Shown here piece after piece: positions 1-54,754 of a stretch of DNA of 54,754 nucleotides; the stretch's first letter is position 1, and each line of letters starts with the position of its first letter. The position numbers were made by a program, and so were the translations under genes. Source of the stretch: Roseiflexus sp. (GTDB lineage: Bacteria > Chloroflexota > Chloroflexia > Chloroflexales > Roseiflexaceae); the NCBI GenBank assembly GCA_025062325.1, contig JANXAL010000124.1, positions 1 to 54,754 of the forward strand, read 5' to 3'. Under the pieces are notes generated by a model that was given only the letters and a program-made list of their open reading frames with translations, did not search any database and had not been told where the DNA came from.

Positions 1-471
1 CAACGCACGTAAGCCGTATTCGCCTTTGCTGGAGATGCGCATAGTCGAGTGATCCGGTTAAGTATCTTTGTTATTGTAGGATAGCATGGATCAGGGGGAG
101 AGGCAAGGGAGTCGCTTTTGACGGGCAGCGCTGCGGGCTGATGCCCTAGCTGAGATCGTGAAAGCCCCTTCGAGGCTTCTCCGTCCTGAGCAAGGGCTTG
201 AGCCCGCAGCTCAAAGGACGCGCGGCTCGGCAACACGGGTTTACCGGATTCATTTCTTAGTCCTCATAAGCCCTCGTTCAGGACGTGGAAGCCCCAGGGG
301 GCTTGCCGGAGCGCGCGTCTTGGACGGCGCAAGGGCAGGTTTGAGACCTGACCTTGTGTGACATCGAGAAAGCAGGCTTAGAAAACGGCGGACAAGTAAC
401 CTTGTTGGATCTCAAACGGTAATACAGACAACGAAGACTAAACCTCTCGGCAGGTCTTGGGGTAACGGCAT
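1..471. other. Non-coding leader region before the HNH gene
   Basis: I see no supportable gene here. The short reading frame at 158-361 has no SD, has a biased composition and matches nothing I know. The stretch contains short inverted repeats, for example TTGAGC...GCTCAA around 193-210 and a longer hairpin at 330-356. It probably holds the promoter of the gene at 472, but I could not identify convincing -35 and -10 boxes. Confidence 0.5.
330..356. repeat. Imperfect hairpin of the AGGT/ACCT type
   Basis: Arms CAAGGGCAGGT (330-340) and ACCTGACCTTG (346-356) pair with one mismatch around the loop TTGAG. The core is related to the large hairpin at 34604-34648, so both may belong to one dispersed palindromic repeat family. 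Confidence 0.5.
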
Positions 472-1596
472 ATGTTCTCTTTGCCCTACTCCTCCCGTCT
501 TCCTATTTCCGCTCTGGCAGCGGGTTTCAACGACGTGACAAACTCGTACAAATTCTACTGGTTTCTGTCTATTCTGGAACAGATCAGGAGCGCACAAGAA
601 CGGATTATACCTGTTCATAACCTTCTGGCGCACATGGTCGCCAGTGTCTGGTATCCCACAAACTACTTCCGTCTATCATTCGGCAAGCAGGATCGATTGA
701 GCAGCATCGCACAGCGACTGGGAAAGCACGCTGGATTGCCGATGAATGCTCCTGCCAGCCAGGTCGCTGAGGCTGCGTTGAGACATATTGCAAGTAACGA
801 TGATTTGGGCAGATCGATACTGACGCTCGCCCGATTTGTCCCCTATCGTTTTCTGCGCCCTTTCTTCGCCAAGGAGTTGAGAGGCGTCAGTGATCCAGAA
901 GTCAATGGCCTTATTGCGAGTCTAGCGGCAGCTGCCTTTCACAACCCTGAGTCTCCATGTCTTTATCGATTCGCAGAACATCCTCTGCCAGTCATCGAGA
1001 TCCAGCCGCTGTGGTTTGACTATCTCCAGCAGAACCTGACCATTCTGAAGGGTTTTTGCCTGTGGCGTCTCGTCCAATACTTGCAAAAGAATAACCAAAA
1101 TGTGCCAAACATCGCAGGGAAATTGTTTGAGCCGCAAGCGCGAGACTTAAGGCAGGCGCGGGAGTTTTGGAATATCGTTTTAGAGCAAAAAGGCGAATTG
1201 GAGTGCATCTATTCGGGCGTCAAACTGATTAGGGGTCAATTTACGCTTGATCACTTCATCCCCTGGAGCTTCGTTGCGCACGATGATCTCTGGAATATCA
1301 TACCTGTTAGCAGACTATCCAACTCGTCTAAGGGCGACAATCTTCCCAAAATTGAACGCTATTTCAATGCCTTCACCTCTACGCAATTTGAGGCTGTGAG
1401 GATCGTTTCGGAAAGGCGTCCAGGGTCGAGACTGCTCGAAGATTACGTTTTACTCTTCAAGGTTACTTCATCAGAAGATTTTCTGAGGATGGATTTGGAA
1501 ACTTTCCAAAAAATCCTCTATGACTCTATTGCTCCGCAAGTTCAAATCGCCAGGAACATGGGATTTCCGGCCGAATGGGTGTACGAGAATAAATAA
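472..1596 (+). CDS. HNH endonuclease domain protein
   Basis: A 374-residue protein with an HNH nuclease signature near its C-terminal third (about residues 243-292): an Asp-His pair at 260-261 followed by Phe-Ile-Pro, a central Asn at 275 in NIIP, and a terminal NSSK at 284-287. The Cys pairs of zinc-bearing HNH proteins are mostly absent. The first 240 residues look alpha-helical and I do not recognise them. HNH domains cut DNA or RNA with a divalent metal. The gene lies 56 bp upstream of a methyltransferase-HIT fusion in the same direction, so the two are probably co-transcribed. A nuclease beside a methyltransferase suggests nucleic-acid modification or defence, but this is inference. The ATG is preceded by only a weak SD, so the start is not certain. 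Confidence 0.75.
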   Translation: MFSLPYSSRLPISALAAGFNDVTNSYKFYWFLSILEQIRSAQERIIPVHNLLAHMVASVWYPTNYFRLSFGKQDRLSSIAQRLGKHAGLPMNAPASQVAEAALRHIASNDDLGRSILTLARFVPYRFLRPFFAKELRGVSDPEVNGLIASLAAAAFHNPESPCLYRFAEHPLPVIEIQPLWFDYLQQNLTILKGFCLWRLVQYLQKNNQNVPNIAGKLFEPQARDLRQAREFWNIVLEQKGELECIYSGVKLIRGQFTLDHFIPWSFVAHDDLWNIIPVSRLSNSSKGDNLPKIERYFNAFTSTQFEAVRIVSERRPGSRLLEDYVLLFKVTSSEDFLRMDLETFQKILYDSIAPQVQIARNMGFPAEWVYENK

Positions 1597-1652
1597 TATT
1601 GTTCTATTGCGTCATTTATCTGAATCGTAACTGTAACCTGGGAGACTTCCTA

Positions 1653-2474
1653 ATGAATCTTGTCCTTCGTTCATCCCGCAACCCTCACAGTCATCTCACT
1701 GTTAAAGAACGCACGCATGCCTCCTTCCCCATCAGGTATTTGCTCAAGCGAGGGCTGATCACAGGACGGATACTGGACTTCGGATGTGGATTGGGTATCG
1801 ATGTCAACTTCTTGCGACAGCAGGGATACGATGTTACCGGTTATGATCCTCACTATGCGCCTGAGATTCCGAGTGGCAAGTTCGACACAGTTGTATGCCT
1901 GTACGTTTTAAACGTGCTGCTTCCAGAAGAGCAGTCCCATGTCCTGATGGCTGTCTCGGAGTTACTGCGTCCAACAGGATGCGCATACTTCGCTGTTCGC
2001 CGCGATATTCAATTCGATGGATTTCGCCGCCACGTCAAACACCAAACGAACGTTTATCAGTGCAACGTTACGTTACCGTATCCAAGCATCCTGCGCACCG
2101 CTCACTGTGAGATCTATGGATATCGCCACTATAACCAGTTGCCTTCAACCACTCCCTGCCCTTTTTGCGCTCCAGCAAGCAATTCTGAGCTACTGACCGA
2201 GTCTGCGAGCGCCTATGCTATCTTGGGGAGTCCCTGCTCTACATCTGGTCACGCGCTCATTGTACCCAAGAAGCACGTTAGCTACATTGATCTTTCACCT
2301 CATGACAGAAATGCCTGCTGGCAGGTCGTAGATCGCGTGAAGATGCTGCTTTCTGACCGTTTCCGCCCGGCTGGTTTCAGGATAAAGATTGGTAATGGCC
2401 TGAACGCACTATGTGCTGGCGAGCACGGGTGCGTCCATGTCATTCCCTGGTATACTGGGGGACAAGGAGAGTAG
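1653..2474 (+). CDS. Methyltransferase-HIT domain fusion protein
   Basis: The ATG at 1653 has GGAG 9 bases upstream; a TTG at 1599 lacks an SD. The 273-residue product has two parts. Residues about 20-150 form a Rossmann-type class I SAM-dependent methyltransferase, with the glycine-rich LDFGCGLG loop near 41-48 and a following acidic segment. Residues about 167-273 resemble a HIT domain: a CPFC pair at 169-172, the HALIVPKKH strand at 200-208, and a C-terminal AGEHGCVHVIPWYTG segment. In HIT proteins this last segment is normally H-x-H-x-H, with the middle histidine as nucleophile; here those positions are H258, C260 and H262. The usual three residues between AGQ and the first His are also missing. 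Coupled to the HNH gene at 472-1596. Substrate unknown. Confidence 0.72.
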   Translation: MNLVLRSSRNPHSHLTVKERTHASFPIRYLLKRGLITGRILDFGCGLGIDVNFLRQQGYDVTGYDPHYAPEIPSGKFDTVVCLYVLNVLLPEEQSHVLMAVSELLRPTGCAYFAVRRDIQFDGFRRHVKHQTNVYQCNVTLPYPSILRTAHCEIYGYRHYNQLPSTTPCPFCAPASNSELLTESASAYAILGSPCSTSGHALIVPKKHVSYIDLSPHDRNACWQVVDRVKMLLSDRFRPAGFRIKIGNGLNALCAGEHGCVHVIPWYTGGQGE

Positions 2475-2920
2475 TCGAGATCGCTCCACTTCACGACCGA
2501 GACGGGCGATACAACACAGAAGCGTGCTGGAAAATCTACCCCCGTAAGCCCCGTCTCAAGTGTAGGTTTCTCAGGACGCGGCGCAGGTTTTTTGCGTCTC
2601 GACGCCTTTTTGCCCTCATCCTCCTGCTCACAAGTGCGGGGTTTAGGAGCGTGATAACGGGGTTTGTCACATCTCGACGCCTTCTTCCCCTCGCATCCCC
2701 TGCTCACGAGTGTAGAGTTTTTGTGGTGCGGTAGATGTTTTTCCGCGTCCTGACACCCTTTTCCCCTCATTCCCCCGTCCCCTTCTCCCACCCTCACAGG
2801 TGTAGCGTTTTTGCAGCGCGATGGATGCTTTCCGCGTTCCGACCCCCTACCCCCTTTCTCCCATATGGGGAGAGGGTGTCCTGATGCCTGGGAACGAGCG
2901 ATGCAACGCGAGGGCTTGCC

Positions 2921-2977
2921 AAAAATCTACACTTGTGAGCATCCCTCTACCCCCTTCTTCTCAAGTGTAGGCTTTTA
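2921..2977. repeat. Paired AAATCTACACTTGTGAG / CTCAAGTGTAG element
   Basis: The clearest copy of a dispersed inverted repeat. The left arm begins AAAAATCTACACTTGTGAG (2921-2939). The right arm CTCAAGTGTAGGCTTTT ends at 2977, with about 20 pyrimidine-rich bases between. Less perfect copies lie elsewhere in 2475-3400 and near 54187 and 54345. Confidence 0.6.
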
Positions 2978-3035
2978 GGGTGCGAAATGAGTTTGCCGCA
3001 TCCTGCCGCCTTTTCCCCCTCATCCTCCCTGCCCC

Positions 3036-3058
3036 CCTTCTCCCACTAGGGGAGAAGG
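3036..3058. repeat. CTTCTCCC palindromic repeat, copy 1
   Basis: Perfect 9-bp stem CCTTCTCCC/GGGAGAAGG with loop ACTAG, followed by a conserved tail (aggtaggggcgtcctg). Copies 2 and 3 are at 3138-3160 and 54262-54284; a degenerate version is near 2847. Confidence 0.7.
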
Positions 3059-3137
3059 AGGTAGGGGCGTCCTGCTGCCTGAAACGGGCAATGCGACGTG
3101 AGGGCTGACCAAAAAAGTCTACCCTTGTGAGCTACCC

Positions 3138-3160
3138 CCTTCTCCCACTAGGGGAGAAGG
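3138..3160. repeat. CTTCTCCC palindromic repeat, copy 2
   Basis: Same stem and loop as copy 1, including a related downstream tail (gagtaggggcgttctg). The shared flank shows that the repeated unit is longer than the palindrome. Confidence 0.7.
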
Positions 3161-3649
3161 GAGTAGGGGCGTTCTGTTGCCTGAAACGGGCGATGTAACG
3201 GAGGGGGAGTTGAGGCGTCCTAATGCCCAAGACAGATGATGCAACGCAGAAGCCTGCTGGAAACCCTGCTCTCGTAAGCATCCTTCCTGCCCTCTTCTAC
3301 CGCACGCGGGAGAAGGAGGCGATTGGGCGTGCTAATGTCCAAAACGAGTAACACAATGTAACACAATGTATTGAGTTGCCAGGAAAATCTACGCTTGTGA
3401 CCTGGCAGACAGTGAACGCCGTCGAGTGCGCGTGAGCGCAGGGCGCGGCGCAGAGCGCAAGAGGCGGTTCTCAGACCCGCCCTCACGCTGTCTGGAGCGT
3501 GATGATAGGCAGCACAGGCCGCGCTGTAGGACTCGCTTCGTGCCGGGCAGGTCTCAAGTTTTCATCGGATGCTGCGGGCTGATGAAGGAAAATCAGGGAC
3601 GCTGCGGTCTGATGGACGTTGAGAACATAATCCGGTATTGCTGGATTTA

Positions 3650-3693
3650 GCCCGCGCAGGCGGGCTTCGCAACCGTAGCCCGCCTGCGCGGGC
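3650..3693. repeat. 16-bp perfect inverted repeat
   Basis: GCCCGCGCAGGCGGGC (3650-3665) pairs perfectly with GCCCGCCTGCGCGGGC (3678-3693) across 12 bases. REP-like; no T-tract, so it is not an obvious terminator. Confidence 0.75.
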
Positions 3694-3841
3694 GGGTGGG
3701 CGGATAGCGGAATATATTTCAAAAGCCTTCAACCGCCCGGCGCGAGAGCGCATAGCGGAGCATATAACCATACAATCGCCAGGCAAAAAGGCTCCATCTG
3801 CCCGCAGCGCCGATTCCCGCACGTTCACCGCCTGATTGCTC

Positions 3842-3896
3842 ACACAAAGACACAGAGGCGCAAAGGAGCATTATCCTCGCCTCCGTGCCTTTGTGT
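3842..3896. repeat. 19-bp near-perfect inverted repeat (ACACAAAG type)
   Basis: The arm 3842-3860 begins ACACAAAGACACAGAGG and pairs with 3878-3896 with two mismatches. Repeats containing CACAAAG-CACAGAG are, from memory, common in intergenic DNA of several bacterial phyla. It lies just downstream of the coxM stop on the minus strand and might act as a 3' barrier, but has no strong T-run. Confidence 0.6.
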
Positions 3897-3949
3897 ATGT
3901 TCACCTGTGAGGCGTGAGTCCTAGCCTCTAACTCCTAACCCTTGAACCA

Positions 3950-4816
3950 CTACCCCCTTGCCCGTCGCACCGCCTCGGTCAGCGCACGGCGGGTAAAGAC
4001 CTTCACCATCGCCTGGCGGTACTCTGCAGAAGCGTGGATGTCGCCCAGATAATCGATCCCGTCGCCAGCAGCGTTTGCCGCCGCCGCAATGGCTGCGTCG
4101 TCGCCGGATGTGCCGACGAGCGCAGCTTCGGCGGCTGGCTGCCGCACCGCTACTGAACCAGCGCCGGTGACGCCAATGCGACAGGCGGAGACGGTCCCGT
4201 TGTCGAATTTGACATATGCCGCCACTCCGACGATGGCATAGCGCGACGCCGGATGGCGCAGTTTGGCGTATGCTGCGCCTTCGCCCTTGCCCAGAATGGG
4301 GAAAGTGACCGACGTGATGACTTCATCCGACGACAGCGCCGTGGTCAGCATTCCCACGAACATGTTGTCAGCGGCAATGCTGCGCGCACCGTTCGGTCCC
4401 ATGACGTTAATTGTCGCGCCAAGCGCCAGCGCGACGGCAGGGGGGTCAGCCGCAGGGTCAGCGTGCGCCAGTGAGCCGCCTATTGTTCCGCGATTGCGCA
4501 CCTGGATGTCGCCGATCTGACCGACGCACTCGGCGAGCACTGGGCAGCCAGCGCGCACCGCTTCATTCCTTGCGATCTCATAGTAGGTCGACCCTGCGCC
4601 GATCACTAGACGATCACCGTTCGACGTGATGCCCTTCAGTTCCGACACGCGACTGATATCGATCAGCACAGCGGGTTGCGCCAGGCGCAGCTTCAGCGCT
4701 GGCAGCAGCGAGTGACCGCCCGCCAGAAGCTTGGCGTCCTCGCCGTGCTGCTGGAGCAGCCCGATAGCCTCGTTGACCGTTTTGGCTGCATAATACTGAA
4801 AGGGTGCCGGTATCAT
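3950..4816 (-). CDS. coxM: CO dehydrogenase-like FAD-binding medium subunit (CoxM family)
   Basis: A 288-residue member of the FAD subunit family of molybdenum hydroxylases (xanthine oxidase family). It shows the two flavin-binding motifs: AGGHS at residues 32-36 and TIGG at 110-113 in NRGTIGG, followed by SLAHADPAADPP. The length is normal for CoxM (about 285). In the complex this subunit takes electrons from the iron-sulfur subunit and passes them to quinones or another acceptor. It is the last gene of the minus-strand coxG-S-L-M cluster, separated from coxL by 247 bp that contain a hairpin. The ATG is preceded by GAGGAGC, a good SD. The family is clear; the substrate is not settled because the large subunit is form II. 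Confidence 0.93.
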   Translation of the reverse strand: MIPAPFQYYAAKTVNEAIGLLQQHGEDAKLLAGGHSLLPALKLRLAQPAVLIDISRVSELKGITSNGDRLVIGAGSTYYEIARNEAVRAGCPVLAECVGQIGDIQVRNRGTIGGSLAHADPAADPPAVALALGATINVMGPNGARSIAADNMFVGMLTTALSSDEVITSVTFPILGKGEGAAYAKLRHPASRYAIVGVAAYVKFDNGTVSACRIGVTGAGSVAVRQPAAEAALVGTSGDDAAIAAAANAAGDGIDYLGDIHASAEYRQAMVKVFTRRALTEAVRRARG

Positions 4817-4993
4817 GAGAGATGCTCCTCAATTCCAGGTAAGCGTCTAATAAGACGCGCTGCGACAATTTTCCTGGAGAGACTAGCCAACCGCTGACCA
4901 ATGTTGATCGCTCCTGCGAGCGTGGCGTGTGATGGAACACGGATGTAGGCAAGTCGAGATAGATTGAGATGGATCGGCAGTAGATCCATTTCT

Positions 4994-5023
4994 GGCGGAC
5001 GGGAAGTCCGCTCCCCGTCCGCC
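4994..5023. repeat. Hairpin between coxL and coxM
   Basis: GGCGGACGGG (4994-5003) pairs perfectly with CCCGTCCGCC (5014-5023) around a 10-nt loop. It lies in the 247-bp spacer between coxL and coxM, which otherwise shows no gene. It could set differential expression or mRNA stability, but has no T-tract. Confidence 0.6.
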
Positions 5024-5063
5024 AACGCCTGCTCTATCTGCCGGGTTCGCGTTGATTGCTCCG

Positions 5064-7445
5064 TCAGGACGCCGCCTGCGCTGCGCGGATGGCTTTCCAC
5101 ACGTTTTCGGGCGTCGCCGGCATCTGCATATGCTTGACGCCAAATGGCGAGAGCGCATCGATAACCGCGTTCATCACCGCTTGCGCGCTGGCAATCGTCC
5201 CTGCCTCGCCTGCGCCCTTCACCCCCAGCGGGTTGACCGGACTGGGCGTGACGGTGCGGGCTGTCTCAAATGGCGGCAGCATATGCGCAGCAGGCACAGC
5301 GTAGTCCATAAGCGTACCGGTGACCAGTTGCCCGTTCTCATCGTACACGGCGCGCTCATAGAGCGCCTGCGCAATACCCTGGGCGATGCCGCCGTGGATC
5401 TGGCCATCGACAATCATCGGGTTGATGACATTGCCACAATCGTCAACCGCTACGTAGCGCTTCAGATCCACAATGCCGGTGTCCGGGTCCACCTCGACGA
5501 TGGCGATATGCGTGCCAAAGGGGAAGGTGCAGTTCGGCGGGTCGTAGTACGTTGTTTCGTCGAGGAAGGGTTCCATGCCTTCCGGCAGGTCGTATGCCAC
5601 TGATGCCTGGAGCGCGATCTCCGCTAGCGTCTTGAAGCGGTCGGGCGAACCTTTGACGTAGACGCGCCCGTTTTCGTACACCATGTCGTCGGGATTAGCT
5701 TCGAGCATATGCGCGGCGATCTTCTTTGCCTTCTCCTTGATCTTCGCCACGCTGCGGTAGACGGCCATGCCGCCGACTGCCAGCGAGCGCGAGCCATAGG
5801 TGCCGTAGCCGAATGGCGTGCCGGCTGTGTCGGAGTGTTCGATCACCACGTCGTCATACGGCACGCCAAGTTCATCGGCGACAATCTGTGCAAAGGTGGT
5901 CTCGACCCCCTGACCATGCGGCAGCGAACCGGTCGTGACAACGACTTTGCCCGTCAGGTGAACGCGCACGTTGGCGCTCTCCCAGAGACCAGCGCCCCAC
6001 CCTTCGCCGGGGAGACCAATCCACTTGCTTGGCGCCACGCCGCAGATTTCGACATACGAACTGATGCCGATCCCGAGGTATTTGCCCTGCTTACGCGCCT
6101 CCTCCTGCTGCTTACGGAATTCGGCGTATCCGACAATCTCGAGCGCCTTGTTGAGCGCCGCCTCGTAGTTGCCGCTGTCATACGGCAGCAGCCCCAGCCC
6201 ATTATCATACGGGAAGGCGTCGGGCGGAATAAAATTCTTGCGCCGCACCTCCGCCGGGTCCATCCCGATCTCGGCGGCAAAGCGATCCACCATGCGCTCG
6301 ATCAAGTACGACGCTTCAGGACGACCGGCGCCGCGGTAGGCATCGACCATCGCCGTATTGGTGTAGACGCCGTACACCTTGACGTAAGCGGCAGGGATGC
6401 GGTACGCGCCGGTGATAATCCGACCGTAGAGGGTTGTCGGAATGCCAGGCGCAATCGTGCTCAGATAGGCGCCGAGGTTCGCGTAGGTAGTGACGCGTAG
6501 CCCGGTAATTGTGCCGTCGCGGTTGCCAGCAAGCTCAACGTCGGTGATGTGGTCGCGCCCGTGGGTCGAATACTTGTAATTCTCGCTGCGGTCTTCAACG
6601 AATTTCACCGGACGACCGATCTTGCGCGCTGCCCACATCGTAAACGCCATGTCGTTGTAGCAAAAGATCTTCTGCCCGAATCCACCGCCGACATTCGGCG
6701 AAATGACGCGCAGTTTCGTTTCGGGAATGCCGAAAACGAACGCCGTCAGCACTAGACGCATCACGTGCGGCGCCTGCGAAGTGGTCCAGAGCGTGAACTC
6801 GCCAGTTGCTGGCTCGTAACGCGCAATCGAACCGCGGGTTTCCATGGGGGTGGGAATGAGGCGCTGATTGATAATCTGTTCGCGCACCACCACCTCAGCC
6901 GCGGCGATAGCAGCATCGGCTTTCGCCTTATCGCCCGCCTCCCATTCCATGACGATATTGTTGGGCGCGTTCTCGTGGAGCTGCGGCGCGCCTGGCTCAG
7001 TGGCTTTCTTGGCGTCCACCACCACCGGCAGCGGCTCATACTCGACCTCAATCAGGTCGCAGGCATCACGCGCAATATAGCGATCCTCGGCAATCACCAG
7101 CGCGACCGGATCGCCAACGAAGTGCACCTCACCAACCGCCAGGACGCGCGGCGTGTTAACGTTGTTCTTCACGCGCCCCGCCTGCCAGGCGCATGGGAGC
7201 GGATTGAGGTCAAGCATGTCTTCGCCGGTAAAGACGGCGACCACCCCCGGATGGGCTTTTGCCTTACTCGTGTCAATGGACTTGATCTTTGCGTGGGCGT
7301 AGGGGCTGCGCAGCACACAGGCGTGCGTCATACCCGGGAGTTTGATGTCATCGAGGAAGCTCCCCTGTCCCGTAATCAACTGCGGGTCTTCGCGGCGCTT
7401 GATTGCCTGACCCACCAGCTTCGTTGGCATCGTTTCAGCTGTCAT
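5064..7445 (-). CDS. coxL: CO dehydrogenase-like molybdenum large subunit, form II
   Basis: A 793-residue molybdopterin-binding large subunit, the normal size for CoxL. Residues 369-375 read AYRGAGR, the active-site loop of form II enzymes; proven CO dehydrogenases (form I) carry AYxCSFR with a copper-binding Cys. Other signatures are NVGGGFGQK near 251-259 and GVKGAGEAGT near the C-terminus, containing the catalytic Glu. Form II enzymes oxidise various compounds, and CO activity is unproven for most, so 'CO dehydrogenase-like' is the safe name. It lies between coxS (81 bp upstream) and coxM. An internal ATG at codon 6 is an alternative start. Confidence 0.93.
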   Translation of the reverse strand: MTAETMPTKLVGQAIKRREDPQLITGQGSFLDDIKLPGMTHACVLRSPYAHAKIKSIDTSKAKAHPGVVAVFTGEDMLDLNPLPCAWQAGRVKNNVNTPRVLAVGEVHFVGDPVALVIAEDRYIARDACDLIEVEYEPLPVVVDAKKATEPGAPQLHENAPNNIVMEWEAGDKAKADAAIAAAEVVVREQIINQRLIPTPMETRGSIARYEPATGEFTLWTTSQAPHVMRLVLTAFVFGIPETKLRVISPNVGGGFGQKIFCYNDMAFTMWAARKIGRPVKFVEDRSENYKYSTHGRDHITDVELAGNRDGTITGLRVTTYANLGAYLSTIAPGIPTTLYGRIITGAYRIPAAYVKVYGVYTNTAMVDAYRGAGRPEASYLIERMVDRFAAEIGMDPAEVRRKNFIPPDAFPYDNGLGLLPYDSGNYEAALNKALEIVGYAEFRKQQEEARKQGKYLGIGISSYVEICGVAPSKWIGLPGEGWGAGLWESANVRVHLTGKVVVTTGSLPHGQGVETTFAQIVADELGVPYDDVVIEHSDTAGTPFGYGTYGSRSLAVGGMAVYRSVAKIKEKAKKIAAHMLEANPDDMVYENGRVYVKGSPDRFKTLAEIALQASVAYDLPEGMEPFLDETTYYDPPNCTFPFGTHIAIVEVDPDTGIVDLKRYVAVDDCGNVINPMIVDGQIHGGIAQGIAQALYERAVYDENGQLVTGTLMDYAVPAAHMLPPFETARTVTPSPVNPLGVKGAGEAGTIASAQAVMNAVIDALSPFGVKHMQMPATPENVWKAIRAAQAAS

Positions 7446-7526
7446 CGCTGTTTCTTTTCCCTTCTAGGTGCGGAGAAAAACCAGAAGTCGAGCGATGGGT
7501 GCGGTCATTCCATCCAGACAAGCGAT

Positions 7527-8009
7527 TTATGCCGGAACTGCTTCGCCGCGCATCTTTGCGGCGGCGTACTGCACAGCGCGCACAATGTTGTGATACCCAG
7601 TGCAGCGGCAGAGGTTCCCTTCCAGCCCGTGGCGCACTTCCTCGTCGGTTGGGTTGGGATTCTGCTGCAACAAGTCGTAGGCTGCCATAATCATGCCCGG
7701 CGTGCAGTAGCCGCACTGCAGGCCGTGGCATTCCCAGAACCCTTCCTGCAGCGGATGCAGTTGCCCGTTCTGCGCCAGACCTTCAATTGTCAGTACATTT
7801 GCGCCATCAGCCTGCACAGCCAGCATCGTACACGACTTGACGCTGACACCGTCGACCAGCACCACGCACGCGCCACACTGGCTGGTGTCGCAGCCGATGT
7901 GCGTGCCGGTCAGGTTCAGGTGCTCACGCAAATAGTGAACGAGCAACATGCGCGGCTCGACGTCGCTGGTGTACGATTTGCCATTGACCGTAACCGTAAT
8001 TGTTGCCAC
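7527..8009 (-). CDS. coxS: CO dehydrogenase-like 2Fe-2S small subunit
   Basis: The start is a GTG at 8009 preceded by GAGGAGG 8 bases upstream; the in-frame ATG at 8135 would add 42 residues that belong to no known family member. The 160-residue product has both [2Fe-2S] domains. The plant-ferredoxin type has Cys 40, 45, 48 and 60 ([10 protein letters not shown]). The helical domain has Cys 99, 102, 134 and 136 (QCGYCTPG and LCRCTG). It carries electrons from the molybdenum site to the FAD subunit. It sits between coxG and coxL, so all four minus-strand genes are probably translated from one mRNA. Confidence 0.94.
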
Positions 8010-8059
8010 TGTTAACACCTCCTCATTGAGCAGCGGATAAGCGGAGTCGGGGAGATATG

Positions 8060-8773
8060 CTAGCGTTCCCGGCGGCTGCGCGACCGACCGAGAATGTAGC
8101 CGATCAGGAAGGCGACGATAATCCAGGGCGCCCACGGGCGCTCGGCGATGAAGTCATTGATAATGCCGAAAATGACTGACTCGGGACGCAACTGTTCTTC
8201 AGGGGGCACCACTACTGTTCGACGTTCAGGCGCAGGCGGCGGCGCCGACGGCGCTTCAGCGGGAGCGGCAGGCGCTTCGGCGGCGGCAGGCGCTTCGGCG
8301 GCGGCAGGAACGCCTACAGCAACTGGAGCGGCAACGCGGGTTGCCACCTGCTCAGCGAGCGCCTTGAGCGACTGATTGATCAACTGGCGCGAGGCGCCTT
8401 CGATCAGGCGCTGCCCGACGCTCGCCAGCGTCCCGCCGACCTGCGCCTCGCCGCTATACACAAGCAGCGTTTTCCCGTCCTGATTCAGCAGATCAACCGT
8501 GCCAGCACCATCGACGACGCCGTTGGCGCTTTTTCCGCTGGCGATCAATTTGTAATGATTTGGCGGGTCAATGTCTTCGATGCGGATGCGACCGTTGTAG
8601 ACGCCGCGGATGGCCTGGATGCCGATCTTGATCGTTCCTTCGTATTCATTGTCGCCAACCTGCTCAAGGCGTTCACATCCTGGAACGATTCGCGCCAACA
8701 CTTCGATGTCGTTCAGCGCTTCCCACACGACTTCACGCGGCGCGTCAATCGTGTAGCTACCGGAAATCTTCAC
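8060..8773 (-). CDS. coxG: CoxG-like SRPBCC protein with C-terminal membrane anchor
   Basis: A GTG at 8773 with AAAGGA nine bases upstream gives the family's typical beginning, (M)[19 protein letters not shown]. Residues 1 to about 145 form the SRPBCC/START-like fold of CO dehydrogenase subunit G. A low-complexity Ala-Pro-Glu linker (about 155-195) follows, then a hydrophobic segment near 212-230 and an Arg-rich end, so the protein is probably tail-anchored in the membrane. CoxG proteins are reported to attach the Cox enzyme to the membrane and help deliver electrons. It is the first gene of the operon, downstream of the promoter at 8916-8944. 237 residues. Confidence 0.9.
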
Positions 8774-8915
8774 TGAACCGAATCCTTTCGTTGCACCAAA
8801 AAGACTCTGGAGTCTGGCAGTCGGGCGGAATACAGGAACGCCGTGCAAGCAGAGTCAGACCTCTGCGGAGATTGATGGGTATCGTCTGATCTCAATACTG
8901 CTGCACCTATTCTTT

Positions 8916-8944
8916 ATGGTACCGACAGGTGTGATGTTTGTCAA
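8916..8944 (-). promoter_or_regulatory. Predicted sigma-70-type promoter of the cox operon
   Basis: On the minus strand TTGACA (8944-8939) is followed 17 bp later by TACCAT (8921-8916). The start of transcription would be near 8909, giving a leader of about 135 nt before coxG that contains a small AGACTC/GAGTCT hairpin (8802-8815). The arrangement closely matches the predicted ABC operon promoter at 49497-49525. Confidence 0.6.
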
Positions 8945-8949
8945 GCGCA

Positions 8950-10479
8950 TCAGAACTGCGGCAAAGCGATGTGAGGAATATGCACCGCCGCTTGATCAGG
9001 CGCGACCTGCGCAGCACGCGGGTGCGGCAGGCGCAACTGGTGCGCCTCAGCATTTAGCAGCTCAATAAATCGGTCAATCAGGTCGGCGTCCCACTGTGTT
9101 CCGCGTCCGCGTTGAAGTTCAGCAATCGCCTCATCCTGGCTCATCGCACGGCGATAGGCGCGATCCGAGGTCATCGTGTCGTATGCGTCGGCAATCGCCA
9201 TGATACGGGCTTCGAGCGGTATCTGATCGCCAGACAGCCCATCGGGGTAGCCAGTGCCGTCGATTCGCTCGTGGTGATGGCGAATGATAGGCAGCACGGC
9301 ACGCAACGCCTTGATGCCACGCACAATCTCGACGCCTATCACGGCGTGCGCGCGCATAATATCCATTTCTTCAGGCGACAGGCGCGCTGGTTTCAGCAGG
9401 ATGGCGTCGGGGACGCCAATCTTGCCGATATCATGGAGCAACCCGCCGTAGCGGAGCGCTTCAATGCGTTCTTTCTCCAGTCCTATGACCTCGCCTAGAC
9501 GCACCGCATACCGCATCACCTGTAATGAATGCCCGGCGGTGTAGGGATCACGTGCATCGATCGAGGCGGCCAGGGCAGCGATGGTTTCGAGATTCTGCTG
9601 CTTCAATTGACGGTAGAGACGGCTGTTGTCGAGCGAGGCGGCAATCTGTGACGCGCAGATAGCCAGGAGGGTGCGGTCGTCGCTGTCGAATCCCGGTTGG
9701 TCGGGGGCGCGAATCAGGTCGAGCACGCCGACCGGTCGATCATTGCTTCGGAGAACAAGGCGCGCGAGATGGGAGGGGTCGACCGGTTGCGGGCCGTTGA
9801 CCAGTCGCGCATGCCCTTCAAAGAGCGCGTCGCAGCAAAGTTCCTGATGGATCGGCACACGAACGCCGACAGTTGCGTTCGACGATGCTCCCCGGTGCGC
9901 GAGCAGTTCGAGTTCGTTGTCTTCGGGATGCACGAGGGAGAGCGAAAGTTCCGCCGGTGAGAATCGTCGCCATAGCAATTCGACGATTTCGCGCACTGCG
10001 GTCTCGGTATCGAGCGTACTGGTGAACGTCTGACTGATCTCGTACAGTGCAATGACCTCAGAGAGGCGCTGGCGCTCCTGACGTACCCGTCGCCACTCGA
10101 CGGCGCGACGCACAGTTCGTTCGAGTTCATCGACGCTGAACGGCTTGGTCAGATAATCGAAGGCGCCCAGTTTCAGCGCCTCGCGCGCTGTTTCTACCGT
10201 CGCATACGCCGTAAACATGATTGTGTCAATATCCGGGTAATGGTTGCGCATTTCCCGCAGTAGCGCCATGCCGCCCATTTCAGGCATCTGCAGATCGGTA
10301 AGAACCAGGTCGAACTGATGGGTTTGCAGAATATCTAACGCTTCACGCCCGTTGAACGCTGTCCTGACCGTGTATCCTTTCATCTGCAGCAATCGTGCGC
10401 AGAAACTGCTGACCATCGGATCATCTTCGACGACGAGCACACGAACGGGGGCAATATACGTTGAAGGAGCGTGACTCAT
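8950..10479 (-). CDS. Response regulator: receiver, GAF and HD-GYP domains
   Basis: The ATG at 10479 has GAGG five bases upstream. A longer start at 10560 would lie upstream of the predicted promoter. The 509-residue protein has a receiver domain (residues about 12-130; phosphoacceptor Asp62 in LVLTDLQMP, Lys in LTKPF near 112), a GAF sensor domain (about 140-290) and a C-terminal HD-GYP domain. The HD-GYP domain has an HD pair at 349-350 in LLHDIGKIG and HHHERIDGTGYP ending at 412. HD-GYP domains hydrolyse cyclic di-GMP, so this is probably a phosphorylation-controlled phosphodiesterase. It is soluble and cytoplasmic, with a single-domain receiver protein encoded upstream. The partner kinase is not in the immediate neighbourhood. 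Confidence 0.92.
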   Translation of the reverse strand: MSHAPSTYIAPVRVLVVEDDPMVSSFCARLLQMKGYTVRTAFNGREALDILQTHQFDLVLTDLQMPEMGGMALLREMRNHYPDIDTIMFTAYATVETAREALKLGAFDYLTKPFSVDELERTVRRAVEWRRVRQERQRLSEVIALYEISQTFTSTLDTETAVREIVELLWRRFSPAELSLSLVHPEDNELELLAHRGASSNATVGVRVPIHQELCCDALFEGHARLVNGPQPVDPSHLARLVLRSNDRPVGVLDLIRAPDQPGFDSDDRTLLAICASQIAASLDNSRLYRQLKQQNLETIAALAASIDARDPYTAGHSLQVMRYAVRLGEVIGLEKERIEALRYGGLLHDIGKIGVPDAILLKPARLSPEEMDIMRAHAVIGVEIVRGIKALRAVLPIIRHHHERIDGTGYPDGLSGDQIPLEARIMAIADAYDTMTSDRAYRRAMSQDEAIAELQRGRGTQWDADLIDRFIELLNAEAHQLRLPHPRAAQVAPDQAAVHIPHIALPQF

Positions 10480-10515
10480 GGCTGCCTCGCTTGCATATGT
10501 CGTAGCCCGAATCGT

Positions 10516-10543
10516 ATTATAGCGCGAGGGCATTTCTTGTAAC
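10516..10543 (-). promoter_or_regulatory. Predicted promoter of the HD-GYP regulator gene
   Basis: GTTACA (10543-10538) and a perfect TATAAT (10521-10516) on the minus strand, 16 bp apart. It sits between the terminator at 10585-10611 and the ATG at 10479, so this gene probably has its own transcript. Confidence 0.6.
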
Positions 10544-10584
10544 GAACCAGAGTCGCACATGGCTTGCGTGGATGCCGCTTACTT

Positions 10585-10611
10585 AAAAGACCGTGCTGAT
10601 GCACGGTCTTT
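10585..10611 (-). terminator. Intrinsic terminator of the receiver-domain gene
   Basis: AAAGACCGTGC and GCACGGTCTTT form a perfect 11-bp stem around a 4-nt loop (10586-10611). On the minus strand the stem runs into TTTTAAG. It is placed 26 bp after the stop codon of the gene ending at 10637. Confidence 0.8.
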
Positions 10612-10636
10612 GGCGGGAGAGGGATCGCCTAAAAGA

Positions 10637-11056
10637 CTAACATGGCGTAGGGGGGCGATGGCGATTGCGGAAGTAGGAATGGACCCGCCGTTCGAGCTCT
10701 TCAAAGTCAAATGGTTTGGCTAGGTAATCGTTGGCGCCGAGGCGCATCGCCTGCTTATACGTGTCTGGCGTACCAAACGCCGTGATCAGAATCACATAGA
10801 TGTCACCAAAATCCTTTCGGATGGCTCGAATGAGATCCAGCCCGTCCATGCGTGGCATATTCATGTCAGTGATCACCAGGTCGCAACGATGACGCTGTAG
10901 CATTTCGACTGCCGCCAGACCATCTTCCGCTTCCAGAACAAGATAGCCGCTATTCGACAACAGAAACTTGTAGAGACGCCGGGTTGCCGCATCATCTTCG
11001 ACGATCAGGATGGTACTGGTGTTACCGTTGGGTGACAGTTCCGTCGTCTTAGACAT
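10637..11056 (-). CDS. Single-domain response regulator (receiver protein)
   Basis: The ATG at 11056 is preceded by GGAGG at a 7-nt spacing; an upstream ATG at 11092 has none. The 139-residue product is almost entirely a receiver domain: the acidic pair in ILIVEDD, phosphoacceptor Asp64 in LVITDMNMP, a Thr in LITAFG and Lys114 in LAKPF. There is no output domain, as in CheY or Spo0F-type phosphorelay proteins. Its own terminator follows, so it is probably transcribed separately from the HD-GYP regulator downstream, though the two may share a pathway. Confidence 0.92.
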   Translation of the reverse strand: MSKTTELSPNGNTSTILIVEDDAATRRLYKFLLSNSGYLVLEAEDGLAAVEMLQRHRCDLVITDMNMPRMDGLDLIRAIRKDFGDIYVILITAFGTPDTYKQAMRLGANDYLAKPFDFEELERRVHSYFRNRHRPPTPC

Positions 11057-11553
11057 ACATACGCCTCCACTCTTCTGCAAACCCCAGTGCAACCGGTGAT
11101 CACCTTACCCTGCGAGGGGGCCCAGTTGGCGTGATTTCCTTCCCTGTGGGGCGTCTCAGAACTCGCCGTTTATCGTAGATCGTCAGGATGACCAGTGATG
11201 ATGCCGCTATTCTACCATATCTTTACGTTCTCCCTGTAACCCACGAGCGACCGTAATCACCTTGTAATGCGGTCGCCTTTTCCGACTTTTCCAGCGATGC
11301 ACGGCGCCACGCTTCAGGCCACTGTGCAAGCGGTTGACGTGACTGGGCGGGAGACCTACTGTTATCTCGCCCCTAGAAGTCATCTGAACGCCGCGTGCGT
11401 CGGCTTCCTGCAGTGCTCGAACTGCAGCGGTATTGTATTGTGGTTGGCGACGGCAATGACGCGTAGACTGGCGCGCGCCGCTCCCGTTGTAAGTGTCTCC
11501 GGCGTCCATAGTGCGCGATTAGAGGTTGCGCTGGTTATGGACGTGCAGGTCGA
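11057..11553. other. Intergenic region upstream of the receiver gene
   Basis: About 500 bp between the 3' end of the patatin gene and the start of the receiver gene, both on the minus strand. Short frames on both strands lack SDs and look accidental. I see a weak inverted repeat GCGACCG...CGGTCGC (about 11247-11275) and no convincing promoter, although TAGAAT near 11209-11214 on the minus strand could be a -10 box for the receiver gene. Confidence 0.4.
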
Positions 11554-12687
11554 TCATGGCTGATGCAGCAGACGGTTGAGCAACTGCCTGTCCAGTGCGC
11601 GCAGTGCGTCGTTGCGTCCCATCTCAAACAGGATCCGATGATTATGCTCTTCGTAGTCGATAATCCACTCGAGCGGCATCAATCGTTGCGGCGCAACGAC
11701 CAGCGGTTCGGTAATGATGCGCGGAATGCTCCCCTCTATCCGCAGTTCGGGGTTGCCAGTCTGTTGCGCGGCGCGTTCCAGTTTGTGCGCTGCTTCCGCC
11801 AGACGATTGTAGGCGCGTAACATTTTGACGGCGGTACGATACGATGCTAGCAAGGCCCAATCGAGCGTCAGTGACAATGCTTGGACTAGGTCCTGCGGAA
11901 CGTCCTGTAACTGCTGGCGCATCGCTTCGGGCGTCATGTCCCACGGCGTCATTATAACGACCACGATCTCGACATCCTCGCCAGCAGCAAGGTCAATCAC
12001 CGGTCCCAGCGGTGTATTCGCCAGCACCGCGCCGTCCCAGTATTTCCGTCCGTCGATCTCCGTCCATGGATAGATAGTCGGAATGCTCGACGATGCCATC
12101 AGATGGTCGATGGTGATTGTGTCGGCTGGCTGGTCGCGCAGCGGTCGGTTGCAGAAGACCCGCAGATCGCCCGATTGTAGATCGGTTGCAGTGAGTAGCA
12201 GGGCAGGAGCATCCGGCGAGTTAATCCGCTCGAAGTTCATCCAGCGGCTCAGCGTATGGCGCCAGGGGGCGGTGTCGAGCAGGCTGCGAAACGGTCGACT
12301 GCGAAAGACGTTGCTAATGCGCTTGAGCAATCCTTCGGCGCTCATGCTGCGCTCTTCTGGCGGCAGCGCGGCGGGCGATCCGCCATGCACGTCCGAGGTC
12401 AGTACGCTGTGCATGAGAAACCGAATGAAGGGCCGGCTGATCGCAGGCAGGTCGCTCGATAACCGATGCACATCCTCGGTGTGCATATCAAGCCAGCGCG
12501 CTTTTAGATCGGCGACCGTCAGGCCCGATGCTAGCGCTGCAGCGTTAATGGCGCCGATCGACGTGCCAGCGATAATATCGGGCCCCCTGCCGTCCTGCAT
12601 CCAGTCGCGTTCCACCAGCGCCTCGATCACGCCGATATGATACGCGCCGCGGCCGCCGCCGCCTGAGAGCACTAACGCTTTCTTCAT
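11554..12687 (-). CDS. Patatin-like phospholipase
   Basis: A 377-residue patatin/RssA-family serine hydrolase. The oxyanion-hole glycine loop SGGGGRG is at residues 8-14, the nucleophile Ser43 lies in GTSIG, and the partner Asp218 is in WDGA, so the Ser-Asp dyad is complete. The family cleaves acyl chains from lipids. No signal peptide or membrane segment is visible, so it probably acts in the cytoplasm or on the inner leaflet. Its ATG overlaps the stop of the upstream glycosyltransferase by four bases (ATGA) and has AGGAGG and GGAGGT just upstream, so translation is probably coupled. Confidence 0.93.
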   Translation of the reverse strand: MKKALVLSGGGGRGAYHIGVIEALVERDWMQDGRGPDIIAGTSIGAINAAALASGLTVADLKARWLDMHTEDVHRLSSDLPAISRPFIRFLMHSVLTSDVHGGSPAALPPEERSMSAEGLLKRISNVFRSRPFRSLLDTAPWRHTLSRWMNFERINSPDAPALLLTATDLQSGDLRVFCNRPLRDQPADTITIDHLMASSSIPTIYPWTEIDGRKYWDGAVLANTPLGPVIDLAAGEDVEIVVVIMTPWDMTPEAMRQQLQDVPQDLVQALSLTLDWALLASYRTAVKMLRAYNRLAEAAHKLERAAQQTGNPELRIEGSIPRIITEPLVVAPQRLMPLEWIIDYEEHNHRILFEMGRNDALRALDRQLLNRLLHQP

Positions 12688-14852
12688 CGCCTCCTGACCT
12701 CCGTATGCGTGATGGTCGTCAACCGTAGCGCATGCGCCCCGGCGCGCGCCGGATCTGACGCAGCGCCGCCGCTGACGGGCAAACGTTCGCCGCTGCTGGC
12801 ATCATACAATCCAATAACGATCTCGTACACTCCCGCCTGAAGGTCAGGCGGCAGCGGCAGCGGCAACGGTACAGCCACCTGCTGGCCTGCCTGCCACGCG
12901 CTGGTTGGCAGACCGCCGACGCCGGCCGGCGGAACGTCCACGCCAGCGACACGTTGTCCTTGTGCATCAATCATCTGAAGAAACACCGTGTAATCGCGCG
13001 CTGGAGATACGAGCGCCCCCCAAGACGGCGTCACGACCAACTGATCACGAGCTGACTCGATTGTGACCCCATGCAGCAGGATTTCGTCGCCAAACTGTGC
13101 ATGGATCGGCTGCTGGTATGGACGCGGCAACTGATAGATCTTCGCATACTCGATCCCGTGAATAGTGATTGTGTGGATCGGCGTCATGGACTCAAACTGT
13201 CGGTAAATGTCGGGATGGGCGCCGCGCTGCACCGATTCCAGGTAGACGACGGCATAATTGATCGGTAGTTTTCCAAGGTCAGTAATGTCTCGCACATCGA
13301 CCGGCACAAATGGTTGCAGTGTTGGCCTCAGCGCCGAGATGACCGGTCCATATCGGATATCGGGGCGCGCGCTCAACCATGCTCCCACTTGATCCATTCC
13401 TTCGCCCCAACCGATGAGGAACATCCGCTGCGCGACAGGCCCGCCTCCCAGGAGCGGATTGTAGTAACTCAGGTAGTACGGGTGATACCAGACAACTTGA
13501 CCAACTTCGACAATCCCCAGCGCGAACAACGCTGCCAGCGGAATGCGGGCGAACCCCGCGCCGCTCCGTCGCATCGCCATTGCGCGGCTGGCGAACCACG
13601 CCTGCGCAGTGACATATGCGCGCGCAATCCCGGTTGCCGCCAGGACGAGCAGCGAGGGCCAGATCGGCAGCACGTACCGGTCAAACTTTTTTGGTCCCAG
13701 CGTCATAATCAGGGTCCAGAACGCGGCGAACGCGATCAGGACGGCGAGGATGCGATACCGGCTGTCGAACGGCGTATCGCAGCGCTTGCGGAAGCGCAAA
13801 GCATCGAAGGCGGCGAAGGCGCCAAACAAGATCAACCCAAACAGCATCACTGGCGTCGTGCGAAACAGACAGGAGACGGGGTAGAACCACACCCCGGGAT
13901 CGCCGACTGCTTGGCCGTTGAAGAACTGCCCGTCACCGTTGGGACGTCCGCCGTTGAAAATGATCTCATTGATGTACGCCTGAATTGCCGCCTCCGGCGC
14001 CGCCCAGAGCGCAGGCCATCCCATAAATGCAACGCAAAGCGCAACTCCCAACCATGCGGCGTAGCGTATGCCTGCGTGCCGTAGGCGATGGACAATCTCT
14101 GAAGCAAGGCGTTGTACGCTGCTCCTGTGCCGGAGTGATGCAGCGTCTACGGGTGCAAGCGCGAACAGAAGAAAACCGATGAACGGCAAAAAAATGAGAG
14201 CAGGTCCTTTCGTCAGCAGCGCGAGTCCGGTCAGCGCCCCAGAGCCGAGCAAAGCCATCCATCCTCCTTTGCCGGTCTGTTGCTGCTGCCACGAAACCAG
14301 CATCAGGAGCAGGCCGGTCGTGATCAGGCCGGTCAGAAGCGCGTCGAGGTGGAGCACACGACCATGGGCGATCAAATAGGGCGACGTTGCCCATAGGAAC
14401 GACGCGATCAGCGCGACCGTCGGGTCGATAAGGCGGCGCAGCAAGAGCCAGGTGGCAATGCCGAAGAGCACCTGCAGGATCACACCTGGCAGCCGAAGCC
14501 AGGCGAGATGCTCGACCATAGTGGGCGCTCCGATCCATCCTAGCGCACGCACTGTTCGCTCGAGCATCAGCCCAATGCGCCCCAACCAGAACATGGTGAT
14601 GCCGGGATGCCCGACGTAGATGGTGTCTGCCCAGCGACCATCGGTGATCGCCGCGTCAAACCGCTCGGTGAAGCGAATCCAGTGATGCGCCTCGTCGGTC
14701 GTGAGAAAATCGGCGAGCCCAAACGCGCGTGGTGCGAGCATCAGCATGCTGAGCGCCAGGGCGATCATCAGCATTGTTCCAACTGCTGGCGCGGTGCGCT
14801 GCTTCAGGAGCGCATGCGCGCTGCGTGCTGCTTTCTGCTCGACTCTCTGCAT
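12684..14852 (-). CDS. Membrane glycosyltransferase, PMT/ArnT-like (GT-C fold)
   Basis: The ATG at 14852 follows AGGAGG with a 6-nt spacer, better than the ATG at 14879. The 722-residue protein has about a dozen hydrophobic segments in its first 450 residues. An acidic DE pair (LTTDEAHHW, about residue 56) is in the first extracytoplasmic loop, the catalytic site of GT-C enzymes that use polyprenyl-phosphate sugars. The C-terminal 250 residues are extracytoplasmic and beta-rich, with a final segment resembling that of the glycosyltransferase at 51826-54090. It probably transfers sugars to a lipid, protein or polymer outside the membrane; donor and acceptor cannot be told from sequence. It is translationally coupled to the patatin gene. 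Confidence 0.88.
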   Translation of the reverse strand: MQRVEQKAARSAHALLKQRTAPAVGTMLMIALALSMLMLAPRAFGLADFLTTDEAHHWIRFTERFDAAITDGRWADTIYVGHPGITMFWLGRIGLMLERTVRALGWIGAPTMVEHLAWLRLPGVILQVLFGIATWLLLRRLIDPTVALIASFLWATSPYLIAHGRVLHLDALLTGLITTGLLLMLVSWQQQQTGKGGWMALLGSGALTGLALLTKGPALIFLPFIGFLLFALAPVDAASLRHRSSVQRLASEIVHRLRHAGIRYAAWLGVALCVAFMGWPALWAAPEAAIQAYINEIIFNGGRPNGDGQFFNGQAVGDPGVWFYPVSCLFRTTPVMLFGLILFGAFAAFDALRFRKRCDTPFDSRYRILAVLIAFAAFWTLIMTLGPKKFDRYVLPIWPSLLVLAATGIARAYVTAQAWFASRAMAMRRSGAGFARIPLAALFALGIVEVGQVVWYHPYYLSYYNPLLGGGPVAQRMFLIGWGEGMDQVGAWLSARPDIRYGPVISALRPTLQPFVPVDVRDITDLGKLPINYAVVYLESVQRGAHPDIYRQFESMTPIHTITIHGIEYAKIYQLPRPYQQPIHAQFGDEILLHGVTIESARDQLVVTPSWGALVSPARDYTVFLQMIDAQGQRVAGVDVPPAGVGGLPTSAWQAGQQVAVPLPLPLPPDLQAGVYEIVIGLYDASSGERLPVSGGAASDPARAGAHALRLTTITHTEVRRR

Positions 14853-14962
14853 CGAATTCCTCCTGATGCGTCCGTTCAATAGCGATTGGGGCAGGGATAC
14901 AAGCAGAGCAAACCCCTACGACACACCAACGGGTACTGTTCAACATCAGGACTCATGGCGCG

Positions 14963-14992
14963 TTGCCGCTATTGGTTGTCAAACGGTATAAT
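14963..14992 (+). promoter_or_regulatory. Predicted promoter upstream of the 15113 gene
   Basis: TTGCCG (14963-14968), an 18-bp spacer and a perfect TATAAT (14987-14992). Transcription would begin near 15000, leaving a leader of about 110 nt before the ATG at 15113. Confidence 0.55.
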
Positions 14993-15112
14993 CATCCCCA
15001 TGGAAATGACAATTTGTTAATCCAAGGCTTCACGAACCTGGATGCCGAGCATCCCTGTAACGATGCTGAAGCGGCAACGTCATGCGCATCCCTTCAAGGC
15101 AGGAGTACGAGA

Positions 15113-15571
15113 ATGATTGATCCATCCCCCTCGCTGTCCAGTATGCTGACCGGTGCACAGGCGGCATCCCTCGATATGCACAAAAGCATCCATCGGCGGG
15201 CTGCGCTCCAGGCAATTATACGTCAGCTCAGCAAATCGCTAACGATGCTCGCTAGCGCTGTCGATATGATGGTCCAGGGGCGAACAGATGCCGTCGCCTC
15301 TCAGTCATTCTTCGTCTGGCTCCAACCTAATGCGCGTCAGGCAGAGAAGGCACTGCACCGTCTGCGCGAATATCGCCTGGCGGGATCGCCTGCAGCGACG
15401 GAACTCATTCAGTGTCTCACTGTGCTGGTGCTGGCAGCCGATATGATCGCTCAAGGGCAACTGAGAGGCAATGTCTCGGCTGAGATATATGATCTGCTCC
15501 GCCGCAACGTTAATCGGGCAATCAAGAGCCTGGAAGATCTGAAGAACGAGGTGCTGCCGGAGACGCACTAG
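15113..15571 (+). CDS. Small helical protein with an internal duplication, unknown function
   Basis: The ATG at 15113 has AGGAG seven bases upstream; the longer frame from 14963 would begin inside the promoter. The product is 152 residues, soluble and almost all helical. It contains two clearly related segments, about residues 42-88 and 101-147. Each has the pattern LT(M/V)L..A.DM..QG followed by a variable turn and a long helix ending in a leucine-rich stretch (KALHRLREY, KSLEDLKNE). I do not recognise the family. It stands alone between the divergent glycosyltransferase gene and the convergent HAD gene. Confidence 0.75.
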   Translation: MIDPSPSLSSMLTGAQAASLDMHKSIHRRAALQAIIRQLSKSLTMLASAVDMMVQGRTDAVASQSFFVWLQPNARQAEKALHRLREYRLAGSPAATELIQCLTVLVLAADMIAQGQLRGNVSAEIYDLLRRNVNRAIKSLEDLKNEVLPETH

Positions 15572-15809
15572 TGCGTTTCGCAGCAAGGCTCATCCATCAC
15601 CCGACTCAAACCCGTCTGAATCAGTACAAGGTCGCCAGTGTGCGTTACTTGCTGCCCTGCGGAGGATTTGCAGGCATTCTGCACGCAGTAGAATGGTGTT
15701 AGTCATCGAGACGCCCAAACGTTCCCTTCTCCCCTCGGAGGAGACAAGACGCGGCAAACTTTCATCGCGGTTCAAGAACTTCACACTGCCAGACCGATTG
15801 TCAGCCTGT

Positions 15810-16499
15810 TCAAGAAGCGCGTATGTCTCCTCCGCGTGAGGGAAACAATAGAGGAGGCATCACACGGAGCAGCTCGTCATAATCGGCGACGATCAGGTCG
15901 GGACCAGCGCTGCGCAGTTCGTCGGCTGTGTGAGTGGTTGCTAGTGCGACGCAGCGCATGCCAGCGGCGCGTGCGGCGGCAATACCTGCGTGTGAGTCTT
16001 CAAAGACCACGCAGCGGTCGGCAGGTTGCCCGAGGCGCCGCGCTGCTTCGAGAAAGATGTCGGGTGCTGGTTTGCCGCGCGGCACTTCATCGCCAAGAGT
16101 GATAGCGTCGAAACGGTCGGCGATGTCGAGCGCCGCGAGCGTTGGCGCAACATTCTCTCTGGGAGCGGATGTTGCCAGCCCGATGCGCACCCCTTGCTGT
16201 TTGAGCGTGTCGAGGAAGCGCAGCAGACCAGGAAGCGGCTTGACGCCCACTAGCATTTCACGGTAGAGGCGCCCAGCTTCTTGAGTGTAGCGTGCGATTT
16301 CTTCCGGCGTCAATGCACGCCCAAAGAGCGCCGGAAAAATATCGCTCTGTCGCTTGCCGATCAGTCGAACAGCTTCAGACGGCGGCGGTGGACGCAAGCC
16401 ATGCCGCTCAAGGAACATCCGGAAAGCCCGATAATAGAGCGGCATATTGTTGAGCAGGGTGCCATCCATGTCAAAAATGGCGGCAGTGAAATCAGTCAT
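15810..16499 (-). CDS. HAD-superfamily hydrolase, beta-phosphoglucomutase-like
   Basis: A 229-residue HAD phosphatase. Motif I is FDMDGTL (nucleophile Asp10, acid/base Asp12), followed by a helical cap of the phosphoglucomutase type. Motif II is LATSAP, motif III the Lys in RGKPAPD, and motif IV FEDSHAG. Relatives dephosphorylate sugar phosphates or phosphoglycolate, or isomerise glucose phosphates; the exact substrate cannot be assigned. The start has AAGGAG ten bases upstream. The gene is divergent from the methyltransferase at 16551 across a 51-bp gap. Confidence 0.92.
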   Translation of the reverse strand: MTDFTAAIFDMDGTLLNNMPLYYRAFRMFLERHGLRPPPPSEAVRLIGKRQSDIFPALFGRALTPEEIARYTQEAGRLYREMLVGVKPLPGLLRFLDTLKQQGVRIGLATSAPRENVAPTLAALDIADRFDAITLGDEVPRGKPAPDIFLEAARRLGQPADRCVVFEDSHAGIAAARAAGMRCVALATTHTADELRSAGPDLIVADYDELLRVMPPLLFPSRGGDIRAS

Positions 16500-16550
16500 C
16501 GATGGTATACTCCTTGCGTACCGCAGGTTCTGGCAGAAATCGACCCTGTG

Positions 16551-17126
16551 ATGTTTACCCGGATCCGTGTTGCACTACAATCGCGCGATAGTATGCGTCG
16601 CGCGGTTGATTTCCTGATCGCCGCACTCCTGTTTCGCTGGCCTCCATCCCTGCGAGCAGCGCTGTTTCGCGGAAAGCGACACGAATGTCCCCTGTGCGGC
16701 GCCCATCTTTCACGCTTTCTTGTGCTGCACCGGCCATTCTTTCGCTGGTGTCCGGTCTGTCGATCGCTGCAACGTCACTGGATGAGCTGGCTGTACATCA
16801 GGCAGCATATCCTGCCTATGCACGCCATTCGACAAATGCTTCACATCGCGCCTGAAGAGGCGCTCAGGCAGGCGTTTTATCATTTGCCAGGAGTCACATA
16901 CGTGTCGATGGACCTGGACGCAGCCAGCGTCCTGGTATGCGCAGACGCCAGGCGGTTGCCATTCGCATCTCGTATGTTCGATTTCATATACTGTAGCCAC
17001 GTGCTCGAGCATATTCCTGATGATCGCACTGCGATGCGAGAATTGCAACGAGTGCTGCGCCCCGGCGGCATGGCGATGATCCTCACGCCATTATGGGATA
17101 AGCCGACCTTCGAAGACCAGATGTGA
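16551..17126 (+). CDS. SAM-dependent methyltransferase, N-terminal part (split gene)
   Basis: This frame encodes a putative zinc ribbon (CPLC about residues 41-44 and CPVC about 62-65) and most of a type 11 methyltransferase domain, including the conserved FDFIYCSHVLEHIPDD and RVLRPGG strands. It stops in WDKPTFEDQM at 17124-17126. Related methyltransferases continue with ...DPEERERLFGQ-DHVR-YG, which is exactly what the next frame (17123-17332) encodes. The gene is therefore split by a one-base shift. The stop and the next start overlap as GTGA, so a coupled two-piece protein is possible. A decayed gene or a sequencing error is equally likely. The start at 16551 is uncertain because no clear SD is visible. 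Confidence 0.7.
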   Translation: MFTRIRVALQSRDSMRRAVDFLIAALLFRWPPSLRAALFRGKRHECPLCGAHLSRFLVLHRPFFRWCPVCRSLQRHWMSWLYIRQHILPMHAIRQMLHIAPEEALRQAFYHLPGVTYVSMDLDAASVLVCADARRLPFASRMFDFIYCSHVLEHIPDDRTAMRELQRVLRPGGMAMILTPLWDKPTFEDQM

Positions 17127-17332
17127 CCGATCCAGTTGAACGGGAGCGTTTGTTTGGACAGTTTGATCACGTGCGCTGGTACGGGTTTGACATCGTTGAT
17201 CGTCTGTCGGACTCAGGCTTCTCTGTTCAGACAATACGTGCCAGCGATGTGGCGGATGCTGAAGCAATTGAGCGCTTCGGTCTCGATGCGACGGAGGTGA
17301 TCTTCGTGTGCGTGAAGCCGGTGGAGTCATAG
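17123..17332 (+). CDS. SAM-dependent methyltransferase, C-terminal part (split gene)
   Basis: A 69-residue continuation of the upstream methyltransferase in the -1 frame, beginning at GTG 17123. It contains TDPVERERLFGQFDHVRWYG and a final beta strand (EVIFVCVKPV) typical of this family's C-terminus. The GTG overlaps the upstream TGA, so it could be reached by translational coupling or by a -1 shift. On its own the segment would not form a complete fold. Confidence 0.65.
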   Translation: MTDPVERERLFGQFDHVRWYGFDIVDRLSDSGFSVQTIRASDVADAEAIERFGLDATEVIFVCVKPVES

Positions 17333-17522
17333 TATCGCGTCTGTTTGCGAACAATCATTCCCCCGCTAGACGTATTGGAGCGCACCGTTCACGCCGCCTG
17401 TGCAAGAACGCCGCGTCGATCCGGCGAGGCCGCGGAGCGGCGGCAGGTGAGGCAGGTTTGAGCCCCGTCCTTACGCCGTTATAGTCAACGATGCCGCATA
17501 TCCCCTCGTGTTTGAGCAGGCT

Positions 17523-20500
17523 CTACGAACGATCAACCTCCTCAAGCCGGAGCGAGAGCACGCGGGATGCGCCGTCGTCGCCCATAGTGACGCCGTAAAT
17601 TGCGTCAGCGACCTCAATGGTACCGCGATTGTGCGTGACGATAATAAACTGCGTCTTTCCGCTCAGTTCGGCGAGCACATCGCGGAAGCGCCCAACGTTC
17701 GCCTCATCGAGCGCGGCATCGACCTCATCGAGAACGCAGAACGGCGTTGGATTCGCCTTTAGGATGGCGAAGAGCAGCGCAGCGGCAGTCAATGCGCGTT
17801 CTCCGCCCGATAGCAACGCCAGGTGTTGCTGTCGCTTCCCCGGCGGACGGACAATCATGTCAACGCCGAGCGAAGCGATGCCTGATGGTCTGGCGCCGCT
17901 CTGGTCGTCGTTCTCGTCGTCGTGGTCCGTGATCAACACGAGGCGCGCTTCGCCGCCGCCGAATAACCGGGTGAAACTGCGCTCGAACTCGGCGGCGACC
18001 ACGCGAAACGTTGTTTCGAAGCGGGTGCGGATGGCGTGGTCCAGTTCGGCAATCAATTCGTTGAGCGTCGCCGATGCGGTGCGAAGATCGTGCATCTGGT
18101 TGCTTAGGAACTCGTAGCGCGCGGCGGCTTCTTCATACTCTTCGAGCGCCAGCGGATTGATGACTCCCAACCGTGAAATGCGTTGTTTCAATTCGACAAT
18201 GCGCTGATGCAGCGCGTCTAGGTCGCCGTCTGGCAAAGGTTCCGGATGAGAATGGGCGGCGGCTTCGATATCGATGCCGTCGCTAGCGGCACGCTCCCGC
18301 AGCGCGTCCAGGCGATCACGCGCACGTTGCGCCTCGACCGTTGCTCGGTTGTACGCTGATTCGGCTTCGATCAGGGCGCTGGTCAGATGCTGTGCGCGCG
18401 CTTCGTGCACTTCACGCTGCTGTTCCAGAGCGTTCAATTCCGCTTCGGCAGGATCGATGCGAGCGCGGATTGCGTCAATCTGTGCCAGGAGCGTCTGATG
18501 ACGAGCGGCAATGTGCGGCAGTTCGAGCGCCAACGTGTCGCGTTCGCGGTGCAGACGCTCGATGCGCTCTGTCAGCGCCCGATAGTGCGCATCAATACGT
18601 TTCAGGGCCTGCGTGCTATGCTGCAGAACGGCGCGCAGGGCGCGCACTTCACCTTCGGCGTCGGCGCAGCGCGTGCGCAGACTCGCCAGCGCCTCGTCGG
18701 CAGCGGCGTCTGCGGTGCGTTGCGCTTCTTCCTGGGCCTGTAACTGATCGACATGCGCACGCGCTGCGGCTTCGCGCCGCGTCAGCTCATCTCGTTCAGC
18801 GATGACGGATCCGAGGCGGTCCTGGAGCGCAGTGAGATCGGCATCGATCTGATCGATGCGCTGCTGCCGGATCAGACACTCCGTCTCGGCGCGATCAACA
18901 GCGCGCTGCGCCTGGACCGCAGCAACTCGCGCCTGGTCGAGGTTGCGCTGGACCTGGCGTCGGTGACATTCCGCCTCGTGCGCTGCCCGTTCGGCAGCGG
19001 CATACGCTTCGCTGGCAGCAACGAACTGTGCATGCGCCTGTTCGACAGCGCGGGTCGCCGCGTCCAGCAGTTCAGGAAGTTCGCGGAGTTCGCGTTCGCG
19101 CCGCAGGGTTCCGCTTTCCTTCACGGCCGCGCCGCCGGTGACGGCGCCAGCGGCGCTGACCTGCTCCCCAGCCAGGGTTACAATGGTCCATCCGCTGCTA
19201 ATACACCGAAGTTCGCGCCGGGCGATCGCTAGCGTGCGCACTACCAGGGTGCGGCCAAGGAGCAGGTGAGCGACCGGACGATAGCGTTCGTCGACCTCGA
19301 TCAGGTCGGCCGCTATGCCCAGCACGCCATCGTTCAGGTCGACTGCTATGCGCGCCCGCCCGCCATTGCCGCCGCGTATGCGAAGAGTATCGAGCGGGAG
19401 GAAGGTGGCGCGCCCTTCGCCGCTCCGCTTGAGCGCCTCAATGGCTGCCTCGGCATCTTCCCAGTGATCGACCACAATGTTGTGGAGGCGCGAGCCGAGC
19501 GCCGCTTCAATTGCCGCCTCGAATTCTGGCGGGACGCGCAGCAGGGAGGCAACCAGTGCAAATCCGGTCCGCCCCTGTGCTTCCGCCCACTGCATGGCGG
19601 CGCGCACGCCAGCAAACGTTCCGGCATAACTGCGATGGAGACGGCGCAGCGTCTCCAGGCGCGTTTCCAAGTCCATCTGCTGCCGTCGTGCTGCTTCAAA
19701 CGTCTCGGCGGCGGCGGCGCGCTGGCGGCGACAATGTTCGACAGTGCTGATTGCCTGTTCGACGCGAAGCGATACGCTCATCAGCTCCTGCTCCAGCGCC
19801 GCGACCTGCGCTTCCGCCTGGACGCTTGCGGTGCGACAAGCTGCCAGCGCATTCTGCGCAGCAGCCAGTGACGCTTCGGCGGTCGCGCGCTCACGCGCCA
19901 GACGTTCGCATTGATCGCTGATCTGCAGTATCTGATGCTGTGTGGCGCCAAGCGCCGCCTGAGTCTCTATCAAGGTGCGACGCGCCTTGTCAAGCGCCTG
20001 GCGCGCTGCGGCATACCTAGTGGCTCGTTCAGCGCGGCGCGCTTCGTGGGCGGCATATTCCTGCTGCAATTCTTCGAGACGCCGTTCAGCGCCAGCGAGT
20101 TGTGCAACAATGGCTTCGTGTTCCGACTGTTGGAGCGCGCGCTGTTGGTCGATGTCGCGCAGAGCGCGCTCCTGATCCTCGATCTGGCGCGTCAGCGCTA
20201 TGAGTCGCTCGTGACCGACTGCCAGCGTGCGTTGCACCGACTCCGCCTCAGCGTGCAAGGCGTTAATTTCAGCGTGCAGCGCGCCGAGGTGGTTGCGAAG
20301 CGCCTGAATCTGTTCGCGGATGCGTTGGAGCGCGGCAGATGCGGCGGCGGCTTCCGTCTGGCGTGCAGTAAGCGCTTCTGCCAGCGACCGAGCGGATTGT
20401 TCGGCGACGGCGCACTCCTCCTGCGCTATACGCTGCTGGCGAACATAGTATGCCTTGAGCACTGCGTGCAATTCGGCAGTCAGATCACGATGCGATCGGG

Positions 20501-21125
20501 CAAGCGTCGCCTGTCGCTTCAGAGAGCGAAGGCGTGGTTCGAGTTCCGCTAGAATATCGGCACAGCGCGCAACATTGGCATGCGTCTCGCGCAGACGACG
20601 TTCCGCATCGGCGCGGCGTTGCTCGTAGACGCTAATGGATGCCGCATCCTCGAACAGACGGCGGCGCTCCAACGGGCGAAGGTTAAGCGCGGCATCAACC
20701 ATCCCCTGATTGATAATCGCATACGCGCCGTTAATTGGTTGCACGACTTCCTGGACATCACGGAGCCGAACGCGCTGACGATTGATAAAGTACTCATTGT
20801 CGCCGGATCGCGTTGCCCGGCGGGTAATGGTCACTTCGCTATATGGCGCAGGCAGCAGGCGATCGCTGTTATCGATCGTCAGCGAGACTTCGGCGAAACC
20901 CGCAGGAGCGCGCCGCCCGCCGCCACTGAAAATCAGGTCTTCAGTGCGTTTGCAACGCAGGATGCCAGGGTGCTGCTCACCAAGCACCCAGCGGATGGCA
21001 TCGACGAGATTCGACTTCCCGCTGCCGTTAGGGCCGATGACGGCAGTGATGCCAGGCTGAAACTCGAACAGCGTGTGCCTGGCGAACGTCTTGAATCCCT
21101 GGATTTCGAGGCGACGCAGGTACAT
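17523..21125 (-). CDS. smc: Chromosome segregation protein SMC
   Basis: A 1200-residue SMC ATPase, full length for the bacterial family. It starts MYLRRLEIQGFKTFA, with Walker A GPNGSGKS at residues 31-38. Two long coiled-coil arms flank a hinge near 510-640 (around GFALVASLLRVPPEFEAAIE). The ABC signature LLSGGERAL and Walker B VLDEVDAALDEANV lie in the last 100 residues. SMC dimers compact and segregate the chromosome together with ScpA and ScpB, which are not encoded here. It is divergent from rny; the 120-196 bp between them holds the promoters. No strong SD precedes the ATG, but the family start fits exactly. Confidence 0.97.
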   Translation of the reverse strand: MYLRRLEIQGFKTFARHTLFEFQPGITAVIGPNGSGKSNLVDAIRWVLGEQHPGILRCKRTEDLIFSGGGRRAPAGFAEVSLTIDNSDRLLPAPYSEVTITRRATRSGDNEYFINRQRVRLRDVQEVVQPINGAYAIINQGMVDAALNLRPLERRRLFEDAASISVYEQRRADAERRLRETHANVARCADILAELEPRLRSLKRQATLARSHRDLTAELHAVLKAYYVRQQRIAQEECAVAEQSARSLAEALTARQTEAAAASAALQRIREQIQALRNHLGALHAEINALHAEAESVQRTLAVGHERLIALTRQIEDQERALRDIDQQRALQQSEHEAIVAQLAGAERRLEELQQEYAAHEARRAERATRYAAARQALDKARRTLIETQAALGATQHQILQISDQCERLARERATAEASLAAAQNALAACRTASVQAEAQVAALEQELMSVSLRVEQAISTVEHCRRQRAAAAETFEAARRQQMDLETRLETLRRLHRSYAGTFAGVRAAMQWAEAQGRTGFALVASLLRVPPEFEAAIEAALGSRLHNIVVDHWEDAEAAIEALKRSGEGRATFLPLDTLRIRGGNGGRARIAVDLNDGVLGIAADLIEVDERYRPVAHLLLGRTLVVRTLAIARRELRCISSGWTIVTLAGEQVSAAGAVTGGAAVKESGTLRRERELRELPELLDAATRAVEQAHAQFVAASEAYAAAERAAHEAECHRRQVQRNLDQARVAAVQAQRAVDRAETECLIRQQRIDQIDADLTALQDRLGSVIAERDELTRREAAARAHVDQLQAQEEAQRTADAAADEALASLRTRCADAEGEVRALRAVLQHSTQALKRIDAHYRALTERIERLHRERDTLALELPHIAARHQTLLAQIDAIRARIDPAEAELNALEQQREVHEARAQHLTSALIEAESAYNRATVEAQRARDRLDALRERAASDGIDIEAAAHSHPEPLPDGDLDALHQRIVELKQRISRLGVINPLALEEYEEAAARYEFLSNQMHDLRTASATLNELIAELDHAIRTRFETTFRVVAAEFERSFTRLFGGGEARLVLITDHDDENDDQSGARPSGIASLGVDMIVRPPGKRQQHLALLSGGERALTAAALLFAILKANPTPFCVLDEVDAALDEANVGRFRDVLAELSGKTQFIIVTHNRGTIEVADAIYGVTMGDDGASRVLSLRLEEVDRS

Positions 21126-21191
21126 TGGCGTAACACGATCGCAAAATTGGTGCGATATTATGCCATTATGACCCTTGACAATCTATTCATC

Positions 21192-21221
21192 TTGACAGAA
21201 GATGTACCTACAGAGTAATAT
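21192..21221 (+). promoter_or_regulatory. Predicted rny promoter
   Basis: TTGACA (21192-21197) and TAATAT (21216-21221) with an 18-bp spacer, in the smc-rny divergent region. A second TTGACA lies at 21175. Transcription would start near 21228, about 95 nt before the GTG at 21322. Confidence 0.5.
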
Positions 21222-21321
21222 AGCATGTACCCACACACGTTAGCGCATGTTTGAGCCCGTAGCCACAGCCCGGCAGTGGGCTGTAGCATGCTGCACCTTT
21301 ACAATTGAGCAGGAGGACGTT

Positions 21322-22854
21322 GTGCAATGGCTCGTATGGGCCTTGCCTGTGCTGATCGTTGGACTTGCCATTGGCGCAGGCATAGGCATTCTTCTCTACA
21401 GAAACAGCGTGCAGAGCCAGATTCGGCGGATCGAGGCGGAAGCCCGACTGCAACTGGAAGCAACGCGATCTGAGCAAAAGGATCTTATTCTCCGCGCGAC
21501 CGATGAAGCGCTCCGGCTGCGCGCCGAAGCAGAGGCGCAGATACGCGAAGCGCGTGCGGCGCTGGCGAAACAGGAGGAACGGCTGCAACGGAAAGAGGAG
21601 AATCTCGAGCGCAAAATCGAGGGGCTTGAACGACGTGAGCGCCAGTTGCAGCAACGCGAGCGTCAGATAGAGCAACTCTACCAGGAGGCCGAGCAACTGC
21701 GTCAGCAGCAGCGCGCGGAGCTTGAGCGCATTTCTGCACTGAGCCAGGAAGAAGCCCGCGCCATTATTCTGAAGCGCGTCGAAGACGAGACGCGCGATGA
21801 AGCGGCGCGCCGCATTCGCGAGATCGAAAAGAACATGCGCGAAGAAGCGGACAAAATGGCGCGGAAAGTGATCAGCATGGCCATTCAGCGATGTGCCTCG
21901 GAGTATGTCGCTGAAGTGACTGTTTCGACAGTTGCGCTCCCAAGCGAGGAGCTAAAAGGGCGGATTATTGGTCGTGAAGGACGTAACATTCGCGCATTTG
22001 AGCAACTAACTGGCGTTGACATTATTGTCGATGATACCCCGGAGGCGGTCACGCTATCGTGCCATGATCCGGTGCGGCGGGAAGTGGCGCGCCTAGCGCT
22101 GATCAAGTTGCTCAAGGACGGGCGTATCCACCCGACAAGGATCGAAGAGGTCGTCCTCAAAACCCAGCAGGAGGTCGAACAGATTATGCGTGAGGAAGGC
22201 GAGCGGGTCGCCTATGAAGCGAACGTGCAGGGTCTGCACCCTGATCTGATCAAACTGCTGGGGCGTCTGAAATATCGGACGAGTTACGGGCAGAACGTAC
22301 TGCAGCATTCGCTGGAGTGCGCGCTGCTTGCGGCGCACATGGCTGCTGAGATCGGCGCAAACATCAATGTGGCGAAAACTGCCGCGTTGCTGCACGATAT
22401 CGGGAAAGCAGTCGACCATGAGGTGCAGGGGCCACATGCGCTGATCGGCGCTGAGATCGCGCGTCGCCTAGGAAAATCGCCGGCAATCGTTCATGCGATT
22501 GCTGCCCATCATAACGATGAGGAACCGCAAACCGTCGAAGCCTGGCTGGTCCAGGCAGTCGATGCTATCTCCGGCGGGCGCCCCGGAGCGCGCCGCGAGA
22601 CGCTCGATCTGTACATCAAGCGCCTCGAAGCGCTTGAAACAGTGGCGACGTCGTTCTCTGGCGTTCAACGCGCCTTTGCTGTTCAGGCCGGACGCGAGGT
22701 TCGGGTGCTGGTGCAACCCGACGCTATCGATGACCTCGGCAGCATTTATCTCGCTCGGAATGTTGCCAAAAAGATCGAGGAGAGTTTGCAGTATCCCGGT
22801 CAGATCAAGGTGACGGTCATTCGCGAGACGCGCGCGGTTGATTACGCGCGCTGA
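21322..22854 (+). CDS. rny: Ribonuclease Y
   Basis: The GTG at 21322 has AGGAGG five bases upstream; the frame upstream to 21247 lacks an SD and would displace the membrane anchor. The 510-residue protein matches RNase Y: an N-terminal transmembrane helix (residues about 3-24), a long charged coiled coil (about 30-190), a KH domain with [11 protein letters not shown] starting at 214, and an HD domain with [12 protein letters not shown] (H358, D359). RNase Y is a membrane-bound endoribonuclease that starts mRNA decay. Downstream lies spoVS, an order also known in other phyla, for example Bacillus and Thermus relatives. Confidence 0.96.
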
Positions 22855-23050
22855 TCAGAGGAGCAAAGGCGTAAGACGCCTTACGGCAGGAGCGGCCCCG
22901 ACTGCCGACCTCGCCGCACGGTCTCTCCGTAGCTGTGGCGAGGCGCCGCTGTCCGGCGTGCGTCTCGCACTGCGACAATTCTGGTGATGTCATCGCAAGT
23001 TACCAGCCGGCGCATCGGGCCGGCGCCCAACCCATTCGGAGGAGGCACGT

Positions 23051-23392
23051 ATGGCAAGCAATCTTTCGCACTCCACGCCCGCCACTCGCGCCGTCGGCGC
23101 AAACAGCGCCGACGTGGTTGAACGACAAGGCGCTGAGGTTCTGAAGGTCTCGACTCGCTCACGGCCCAGCGCCGTCGCTGGCGCGATTGCTGGCGTCATT
23201 CGCGACAGCGGTGTGGCAGAGGTGCAGTCGATTGGGGCAGGTGCAACCAATCAGGCGATCAAAGCGGTGGCGATTGCGCGCAGTTATCTCAGTGAAGAAG
23301 GTATTGACATTGTTTGCATTCCTTCCTTCATTGATGTCTCCATCGATGATGAAGAGCGCACAGCGATCCGCCTGCTAGTAGAACGGCGGTAG
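23051..23392 (+). CDS. spoVS: SpoVS-family (Alba-like) protein
   Basis: 113 residues. GGAGGAGG precedes the ATG by five bases. From about residue 27 the sequence follows SpoVS closely: EVLKVSTRSRPSAVAGAIAG, then GAGATNQAIKAVAIAR and IVCIPSFIDVSIDDEERTAIRL. The first 26 residues are a variable extension. SpoVS has an Alba-like nucleic-acid-binding fold and is found far outside spore formers, so the name does not imply sporulation here. It probably shares the rny transcript, which ends at the terminator at 23413. Confidence 0.95.
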   Translation: MASNLSHSTPATRAVGANSADVVERQGAEVLKVSTRSRPSAVAGAIAGVIRDSGVAEVQSIGAGATNQAIKAVAIARSYLSEEGIDIVCIPSFIDVSIDDEERTAIRLLVERR

Positions 23393-23412
23393 AAATGGGA
23401 GCGCGCAGCGGG

Positions 23413-23453
23413 AGGGCGGTCGTGATTGCTCCACGACCGCCCTGTTTGTTTTT
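23413..23453 (+). terminator. Intrinsic terminator of the rny-spoVS operon
   Basis: A perfect 12-bp stem AGGGCGGTCGTG (23413-23424) and CACGACCGCCCT (23432-23443) with loop ATTGCTC, followed by GTTTGTTTTT. Twenty bases after the spoVS stop. Confidence 0.93.
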
Positions 23454-23462
23454 ATCAATGCC

Positions 23463-23510
23463 GTGGCACGCTGTAGAGACAGCCATTGCAACGTCGCTAC
23501 AGCGTGCCAC
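23463..23510. repeat. 14-bp perfect inverted repeat, GCAACGTCG family
   Basis: GTGGCACGCTGTAG (23463-23476) pairs with CTACAGCGTGCCAC (23497-23510). The right arm overlaps the last codons of the convergent panE-like gene. The 20-nt loop contains TTGCAACGTCG, the core also seen at 39428-39448 and in the 53125-53196 array. Confidence 0.7.
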
Positions 23511-24429
23511 GACGTGCCAGGCGCTCTTGTGGCAACAGCGTATGGTAAATGAAGGCATGGAGCGGCGTTGGCGCGCCTGCCGCCGCGCCCAGGCGTACAA
23601 CGGCGCCATTTTGTGCTTCTAGTTCCGATGGACGACCTGCCATGATGTCGCGTTGCATGGAGGTGGTTGTCTCATAGGGTAGGCTGTCGAGTTGCGCCAG
23701 CGCAGCAGTGACAGCGCTTTCGTCCAGGGCGATGCCACGCGCCTGCGCCACAGCGACGATTTCGCGCATGCCCTGAATGAGAAGTGAGCGTGTTTCCGGG
23801 AGTTCGCGCAACAATCCCATTGGCGCTCTGGTGACTGCTCCTAATCCGCTGGTCGTCGCTCCAAAAACAAATTTGCGCCAGACTTCTGCATCGATGTTCG
23901 TCGGGATCGTGACCTGCACCCCTGCGCGTTCCAGCCAGTCGCGCAGCGCTTCAACACGCGCAGTGCGGCGATTGTCGCGTTCGCCGAAGATGATGCGCGG
24001 GTGTCCTCCAGAATGCCGCACGATGCCCGGTGCAACACGCGCCACGAAAATGTAGCAGATGCCATTCAAGGCGTGCGCTTCCCCTAGCGCCTGCGCCAAC
24101 CGATCCGAGGCTTCGACGCCGTTGAGCAATGGCACGACGCCGGTTGTCGGTCCGATAAGCGGACGTATCTGCTCAATCGCGTCGTCGAGTTGCCAGGCTT
24201 TGGTTGCGACCAGTACCATATCGACCGGTCCCACAGTCGAGGGGTCATCGGTCGCCTGTACTGGTGCAATCCAGGCATCACCGATGATGCTTTCGATCCG
24301 CAGTCCGCGTTCGCGCAATGCTGTCAGGTTGTCGCCGCGTGCAATAAAGGTCACGTCTGCGCCAGCCTGCGCCAGCCGCCCGCCGAAATATCCGCCTACT
24401 CCGCCTACACCGACAATTGCGATGCGCAT
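23497..24429 (-). CDS. panE: 2-dehydropantoate 2-reductase (ketopantoate reductase family)
   Basis: 310 residues with the N-terminal NADP-binding loop GVGGVGGYFGG (residues 7-17) and the ketopantoate reductase C-terminal domain. The central strand KFVFGATTSGLGAVTRAPMG and a conserved DIMAGRPSELEAQNGAVVRL near the end match the family. It reduces 2-dehydropantoate to pantoate in coenzyme A synthesis. Several paralogues with other 2-keto acid substrates share this fold, so panE itself is likely but not certain. AGGAG lies seven bases before the ATG. The last codons run into the 23463-23510 hairpin. Confidence 0.9.
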   Translation of the reverse strand: MRIAIVGVGGVGGYFGGRLAQAGADVTFIARGDNLTALRERGLRIESIIGDAWIAPVQATDDPSTVGPVDMVLVATKAWQLDDAIEQIRPLIGPTTGVVPLLNGVEASDRLAQALGEAHALNGICYIFVARVAPGIVRHSGGHPRIIFGERDNRRTARVEALRDWLERAGVQVTIPTNIDAEVWRKFVFGATTSGLGAVTRAPMGLLRELPETRSLLIQGMREIVAVAQARGIALDESAVTAALAQLDSLPYETTTSMQRDIMAGRPSELEAQNGAVVRLGAAAGAPTPLHAFIYHTLLPQERLARRGTL

Positions 24430-24638
24430 GGTGTGCTCCTGGAAAACCGAGAACCAAGAACCGAGAATCGAGAGCCAAGAACTGAGGAAGGGTCAAGGAT
24501 TGGATCGGGAAAACATTCCTACCCGCTGCCTGTAATCTTTCCGCCCTCCGACGCTAGGGGGCGCGCCCTGGCGCTGGGGGGCGCACCAGTGGCGCGGCTC
24601 GCGTTCAATGTGCACGATGCGCCGTGCGATGACCACGT
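24430..24638. other. Short intergenic spacer with GAGAACC-type direct repeats
   Basis: About 210 bp with no gene. It contains a purine-rich run of imperfect copies of GAACCGAGAACCAAG between 24444 and 24487. A related run, GAACCGAGCACCAAGAACC, is at about 40558-40576. These look like low-complexity dispersed repeats. Confidence 0.55.
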
Positions 24639-25463
24639 TCAATGTTCAACCTTCCCGCCTGTGACCTCTCGCCTCTCGCCTTCCCGCACAGCGCGCTCCA
24701 GCAGCGCCTGCATGCGGTTATAGTGCGACCCCTGCCAGTAGATTTTGCCGCATACCGGGCAGCGGCGGAATGTGTCGAAATACTGGCGGGTCTTTGGTTC
24801 GAGCAGATGGTCGATCTCCACTTTGCTGACCGGTGCTGTTAGACTGTTGCAACGCATGCAACGTTGAAAGACCGTTGGCGCTGGCGCAAGGTTGAACCGT
24901 CGCATCACCTCAACAATCTGACGCGTTGGAATAACCTCTCGCACGAATGCGCCATAGATGACCGTGCTGCGCTTGAGCAATCCCAGGTCACGAGTCAGCA
25001 AGATTCGCTGCTCATCGTGCGCCAGTCGCGCCAGTTCGGCGTCGTGCGCATCGTTCCGGTAAAGGCAGTCGTAGCCGAGCATGCGGAGGTAGGCAGCCAG
25101 TCGCCCCAGGTGGGTATCGAGCACGAAGCGCGTGTCGATCAGCGGCGGACGCAGGGGGATGTGCGGTTCCGGCGCTGCTGCAATCGGAAAGGCTTCGATA
25201 GCGTCGCCTGGTTGTACCAGTTCGTCGAAATCAACCGGACGGCCATTGATGAACAGCGCGCCGATCTCAGGATGCGGCACGCCACACGTTTCAATCAAAT
25301 TCTTGACCGTTTCGCATCCTCGGCACGGGCGCGCAAACCACGTCTCGCGCATACGGAGCGGCAGAAAGTCGTTCAGGTCGCCGTACACGCGGATTAGCGC
25401 CTGACCGGCTGGCGGCGCTGTCACAGGCGGTGTAGTCCGGATGTTGGATGAGTTCGTTTCCAC
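24639..25463 (-). CDS. Mut7-C RNase-domain protein with ubiquitin-like N-terminus
   Basis: 274 residues in two parts. Residues about 20-105 form the small beta-grasp (ubiquitin/MoaD-like) domain that often precedes Mut7-C. Residues about 108-262 are the Mut7-C PIN-like nuclease domain (DTHLGRLAAYLRMLGYD, ILLTRDLGLL) with a zinc ribbon of CMRC and CPVCGKIYWQGSHY. The fold suggests RNA cleavage, but activity and target are unproven for most bacterial members. The GTG start overlaps the upstream Lgt-like gene by 43 bp, and a slightly later start is possible. Likely co-transcribed with the Lgt-like and TlpA-like genes. Confidence 0.9.
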   Translation of the reverse strand: METNSSNIRTTPPVTAPPAGQALIRVYGDLNDFLPLRMRETWFARPCRGCETVKNLIETCGVPHPEIGALFINGRPVDFDELVQPGDAIEAFPIAAAPEPHIPLRPPLIDTRFVLDTHLGRLAAYLRMLGYDCLYRNDAHDAELARLAHDEQRILLTRDLGLLKRSTVIYGAFVREVIPTRQIVEVMRRFNLAPAPTVFQRCMRCNSLTAPVSKVEIDHLLEPKTRQYFDTFRRCPVCGKIYWQGSHYNRMQALLERAVREGERREVTGGKVEH

Positions 25464-26170
25464 CAGAGTGCCACGATGATCATAGCCAGACCGACGACCT
25501 GTGCCACGCGCACGCCGCCAGTAGCGACCAGCGAATCAACGCGCAGCGCTTCCAGTAGAAGGAGGGCGCTACCCTGCAACGCCAGGTACGCCACAGCAAG
25601 CATTCCTGGCTGTGAGGAGCGACGGACGACCCACATCAGCGCTCCCCAGGTCGCCAGCGCTGCCAGAAGATAGTAGAGCGCGACTGGATGCCGCGGTGCG
25701 CCAAACAGTGGCGCTGCCCATGGCAGGTCTGTCGGTGCGCCGAGAGCCTCGCCACTGAGCAACAGCCCGAACGATGCAATCATTTGCGCCGGGGGAAGCG
25801 CCAGTGCAGCGGCGTCTGCCAGTGACACACCAGCATCGTCCATGCGCCGCACTCGCAGATACGCATATCCAGCGAGAGCGCCGCCGATCAGTGCGCCGGG
25901 CCACGCCAGGTCTCCCGCACGGAGCATCAGAAAGAGCTCTGGTGACTGGCTGTACATATCCCAGTTGAACAGTCCATACCACAAACGCGCACCAATGGCG
26001 GCGCCCACCAGAGCGAACGGCGCGCAACGGCCAGCGCGGTGTGCAAGGAGTTCGCCGCCGCGCCGCCGCGCCACTCGTTCAAATCGCACATGTCCGACGA
26101 AAACGGCAATGACCAGCAGCAGCGCGCCGCTGCCCAGGTTCACGGGACCCAGTTCGATGATCGGATACAT
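25421..26170 (-). CDS. Lgt-like integral membrane protein
   Basis: The ATG at 26170 lies one base after the TlpA-like gene's stop, indicating coupled translation. The 249-residue protein has about seven hydrophobic segments and resembles prolipoprotein diacylglyceryl transferase: a conserved GARLWY segment, a glycine patch ALIGG and RHPVALYY, the counterpart of Lgt RHPxQLYE. The Lgt motif HGGLIG, however, reads WPGALIG, so the histidine important in E. coli Lgt (His103) is absent. It may be a paralogue with another role, perhaps linked to the thioredoxin-like neighbour, rather than a true Lgt. Confidence 0.8.
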   Translation of the reverse strand: MYPIIELGPVNLGSGALLLVIAVFVGHVRFERVARRRGGELLAHRAGRCAPFALVGAAIGARLWYGLFNWDMYSQSPELFLMLRAGDLAWPGALIGGALAGYAYLRVRRMDDAGVSLADAAALALPPAQMIASFGLLLSGEALGAPTDLPWAAPLFGAPRHPVALYYLLAALATWGALMWVVRRSSQPGMLAVAYLALQGSALLLLEALRVDSLVATGGVRVAQVVGLAMIIVALWWKRTHPTSGLHRL

Positions 26171-26171
26171 C

Positions 26172-26741
26172 CTACGGCGTTTCAGCAATCAGTTGCTCGA
26201 TTGCGCCTTCAATCATACCACGCGACATAGGTCCGCGGTAGACGGCGCGAATGATCCCCCGGCGATCCACGAAGAAACTGGAGGGAAGGACACGCGCCTG
26301 ATAGTCGGTGCTGACCCGGGCATCGCTGTCGAGCAGCGCCGGAAATGTCAGGCGCTGCTCGCTCATGTACTTCGCCACGCTCGCAGCGTCTTCCTGTTGG
26401 TTGACCGCCAGCACGAGAAAGCCCTGGTCACGGAAGCGGTCGTAGGCCTGCTGGATCGCAGGCATTTCGGCGCGACACGGCGGGCACCAGGTCGCCCAGA
26501 AATTGATCAGCACGACCTGCCCGCGTAGATCGCTGAGAGCGACCTGCGAACCATTGACAGCCGTGAGAGCAAACTCTGGCGCCGGATGACCGATGCGCGG
26601 AGCAGGTTGCGCGACTGCTGACTGGGGAGCAGGGGTTGTCGCAGCCGCGTTAGGTGTTATGCGCGTCGTCCAGATGAAGACGCTGCCGAACAGCAGTGTT
26701 GCGACCAGCAACAGATCCCAAATGTGTCGAGAGAATGTCAC
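26172..26741 (-). CDS. TlpA/ResA-like thioredoxin, membrane-anchored
   Basis: The GTG at 26741 follows GGGAG at a suitable distance; the open frame further upstream runs into the cmk promoter. The 189-residue product has one N-terminal transmembrane helix (DLLLVATLLFGSVFIW, residues about 7-22), a linker of Ala, Pro and Gln, and a thioredoxin fold with FWATWCPPCRAEMP, the CxxC of ResA/TlpA. A cis-Pro loop (VLPSSFFVDRRG) is present. It should reduce or exchange disulfides on the outer face of the membrane, for instance in cytochrome maturation. It overlaps functionally and physically with the Lgt-like gene downstream. Confidence 0.93.
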   Translation of the reverse strand: MTFSRHIWDLLLVATLLFGSVFIWTTRITPNAAATTPAPQSAVAQPAPRIGHPAPEFALTAVNGSQVALSDLRGQVVLINFWATWCPPCRAEMPAIQQAYDRFRDQGFLVLAVNQQEDAASVAKYMSEQRLTFPALLDSDARVSTDYQARVLPSSFFVDRRGIIRAVYRGPMSRGMIEGAIEQLIAETP

Positions 26742-26771
26742 AGAAACGCTCCCTCTTCCGCCTGCTCTCGC

Positions 26772-26801
26772 TTGCACATCGCAGGTGTCGCGTGCTACAA
26801 T
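26772..26801 (+). promoter_or_regulatory. Predicted promoter of the cmk operon
   Basis: TTGCAC (26772-26777), 18 bp, TACAAT (26796-26801). Transcription would start near 26808-26810, about 30 nt before the cmk ATG. Confidence 0.65.
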
Positions 26802-26816
26802 ACCACACAGTGTGGT
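26802..26816. promoter_or_regulatory. Possible operator at the cmk transcription start
   Basis: ACCACAC-A-GTGTGGT, a perfect 7-bp palindrome around one base, directly adjoins the -10 box at 26801 and covers the expected start point. The position is typical of a repressor site. It also lies between the divergent tlpA-like and cmk genes, so it could serve both. No regulator is identified. Confidence 0.45.
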
Positions 26817-26838
26817 GGCATGATACGCCTTTTTTTGC

Positions 26839-27573
26839 ATGTCTGCTCCATCCGTTATCACGATCGATGGTCCTGCGGGCGCCGGCAAGAGCACGCTTGG
26901 CGCGTTGCTCGCCCGGCGATTGGGGTATCTCTTCTTCGACACAGGCGTCATGTACCGTGCGCTGGCGTGGGCGGTTCTGCGTAGCGCGATTGACCCGGAG
27001 AACAGCGAAGCGGTCGCGGCGCTGGCGCGTGATCTCGATATTCAGGTGTTGCCGCCTGGCAGTGCGACCGATGGACGACCGTACACAGTATTGGTCGATG
27101 GCGTCGATGTCACCTGGGAGTTGCGACGACCTGACGTTGAGCAGATTGTATCAATCGCTGCGCGTCATCCTGCAGCGCGGGCTGTGATGCGTGAGCGGCA
27201 ACGCGCCATCGGGCGCCGTGGGCGAGTCGTGATGGTCGGGCGCGACATTGGAAGCATTGTGATGCCAGATGCCCCGCTCAAAATCTACCTGGACGCATCG
27301 ATTGATGAGCGCGCCCGCCGTCGCACCCGCGAGATTCAGCAGCGCGGGGGCAGCGCCGATCTCCAGCATATCCGTGATGATATCATCCGCCGTGATAGCC
27401 TGGACCGGCACGTGAGCGCGCCAGCCGCTGATGCATGCATCATTTTCAGTGATGGACTGTCACCTGAGCAGGTGGTCGATATCGTGATCGCCCGCATCGA
27501 TGAGAGCGGGGGAGACTCGCAGGATACACGCGCGTATGAGCGAGCCAAAAATCCCGATTCCGCTGGAACTTGA
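26839..27573 (+). CDS. cmk: Cytidylate kinase
   Basis: 244 residues. The P-loop IDGPAGAGKST (9-19), the nucleotide-binding FDTGVMYRALA, the VMVGRDIGSIVMPDAPLKIYLDAS lid region and RRDSLDR are all present, as in bacterial CMP kinases. It phosphorylates CMP and dCMP to the diphosphates. The C-terminus has about 15 extra residues, overlapping the next gene by 38 bp. The ATG lacks a clear SD and sits only about 30 nt from the predicted start point. It is the first gene of a plus-strand operon continuing through the membrane protein genes and tilS-hpt. Confidence 0.95.
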   Translation: MSAPSVITIDGPAGAGKSTLGALLARRLGYLFFDTGVMYRALAWAVLRSAIDPENSEAVAALARDLDIQVLPPGSATDGRPYTVLVDGVDVTWELRRPDVEQIVSIAARHPAARAVMRERQRAIGRRGRVVMVGRDIGSIVMPDAPLKIYLDASIDERARRRTREIQQRGGSADLQHIRDDIIRRDSLDRHVSAPAADACIIFSDGLSPEQVVDIVIARIDESGGDSQDTRAYERAKNPDSAGT

Positions 27574-29200
27574 GCCTGATGAGCAGCTCGTCCTCGTCGG
27601 AAAGCGACACTGGATCGAACTGTTGCAATCCAGTTTCGTTTTCCTGGTCATCGGCGCCATTGCTGCAGCGCTGGCTCTGATCCGCGCAGTCGGCGTTGAG
27701 TTTTTTTACCTGCGAGAAGGTGTTACTCGCCCGCTGACTGATCCAATCAATATTGCCCTCTCCGCGTTGCTGCTTGTCCTCGTTGCGCTCTGGGCGCGCG
27801 GCGAGGCGAAGAAGGAACGGCGCAAGCCCACTCCCTGGCGTAACCCGGATATCTTCTACGCGATTGCCATCTTTGCTCTTGGCGTGGCACTCTGGTTCCG
27901 CTTCAGCGGCGGTGAATTGATCGTCGTCGATCCGACCTACGCGCGTCCCGGCGATGCCATCAATATCGTGCTGATTGTCACGGCGCTGGTGATGCTGCTT
28001 GCAGTGGCATATTTGTACAACGACTGGCGTAACGACGTACTGATTGTGACCAATAAGCGCGTCATTTACGACGAAGAGACGACGTTCATTCGCCACGTGC
28101 GGCAGCAAATCCTAATTGAGGACATTCAGCAGGTTAATGTGCGCGCCGACACGTATCAGGCGACGATATTCAAGTACGGCAAAATCATTATTCGTTCGCT
28201 GAGTCTGCGCACGATCGAGTTCGACTTTGCGGCAAAGCCGCGGGAGATCGAAAAAGCGATTATGGATCAGGTGCGCAACCTGCGCCGTCGCCAGGAACCC
28301 GATCTGCTGCGTACTCTGATCGAGGATCAGGTGTATGGCAATAAGCAACCGCAGCCGTCGGCGCCTTCCATCCAGGTTCGCACGCAACGCTTTCCCATTC
28401 CGGCGCTCTATCCGCCGAACCCCGAAATCTTTCCTGATCGGATCGTCTGGCGTCCGTCCTGGGTGTACGTCATGATTCAATTGTTGCGCCCGTTAGGTGG
28501 GTTCGCCGTGACGATGTTCGTGCTCGCCGTTCTGGTTCAATTCAATCTGATCAATGGCGTAGCCCTCGCGCTGCTCGTCTCTGCCGCGCTCCTCTTTTTT
28601 GGCGGTTGGGGCTGGTGGATCCGTGAGGCGCTGATCCACGACAACTACATCCTGACCCGCACCGATATCATCGATGTTGATCGTCGGCCTCTGGGACCCG
28701 AAAATATGCGCCGCGCGCAGCTCTCCGCTATTCAGAATATTTCGTTCGATGTCAGTTTTGTCGAACGTCTCCTGGGGCTGGGGACGGTTGTCATCGAGAC
28801 CGGCGGCGCGGCGGGAGGAAAGTTCACCTTCGATCACGTGCCAGATCCGCGCGGCGTGCAAGCGACGATTAATGACTACCTGACCGATTTCCGCAAGCAC
28901 GAGAAAGAGCGTCAGTTGCAGGACGCAATCGCATTACTGAAACAGTACGATCTTGTCCAGCGTGAGCACGGTGAGAAAATGGACCGCGTCATGTTCGAGA
29001 AAGCGGTCGAGGAGTTGATCGGACGCTCCCTCAGTAAGCAATCATCTGACCGCTCCAGGCCAATGTCGCCCAATGGCGCCGTGTATGCCGGGACCGAGGT
29101 CAGGACTCATCTGCGGTGGATGGCGCGCCAGGCGCGTCGGCGTGCAGCAATCCGCGCATTGCGCGAACGCATGCGCCGCAATAACCACCAACATTCGTAA
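27536..29200 (+). CDS. Membrane protein with two bacterial PH-like domains
   Basis: 554 residues from the ATG at 27536, which overlaps the cmk end by 38 bp. Four hydrophobic segments precede a bacterial PH (bPH2-type) domain near residues 165-250 (DVLIVTNKRVIYDEET, QILIEDIQQVNV, YGKIIIRSL). Two more membrane helices near 312-355 are followed by a second PH-like domain (about 358-440: NYILTRTDIIDVDRRPLG, IQNISFDVSF, VVIETGG). The C-terminus is charged and helical. The family is widespread but its role is unknown; membrane or envelope scaffolding is a guess. Confidence 0.88.
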   Translation: MSEPKIPIPLELEPDEQLVLVGKRHWIELLQSSFVFLVIGAIAAALALIRAVGVEFFYLREGVTRPLTDPINIALSALLLVLVALWARGEAKKERRKPTPWRNPDIFYAIAIFALGVALWFRFSGGELIVVDPTYARPGDAINIVLIVTALVMLLAVAYLYNDWRNDVLIVTNKRVIYDEETTFIRHVRQQILIEDIQQVNVRADTYQATIFKYGKIIIRSLSLRTIEFDFAAKPREIEKAIMDQVRNLRRRQEPDLLRTLIEDQVYGNKQPQPSAPSIQVRTQRFPIPALYPPNPEIFPDRIVWRPSWVYVMIQLLRPLGGFAVTMFVLAVLVQFNLINGVALALLVSAALLFFGGWGWWIREALIHDNYILTRTDIIDVDRRPLGPENMRRAQLSAIQNISFDVSFVERLLGLGTVVIETGGAAGGKFTFDHVPDPRGVQATINDYLTDFRKHEKERQLQDAIALLKQYDLVQREHGEKMDRVMFEKAVEELIGRSLSKQSSDRSRPMSPNGAVYAGTEVRTHLRWMARQARRRAAIRALRERMRRNNHQHS

Positions 29201-29223
29201 CCATTGGCAAGTAAGGATACAGA

Positions 29224-31113
29224 ATGTCGCGTGCGCGCGCTGCGATGATTGCTCTGATCTGCGCCTTGCTGGCATGGCCAGTCGTTGCGCAGGAACAGGG
29301 CTTCGGGTTGACGTTGACGCTGCGTCCGGGGTATGCTAGCGCCTATCGTCTGGGTGAATGGTTCCCGGTGATCGTTGAGGTTGCCAATGATGGGCGCGAT
29401 CTGCGCGGCGTGCTGGAGTGGAGTTTCCCCGGAGCGCCGGGCCAGCCGGTGTTTCGGCGCGAGATCGATCTGCCGCGCGGCTCGCGAAAGCGCGTCACGC
29501 TCGATGTTTTTGCCCAGGGGTTTGCGCGCAACGGTTTGATCCGTCTGCTCGAAGACGGCAATGTCGTGCTTGAACAGAGCGTTAGGATCGAAGCGATCGA
29601 GATGGACCGCTTCCTGGTGGTCGTGGTCGGTTCTGATCCGACTCTGCTGACCAGCCTGAGCGCAATGTCGATCAGCGGCGCGAGCGGGACCGTTGTGCGC
29701 CACATAGCCCCCGACGACCTTCCCTCCCACCCGCTCGTTCTGCGCGGCGTCAATGCCATGTTCATTCACGATGTGAATACTGCCGCTCTTTCGACGGATC
29801 AGCGCACTGCGCTCCGCGATTGGGTCCTTCTCGGCGGGCAACTCATCGTCGGCGGCGGAATCAACGGCGAGCGCGCTGCAGCTGGTCTCGCCGACATTCT
29901 GCCGGTTGAAGTGACACGCACACTTAATCAGGGCGATCTCTCATCGCTTGAGCAGTTCGCCGGTTCCCCGCCAACGCCGTCAAGCGGTCCGTTGCTTGAG
30001 GTACGCCCGCGCCCCGGAGCAGAAGCGCTACCGCCTGCCGCGCCGCTGATCTATCGCAGTCGCCTTGGCAATGGCATCGTGGTGTTCAGCGCCTTTGACC
30101 TGGCGCTGTTGCGCGGTTGGTCGGCAGAACCGGATCTCTGGTCGCGCGTGCTCCAACCCGTGCCGCTCTTCATTCCGGGATACGATGCGCGGGTGAATCA
30201 GATCAACCTGATGCAGGACGCGCTTCAGCTTCCGGCAATCCAGTTGCCGCCCGCATCGGCGCTGGCAGCGTTCCTGATTGCATATATCCTGATGGTGGGA
30301 CCGGTAAACTATCTGGTGCTGCGTCGGCTGCGTCGCCTTGAATGGGCATGGCTAACCATTCCCGCAACTGTGGTCGTGTTCACTGGTGGCGTATTTCTGG
30401 TCGGTATTGGCTTGCGCGGCGGGCAGGCGCAACTCCTTCAGGTGGCTGTCGTCCAGGGCGCGGAAGGCGAACCACGTGGCGCAGCGACGGCGTATCTTGC
30501 CCTGTTTTCGCCAATTCGGGGCAGTTATACGCTGCGGTTTCCCGCCGATCATCTGGTCAGTGAAACGCGCAGCTTCGACGACTTTACCGCCCGTCCTATG
30601 CTCGCCACCAGTAATGATCACGGCGTCACCGTGCCGGATCTGCTGGTCGATGTCGCTTCGGTGCGCACACTCATCGCTGAGGCGCTGATACCGATGCCGG
30701 TGCAGGTGCAGAGCACGGTTCAGTTCAATGGCGATGAACCCCTGGGTGAAGTGCGGAATGTTGGGTCGACGGCGCTCGAGCAGGCGATTGTCGTTTATCA
30801 GGGAAGCTTTCAGAACCTTGGCGATCTGGCGCCTGGCGCCCGCGCCACCTTTGCGTTCGGTGGTTCGCAGGGCGGTTTTCCGTTCGGCATTTCCATCGCC
30901 AGCGATCGCATGTTTGATCGGCGCCAGATCCTGTTTCGCCTCTTCAATGCTTCTTCCCGCATCGCACCGCTGTCTGGAGGATCGCCACTGGATGATGAGG
31001 GCGTCTATGTGATTGGCTGGAACCGATCATCGACGCTGCCGGTTGAGATGAATGGACGGACTGCACCGCAAGAGGGGTTGACGCTGTTTGTCATCCGTCT
31101 GCGCACAACGTGA
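29224..31113 (+). CDS. Secreted/membrane protein of unknown function
   Basis: 629 residues. AAGGAT precedes the ATG. The N-terminus is a signal peptide (MIALICALLAWPVVAQ, cut probably near residue 23). A beta-rich domain follows (about 25-125), then a Rossmann-like region resembling the GATase1-like domains of large envelope proteins (DQRTALRDWVLLGGQLIVGG, about 197-216). Two adjacent transmembrane helices (about 345-365 and 376-396) come next, then a C-terminal beta-rich domain that would be cytoplasmic or extracytoplasmic depending on topology. I do not recognise a named family. It sits between the PH-domain gene and tilS-hpt. Confidence 0.8.
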   Translation: MSRARAAMIALICALLAWPVVAQEQGFGLTLTLRPGYASAYRLGEWFPVIVEVANDGRDLRGVLEWSFPGAPGQPVFRREIDLPRGSRKRVTLDVFAQGFARNGLIRLLEDGNVVLEQSVRIEAIEMDRFLVVVVGSDPTLLTSLSAMSISGASGTVVRHIAPDDLPSHPLVLRGVNAMFIHDVNTAALSTDQRTALRDWVLLGGQLIVGGGINGERAAAGLADILPVEVTRTLNQGDLSSLEQFAGSPPTPSSGPLLEVRPRPGAEALPPAAPLIYRSRLGNGIVVFSAFDLALLRGWSAEPDLWSRVLQPVPLFIPGYDARVNQINLMQDALQLPAIQLPPASALAAFLIAYILMVGPVNYLVLRRLRRLEWAWLTIPATVVVFTGGVFLVGIGLRGGQAQLLQVAVVQGAEGEPRGAATAYLALFSPIRGSYTLRFPADHLVSETRSFDDFTARPMLATSNDHGVTVPDLLVDVASVRTLIAEALIPMPVQVQSTVQFNGDEPLGEVRNVGSTALEQAIVVYQGSFQNLGDLAPGARATFAFGGSQGGFPFGISIASDRMFDRRQILFRLFNASSRIAPLSGGSPLDDEGVYVIGWNRSSTLPVEMNGRTAPQEGLTLFVIRLRTT

Positions 31114-31125
31114 AGTGATCGCGGC

Positions 31126-34603
<3,478 letters not shown>

Positions 34604-34604
<1 letters not shown>

Positions 34605-34648
34605 GATCAAGGCAGGGGCAGGTCTCAGACCTGCCCCTGCCCTGATCC
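34604..34648. repeat. 22-bp hairpin between convergent genes (likely bidirectional 3' barrier)
   Basis: Arms 34604-34625 and 34627-34648 pair over 22 positions with one mismatch (core GGCAGGGGCAGGTCT). It begins at the last base of the lyase stop codon and precedes the lexA stop by 26 bp. No T-run follows on either strand, so it may be an mRNA-protecting element or a REP-like repeat rather than a classical terminator. Confidence 0.75.
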
Positions 34649-34674
34649 CTATCCCGCCCCTTTGACCTGCTGCA

Positions 34675-35331
34675 CTACCACATTGATCGCATCACTCCGA
34701 CAACGCGCCCCTGAATGTGAACTTTTGCCGCATCGACATAGATCGGCTCCATAGTTACATTGGCGGGTTGCAGGCGCACCTTATCGCCTTCGCGGTAAAA
34801 GCGCTTGAGCGTCACTGCGTTGTCGTCCTCAATGCGGACGGCGACCATCTGGCCGTTCTCAGCCGTCTCCTGGTAGCGCATGAGTACGATGTCGCCGTCA
34901 TCGATGAGCGCATCAATCATCGAGTGACCGCGCACCTTCAGAGCATAGACGTCCCGCAATTTCTCAGGCGGCGCTATGTCGGGCGGCACGTCGATCATTT
35001 CGACCGCAGCCGTGCTGGTATCTTCCGGGTTGGGCAGCGGCTGACCGGCAGTGATGACGCCGAGGAGCGGCACTCTCCCGCCCCGCGCCTGGCTGAGCGC
35101 GACCGGCAGCATATTCTTAAGCTTGATACCGCGTGATACTCTGCCGTCGCGGTCGATCAGCCCTTTGCTCTCTAGAGCGCGAAGGTTGTAGGCGACGACC
35201 GACGTTGAGGAAATGCGCAGACCATCCTGAATCTCACGGATGGACGGCGGGTATCCATGCTCCTGGGTAAACTCCTCGATGAACGCAAGAATATCGCGCT
35301 GCCGAGGCGAGAGTTGATCTGACGATCTCAT
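34675..35331 (-). CDS. lexA: LexA repressor
   Basis: The ATG at 35331 gives the family start (MRSSDQLSPRQRDILAFIEE); the longer frame to 35550 crosses the promoter. 218 residues. The N-terminal winged helix-turn-helix (about 1-70: YPPSIREIQDGLRISSTSVVAYNL) binds SOS boxes. The C-terminal protease domain has the Ala95-Gly96 cleavage site (GVITAGQP), the nucleophile Ser137 (RGHSM) and Lys176 (VTLKRF). RecA-stimulated self-cleavage relieves repression of DNA repair genes. The upstream region has a strong promoter and AGAAC-containing candidate operators, consistent with autoregulation. AAGGG precedes the start. Confidence 0.96.
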   Translation of the reverse strand: MRSSDQLSPRQRDILAFIEEFTQEHGYPPSIREIQDGLRISSTSVVAYNLRALESKGLIDRDGRVSRGIKLKNMLPVALSQARGGRVPLLGVITAGQPLPNPEDTSTAAVEMIDVPPDIAPPEKLRDVYALKVRGHSMIDALIDDGDIVLMRYQETAENGQMVAVRIEDDNAVTLKRFYREGDKVRLQPANVTMEPIYVDAAKVHIQGRVVGVMRSMW

Positions 35332-35383
35332 GCGTGCTGCCCTTTCTCTGGCGCTGTTTCTTAGAACCGCAAGCCTGTTCGAT

Positions 35384-35397
35384 AGAACTTTTGTGGT
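35384..35397. promoter_or_regulatory. Candidate LexA operator
   Basis: AGAAC-TTTT-GTGGT overlaps the expected lexA start point (near 35397 on the minus strand). A second AGAAC-N4-GTGTT lies on the minus strand inside the -35/-10 spacer (35414-35427). The half-site AGAAC resembles Gram-positive-type boxes (CGAAC-N4-GTTCG) but neither copy is a full match, so this is a candidate only. Confidence 0.4.
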
Positions 35398-35403
35398 AAA
35401 TCC

Positions 35404-35433
35404 ATTATGACATAACACGCTTGTTCTTGTCAA
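35404..35433 (-). promoter_or_regulatory. Predicted lexA promoter
   Basis: On the minus strand TTGACA (35433-35428), 18 bp, CATAAT (35409-35404). Confidence 0.75.
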
Positions 35434-35462
35434 GCCCATATTTTCTACTTTTGCGCCAGCGC

Positions 35463-35491
35463 TTGCATCTTGCCGCGCGGTATAGTACAAT
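35463..35491 (+). promoter_or_regulatory. Predicted rplY promoter
   Basis: TTGCAT (35463-35468), 17 bp, TACAAT (35486-35491). Divergent from the lexA promoter 30 bp away. The leader to the ATG at 35568 is about 70 nt. Confidence 0.65.
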
Positions 35492-35567
35492 GCCCGGTCT
35501 GGAGCCGCCGGGCAACGCCCCTGGCTGGCGCTGAGGCATTTGCAGAACAAGGAGACGTGATTCCACC

Positions 35568-36227
35568 ATGTCAGAAAAGTACACGTTGTCGCTTGAGCCT
35601 CGTTCCATTCTGGGCAAGAAGGTCAAACGACTGCGGCGCAGCGGAATCCTGCCCGCAACCGTGTATGGCAAGGGTGTCGAGCCGATTGCCGTTCAGGTTG
35701 ACATGCGCAGTTTCAGTCAGGTTTACCGCCGCGCCGGGCGCACGTCGTTGATCGAATTGCAAATTGCTGGTCGCCAACCGCTGGCGGCGTTCATTCACGC
35801 GCTGCAGCGCCATCCGGTGACGCGCGAAATTATTCACGCCGATTTTCGAGCCGTCGATCTGAGCCAGGAAGTGGAAGTGGCAGTGCCGCTGCATATCGAG
35901 GGCGTATCACCGCTGGTCGAAAGCGGCGAAGCGGTGCTGAACCAGGTGTTGAATGCGGTGGAGATCCGTGCGCTGCCCGCCAACATTCCAGCGCATATTC
36001 CTGTTGATATCAGCGGTCTCGATGCGTTCGACAAGAGCATCCATGTCCGCGATCTGACGCTGCCGCCAGGTGTGACGCTGATTACCCCTGGCGATGAACT
36101 GGTTGTCAGTCTTGCGCATACGCGTATCGCGGAGGAGGAAGAGGCAGCGGCAGAAGAGGCGACGGTTGAGCCAGAACTGGTACGCGAGCGCCGTGAGCCG
36201 AAGGAGGAGGAAAAAGAAGAGGAATAG
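35568..36227 (+). CDS. rplY: 50S ribosomal protein L25 / general stress protein Ctc
   Basis: 219 residues, the long Ctc/TL5 form. The N-terminal L25 domain (about 1-95: [28 protein letters not shown]) binds 5S rRNA. The C-terminal beta domain (about 96-185: [38 protein letters not shown]) is typical of Ctc, followed by an acidic tail rich in Glu and Ala. AAGGAG lies 12 bases before the ATG, a rather long spacing. It has its own promoter and terminator. The terminator also serves the small convergent unit at 36309-36434. Confidence 0.96.
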
Positions 36228-36246
36228 CCTCGCTTCCTGTGCGGAA

Positions 36247-36283
36247 TCAAAAAACCCTCGCCTCAGCGAGGGCTTTTTGTTTT
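36247..36283. terminator. Bidirectional intrinsic terminator (rplY and the small minus-strand unit)
   Basis: The CCCTCGC/GCGAGGG stem (36255-36261, 36266-36272) with loop CTCA, flanked by A6 on one side and CTTTTTGTTTTT on the other. It works for rplY on the plus strand. On the minus strand GCGAGGGTTTTTTG terminates the 14-codon unit. Confidence 0.93.
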
Positions 36284-36288
36284 TCTCC

Positions 36289-36363
36289 GGGCATCACCGT
36301 GGGTGCGCTTAGTACGTCACCTCAGCGGTGATGCCCTGACGCTTATTACTCATGGGCATCACC
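36289..36363 (-). promoter_or_regulatory. Three-segment pairing switch around the small ORF
   Basis: In minus-strand RNA order: segment 1 GGTGATGCCC (36363-36354, part of the SD), segment 2 GGGCATCACC (36336-36327, inside the ORF), segment 3 GGTGATGCCC (36298-36289, after the stop). Segment 2 pairs perfectly with either neighbour: 10 bp with segment 1 (loop 17 nt) or 11 bp with segment 3 (loop 28 nt, one added G-C). Pairing 1-2 would hide the SD and pairing 2-3 would free it. The geometry resembles translational attenuators and riboswitches, but no ligand or family is recognised. Confidence 0.5.
36309..36353 (-). CDS. 14-codon small ORF with strong SD (leader-like peptide)
   Basis: Codes for MSNKRQGITAEVTY and stop. 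The ATG at 36353 is preceded by AAAGGAGGTGATGCCC, almost a full complement of the 16S rRNA 3' end, with eight bases from GGAGG to ATG. A TTGACA-17-TATATT promoter lies 53-81 bp upstream and an intrinsic terminator follows 26 bp after the stop, so the unit is complete and about 150 nt long. The SD segment GGTGATGCCC can pair with codons 7-9 (GGGCATCACC), which can instead pair with a second GGTGATGCCC downstream of the stop. I do not recognise the peptide. It may be a small regulatory peptide, or the RNA itself may be the product. Confidence 0.6.
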   Translation of the reverse strand: MSNKRQGITAEVTY

Positions 36364-36405
36364 TCCTTTACGCCTGAGCGGCGATTTCAAAGAATTGACA
36401 CCAAG

Positions 36406-36434
36406 AATATATCGAAAATCATCGCACCTGTCAA
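36406..36434 (-). promoter_or_regulatory. Predicted promoter of the 14-codon unit
   Basis: TTGACA (36434-36429), exactly 17 bp, TATATT (36411-36406) on the minus strand: one of the best promoter matches in the window. Transcription would start near 36399. It lies just after the LysM gene stop codon. Confidence 0.75.
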
Positions 36435-36452
36435 GCGCCTTCTGGCAATTCT

Positions 36453-36929
36453 TCACGGGGTGGCCAGCGTCGGCGTAGCTGGTGTCGCCTCTGCTGGCCC
36501 CGAAGTGATGGTCGGCGAGGCGCGTATCGATGGTGATGCATCGACCAGTGACGGAATAATGAGCGGTTGCCCGACCTGAAGCGAATCGGGATCGGTCAGT
36601 CCATTGGCGGCCATGATGTCGGCAATAGTGACGCCAAACATGATCGCCAATTCGCTGAGGGTATCGCCAGGCTGAACAATGTACAGTCCGGCTGGCGTTG
36701 GCGAGGACGCTGGCTGGCTGGCATATGCCGTCGCCGTTGCATCGATATCCAGCGTCGGCGCAGGGGTGATTTCAAGAATGACCGGCGCCGTTGGGCGTGG
36801 AGTCGTCGGTTGTGGCGGCGCTGGCAGTGTACAGGCTGTTGCCCCTGTGATCAGGCTGATCATGAGCAGAGAGCGGAATACACGATGCGTTACGCACAGG
36901 GTGGTCTTTGCATAATAGGATGCAACCAT
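36453..36929 (-). CDS. LysM-domain lipoprotein
   Basis: 158 residues from the ATG at 36929 (an ATG at 36977 is the alternative; neither has a clear SD). The N-terminus has a basic stretch and a hydrophobic core (LLMISLITGATA) ending in a Cys, a probable though imperfect lipobox (ATAC). A Pro/Thr-rich linker follows, then one LysM domain (about residues 84-130: YIVQPGDTLSELAIMFGVTIADIMAANG...LQVGQPLIIP) and a low-complexity Thr/Pro/Ala tail. LysM binds peptidoglycan or related glycans, so this is probably an exported cell-envelope protein. Confidence 0.88.
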   Translation of the reverse strand: MVASYYAKTTLCVTHRVFRSLLMISLITGATACTLPAPPQPTTPRPTAPVILEITPAPTLDIDATATAYASQPASSPTPAGLYIVQPGDTLSELAIMFGVTIADIMAANGLTDPDSLQVGQPLIIPSLVDASPSIRASPTITSGPAEATPATPTLATP

Positions 36930-37055
36930 CGGTCGTGAAATCTTGACGGTTGTCGGGGAGCGTGCTATCCTCAGCATCGTGCCAGAGGCAGAGCAAGACA
37001 GGTCAGGCAGGCGTCCCTATCTTCCGCACAAGCCGGAACCTATCAACCACAGCAA

Positions 37056-37133
37056 CTACTTCTTCCCGGCGCTCTTCTTCGCCGCTGCCTGCTTTTTCTG
37101 CTTGCTGATATTCTTCGGGCTTTTGTCTCCCAT
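37056..37133 (-). CDS. Very small lysine-rich protein (25 aa)
   Basis: The ATG at 37133 has AAAGGAA upstream at a normal distance, and a perfect TATAAT lies at 37179-37174 about 40 bp before it, though no good -35 box. The peptide begins MGDKSPKNIS and continues with runs of Lys, Gln and Ala to end SAGKK; 10 of 25 residues are Lys. Short basic proteins beginning M(G/A)DKSPK occur, as far as I remember, in many Actinobacteria and Chloroflexi, usually with unknown function. The opposite strand has an open frame with a hydrophobic translation, but it lacks an SD and is the complement of these Lys codons. Confidence 0.65.
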   Translation of the reverse strand: MGDKSPKNISKQKKQAAAKKSAGKK

Positions 37134-37193
37134 ACCTGGCTTCCTTTCATACGCTACTGCCGGTAGTTCTACTATTATATCATGAGGTTGCGG

Positions 37194-38243
37194 ATGAATG
37201 CTCCTTTGAATCTGCAGCTATGCCGTGTGTCTGTTATCATGCGCGGCGATCCTAAGAACTCCGACGAAGTCCTGGGCGTGCTCAATCCTGCAGCGGCGCG
37301 GTCGCCGGATGGAACGCTCTATCTCTTCCCGCGCGTCGTGGCAGCCAACAACTATTCGCGTATCGGGATTGCCCGCGTGATCTTCGATAACCATGGCAAT
37401 CCGGTTGCAGTCGAGCGAATCGGATACGTCCTTGAGCCGACCGAGACATATGAACGGAATGCGCGCACTGCTGGCTGTGAAGACCCGCGCATTACGTATG
37501 TCGGAGCCATTGGGCGCTATGTGATGGCGTATACAGCGTATGGTCCGCTGGGACCGCGCATTGCGCTCGCGCTATCGACCGATCTGCTGCACTGGGAGCG
37601 GCTTGGCCCGGTCATGTTCGCCTTCGAGCCGCATCTGCGGGTCGATTTCAATCTGTACGACAACAAGGATGCGTTCCTCTTCCCTGAGCCGGTGCGTGAT
37701 CCGCAGGGGCGTCCGGCGCTGGCGCTGATCCATCGCCCGGCGCACGTACAGGGTGGTATGCCGGTTGTTCCCGCTGGCGTTACCGAACAGCGCGCCAGTA
37801 TCTGGATATCGTACTGCCCGCTCGACCGGGTGCAGGCGGATCTGGCGGAACTGCTGATCTGGCGCAGCCATTCGTTTGTCGCCGGTCCGCAGGCGCCGTG
37901 GGAGGAGGTGAAGATCGGCGGCGGCGCACCGCCGATCCGCACGCGGTATGGGTGGATGATGATCTACCACGGGGTTGCGGGACGGATTGTTGAGCAGGTG
38001 GATCACCAACCGTTTGTGCGCTATTGTGCAGGTATCATGATCCTTGATGCCGAAGATCCCCGGAAGGTGGTGTACCGCTCGCCGATGCCGATCCTGGCGC
38101 CGGAAACGGAGGAAGAGCGCAGCGGCGTTGTGCCGAATGTCGTCTTCCCGACGGCTGTCGATCCGCGCGAGGACGGCACGTTCGACTTATACTACGGCAT
38201 GGCCGACGCCGCCATTGGCGTGGCGCGGCTGACGCTGGAGTAG
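37194..38243 (+). CDS. GH130-family glycoside phosphorylase/hydrolase
   Basis: The ATG at 37194 follows GAGG with a 6-nt spacer, better than the ATG at 37182. The 349-residue five-bladed beta-propeller matches the GH130 family of beta-mannoside phosphorylases: LNPAAARSPDGTLYLFPRV, then TAGCEDPRIT with the catalytic Asp in EDPR, DNKDAFLFPEP and MMIYHGV. GH130 enzymes phosphorolyse beta-1,4- or beta-1,2-mannosides, and some act as hydrolases; the linkage cannot be told here. The gene is followed 30 bp later by a GT4-type glycosyltransferase, so both may act on one storage or surface glycan. Confidence 0.88.
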   Translation: MNAPLNLQLCRVSVIMRGDPKNSDEVLGVLNPAAARSPDGTLYLFPRVVAANNYSRIGIARVIFDNHGNPVAVERIGYVLEPTETYERNARTAGCEDPRITYVGAIGRYVMAYTAYGPLGPRIALALSTDLLHWERLGPVMFAFEPHLRVDFNLYDNKDAFLFPEPVRDPQGRPALALIHRPAHVQGGMPVVPAGVTEQRASIWISYCPLDRVQADLAELLIWRSHSFVAGPQAPWEEVKIGGGAPPIRTRYGWMMIYHGVAGRIVEQVDHQPFVRYCAGIMILDAEDPRKVVYRSPMPILAPETEEERSGVVPNVVFPTAVDPREDGTFDLYYGMADAAIGVARLTLE

Positions 38244-38273
38244 GGGGTTAGGGGTTGGGGGTTATGAGACCCT

Positions 38274-39395
38274 ATGAATATTGCGCTCGACCTGCGCTTC
38301 GTCGATGATCATTTTCCGGGGATTGGACGCTATGCCTTCAACCTGGCATCGGCGTTCGCTACGCTCGACGCGCCGCACAGGTTCATCTTCATTGTCACGC
38401 CTGATGCTTCAGTCCGTCGCCTGGCGCTGAATACGCGCTACAATCTGACGAGTCTGCAGCGTTCACCGCAGGTGCAGGCGCTCACAGCGCCTTCCCCGTT
38501 CAGCATAGCCGGTCAGATCGCCCTGCCCGCCCTGCTGCGCCTGGCGCGCGTCGATGTATATCACTCGCCATACTATGTCTTTCCCTACCTCAGTCTTCCT
38601 TGCCCTGCTGTCGTGACGCTCTATGACATCATTCCGCGTCTCTTTCCACGTGAGTCGTCGCTTCGCGCGCGCCTGTTCTTTGACCTAGCGGTGCGCCTGG
38701 CGCTTCGCTCGGCGCAGCGGATTGTTACAGTGTCGTACTGTTCACGTGACGATATTATGCGCGTGTACCGCGTGCCTGCCTCGCGGATCGATGTGGTGTA
38801 CGGCGCTGCGGACGGACGCTTCCGTCCCGCTGAACCGGAAATCGTAGCGAGCGTGCGAGCGCGGTATCAATTGCCCGCGAAGTTTGCTCTCTGCGTGACA
38901 TCCGATAAGCCGCACAAGAACGTTGGTACTCTGGTGAAGGCGTGGCGCCTGATGGCGATCAGGTCGCAAAAAGATGCTCCCTGGCTGGTCCTGGCTGGTC
39001 ACCGCAAGCGCGGGTTGCTGACATTTGACCACCCGCGGATCCGCGACCTGGGGCCAGTTGCTGAAGCTGATCTGCCTGCACTTTACAGCAGCGCCACCCT
39101 CTTCGTGTACCCCTCGCGCTACGAGGGGTTCGGATTGCCGCCGCTGGAGGCGATGGCGTGCGGTGTGCCGGTGATCTGCAGCCGTGCTGGAAGCCTGCCT
39201 GAGGTCGTCGGTAACGCGGCTTTGCTGATCGACCCGGACGATCCGCAGGCGATGGCAGCAGCCATTGATCAGGCATTTGCCGATCCTGCATTGCGCGCCG
39301 CGCTGCGCACAGCTGGTCTCGAACGCGCGGCATCCTTCTCCTGGCAGCGTGCAGCGCAGGAGACCGTGGCGGTGTATGAGCGGGTAGGCAGGTAA
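38274..39395 (+). CDS. Glycosyltransferase family 4 protein
   Basis: 373 residues, GT-B fold. The N-terminal donor/acceptor domain begins MNIALDLRFVDDHFPGIGRYA. The C-terminal nucleotide-sugar domain has the GT4 signature YPSRYEGFGLPPLEAMACG with the EX7E motif, then PVICSRAGSLPEVVGNAALLIDPDD. It probably transfers a sugar such as mannose or glucose from a nucleotide donor in the cytoplasm; the acceptor is unknown. No transmembrane segment. Likely co-transcribed with the GH130 gene. There is no strong SD before the ATG, but the start matches the family. Confidence 0.93.
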   Translation: MNIALDLRFVDDHFPGIGRYAFNLASAFATLDAPHRFIFIVTPDASVRRLALNTRYNLTSLQRSPQVQALTAPSPFSIAGQIALPALLRLARVDVYHSPYYVFPYLSLPCPAVVTLYDIIPRLFPRESSLRARLFFDLAVRLALRSAQRIVTVSYCSRDDIMRVYRVPASRIDVVYGAADGRFRPAEPEIVASVRARYQLPAKFALCVTSDKPHKNVGTLVKAWRLMAIRSQKDAPWLVLAGHRKRGLLTFDHPRIRDLGPVAEADLPALYSSATLFVYPSRYEGFGLPPLEAMACGVPVICSRAGSLPEVVGNAALLIDPDDPQAMAAAIDQAFADPALRAALRTAGLERAASFSWQRAAQETVAVYERVGR

Positions 39396-39427
39396 GAGGC
39401 GAGAGGCGAGGGGTATCCGAAGATAGC

Positions 39428-39448
39428 GATGTTGCATAGCAACGTCGC
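39428..39448. repeat. GCAACGTCG palindromic element
   Basis: CGATGTTGC-ATA-GCAACGTCG, one mismatch in a 9-bp stem, between the glycosyltransferase and pdxH genes. Same core as the loop at 23489-23497 and the array at 53125-53196. Confidence 0.55.
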
Positions 39449-39526
39449 CCGTTGCCCGTGGAACGGGGAGGGGCGCGCCGCTGACGCGCTCGTAGACATT
39501 GCATTCTGAACGAGGTGTCGAACAAT

Positions 39527-40162
39527 ATGTCGATTGCCGATCTGCGAAAAGAATACACCCGGCACGGTTTGAGCGAGTCCGATATTGATCCTGATCCGCT
39601 GGTTCAGTTTCAGCGTTGGTTCGACCAGGCTGTCGAGTCGGGATTAATTGAACCCAACGCTATGACCCTGGCAACCGCCACGCCTGACGGCAGGCCCTCG
39701 GCGCGGATGGTGCTGCTCAAAGGAGTGGATAACGGCGGATTCGTCTTTTTCACCAACTATGAGAGCCGGAAAGGCGTAGAACTGACGATGAACCCATGGG
39801 CGGCGCTGGTATTCTATTGGCCCGAACTGGAGCGCCAAGTTCGTGTCGAAGGGCGCGTTGAGCGTATCTCTCCTGAGGAATCTGACGCCTACTTCGCTTC
39901 ACGACCGAACGGCAGTCGCATTGGAGCATGGGCATCGCGTCAGAGCAGCGTCATCGGCAGCCGCGCCGAACTGGAACAGCGCGTCGCTGAACTGGAGCGG
40001 CTGTATGCCAACCGTGAGATCCCCCGTCCACCGTTCTGGGGCGGATTCCGCGTCATCCCCGACGCTATCGAGTTCTGGCAGGGACGCCCGAATCGCCTTC
40101 ATGATCGCCTACGCTACCGGCGTGATGCTGGTCGCTGGATCATCGAACGTCTGTCGCCATAG
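39527..40162 (+). CDS. pdxH: Pyridoxamine 5'-phosphate oxidase
   Basis: 211 residues from the ATG at 39527; a GTG at 39515 is possible but lacks an SD. The sequence follows PdxH throughout: [41 protein letters not shown], the FMN-binding [26 protein letters not shown] and the C-terminal [13 protein letters not shown]. It oxidises pyridoxine or pyridoxamine 5'-phosphate to pyridoxal 5'-phosphate with FMN and oxygen, so the host meets oxygen at least at times. The PLP-dependent lyase at 33189 is a possible consumer of the cofactor, but the genes are not linked. Confidence 0.96.
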
Positions 40163-40380
40163 CAACCGAGCGACCTACGAACCCTATTGCGCCGGTGATC
40201 GAGAAGTCATCTTTGCTCTGTCTCTGCAGAACTAAACCCAAACACCACGTGCGGCGCGGTCGACTCGTAACACCCGCTAGTTGCAAAAAGCGCGCGCTGC
40301 GGGTATTGTTATTTCGCCCGCGCACGGCTGTTACTGACGGTTTCTTCGCCTTCATCGAACATCCCCTACACGAGCGCACG
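40163..40380. other. Spacer after pdxH without a recognisable gene
   Basis: About 220 bp between pdxH and the small convergent gene at 40381. The frames here have no SDs. No terminator or clear repeat was seen. Confidence 0.5.
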
Positions 40381-40527
40381 TCAATCGGGTGTCGGGCGGT
40401 CATTGCGGTTGCGCGGCGCTGAGATGCGCTTCATCCGCCCGCGGACGTAGCCGCCGCGAAATGCCAGCGCCACAAGAAACGCTACCAGGATGAGAATAAT
40501 GAGCGCCTCAGTCCAGCCAATGGTCAT
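40381..40527 (-). CDS. Small single-pass membrane protein (48 aa)
   Basis: The ATG at 40527 has AGCAGG just upstream. The product starts MTIGWTEALIILILVAFLVA, one strong transmembrane helix (about residues 7-23), then FRGGYVRGRMKR, a positively charged cytoplasmic segment, and a polar Arg/Asn/Pro tail ending PTPD. The layout (short periplasmic N-terminus, helix, basic end) is that of small membrane subunits; it superficially recalls TatA but lacks the FG hinge and amphipathic helix. Unknown function, transcribed alone. Confidence 0.65.
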   Translation of the reverse strand: MTIGWTEALIILILVAFLVALAFRGGYVRGRMKRISAPRNRNDRPTPD

Positions 40528-40738
40528 GGTACCTGCTTTCTAGGGTCAGGGGTTACGAGAACCGAGCACCAAGAACCATTTTGCTCTGCCTCTCACACCC
40601 TATCGCCTCTTGTCCCTTGCCTCTGGATCCGGTTTCGCTCGCCCGCGGGCAACGAGGGACACACAGCGATTGCCTGGGCGCGCCGCAGGCGTGCCTCTAC
40701 CTTTCCATACCTGAAACCTGTCGCCTCTTGCCTCTTGT
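40528..40738. other. Spacer downstream of the ABC operon
   Basis: About 210 bp with low-complexity runs (GAACCGAGCACCAAGAACC near 40558-40576; TCGCCTCTTGCCTCTTG near 40720) resembling the 24444-24487 repeats. No terminator with a T-tract was seen for the ABC operon ending at 40739. Confidence 0.5.
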
Positions 40739-41767
40739 TTATGGGCGGACGGCGTACTTTTCCATCAACTCAATCGACTCCGGCGCGCGCCAGCAGGCAA
40801 CGAAATGTCCATCGCCGTAGTCCTTGAACGGCGGCTCTTCGACCTTGCAGCGGTCAATGGCAATTGGGCAGCGGGTGTGGAAGTGACACCCTGGCGGCGG
40901 ATTGAGCGGGCTCGGTACGTCGCCTTCCAGAATGATGCGCCGCCGCTTCCGCTCGATAGACGGATCGGGAATGGGCGCAGCGGACAGGAGCGCCTGGGTG
41001 TAGGGATGCATCGGCATCGAATAGAGTTTCTTCCCCTCCGCTAGTTCCACCACCTTCCCCAGATACATCACCGCCACCCGGTCGCTGATGTGCTTTACCA
41101 CCGCCAGACCATGCGCAATGAACAGGTAGGTCAGCCCCAGGCGATGCTGGAGGTCTTCGAGCAGATTGAGCACCTGCGCCTGGATCGATACATCGAGCGC
41201 CGACACCGGCTCGTCGCACACTACGAATTCCGGCTCGACTGCTAACGCGCGTGCGATGCCAATGCGCTGGCGTTGCCCGCCTGAGAATTCGTGAGGGTAT
41301 CGATTAATGAAATATGGGTTGAGACCGACAAGTTCGAGCAGTTCCTGAACGCGCTCGCGGATGGCGGCTTTCCCCTGGCGCAGATGATGCACCGCGATCG
41401 GTTCGCCAATGATGTCGCCGACCGTCATGCGCGGGTTGAGCGACGCATAGGGGTCTTGAAAAATCATCTGCACCTTGCGGCGCATGCGTCGCAACTCTTC
41501 GCCCTTCAGTCGGGTCAGATCGATCCCCTGGAATAGCACTTCGCCCGCAGTTGGCTTGTAGAGTTGCAGAATGGCGCGTCCTGTGGTGGATTTGCCGCAA
41601 CCGCTTTCGCCGACAAGCCCCAGGGTCTCGCCACGCTTGATCGAGAACGTCACGCCGTCAACCGCTTTGATGTACCCGACGGTGCGCTTGAGAATCGTGC
41701 CCTTCGTGACCGGGAAGTACATCTTCAGGTTGCGCACCTGGATCAGATCAGTCGAAGCATCGCTCAT
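40739..41767 (-). CDS. Oligopeptide-type ABC transporter ATPase, OppF/DppF type (second pair)
   Basis: 342 residues. Walker [11 protein letters not shown]-loop [15 protein letters not shown], signature [15 protein letters not shown], Walker [15 protein letters not shown], and the oligopeptide/dipeptide transporter C-terminal domain with a Cys pattern ([14 protein letters not shown]) that may hold an iron-sulfur cluster, as in other OppD/F proteins. It pairs with the OppD-type ATPase at 41794. This is the last gene of the operon that begins with the substrate-binding protein at 49165. A D/F pair is already present upstream (42828-44898), so this is a second ATPase set. Confidence 0.94.
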
Positions 41768-41793
41768 CGCACTCGTCCCCCATCGCTGTACAG

Positions 41794-42813
41794 TTACGCT
41801 GGCGCCTCGTCGCTGGTGACGGGAAGCGGCGTTTCGAGGGTAATGTCGAACAGACAGGCGGCCTTGTGACCGGGAACGACCTCACGCAGCGGCGGGACCT
41901 GCTGGTCGCACTTGCCGGGGATGAAATAATCGCAGCGCGGGCTGAACGGGCAGATCTGCGGCAGATTGATCAGGTCTGGCGGCAGACCGCGAATCGGCGT
42001 CAACTTGCGTCCTTCTTCCTCGTCGAGGCGCGGGATCGAGCGCAGCAGCCCGATAGTGTATGGCATGCGCGGGCGGGCGAAAATCTCTTCGGTGGGACCC
42101 TCTTCCACAATCCGTCCGGCGTACATAACGATCACCCGGTCGGCCATCCCAGCGACCACCCCCAGGTCGTGGGTGATGATGATGACGGCGGTGCCGAGCT
42201 CGTGCTGCAACCGTTGAATGAGTTCCAGGATCTGCGCCTGAATGGTCACATCGAGCGCGGTCGTCGGCTCATCGGCGATCAAAAGTTCCGGGTTGCATGC
42301 CAGCGCCATCGCAATCATCACCCGCTGCCGCATACCGCCAGAGAACTGGTGCGGGTAGTCATCAATACGACGGGCAGCGCCGGGGATGCCAACCATCTGT
42401 AACAGCTCGATAGCCCGCTTGCGCGCTTCTCTGGGAGTCAGTTTCATATGAAGTTCGAGCGACTCGGTGATCTGGCGTCCGATCGTCAGCACCGGATTGA
42501 GCGAGGTCATCGGGTCCTGGAAGATCATCGCAATCCGGTTGCCGCGAATGTGGCGCATTTCTTCTTCGGTATAGTCGAGCAGGTTCTCGCCGTCGAAGAT
42601 AATCTGCCCGCCGACGATCTTCCCCGGCGGATTGGGAATCAGGCGCATAATCGAAAGCGAAGTGACGCTCTTCCCCGAACCGCTCTCGCCGACGATGCCG
42701 AGAGTCTCACCGCGATCCACGTGGAAAGAGATATTATTGACAGCTTTGACGATGCCATCCGGGGTTTTGAAATGAGTCTCAAGGTTTTTGACGACGAGCA
42801 GCGGCTGTGACAT
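41794..42813 (-). CDS. Oligopeptide-type ABC transporter ATPase, OppD/DppD type (second pair)
   Basis: The ATG at 42813 follows GGAGAG at a normal spacing. 339 residues with all ATPase motifs: GESGSGKS, Q-loop [12 protein letters not shown], signature [18 protein letters not shown], Walker [15 protein letters not shown], and the OppD C-terminal Cys region ([16 protein letters not shown]). It would form a heterodimer with the ATPase at 40739. It resembles the ATPase at 43852 along its whole length, consistent with duplication of a D/F pair. Confidence 0.94.
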
Positions 42814-42827
42814 AGGCGCTCTCTCCA

Positions 42828-43835
42828 TCAAGGCGAAACTTCATGGGCGAAATGGCAGGCCGACCAGTGGCCGGACGTTTTCTCCTCGAATGCCGGTTCA
42901 ACCTCGCGGCAGATCTCGCGCGCCATCCAGCAGCGCGGATGGAAGCGACACCCCTTCGGCGGGTTGATCGGGCTAGGCACATCCCCCTGCAGGATGATCC
43001 GTTCGCGCCGGATGTTCGGGTTAGGGATGGGAATGGCGGAAATCAGCGCTTTGGTGTACGGATGGAGCGGACGGCGGAAGAGTTCGGTGCGATCCGCCAG
43101 TTCAACTATCTTCCCCAGGTACATCACGCCGACACGGTTGCTGATATGCTCGACGACGCTGAGGTTGTGCGCGATGAACAGATACGTCAGCCCGAACTCT
43201 TGTTGCAGATTACGCAGCAGATTGAGCACCTGCGACTGAATCGACACATCAAGCGCCGACACTGGCTCGTCGCACACGATCAGCTTGGGGTTCATCACCA
43301 GCGCGCGCGCGATGCCGATGCGCTGCCGCTGCCCGCCGGAGAATTCGTGCGGGAAGCGTTCCATGTGGCTCGGATGCATACCCACCTTCGCCAGCACCTC
43401 ACGCACCCGCTCACGACGTTCAGCTTTGCTGCCGATGCCATGAATGGTCAACCCTTCCGCCACGCTCTCGCCAATCGTCATACGCGGGTCGAGCGAGGCA
43501 TACGGGTCCTGAAACACGATCTGCATGTCACGGCGGAGCGCCTTCAACTGACTGCCAGAGGCGGCGAGCACGTCTTTGCCCTCGAAGATCACCTCGCCAT
43601 CGGTCGCCTTTTCGAGGCGCAGGATCGTGCGTCCGGTCGTGGTCTTGCCGCACCCGCTCTCGCCAACCAGTCCGAGCGTTTCGCCGCGTTTGATCGTGAA
43701 ACTGACGCCGTCGACCGCCCGGACAATTGCGACCGTGCGGCGCAGGATTCCGCCTTTGATCGGAAAATGCTTGACCAGGTTATTGACTTCCAGCAGCGTA
43801 TCGCTCGATACGCTGCGCTGTGCTCCAGCAGCCAT
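42828..43835 (-). CDS. Oligopeptide-type ABC transporter ATPase, OppF/DppF type (first pair)
   Basis: The ATG at 43835 has AAGGAA upstream; the frame up to 43904 overlaps the previous gene without an SD. 335 residues: [16 protein letters not shown]-loop [15 protein letters not shown], signature [18 protein letters not shown], Walker [15 protein letters not shown], and a Cys-containing OppF end ([14 protein letters not shown]). Tightly packed behind the 43852 ATPase (17 bp). Confidence 0.94.
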
Positions 43836-43851
43836 AGAATCACGTTCCTTG

Positions 43852-44898
<1,047 letters not shown>

Positions 44899-44902
44899 TC
44901 TC

Positions 44903-45907
44903 TTACAGTTTCAGGCGCGGATCGAGCGCATCGCGCAACCCATCGCCAATAAAGTTGAACGCCAGCGAACAGAGAAAGATCGGCAGACCGGGGATGAGCG
45001 GCATCCACGGGTGATTGAACATATAACTGGTGGCGAAGCCCATCATATTGCCCCAGGTCGGCGTTGGGTCCTGCACGCCGAAGCCAAGGAAACTGATCGC
45101 CACCTCACTCACCAGCGCGCTGTTGAGACCGAGCGTAAACGCCACGATCAGCGGCGGGAAAGCGTTCGGAAAGACGTGCTTGATCAAGATCCAGGCATTC
45201 GATCCGCCAAGCGCGCGCGCCGACTCGATATACTGCATTTCGCGCACCTGGAGCGCCATGCCGCGCATCAGGCGCGCCACGCCGACCCAACCGAGCGACG
45301 CAAGCACCAGGATCAGCAGCGCCACCTGGGTCGCCTCGCGGTTAGGCACTGCCATAATCCAGGCAACCGGCCCAATGATCCAGGTCGGCAGCACGATCAG
45401 ATCAGCGTTCTGGATCATAATCGCGCTGAGAATCAGCAGGATTGGCAGATCCGGGATCGTCGCCACGAACTCCATAATCCGGCTGATGGTATTATCGACC
45501 CAACCGCCGAAGAACCCCGACAGCAAACCCAGGATGGAGCCAATAATCGCCACCAGCGTCGTGACCGAAATCGCCACCATAAGCGATACGCGCGCCGCAT
45601 AGATCACGCGGGTGAAGAAGTCGCGTCCCAAGTGGTCGGTGCCGAGGATGTGGAGTCGTCCCGTTGCCGGATCGACGCTCATCGGCGGCAGGCGGGTGCG
45701 GTTCAGCCCGATATCGTCACGCGGAAAGGGCGCAATCCATGGCGCCAGGATCGATGCACCAAAGATGATGATCAGAATAGCGAGGCTGGCCATCGCCAGG
45801 CGGTGGCGGCGAAACCGGCGAAAGACAACCGCCCACTGTCCTTCGGATCGGGGTTGCAATCGCTCGATAGCGCCAGGCGCCGCTGGCGTCGATGTCGTGG
45901 TAGCCAT
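44903..45907 (-). CDS. Oligopeptide-type ABC transporter permease (OppC/DppC)
   Basis: 334 residues. A long polar N-terminus with one helix (MASLAILIIIFGASILAPWIA) precedes the permease core of five further helices. The EAA-like loop (EYIESARALGGSNAWILIKHVFPNAFPPLIV) contacts the ATPases. The periplasmic loop LGTDHLGRDFFTRVIYAARVSL is characteristic of OppC. AGGAG precedes the ATG. It forms the channel with the OppB-type permease encoded 12 bp upstream. Confidence 0.95.
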   Translation of the reverse strand: MATTTSTPAAPGAIERLQPRSEGQWAVVFRRFRRHRLAMASLAILIIIFGASILAPWIAPFPRDDIGLNRTRLPPMSVDPATGRLHILGTDHLGRDFFTRVIYAARVSLMVAISVTTLVAIIGSILGLLSGFFGGWVDNTISRIMEFVATIPDLPILLILSAIMIQNADLIVLPTWIIGPVAWIMAVPNREATQVALLILVLASLGWVGVARLMRGMALQVREMQYIESARALGGSNAWILIKHVFPNAFPPLIVAFTLGLNSALVSEVAISFLGFGVQDPTPTWGNMMGFATSYMFNHPWMPLIPGLPIFLCSLAFNFIGDGLRDALDPRLKL

Positions 45908-45919
45908 GGGTTATGCTCC

Positions 45920-47122
45920 TCACGTGAGCCGGATGCGCGGATCGACGACGGTGTAGAGAATATCAGAGACCAGGTATCCAATCAGCACCAGAACAGTGCT
46001 GATAAACAGGATCGCCATCGCCACCGTATAATCGCTGTTACCCAGCGCATCAACCAGCAACCGCCCCATGCCGGGCCAGTTGAACACCGATTCGGTCACC
46101 GCCGCGCCCGCCACCAGCGTCGGCAGCACGCCCGCAAGCAAGGTCACAAACGGGATCAGCGCATTCCGCAGTGCATGCTTCATAATCACCGCGCGCTCCC
46201 GCACGCCCTTGGCGCGTGCCGTGCGCACATAATCCTGCCGCAGCACCTCAAGCATACTGGAGCGGATGAAGCGGCTCCAGGACGCGATATTGAAGAAGGT
46301 CAGCACTGCACACGGCATAATGAAGCGCAGCGTGCGATCCAGCGCTGAACCGGCCTGCACCGTGCCAATCCAGGGGATCGTATAATCGCGAATGCCCTGC
46401 ACGCCGCCCGACGGCAGGTATGGCAACCCGGCGTCCTTTGCCAGCACCGAAAAGACCAGGATCGCCATCACGCCCATGAAGAGGGTCGGCAGCGATGAGC
46501 CGACGAACGTGATGCCAGTCATTGCATAGTCAAACCGCGAATACTGGCGCACTGCCGAGTAGATGCCGATTGGCACGCCAATCAGAATAGCCAACAGTGT
46601 CGAAACCCCCATCAACTGGATCGTATAAGGCAGTCGGCTCATCAGCAGATCGCTGATTGGGCGGTCGCGCGCAATCTGCTGCGACAACCCAAAGTCGCCG
46701 AACAGAATGCCGCGGCTGGTGCGGCGTTCCGCCAGATCCGCCAGGGTAACGGCGCGCACGCACCCCTCCTCCCGGATCTCGACCGTGCCGTCCGGGTAGC
46801 GCAGACGCACCTGACCGGGAATCGCGCATCCCACAACGGTATCCGGCGGAATCAGGTTCACGCCGCCGATGTGAATAGGACCGGCAGGGAAGCCTGCCAG
46901 CCAGCGGGTAAAGCGGATAGGCAGATAGAGGTCAAGTTCATACCGCGCTTTCAAACGCACGATGTCTTCTTCCGTCACTCGGCGCTGCCCGGTATTCTGC
47001 ATCTGCTGCAAAAACAACAACGGCCCGCCCGGCGCAAGGTACAACAATGAATAGCCGAGCATTGCCGAAAGGATGGTGACAATCACCATCTGGATCAAGC
47101 GCCGAACGAGATATGTCGTCAT
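45920..47122 (-). CDS. Oligopeptide-type ABC transporter permease (OppB/DppB)
   Basis: 400 residues, somewhat longer than usual OppB (about 310-340). The first helix (MVIVTILSAMLGYSLLYLAPGGP) is standard. The large loop between helices 1 and 2 contains an insertion (about residues 60-140) with a Cys pair (CAIPG, EEGCV). The core ends with the EAA loop YVRTARAKGVRERAVIMKHALRNALIPFVT and the C-terminal DILYTVVDPRIRL. It pairs with the permease at 44903. A hairpin and a possible -10 box lie between it and the substrate-binding protein gene. Confidence 0.94.
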   Translation of the reverse strand: MTTYLVRRLIQMVIVTILSAMLGYSLLYLAPGGPLLFLQQMQNTGQRRVTEEDIVRLKARYELDLYLPIRFTRWLAGFPAGPIHIGGVNLIPPDTVVGCAIPGQVRLRYPDGTVEIREEGCVRAVTLADLAERRTSRGILFGDFGLSQQIARDRPISDLLMSRLPYTIQLMGVSTLLAILIGVPIGIYSAVRQYSRFDYAMTGITFVGSSLPTLFMGVMAILVFSVLAKDAGLPYLPSGGVQGIRDYTIPWIGTVQAGSALDRTLRFIMPCAVLTFFNIASWSRFIRSSMLEVLRQDYVRTARAKGVRERAVIMKHALRNALIPFVTLLAGVLPTLVAGAAVTESVFNWPGMGRLLVDALGNSDYTVAMAILFISTVLVLIGYLVSDILYTVVDPRIRLT

Positions 47123-47158
47123 TCCGTCGTTCCCGAATGCAACTTCGAATTAGGTTTA

Positions 47159-47164
47159 ATTATA
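47159..47164 (-). promoter_or_regulatory. Possible secondary -10 box before the permease genes
   Basis: A perfect TATAAT on the minus strand just after the 47173-47204 hairpin, about 37 bp before the OppB start. No good -35 box at the right distance, so this is only suggestive of an internal promoter. Confidence 0.3.
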
Positions 47165-47172
47165 GTACGAAA

Positions 47173-47204
47173 TGCGCGTGCAAGGGACCAACCCTGCACG
47201 CGCA
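47173..47204. repeat. Intercistronic hairpin after the substrate-binding protein gene
   Basis: TGCGCGTGCAAGGG (47173-47186) pairs with CCCTGCACGCGCA (47192-47204), 13 bp with one bulged A, loop ACCAA. It follows the binding-protein stop by 17 bp. Such hairpins commonly protect the 3' end of the abundant binding-protein mRNA and attenuate transcription into the permease genes. Confidence 0.7.
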
Positions 47205-47221
47205 CTCCGCTCACAGACCAG

Positions 47222-49165
47222 TTACCGGACGAACAGGTTGAAGTCCATGTGCTCCCAGGTCGGGCTGGCGTCGGTCTTGACGTTGATCTTGCCTTCCTGC
47301 GCCGCCTTGATCACCGTCTCCACCTCCGGGCCGGCGCCGAGCGTCGCCTTCTCCAGAATGTCGACTTCGCCTGTCAGCAGCGCCGCTACAGCAGCATTAG
47401 TGTCGGCGAAGAACTGGATGACGACGTTCTTGACCTTCGGCGCGCCGAGGACAAAGTTCGGGTTCGCCTCGAACCGCATGAACTCTTTCTTCTTCCACTC
47501 TTTCAGGATGTAGGGACCGTATCCCATCGGCAGCTCGGCGATCTCTGGCAGCGTCGACCACTCTTTGGCAGGCACATCCGCCAGTTTCCGCCCGTCCGAA
47601 ATGGTGCGGTGCGAGGGGTAGCCGCCGTAGGGAGCGAGGAAGTAGGTTGGCCACTGCACGCCGGGCAGGAACTTGATCGTGTAGCTGGTGTCGCTGTTGA
47701 AGGTCACGCCGTTGAGATTATCGTGCGACTCGCAGAAGGTGAAGCTAGTCGCACCCGACTCACGATCACAGTTGATCTTCACTGCCAGTTCCAGGTCGGC
47801 CTTCTTCAGCGGCTCGCCGTCCGACCACTTAATGCCCTTGATCAGGTCGTAGGTGACGGTGAGCTGCTTCATCTTCACCGTGCCGCTCTCATACTTGATC
47901 GTCTCGCCGTCGGAGTTGACGATCTCCACGCCTGGCTTGAGCTCGACAGCAGCGCCTTCTGTATTCCACACCTTGTCGCCCTCTTTGACTTCGACGACTT
48001 CATTCTTCGCCTTGCCGCTCTCGATCGTCGAGAGACCATCTTGCAACACCGGCTGGAAGTCGTAGCTGTACTGCGTGGACAACACACCGAAAACAAGCTG
48101 CGCTGCCTGAACCTGCACTGCTGCGCTCTCGACTAGCGAGAACATCGAGGCTGGCTCCTGGGTGAAGCCCAGAATAATGGTGTCGCCATTGTCGGTGCGC
48201 CCCCACTCATGGGCATTAGCAGTGATATATTCGGTCGGGTCAGGCTTCAAGCCGGTCAGCGCCTTGTTCCAGGCATACGCCTCCAGGCGCTGGAACAGCG
48301 GCAGGCTCACCATGTCCTTGGTGAACTCGACCTGGAACGCTTTGTAATGCTTGATGCGCTCCTCGCGGTTCAGCGTGTTGTTGGCAGCCACAATCGCCCG
48401 GCTGGCAGTCTCGTTGCACCAGCCCATGTAGTTCTGGCCCTCCCAGTTGTTGTCCGGCAGCGGAATCTGGTCGCAGGCATAGAGCGAACGGCCGCCCGGA
48501 TCCGCCTCACCGACCCACGCAAACGCGCCGAGCTCGAAGTCGCGCCGGCGCAGACCGGAGGCGCCGCCGAACCACCAGGATGCCGGGGCATGCTTGCGAA
48601 TGATCTGGATGCCGCAGTTATCGAGCAACTGTTTCTCCAGCACGGTTGCCCAGGTGATGCGGAACTGCGCATTAGTTGTGGTGAATTCAAGCGCCAGCGG
48701 CACACCGTCCTTCGTGCGAACCCGCTGACCTTCCGCCAGTTTCCAGCCCGCCTCTTCGAGCAGCGCCTTTCCCTTCTCCGGGTCGAACGGATAGGTCACG
48801 ATGCCGTCCGCCTCGGTGGCCACTGCCCAGTGCGTTTTTGGCAGGAAGGTATCCATCAGCAGTTGTTGCTGCTGCTCCGGTGTCAGGAAGCTATAGACCG
48901 ACTGAATCAGTTCGAGTCGGTTGGTGCAGTAGGCGATCGCCTGGCGCACGCGCACATCGCTGAGGATCGGGTGCGGCGTTCTGAAGGCGCCAGTTGGCGT
49001 CGGCGCAGCTTCCGGAACCGCTGTCACGACGACCGTAACCGGCGGCGCCGTGACGACGACCGTTTCGCGGACCGGCGCCTGCGCCGGCGCTGCACAGGCC
49101 GCAAGGATCGGCGCAATAAGCGCAAACAGCATCGCAAGCGCGATTTTCCTGTCGAGAATCTTCAT
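47222..49165 (-). CDS. ABC transporter substrate-binding lipoprotein, circularly permuted family 5 type
   Basis: 647 residues. AAAGGAG precedes the ATG by 10. A lipoprotein signal ends in LAAC (Cys24). Family 5 binding proteins normally begin with an ...GFTQEPAS... strand and end after a PLF....YAWN...GLKP region. Here residues about 65-322 hold the usual C-terminal half first: HPILSDVRVRQAIAYCTNR, PFDPEKGKALLEEAGW, SLPLFQRLEAYAWNKALTGL. Residues about 328-647 hold the usual N-terminal half second: DTIILGFTQEPASM, GIKWSDGEPLKKADLELA, LPMGYGPYILKEWKKKEFMR, ADTNAAVAALLTGEVDILE, ending DASPTWEHMDFNLFVR. In DppA-like proteins that ending is immediately followed by the ...DVRVRQA segment. Both halves are present once, so this is a circular permutation, not truncation. 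Exported, ligand unknown. Confidence 0.88.
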   Translation of the reverse strand: MKILDRKIALAMLFALIAPILAACAAPAQAPVRETVVVTAPPVTVVVTAVPEAAPTPTGAFRTPHPILSDVRVRQAIAYCTNRLELIQSVYSFLTPEQQQQLLMDTFLPKTHWAVATEADGIVTYPFDPEKGKALLEEAGWKLAEGQRVRTKDGVPLALEFTTTNAQFRITWATVLEKQLLDNCGIQIIRKHAPASWWFGGASGLRRRDFELGAFAWVGEADPGGRSLYACDQIPLPDNNWEGQNYMGWCNETASRAIVAANNTLNREERIKHYKAFQVEFTKDMVSLPLFQRLEAYAWNKALTGLKPDPTEYITANAHEWGRTDNGDTIILGFTQEPASMFSLVESAAVQVQAAQLVFGVLSTQYSYDFQPVLQDGLSTIESGKAKNEVVEVKEGDKVWNTEGAAVELKPGVEIVNSDGETIKYESGTVKMKQLTVTYDLIKGIKWSDGEPLKKADLELAVKINCDRESGATSFTFCESHDNLNGVTFNSDTSYTIKFLPGVQWPTYFLAPYGGYPSHRTISDGRKLADVPAKEWSTLPEIAELPMGYGPYILKEWKKKEFMRFEANPNFVLGAPKVKNVVIQFFADTNAAVAALLTGEVDILEKATLGAGPEVETVIKAAQEGKINVKTDASPTWEHMDFNLFVR

Positions 49166-49544
49166 GGAGAGACGCTCCTTTCTGCAGTCTTCCGCTAGAG
49201 AACAGCAGAATCTTCAGCCGGGAATCTGTGAGCAGCCCATTAAGCGCCGTTTCAACGCGATAGACCACCTCCTCTCCTGATAACGGAAAGTCTCAGAGAT
49301 CGCGCCGGATCATCGGCAGAGACAGTATGCATCAAGGCAGGGGCGCCTGGCCAGCGAGAGTCCATATGAGGACATCAAAAAGCAGGGCTTTTGCTGTGAA
49401 GGAGGAATCGCCGATTGTGAGCCAATTGCCACATCTGCCTGGACGCACTCGGGAGCACACCGGTTGCTTTTGGTTAAAACATCACGATTGCTCGAAATGG
49501 TAACACGCTGCTCCATTGATGTCAAGCAAAAACCGTGAAAATGA
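49166..49544. other. Long leader of the ABC operon and divergent promoter region
   Basis: Between the binding-protein ATG and the kinase promoter. The minus-strand promoter at 49497-49525 implies a leader of about 320 nt. The leader contains a strong SD-like AGGAGAGGAGG (about 49280-49270) followed by a GTG frame (49268) that overlaps the binding-protein start; I do not accept it as a gene. No recognised riboswitch was found by eye. Confidence 0.5.
49497..49525 (-). promoter_or_regulatory. Predicted promoter of the ABC transporter operon
   Basis: TTGACA (49525-49520), 17 bp, TACCAT (49502-49497) on the minus strand, identical in its boxes and spacing to the cox promoter. Confidence 0.6.
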
Positions 49545-49572
49545 TTGACAATGCCCATCCAAGCGCTACAAT
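49545..49572 (+). promoter_or_regulatory. Predicted promoter of the sensor kinase gene
   Basis: TTGACA (49545-49550), 16 bp, TACAAT (49567-49572). It overlaps the nominal TTG beginning of the long open frame, which shows that the true start is downstream. Confidence 0.65.
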
Positions 49573-49706
49573 ACTCTCTGGAGAGGTTCTCGGAAGGGCC
49601 GACGCAAAGGCGCGAAGACGCAACATATCAGGTTGCGAGACTGTGCGCCCTTGCATTTTGTGTCAACCGTTTCGAGAAACGCTGTAAAGGCGCACTGTTC
49701 AAAACC

Positions 49707-51782
49707 ATGCACTTGCCGACCCCTACGACATTCGCTCTTCCCCTGGTTTTGAATGCTTCACGTCTGCTGGCTGGCGATCAGGCGTTGACTGTGCGTCTGC
49801 TCGGCTTATTCGACATGTTGCGTCGAGCGATCGCGTTTCACGACGGTCGGATGACCTGGTGGCAGTGCGAACCGATCACAGCAGCCACAGGCGAACGATG
49901 CTACGCTCCGACCAGTTGGAACATTCCCTGGAGCGATGATGTCCTGCGCGAGGTCATCGAGCGGGGCCAACCGTGCCGGAATGCTTCCCGCAACGCTATT
50001 GTCCACTATGGTGCACCGATTGTCTGGAATGGTCGGTTATGGGGCGTGCTCGAACTGCGCGGCGATAACCGGATGATCATCGGCGCTGAGGAGCAGGCGC
50101 TGATTGACGCCCTGGCGCCGTTGCTAGCAGCGGCTATTGCGTCTGATCAGGGAACGACCGAAGCGTTGACTCTAACGGCGCGGCAGCAGCAGTTGCTCGA
50201 GACGCTCCGTGCTGAACTTGAAGCGCCGCTCGACTTGGGTGGGCTGCTGACCTTTCTGCTGCGCTGGGCGCTCGATGCAACCGGCGCCGAGGCAGGCGCC
50301 ATCGCCCTGGTCGACCGCGAGCGCAAGGAACTGGTGCTCCAGGCATACGAAGGGTATGGACGTGATCCGCTTAGCCGCGACGCCTTTGGCGAGGCGCGGC
50401 GACGCTGGAGTTGGGAGGTTGGCGTCGCTGGCAAGGTCGCGCGCACGGGCCGCGCTGCGATCCTGCGCGATGTATCGCGCGATCCGGATTACCGCCCGCT
50501 CAACCCGGAGGTGCGCGCTGAACTGGTCGTGCCCATTGGCGCTGAATCGCCGCTTGCGGTGCTCATTCTCGATAGTCCGCGTTCGGCGGCGTTCGGTGAC
50601 AGCGAGGTGGCGTTCGTCAATGCACTGTGTGATCTGGCGGTTAATCCGCTGCGTCGTGCGCTCCACTATCAGCGGGCGTTTGAAACCAGCGCGCATTTGG
50701 GACAGGTCTTCGCCAGCATGCCGAATGGCCTGGTGCTGATGGATCAGCAGGGGCGCGTGTTGCGTCACAACCCGGCATGGCTGACGATCTGGGGGTTGCC
50801 GCCTGACTCCATGAGCGATCCCTTCTATATTCCGCTTGACCTTGTGCCGCTCTTGCTGCCCCGCCTGCGCAATCCGCTAGCGCTGACGGAACTGTGTGAA
50901 GAAGGACAACGCTCGCCCACAGAGATTCAATCGCTGCTGGTGTGCCTGAACAATCCGCACCAGGAATTGATGCTCCTCTCGGCGCCGACGCGCGACAGTT
51001 TCGGATCGCTGACCGGCAGACTCTGGATCGTGAGCGACGTGACGCGCGAACGCGAGGCGGATCGCCTGAAGAGCGAATTTCTGTCGATCGTGTCGCATGA
51101 ACTGCGCACGCCGCTCACGTCAATCATGGGATACACTGAACTGCTGCTAGCGCGCGATTTCACTCCGGGCGAACAGCGTGAATTCATCAAAACGGTGTAC
51201 GATGAGGCGAACCATCTCTATCAGATCGTTGAAGACCTGCTGGGAGCGACGCGCCTGGAAGCCGGCAATGTGCGTCTCGACCGATGGGCGGTATCGCTGC
51301 GCCAGATCATCAGCGACCTAGTGTCGCACCTCAACAATCAGATTGGCGGTAAGCACACGATGCTGATCGACATCCCGCCTCACCTGCCGCCAGTCTACGC
51401 TGATCGTGACAAAGTCCGGCAGGTGCTGGTCAATCTGATCACGAACGCGGTGAAGTACTCGCCAAATGGCGGCGAGATCCGGCTCACTGTCACCGGGCAT
51501 GCAGAGCTTCCACCCGACCATCCGAAGGGAGAGTTTGTGCGGATTGCCGTCAGCGACCAGGGGATCGGCATTGCGCCGGAGGACCTGCCGCGCATCTGGG
51601 AGCGCTTCTACCGTGTCGATAACGGCAACACTCGTCGCATTGGCGGCACGGGGCTGGGGCTGTCCATCGCCAAGGCGCTTGTCGAACTGCATGGTGGGCG
51701 CATCTGGGCGGAGAGCAAGCTCAACAAGGGAAGCACCTTCTATTTCACCCTGCCGGTGGCGACGGATTTGGTGCGGAGATAG
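49707..51782 (+). CDS. Soluble sensor histidine kinase (GAF-GAF-PAS-HisKA-HATPase)
   Basis: 691 residues from the ATG at 49707; the open frame extends back to 49545, where the promoter lies. The order of domains is a GAF-like domain (about 15-140), a second GAF domain (about 165-320: GAEAGAIALVDRERKELVLQAYEG), a PAS domain (about 330-430: GLVLMDQQGRVLRHNPAWLTIWGL), HisKA with phosphoacceptor His464 in VSHELRTPLTSI, and HATPase_c with the N-box NLITNAVKYSPNGG, G1 DQGIGIAPEDLPRIWERFYR and G2 GGTGLGLSIAKALVE. No transmembrane helix, so it senses a cytoplasmic signal. There is no cognate regulator next to it. Confidence 0.93.
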   Translation: MHLPTPTTFALPLVLNASRLLAGDQALTVRLLGLFDMLRRAIAFHDGRMTWWQCEPITAATGERCYAPTSWNIPWSDDVLREVIERGQPCRNASRNAIVHYGAPIVWNGRLWGVLELRGDNRMIIGAEEQALIDALAPLLAAAIASDQGTTEALTLTARQQQLLETLRAELEAPLDLGGLLTFLLRWALDATGAEAGAIALVDRERKELVLQAYEGYGRDPLSRDAFGEARRRWSWEVGVAGKVARTGRAAILRDVSRDPDYRPLNPEVRAELVVPIGAESPLAVLILDSPRSAAFGDSEVAFVNALCDLAVNPLRRALHYQRAFETSAHLGQVFASMPNGLVLMDQQGRVLRHNPAWLTIWGLPPDSMSDPFYIPLDLVPLLLPRLRNPLALTELCEEGQRSPTEIQSLLVCLNNPHQELMLLSAPTRDSFGSLTGRLWIVSDVTREREADRLKSEFLSIVSHELRTPLTSIMGYTELLLARDFTPGEQREFIKTVYDEANHLYQIVEDLLGATRLEAGNVRLDRWAVSLRQIISDLVSHLNNQIGGKHTMLIDIPPHLPPVYADRDKVRQVLVNLITNAVKYSPNGGEIRLTVTGHAELPPDHPKGEFVRIAVSDQGIGIAPEDLPRIWERFYRVDNGNTRRIGGTGLGLSIAKALVELHGGRIWAESKLNKGSTFYFTLPVATDLVRR

Positions 51783-51784
51783 GA

Positions 51785-51822
51785 TGAGAAGGTTGAAGAA
51801 CTAATAACCCTCAACCTTCTCA
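51785..51822. repeat. 12-bp perfect inverted repeat between convergent genes
   Basis: TGAGAAGGTTGA (51785-51796) and TCAACCTTCTCA (51811-51822), loop 14 nt, between the kinase stop and the glycosyltransferase stop. No T-run; probably a bidirectional 3' end element. Confidence 0.65.
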
Positions 51823-51825
51823 CCT

Positions 51826-54090
51826 TCAACGTTCAACGACGACCACCCCCAGGTCAATTGGTCCCGCATCGTTGATCGGCGTCATGGTTGCGGCGTCGTA
51901 CATGCCCGTCAGCAGGCGGTATGTTCCAGGAGGAACAGTTTCAGGAACCAAGAGGTCTTGGTCGTCGCGCACCAGGTCGCCAGGCGCCCACCGACTGGTC
52001 GGGCGGCGACCTTCAAGCGGCGGCACGTCACGCTGTGTGACTTTGTTGCCCGCCTCATCGACCAGGTGCACATACACGGTATAATCCAGTGGCAGCGGGC
52101 GCATCGCCTGCCAGAAGAGCGCCAGCGGCAACACGCTGCCAGCCTGCACGCGCCCCGGATGGCGGTATCCCTCCAGTACAATCGCGCCCGCGCCAAGCGT
52201 CGCGCCTGATGGCGTGCGCGGCTCGGCAGCAGGATCCGGCACGCCGGTATCGAAAATTGCCAGGTCGGGTCCATGCCGTTCACCGGCGCGCAGAAACCGC
52301 GCTGCTGGCTCGCCGAAGGCCGCCAGCGCCGCCGCGCCCGTCTCGCGGTCGAGATGCACCACCACGAAGCGAATTCCCCGCTCACGGTACCAGGCAAGGT
52401 TGTGGCGCGCTGCCGGTTCACCGCCAATTGCGCGCAAACGCGGTGAAAGGATGAGCGTATTATCCTCCAACCAGATGCGCTCACCGTCTGTCGCGCGCGC
52501 CTCCAGCCAATCTCCTGCTAGCATGCGCGTCGTCGGGCGGGAACGCAGCAGTTCGTCGTGAACCGCCTGCGCCAGCGGTTCTGCTGTTAGCACGACCGTC
52601 GCCGCCAGCAGCAGCGTCGTGCGATTGCCTGCCAGCCGCTGCACAAATGCAACATGCGACTGCCTGCCAGCCGGTCGATCCGTCGCCTCGTTGGATCGCA
52701 CAGTTACCCATTCGACCGCAACGACAACGAGCGCTGCCGCCAGGATGCAGAGAAATGGCAGCAGCGGCATGGCATTGCGAAAGAACACCACCTTCACGCT
52801 GGTCAGTTGCAGTACTGCGGGGACCACGACAGCGAGGACGAGTATATCGGCGGATCTGCGGCGCAGGAACGCCAGCGCCACGCCGCCCAGGCATGCCCAT
52901 GCCAGCAGCGTCCCTTCGCGGGTTAGCGCCCACCAGTAGAACAGCGCCGGTTGATCCGATTCTGCGCCAGGATGGCCCTCGAAGCGGTAATGTGCAATAA
53001 TCCCGGCAAGATCGGTCAGAATGCGCGGCAGATCACGCAACCAGAACGGCACGCCAAGCGTGAAACCCAACAGAATGCCGAGAAGGGCGGCAGTGAGGAC
53101 ATTGAACGTCGCCCGTCGCCCGTAGCGACGTTGCATCGCAACGTCGCCGCCATGCATCGCAACGTCGCCGCCATGCACCGCAACGTCGCTGCCACGCACC
53201 GCACAAACGATGGCGACCAGCAGCGCAACGACAAGCGAGCCAGCATTCCATTTGGTCGCCGTCGCCAGACCGACGCCAAAGCCAGCCAGGAATGCCAGCG
53301 CGAGGACGTTCCAGGGAGAGGCAGTGAAGGGCATGTCCTTCAACGCCGTGCGCTCTGAGGCAACGCCGCCGAGGCGTGCGATGGCGAGAAACGCCAGCAG
53401 CGTAAAAAACATCGCTGGCGTATCGGTCGTCACATAATGTGAGTCGCCAGTGACTGCGGGCATGACGGCGATCAAGGCGGCTGCCAGCAGACCGGCGGCA
53501 TTACCGTAGAGCATCCGCCCCGCCAGGAACGTCAGCGCCACGGCGCCTACGCCGAGCATCGCCGTCAGTGCGCGCGCCCAGACATAGAACCGTACCGGGT
53601 CGATGTCGGCGGGGGTGCGGTAGAGACCGGCGCCCGCACCCCACATGAAGTGTGCGGCTGCCACGCCGACCTGCATATAGGTGTAGAGCGTCGGGTAGGT
53701 ATACGAAAAGGGGGTGTAGTCACCGGTGCGCAGCATGCGCAGCGCATCTTCCGCGATCGCCCATTCGTCGGGGTGCTCGAAGTACGGCAACCCGAAGCGC
53801 AGACCCCAGACGCGCAGAAACAGCGCCACGGTCAGAATGCCCGCCAGCGCCACGGCGGTTTGCGTGATGCGCAAACGCGACAGCACTCCCGGCTGCGCGA
53901 CAATCGACGCCAGCAGCGCCAGCGCCAGCGCACCCTGTAGCGGCGCCGCAGCCGCGCCGAGCACGCCGTGCCCCAGCGCCAGCGCCAGAAACAATGTCAG
54001 CGCCAGCGCCCCAGGCGCAAACCGCAGCCAGCGCGACCTTCCCCACCGCGATTGCGCTGCAGCTCGTGGTTCGACTGGAACATTCGTCAC
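51826..54090 (-). CDS. Membrane glycosyltransferase, PMT/ArnT-like (GT-C fold), with in-frame repeat insertion
   Basis: 754 residues with about twelve hydrophobic segments. An acidic catalytic motif is in the first outer loop (PYFEHPDEWAIAEDALRML, about 105-123), and an extracytoplasmic C-terminal beta domain (about 590-754) has an end like that of the 12684-14852 protein (PGTYRLLTGMYDAATMTP). It should transfer sugar from a polyprenyl-phosphate donor outside the membrane. Near residues 298-320 a loop consists of repeats of GGDVAMH (AVHGGDVAMHGGDVAMQ), encoded by 21-bp units at 53134-53196. No SD or promoter was obvious at the ATG. Confidence 0.88.
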   Translation of the reverse strand: MTNVPVEPRAAAQSRWGRSRWLRFAPGALALTLFLALALGHGVLGAAAAPLQGALALALLASIVAQPGVLSRLRITQTAVALAGILTVALFLRVWGLRFGLPYFEHPDEWAIAEDALRMLRTGDYTPFSYTYPTLYTYMQVGVAAAHFMWGAGAGLYRTPADIDPVRFYVWARALTAMLGVGAVALTFLAGRMLYGNAAGLLAAALIAVMPAVTGDSHYVTTDTPAMFFTLLAFLAIARLGGVASERTALKDMPFTASPWNVLALAFLAGFGVGLATATKWNAGSLVVALLVAIVCAVRGSDVAVHGGDVAMHGGDVAMQRRYGRRATFNVLTAALLGILLGFTLGVPFWLRDLPRILTDLAGIIAHYRFEGHPGAESDQPALFYWWALTREGTLLAWACLGGVALAFLRRRSADILVLAVVVPAVLQLTSVKVVFFRNAMPLLPFLCILAAALVVVAVEWVTVRSNEATDRPAGRQSHVAFVQRLAGNRTTLLLAATVVLTAEPLAQAVHDELLRSRPTTRMLAGDWLEARATDGERIWLEDNTLILSPRLRAIGGEPAARHNLAWYRERGIRFVVVHLDRETGAAALAAFGEPAARFLRAGERHGPDLAIFDTGVPDPAAEPRTPSGATLGAGAIVLEGYRHPGRVQAGSVLPLALFWQAMRPLPLDYTVYVHLVDEAGNKVTQRDVPPLEGRRPTSRWAPGDLVRDDQDLLVPETVPPGTYRLLTGMYDAATMTPINDAGPIDLGVVVVER
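53125..53196. repeat. Palindromic GCAACGTCGC element with 21-bp tandem units inside a gene
   Basis: GCGACGTTGC-ATC-GCAACGTCGC (53125-53147) is a perfect 10-bp palindrome with a 3-nt loop. Its right arm is repeated in 21-bp units (53134-53154, 53155-53175 identical; 53176-53196 with four changes). The period is a multiple of three, so the reading frame is kept (GGDVAMH per unit). Confidence 0.8.
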
Positions 54091-54261
54091 GCTCGGAATT
54101 ATATCATCGTTATGCCAGTCTGGCTTCTTGTCACCAGCACGGCGTAAGCGCTCTTCGTTCCTCTACCCGCACCCCGACCTCACGCCCTCTCAAGTGTAAA
54201 TTTTTTCAGCACGGCCTTCCGTTGCATTGCCCGTTTGGAGCGTTGGGACGCGCGCACGCCC

Positions 54262-54284
54262 CCTTCTCCCACGAGGGGAGAAGG
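54262..54284. repeat. CTTCTCCC palindromic repeat, copy 3
   Basis: CCTTCTCCC/GGGAGAAGG with loop ACGAG; the same family as 3036-3058 and 3138-3160, some 51 kb away. Confidence 0.7.
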
Positions 54285-54388
54285 GGGCAAGGGGGATGAG
54301 GGGAAAACGGGCGTCAGGACGCGGCAAACATCCATCGCATCCCGAAAACTCGACACTTGTGAGAGCGAGGCTCCCTGGCAGCACAAAC

Positions 54389-54420
54389 CGCTCGCCTGAC
54401 GGACGTCCGTCAGGCGAGCG
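54389..54420. repeat. 32-bp perfect palindrome
   Basis: CGCTCGCCTGACGGAC followed directly by its exact complement GTCCGTCAGGCGAGCG, with no loop bases. The end of the gene at 54520 on the minus strand lies 100 bp away. There is no T-tract. Confidence 0.85.
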
Positions 54421-54519
54421 ACGTAAGTTAGCAGGCCACTATGCATTGTGCGAGGAGCGTTACCAGCACTCCATCAGCGCCGGTCTCAACGGGCCGCAGC
54501 CAGGATCAGCGCAACCCCG

Positions 54520-54754
54520 TCACCGCGTGACGAGCGGCAGCATCACCTGGAAGCGCACCCGTACCGTCGCGGCATTCGATGCGCCACCGCCGGGCGCCGG
54601 GTTGAAGACTGTAACGCTTCCATCGCCTGCGACGCTGCGTTGCGCTGCCGGGAGAGTCGCACGCAACTCCGTCGCGCTGACGAACGTCGTTGTGAGCGGT
54701 GTTCCATTCCAGCGCACAACCGAATTCGCGACGAAATTGCTGCCAGTGACCGTC
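54520..54754 (-). CDS. C-terminal fragment of an IPT/TIG-like surface protein (5' end outside window)
   Basis: The frame is open from the window edge to the stop at 54520, so only the last 77 or so residues are visible. They include TVTGSNFVANSVVRWNG, then LTTTFVSATELRATLPAA, VTVFNPAPGGGASNA and a final VRFQVMLPLVTR. This is the pattern of an IPT/TIG or related immunoglobulin-like repeat (GSNF...V.WNG...L..T..S...L.A.IPA....G...VTV.NP.PGGG.SN). Such repeats are common in large secreted adhesins or hydrolases. The nature of the rest cannot be told. Confidence 0.7.
   Translation of the reverse strand, partial: TVTGSNFVANSVVRWNGTPLTTTFVSATELRATLPAAQRSVAGDGSVTVFNPAPGGGASNAATVRVRFQVMLPLVTR

Follow-up and report, generated by a model that had tools for sequence, protein, structure and literature searches.

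Can the binding protein of a bacterial ABC importer be found in nature with its two halves in exchanged order, and still be a working protein? The question is raised by a gene of Roseiflexus sp. in the stretch of DNA analysed here (contig JANXAL010000124.1, 54,754 nucleotides at full length, hereafter the window), in which a real open reading frame of 647 amino acids runs along the minus strand from 49165 to 47222. An earlier note, made from the letters of the window, had described its product as a lipoprotein with a signal at Cys24, followed by the C-terminal half of a family 5 (SBP_bac_5) substrate-binding protein, a short linker and the N-terminal half, with its end at MDFNLFVR. This description stands, with a signal peptide and a lipobox Cys24 present and with the swapped Pfam matches and the sequence in agreement on the order of the halves. 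The gene and its parts are as follows (basis in brackets).

47222..49165, minus strand: whole gene, a circularly permuted family 5 (SBP_bac_5) substrate-binding lipoprotein (Pfam, re-joined test)
49094..49165, minus strand: signal peptide and lipobox, residues 1-24 (LIAPILAAC, Cys24) (sequence)
48980..49093, minus strand: low-complexity tether, residues 25-62, predicted to be mostly disordered (pLDDT)
48203..48979, minus strand: C-terminal half of a normal family 5 protein, placed first, residues 63-321 (Pfam, structure match)
48185..48202, minus strand: joint from old C-terminus to old N-terminus, six residues, 322-327 (GRTDNG) (sequence)
47225..48184, minus strand: N-terminal half of a normal family 5 protein, placed second, residues 328-647 (Pfam, structure match)
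47225..47284, minus strand: C-terminal strand region, residues 628-647, with the invariant motif S-x-T-W-E-H-x-D-x-N-L (alignment, model, stop-position count)

The half that is placed first corresponds to the second lobe of the normal protein together with its final return into the first lobe; it opens with T63-P64-H65-P66 and closes near W321 (in letters, T63-PHPILSDVRVRQAIAY ... NAHEW321). The half that is placed second runs from D328 (D328-TIILGFTQEP) to MDFNLFVR647, where the stop codon follows. The tether region, for which the AlphaFold2 model gives a pLDDT below 50 over residues 13-58, evolves faster than the body of the protein in comparison with near relatives.

Order of the halves in sequence and predicted structure

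The only Pfam-A family matching the protein is SBP_bac_5 (PF00496), and it does so in two stretches of swapped order, with residues 427-643 aligning to profile positions 9-207 and residues 60-228 to positions 205-357 (whole-protein E-value 4.5e-44; 151.5 bits in the native order, above the gathering cut-off of 32.4 bits). The same swap is seen with phmmer against PDB sequences, where residues 491-645 match positions 152-311 of the 2d5w chain and residues 68-304 match positions 322-561. Collinearity with SBP_bac_5 is absent from the native order and appears only once the halves have been re-joined (residues 324-647 followed by 63-323). The re-joined protein yields a single collinear Pfam match (104-490 to profile 9-357) scoring 163.2 bits against the 151.5 bits of the native order, as well as single collinear matches to the PDB sequences of 2d5w (169-566 to 153-561) and DppA (112-544 to 61-467). 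This is the behavior that the earlier note had anticipated for a permutation, namely one collinear match of full-length type for the rearranged order and two swapped matches for the native one. The genome encodes seven other SBP_bac_5 proteins, all of which are collinear, the split match being confined to the permuted protein. The product carries the halves of one family swapped, each present once and in a single reading frame, as in a natural permutation, and is a permuted derivative rather than a canonical member of SBP_bac_5.

An AlphaFold2 model, computed without templates and with permuted sequences as its only input, reached a pLDDT of 83.6 and a pTM of 0.80, with stretches of low confidence at residues 194-207 and 238-244. 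Superposition on solved family 5 halves gave Z-scores of 21-23 at approximately 2.2-2.5 A. In VIA-align, residues 64-325 of the model match the C-terminal half of AppA (1xoc, 274-520; Z 22.6, 2.5 A, 243 residues), and residues 325-636 match the N-terminal half of CtaP (5isu, 37-279; Z 21.1, 2.2 A, 239 residues). Each half of the model hence matches its own half of solved family 5 structures, as expected of the bilobed cluster C fold, and the structure prediction, a check proposed in the earlier note, comes out in favor of a permutation. The best matches listed by Foldseek are binding proteins of family 5 type, aligned over roughly half of their length; few matches to the N-terminal half emerge from such sequential structure searches because one half fills the list, which is expected for a permutation. 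The pTM of 0.80 suggests that the two halves pack together as they do in the normal protein. Going by the lobe layout of DppA and OppA, we place the cut directly behind the first of the lobe-crossing strands, and the long C-terminal strand of the model (628-642) would be that first crossover strand.

The protein shares with OppA, DppA, AppA and NikA (SBP_bac_5, cluster C) homology over the whole body, the division into two halves, the fold of each half and the type of operon. It differs from them in its swapped halves, in termini that would lie just after the first lobe crossover and in two clade-specific cysteines. The earlier note had known of no natural permutation in this family, and for family 5 (cluster C) this holds in the open-licence papers, among which no description of one was found; in cluster B, however, the solved structure of TpMglB-2 (Tp0684), a glucose-binding lipoprotein of Treponema pallidum, is circularly permuted (PMC4990184). 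In this glucose/galactose binder the first three strands of one lobe have moved to the end, adding a fourth crossing of the hinge, and the permuted topology is shared by relatives grouped as 'cluster Bc', most of which its authors consider to be probably tethered, with anchoring as a possible driver of the change (PMC4990184). Both cases are natural permutations of membrane-tethered ABC binding proteins that are conserved in related organisms. On the other hand, TpMglB-2, which is able to bind its ligand, belongs to another sequence family, and the Roseiflexus protein is cut into near-equal halves, the homology of both of which is clear. The Roseiflexus protein also falls outside cluster Bc, since SBP_bac_5 is its sole Pfam match and no cluster B (type I) sugar-binder family matches it. 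It is a known class of protein with a new, conserved topology, and apparently the first clear case of natural circular permutation to be described among the family 5 (peptide-type) binding proteins. It also serves as a warning that profile annotation and sequential structure aligners present such proteins as half matches.

Conservation across the Chloroflexota

The source genome is distributed over 143 contigs and many of its relatives are metagenome bins, so that two gene fragments wrongly joined by assembly or binning might be invoked to explain the swapped order. Such an artefact is, nevertheless, vanishingly improbable. Of 400 Chloroflexota genomes drawn evenly from the phylum, 43 have the permuted arrangement, 13 of these outside the taxonomic order of the source, and the orthologue comparison proposed in the earlier note thereby shows an arrangement common to other members of the phylum. 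Each of the five genomes sampled from the same genus has a full-length permuted orthologue, as do many that are more distant, and 49 loci from named assemblies carry such orthologues, among these Roseiflexus, Chloroflexus islandicus, Candidatus Chloroploca, Oscillochloris, Candidatus Viridilinea, Caldilineaceae and Anaerolineae. The Anaerolineae copy sits on a complete chromosome (CP059258.1), and the conserved order in single-contig genomes (G003, G045, G047 and G064) is already enough to refute an artefact. Furthermore, independent assemblies agree in order, joint and stop even where identity has fallen to about 50%, and synonymous changes far outnumber amino-acid changes. The misassembly that the earlier note had named as fatal to its reading is contradicted by dozens of independent assemblies with the same order and stop, and profile, structure prediction, order in other Chloroflexota and the exclusion of misassembly all favor the permutation that it had proposed.

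The architecture of the permuted protein is well-conserved, with a mean column identity of 61% in an alignment of 43 permuted sequences. Among 65 distinct permuted sequences, the permuted domain is preceded by a lipobox in 62, the stop falls exactly four residues past WEHxDxN in 61, and the joint between the halves measures 5-6 residues in the 54 for which the pattern was measurable. Relative to near relatives, dN/dS is approximately 0.10-0.12 over the gene and 0.06-0.14 for the individual halves, and these sequence comparisons indicate a gene under purifying selection. A degenerate copy or pseudogene, considered as an alternative, is ruled out by the dN/dS of about 0.1. The gene embodies a true circular permutation of natural origin, old and conserved, that has persisted for a very long time and is readily recognized in cultured phototrophs such as Chloroflexus islandicus.

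Outside the phylum, a search of plasmid sequences returned 329 records with weak partial matches, the best of them in Ponticoccus and none covering 80% of the query. The sole record labelled as neither Chloroflexota nor kin is a permuted orthologue (L083) from a metagenome bin named Gracilibacteria; in trees its place is among Chloroflexaceae/Oscillochloridaceae sequences, and the bin or its label is probably wrong.

Origin of the permuted gene

In a tree computed with the halves re-joined and rooted on other SBP_bac_5 proteins of the source genome, the permuted proteins form one clade (SH-aLRT 100) nested among normal-order proteins. Its sister is the normal-order protein L086 (SH-aLRT 97 for the pair), encoded by a genome from the same order of Chloroflexota (G048) and also the closest normal-order protein that came out of the phylum search. 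L086 resembles the permuted proteins in this sister position, in its place in the operon and in a Cys466/Cys478 pair, and departs from them in its normal half order and in the lack of Cys80 and Cys184. Across the 400 Chloroflexota genomes, the re-joined query found no normal-order orthologue at E <1e-75, all matches below this threshold being permuted halves or broken copies of these.

The identity of L086 to the permuted protein is 47% in the C-terminal half and 34% in the N-terminal half, a difference that could hint at separate histories, and hence at a fusion of two different half-genes or of paralogue halves, permuted in layout and not in history. The same possibility was raised by the authors of TpMglB-2 for their own protein. 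Against it, trees of the separate halves both place the permuted clade beside L086 (SH-aLRT 85 for the N-terminal half and 93 for the C-terminal half), and the N-terminal half is also the less similar one in comparison with other normal-order proteins (approximately 26% versus 36%), so that it simply evolves faster. We regard the fusion as quite unlikely: the half trees lend moderate support to a descent of both halves from one ancestral gene, and a single permutation of one formerly normal-order gene is the simplest account. Tandem duplication followed by loss of the outer halves, the route suggested in the earlier note, is a possible path to this single permutation. No tandem intermediate (N-C-N-C) was seen in the loci examined, and, given the age of the event, its route can no longer be read from the DNA.

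Operon context, paired cysteines and proposed function

The permuted gene heads a complete Opp/Dpp-type operon, with permeases and ATPases downstream on the same strand.

45920..47122, minus strand: OppB/DppB-type permease, 400 aa (PF00528, Opp-family NCBIfam models)
44903..45907, minus strand: OppC/DppC-type permease, 334 aa (PF00528, OppC_N PF12911)
43852..44898, minus strand: OppD/DppD-type ATPase, 348 aa (PF00005, oligo_HPY PF08352)
42831..43904, minus strand: second ATPase-like open frame at the OppF/DppF position (open frame, position)

Three more ATPase-like open frames follow the first ATPase between 40742 and 43904, seemingly making four ATPase genes in a row, and the same run is present at a locus of the same genus (L095), where the gene at the OppF/DppF place shares 40% identity with the first ATPase. 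Operons with the permuted gene keep the arrangement binding protein-permease-permease-ATPase both in Chloroflexia and in Anaerolineae, and the equivalent operon place is taken by normal-order relatives in G048, G044, G033 and G026. The permB permeases of permuted operons constitute a clade of their own (99) and the permC permeases do so weakly (78), while the tree of the first ATPase does not separate permuted from normal-order operons. None of the NCBIfam equivalogs Opp4A, NikA, DppA and SapA fits the protein (the best, Opp4A, scores 121 bits against a cut-off of 650); such low scores are partly expected, because the permutation splits the match.

We conclude from gene sequence and context that the product would be a working binding protein of an oligopeptide/dipeptide-type ABC importer, for which a peptide, as the default guess, is the most likely substrate. 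Some permuted paralogues (L088 and L089) are solitary and lack a lipobox, one of them with an extra C-terminal region, and these could be taken to mean that the transport duty has been lost, with the protein acting as a sensor or scavenger receptor and another binding protein serving the transporter. This is improbable for the source gene and its orthologues, which, in Anaerolineae as well as in Chloroflexia, lie immediately upstream of the two permeases and the ATPases, occupy the operon place of the normal-order protein (L086, L090, L093 and L098) and evolve under purifying selection. Each of these four normal-order operons continues, after the ATPases, with another binding-protein gene, likewise of normal order but different from the first.

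Two cysteines distinguish the permuted proteins from their normal-order relatives.

48926..48928, minus strand: Cys80, invariant in permuted members and absent from normal-order relatives (alignment)
48614..48616, minus strand: Cys184, invariant in permuted members and absent from normal-order relatives (alignment)

All 46 permuted sequences compared have both, even the paralogue L088 at 39% identity, whereas the 13 normal-order relatives compared, all of them from the Chloroflexota, have neither and carry Gly/Ala and Val/Ile/Leu at the respective positions. Cys80 lies at the end of the new first helix and Cys184 at the end of helix 167-184, and a Cys80-Cys184 disulfide probably fastens the new N-terminal helix. 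Two other pairs are shared with normal-order proteins, Cys231/Cys250 with 12 of the 13 and Cys466/Cys478 with a single one, which its motif CDPNSGATSFITC identifies as L086.

Taken together, we are highly confident that the gene encodes a functional, tethered family 5 (cluster C) importer binding protein that arose through one circular permutation in an ancestor within the Chloroflexota. In the proposed mechanism, the old C-terminus and N-terminus, neighbors in the first lobe, would have been fused by the six-residue joint, and the chain would have been opened just past the strand leading over from the first lobe to the second, so that the new N-terminal tether would leave the second lobe beside the hinge. 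The crossover strand would now end in the new C-terminus and be held by pairing, with no covalent link to the helix that formerly followed it. Cys80 and Cys184 would have been gained with the permutation, their probable disulfide pinning the new N-terminal helix, and ligand would bind in between the two lobes before being passed on to the OppB/OppC-type permeases, as it is by the ordinary members of family 5. It is conceivable, if rather doubtful, that the permutation was adaptive instead of a neutral accident, with tether, hinge break and cysteine staple altering lobe movement and permease docking. A tether moved to the second lobe by the hinge, together with the loss of covalent continuity at the first crossover, might then affect the opening and closing of the lobes as well as the docking of the protein on permeases that have co-evolved with it. 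The permuted proteins in any case provide a natural experiment on whether tether position and hinge continuity matter for ABC importers, and an evolution-tested scaffold for biosensor design, a field that seeks permuted binding proteins.

Several variant and broken copies accompany the full-length orthologues. L088 (4387-6330, minus strand; G004 contig 146) has a hydrophobic N-terminal segment, lacks a lipobox and shows no transporter genes on the stretch examined, and a similar paralogue, 37% identical, is found on contig 104 of G393. In the single-contig genome G054, a frameshift within the second half breaks the orthologue (L094) into overlapping frames, one of 480 aa (3303-4742) and one of 210 aa (4714-5343). 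In G296 (L148, minus strand), the orthologue is split nearly exactly at the new joint (1048-2031 and 2057-3205), through either a frameshift error or a true two-chain organization. The permuted paralogue L089 (4035-6500, minus strand; G050 contig 92) carries an extra C-terminal region of approximately 150 residues, which ends in YLPIINR and has no Pfam match. A degenerate copy of 415 aa in the single-contig genome G003 (L087, 4431-5675, minus strand) has lost most of its second half, its first half running straight into WEHIDFNL and then into a C-terminal region that resembles that of L089.
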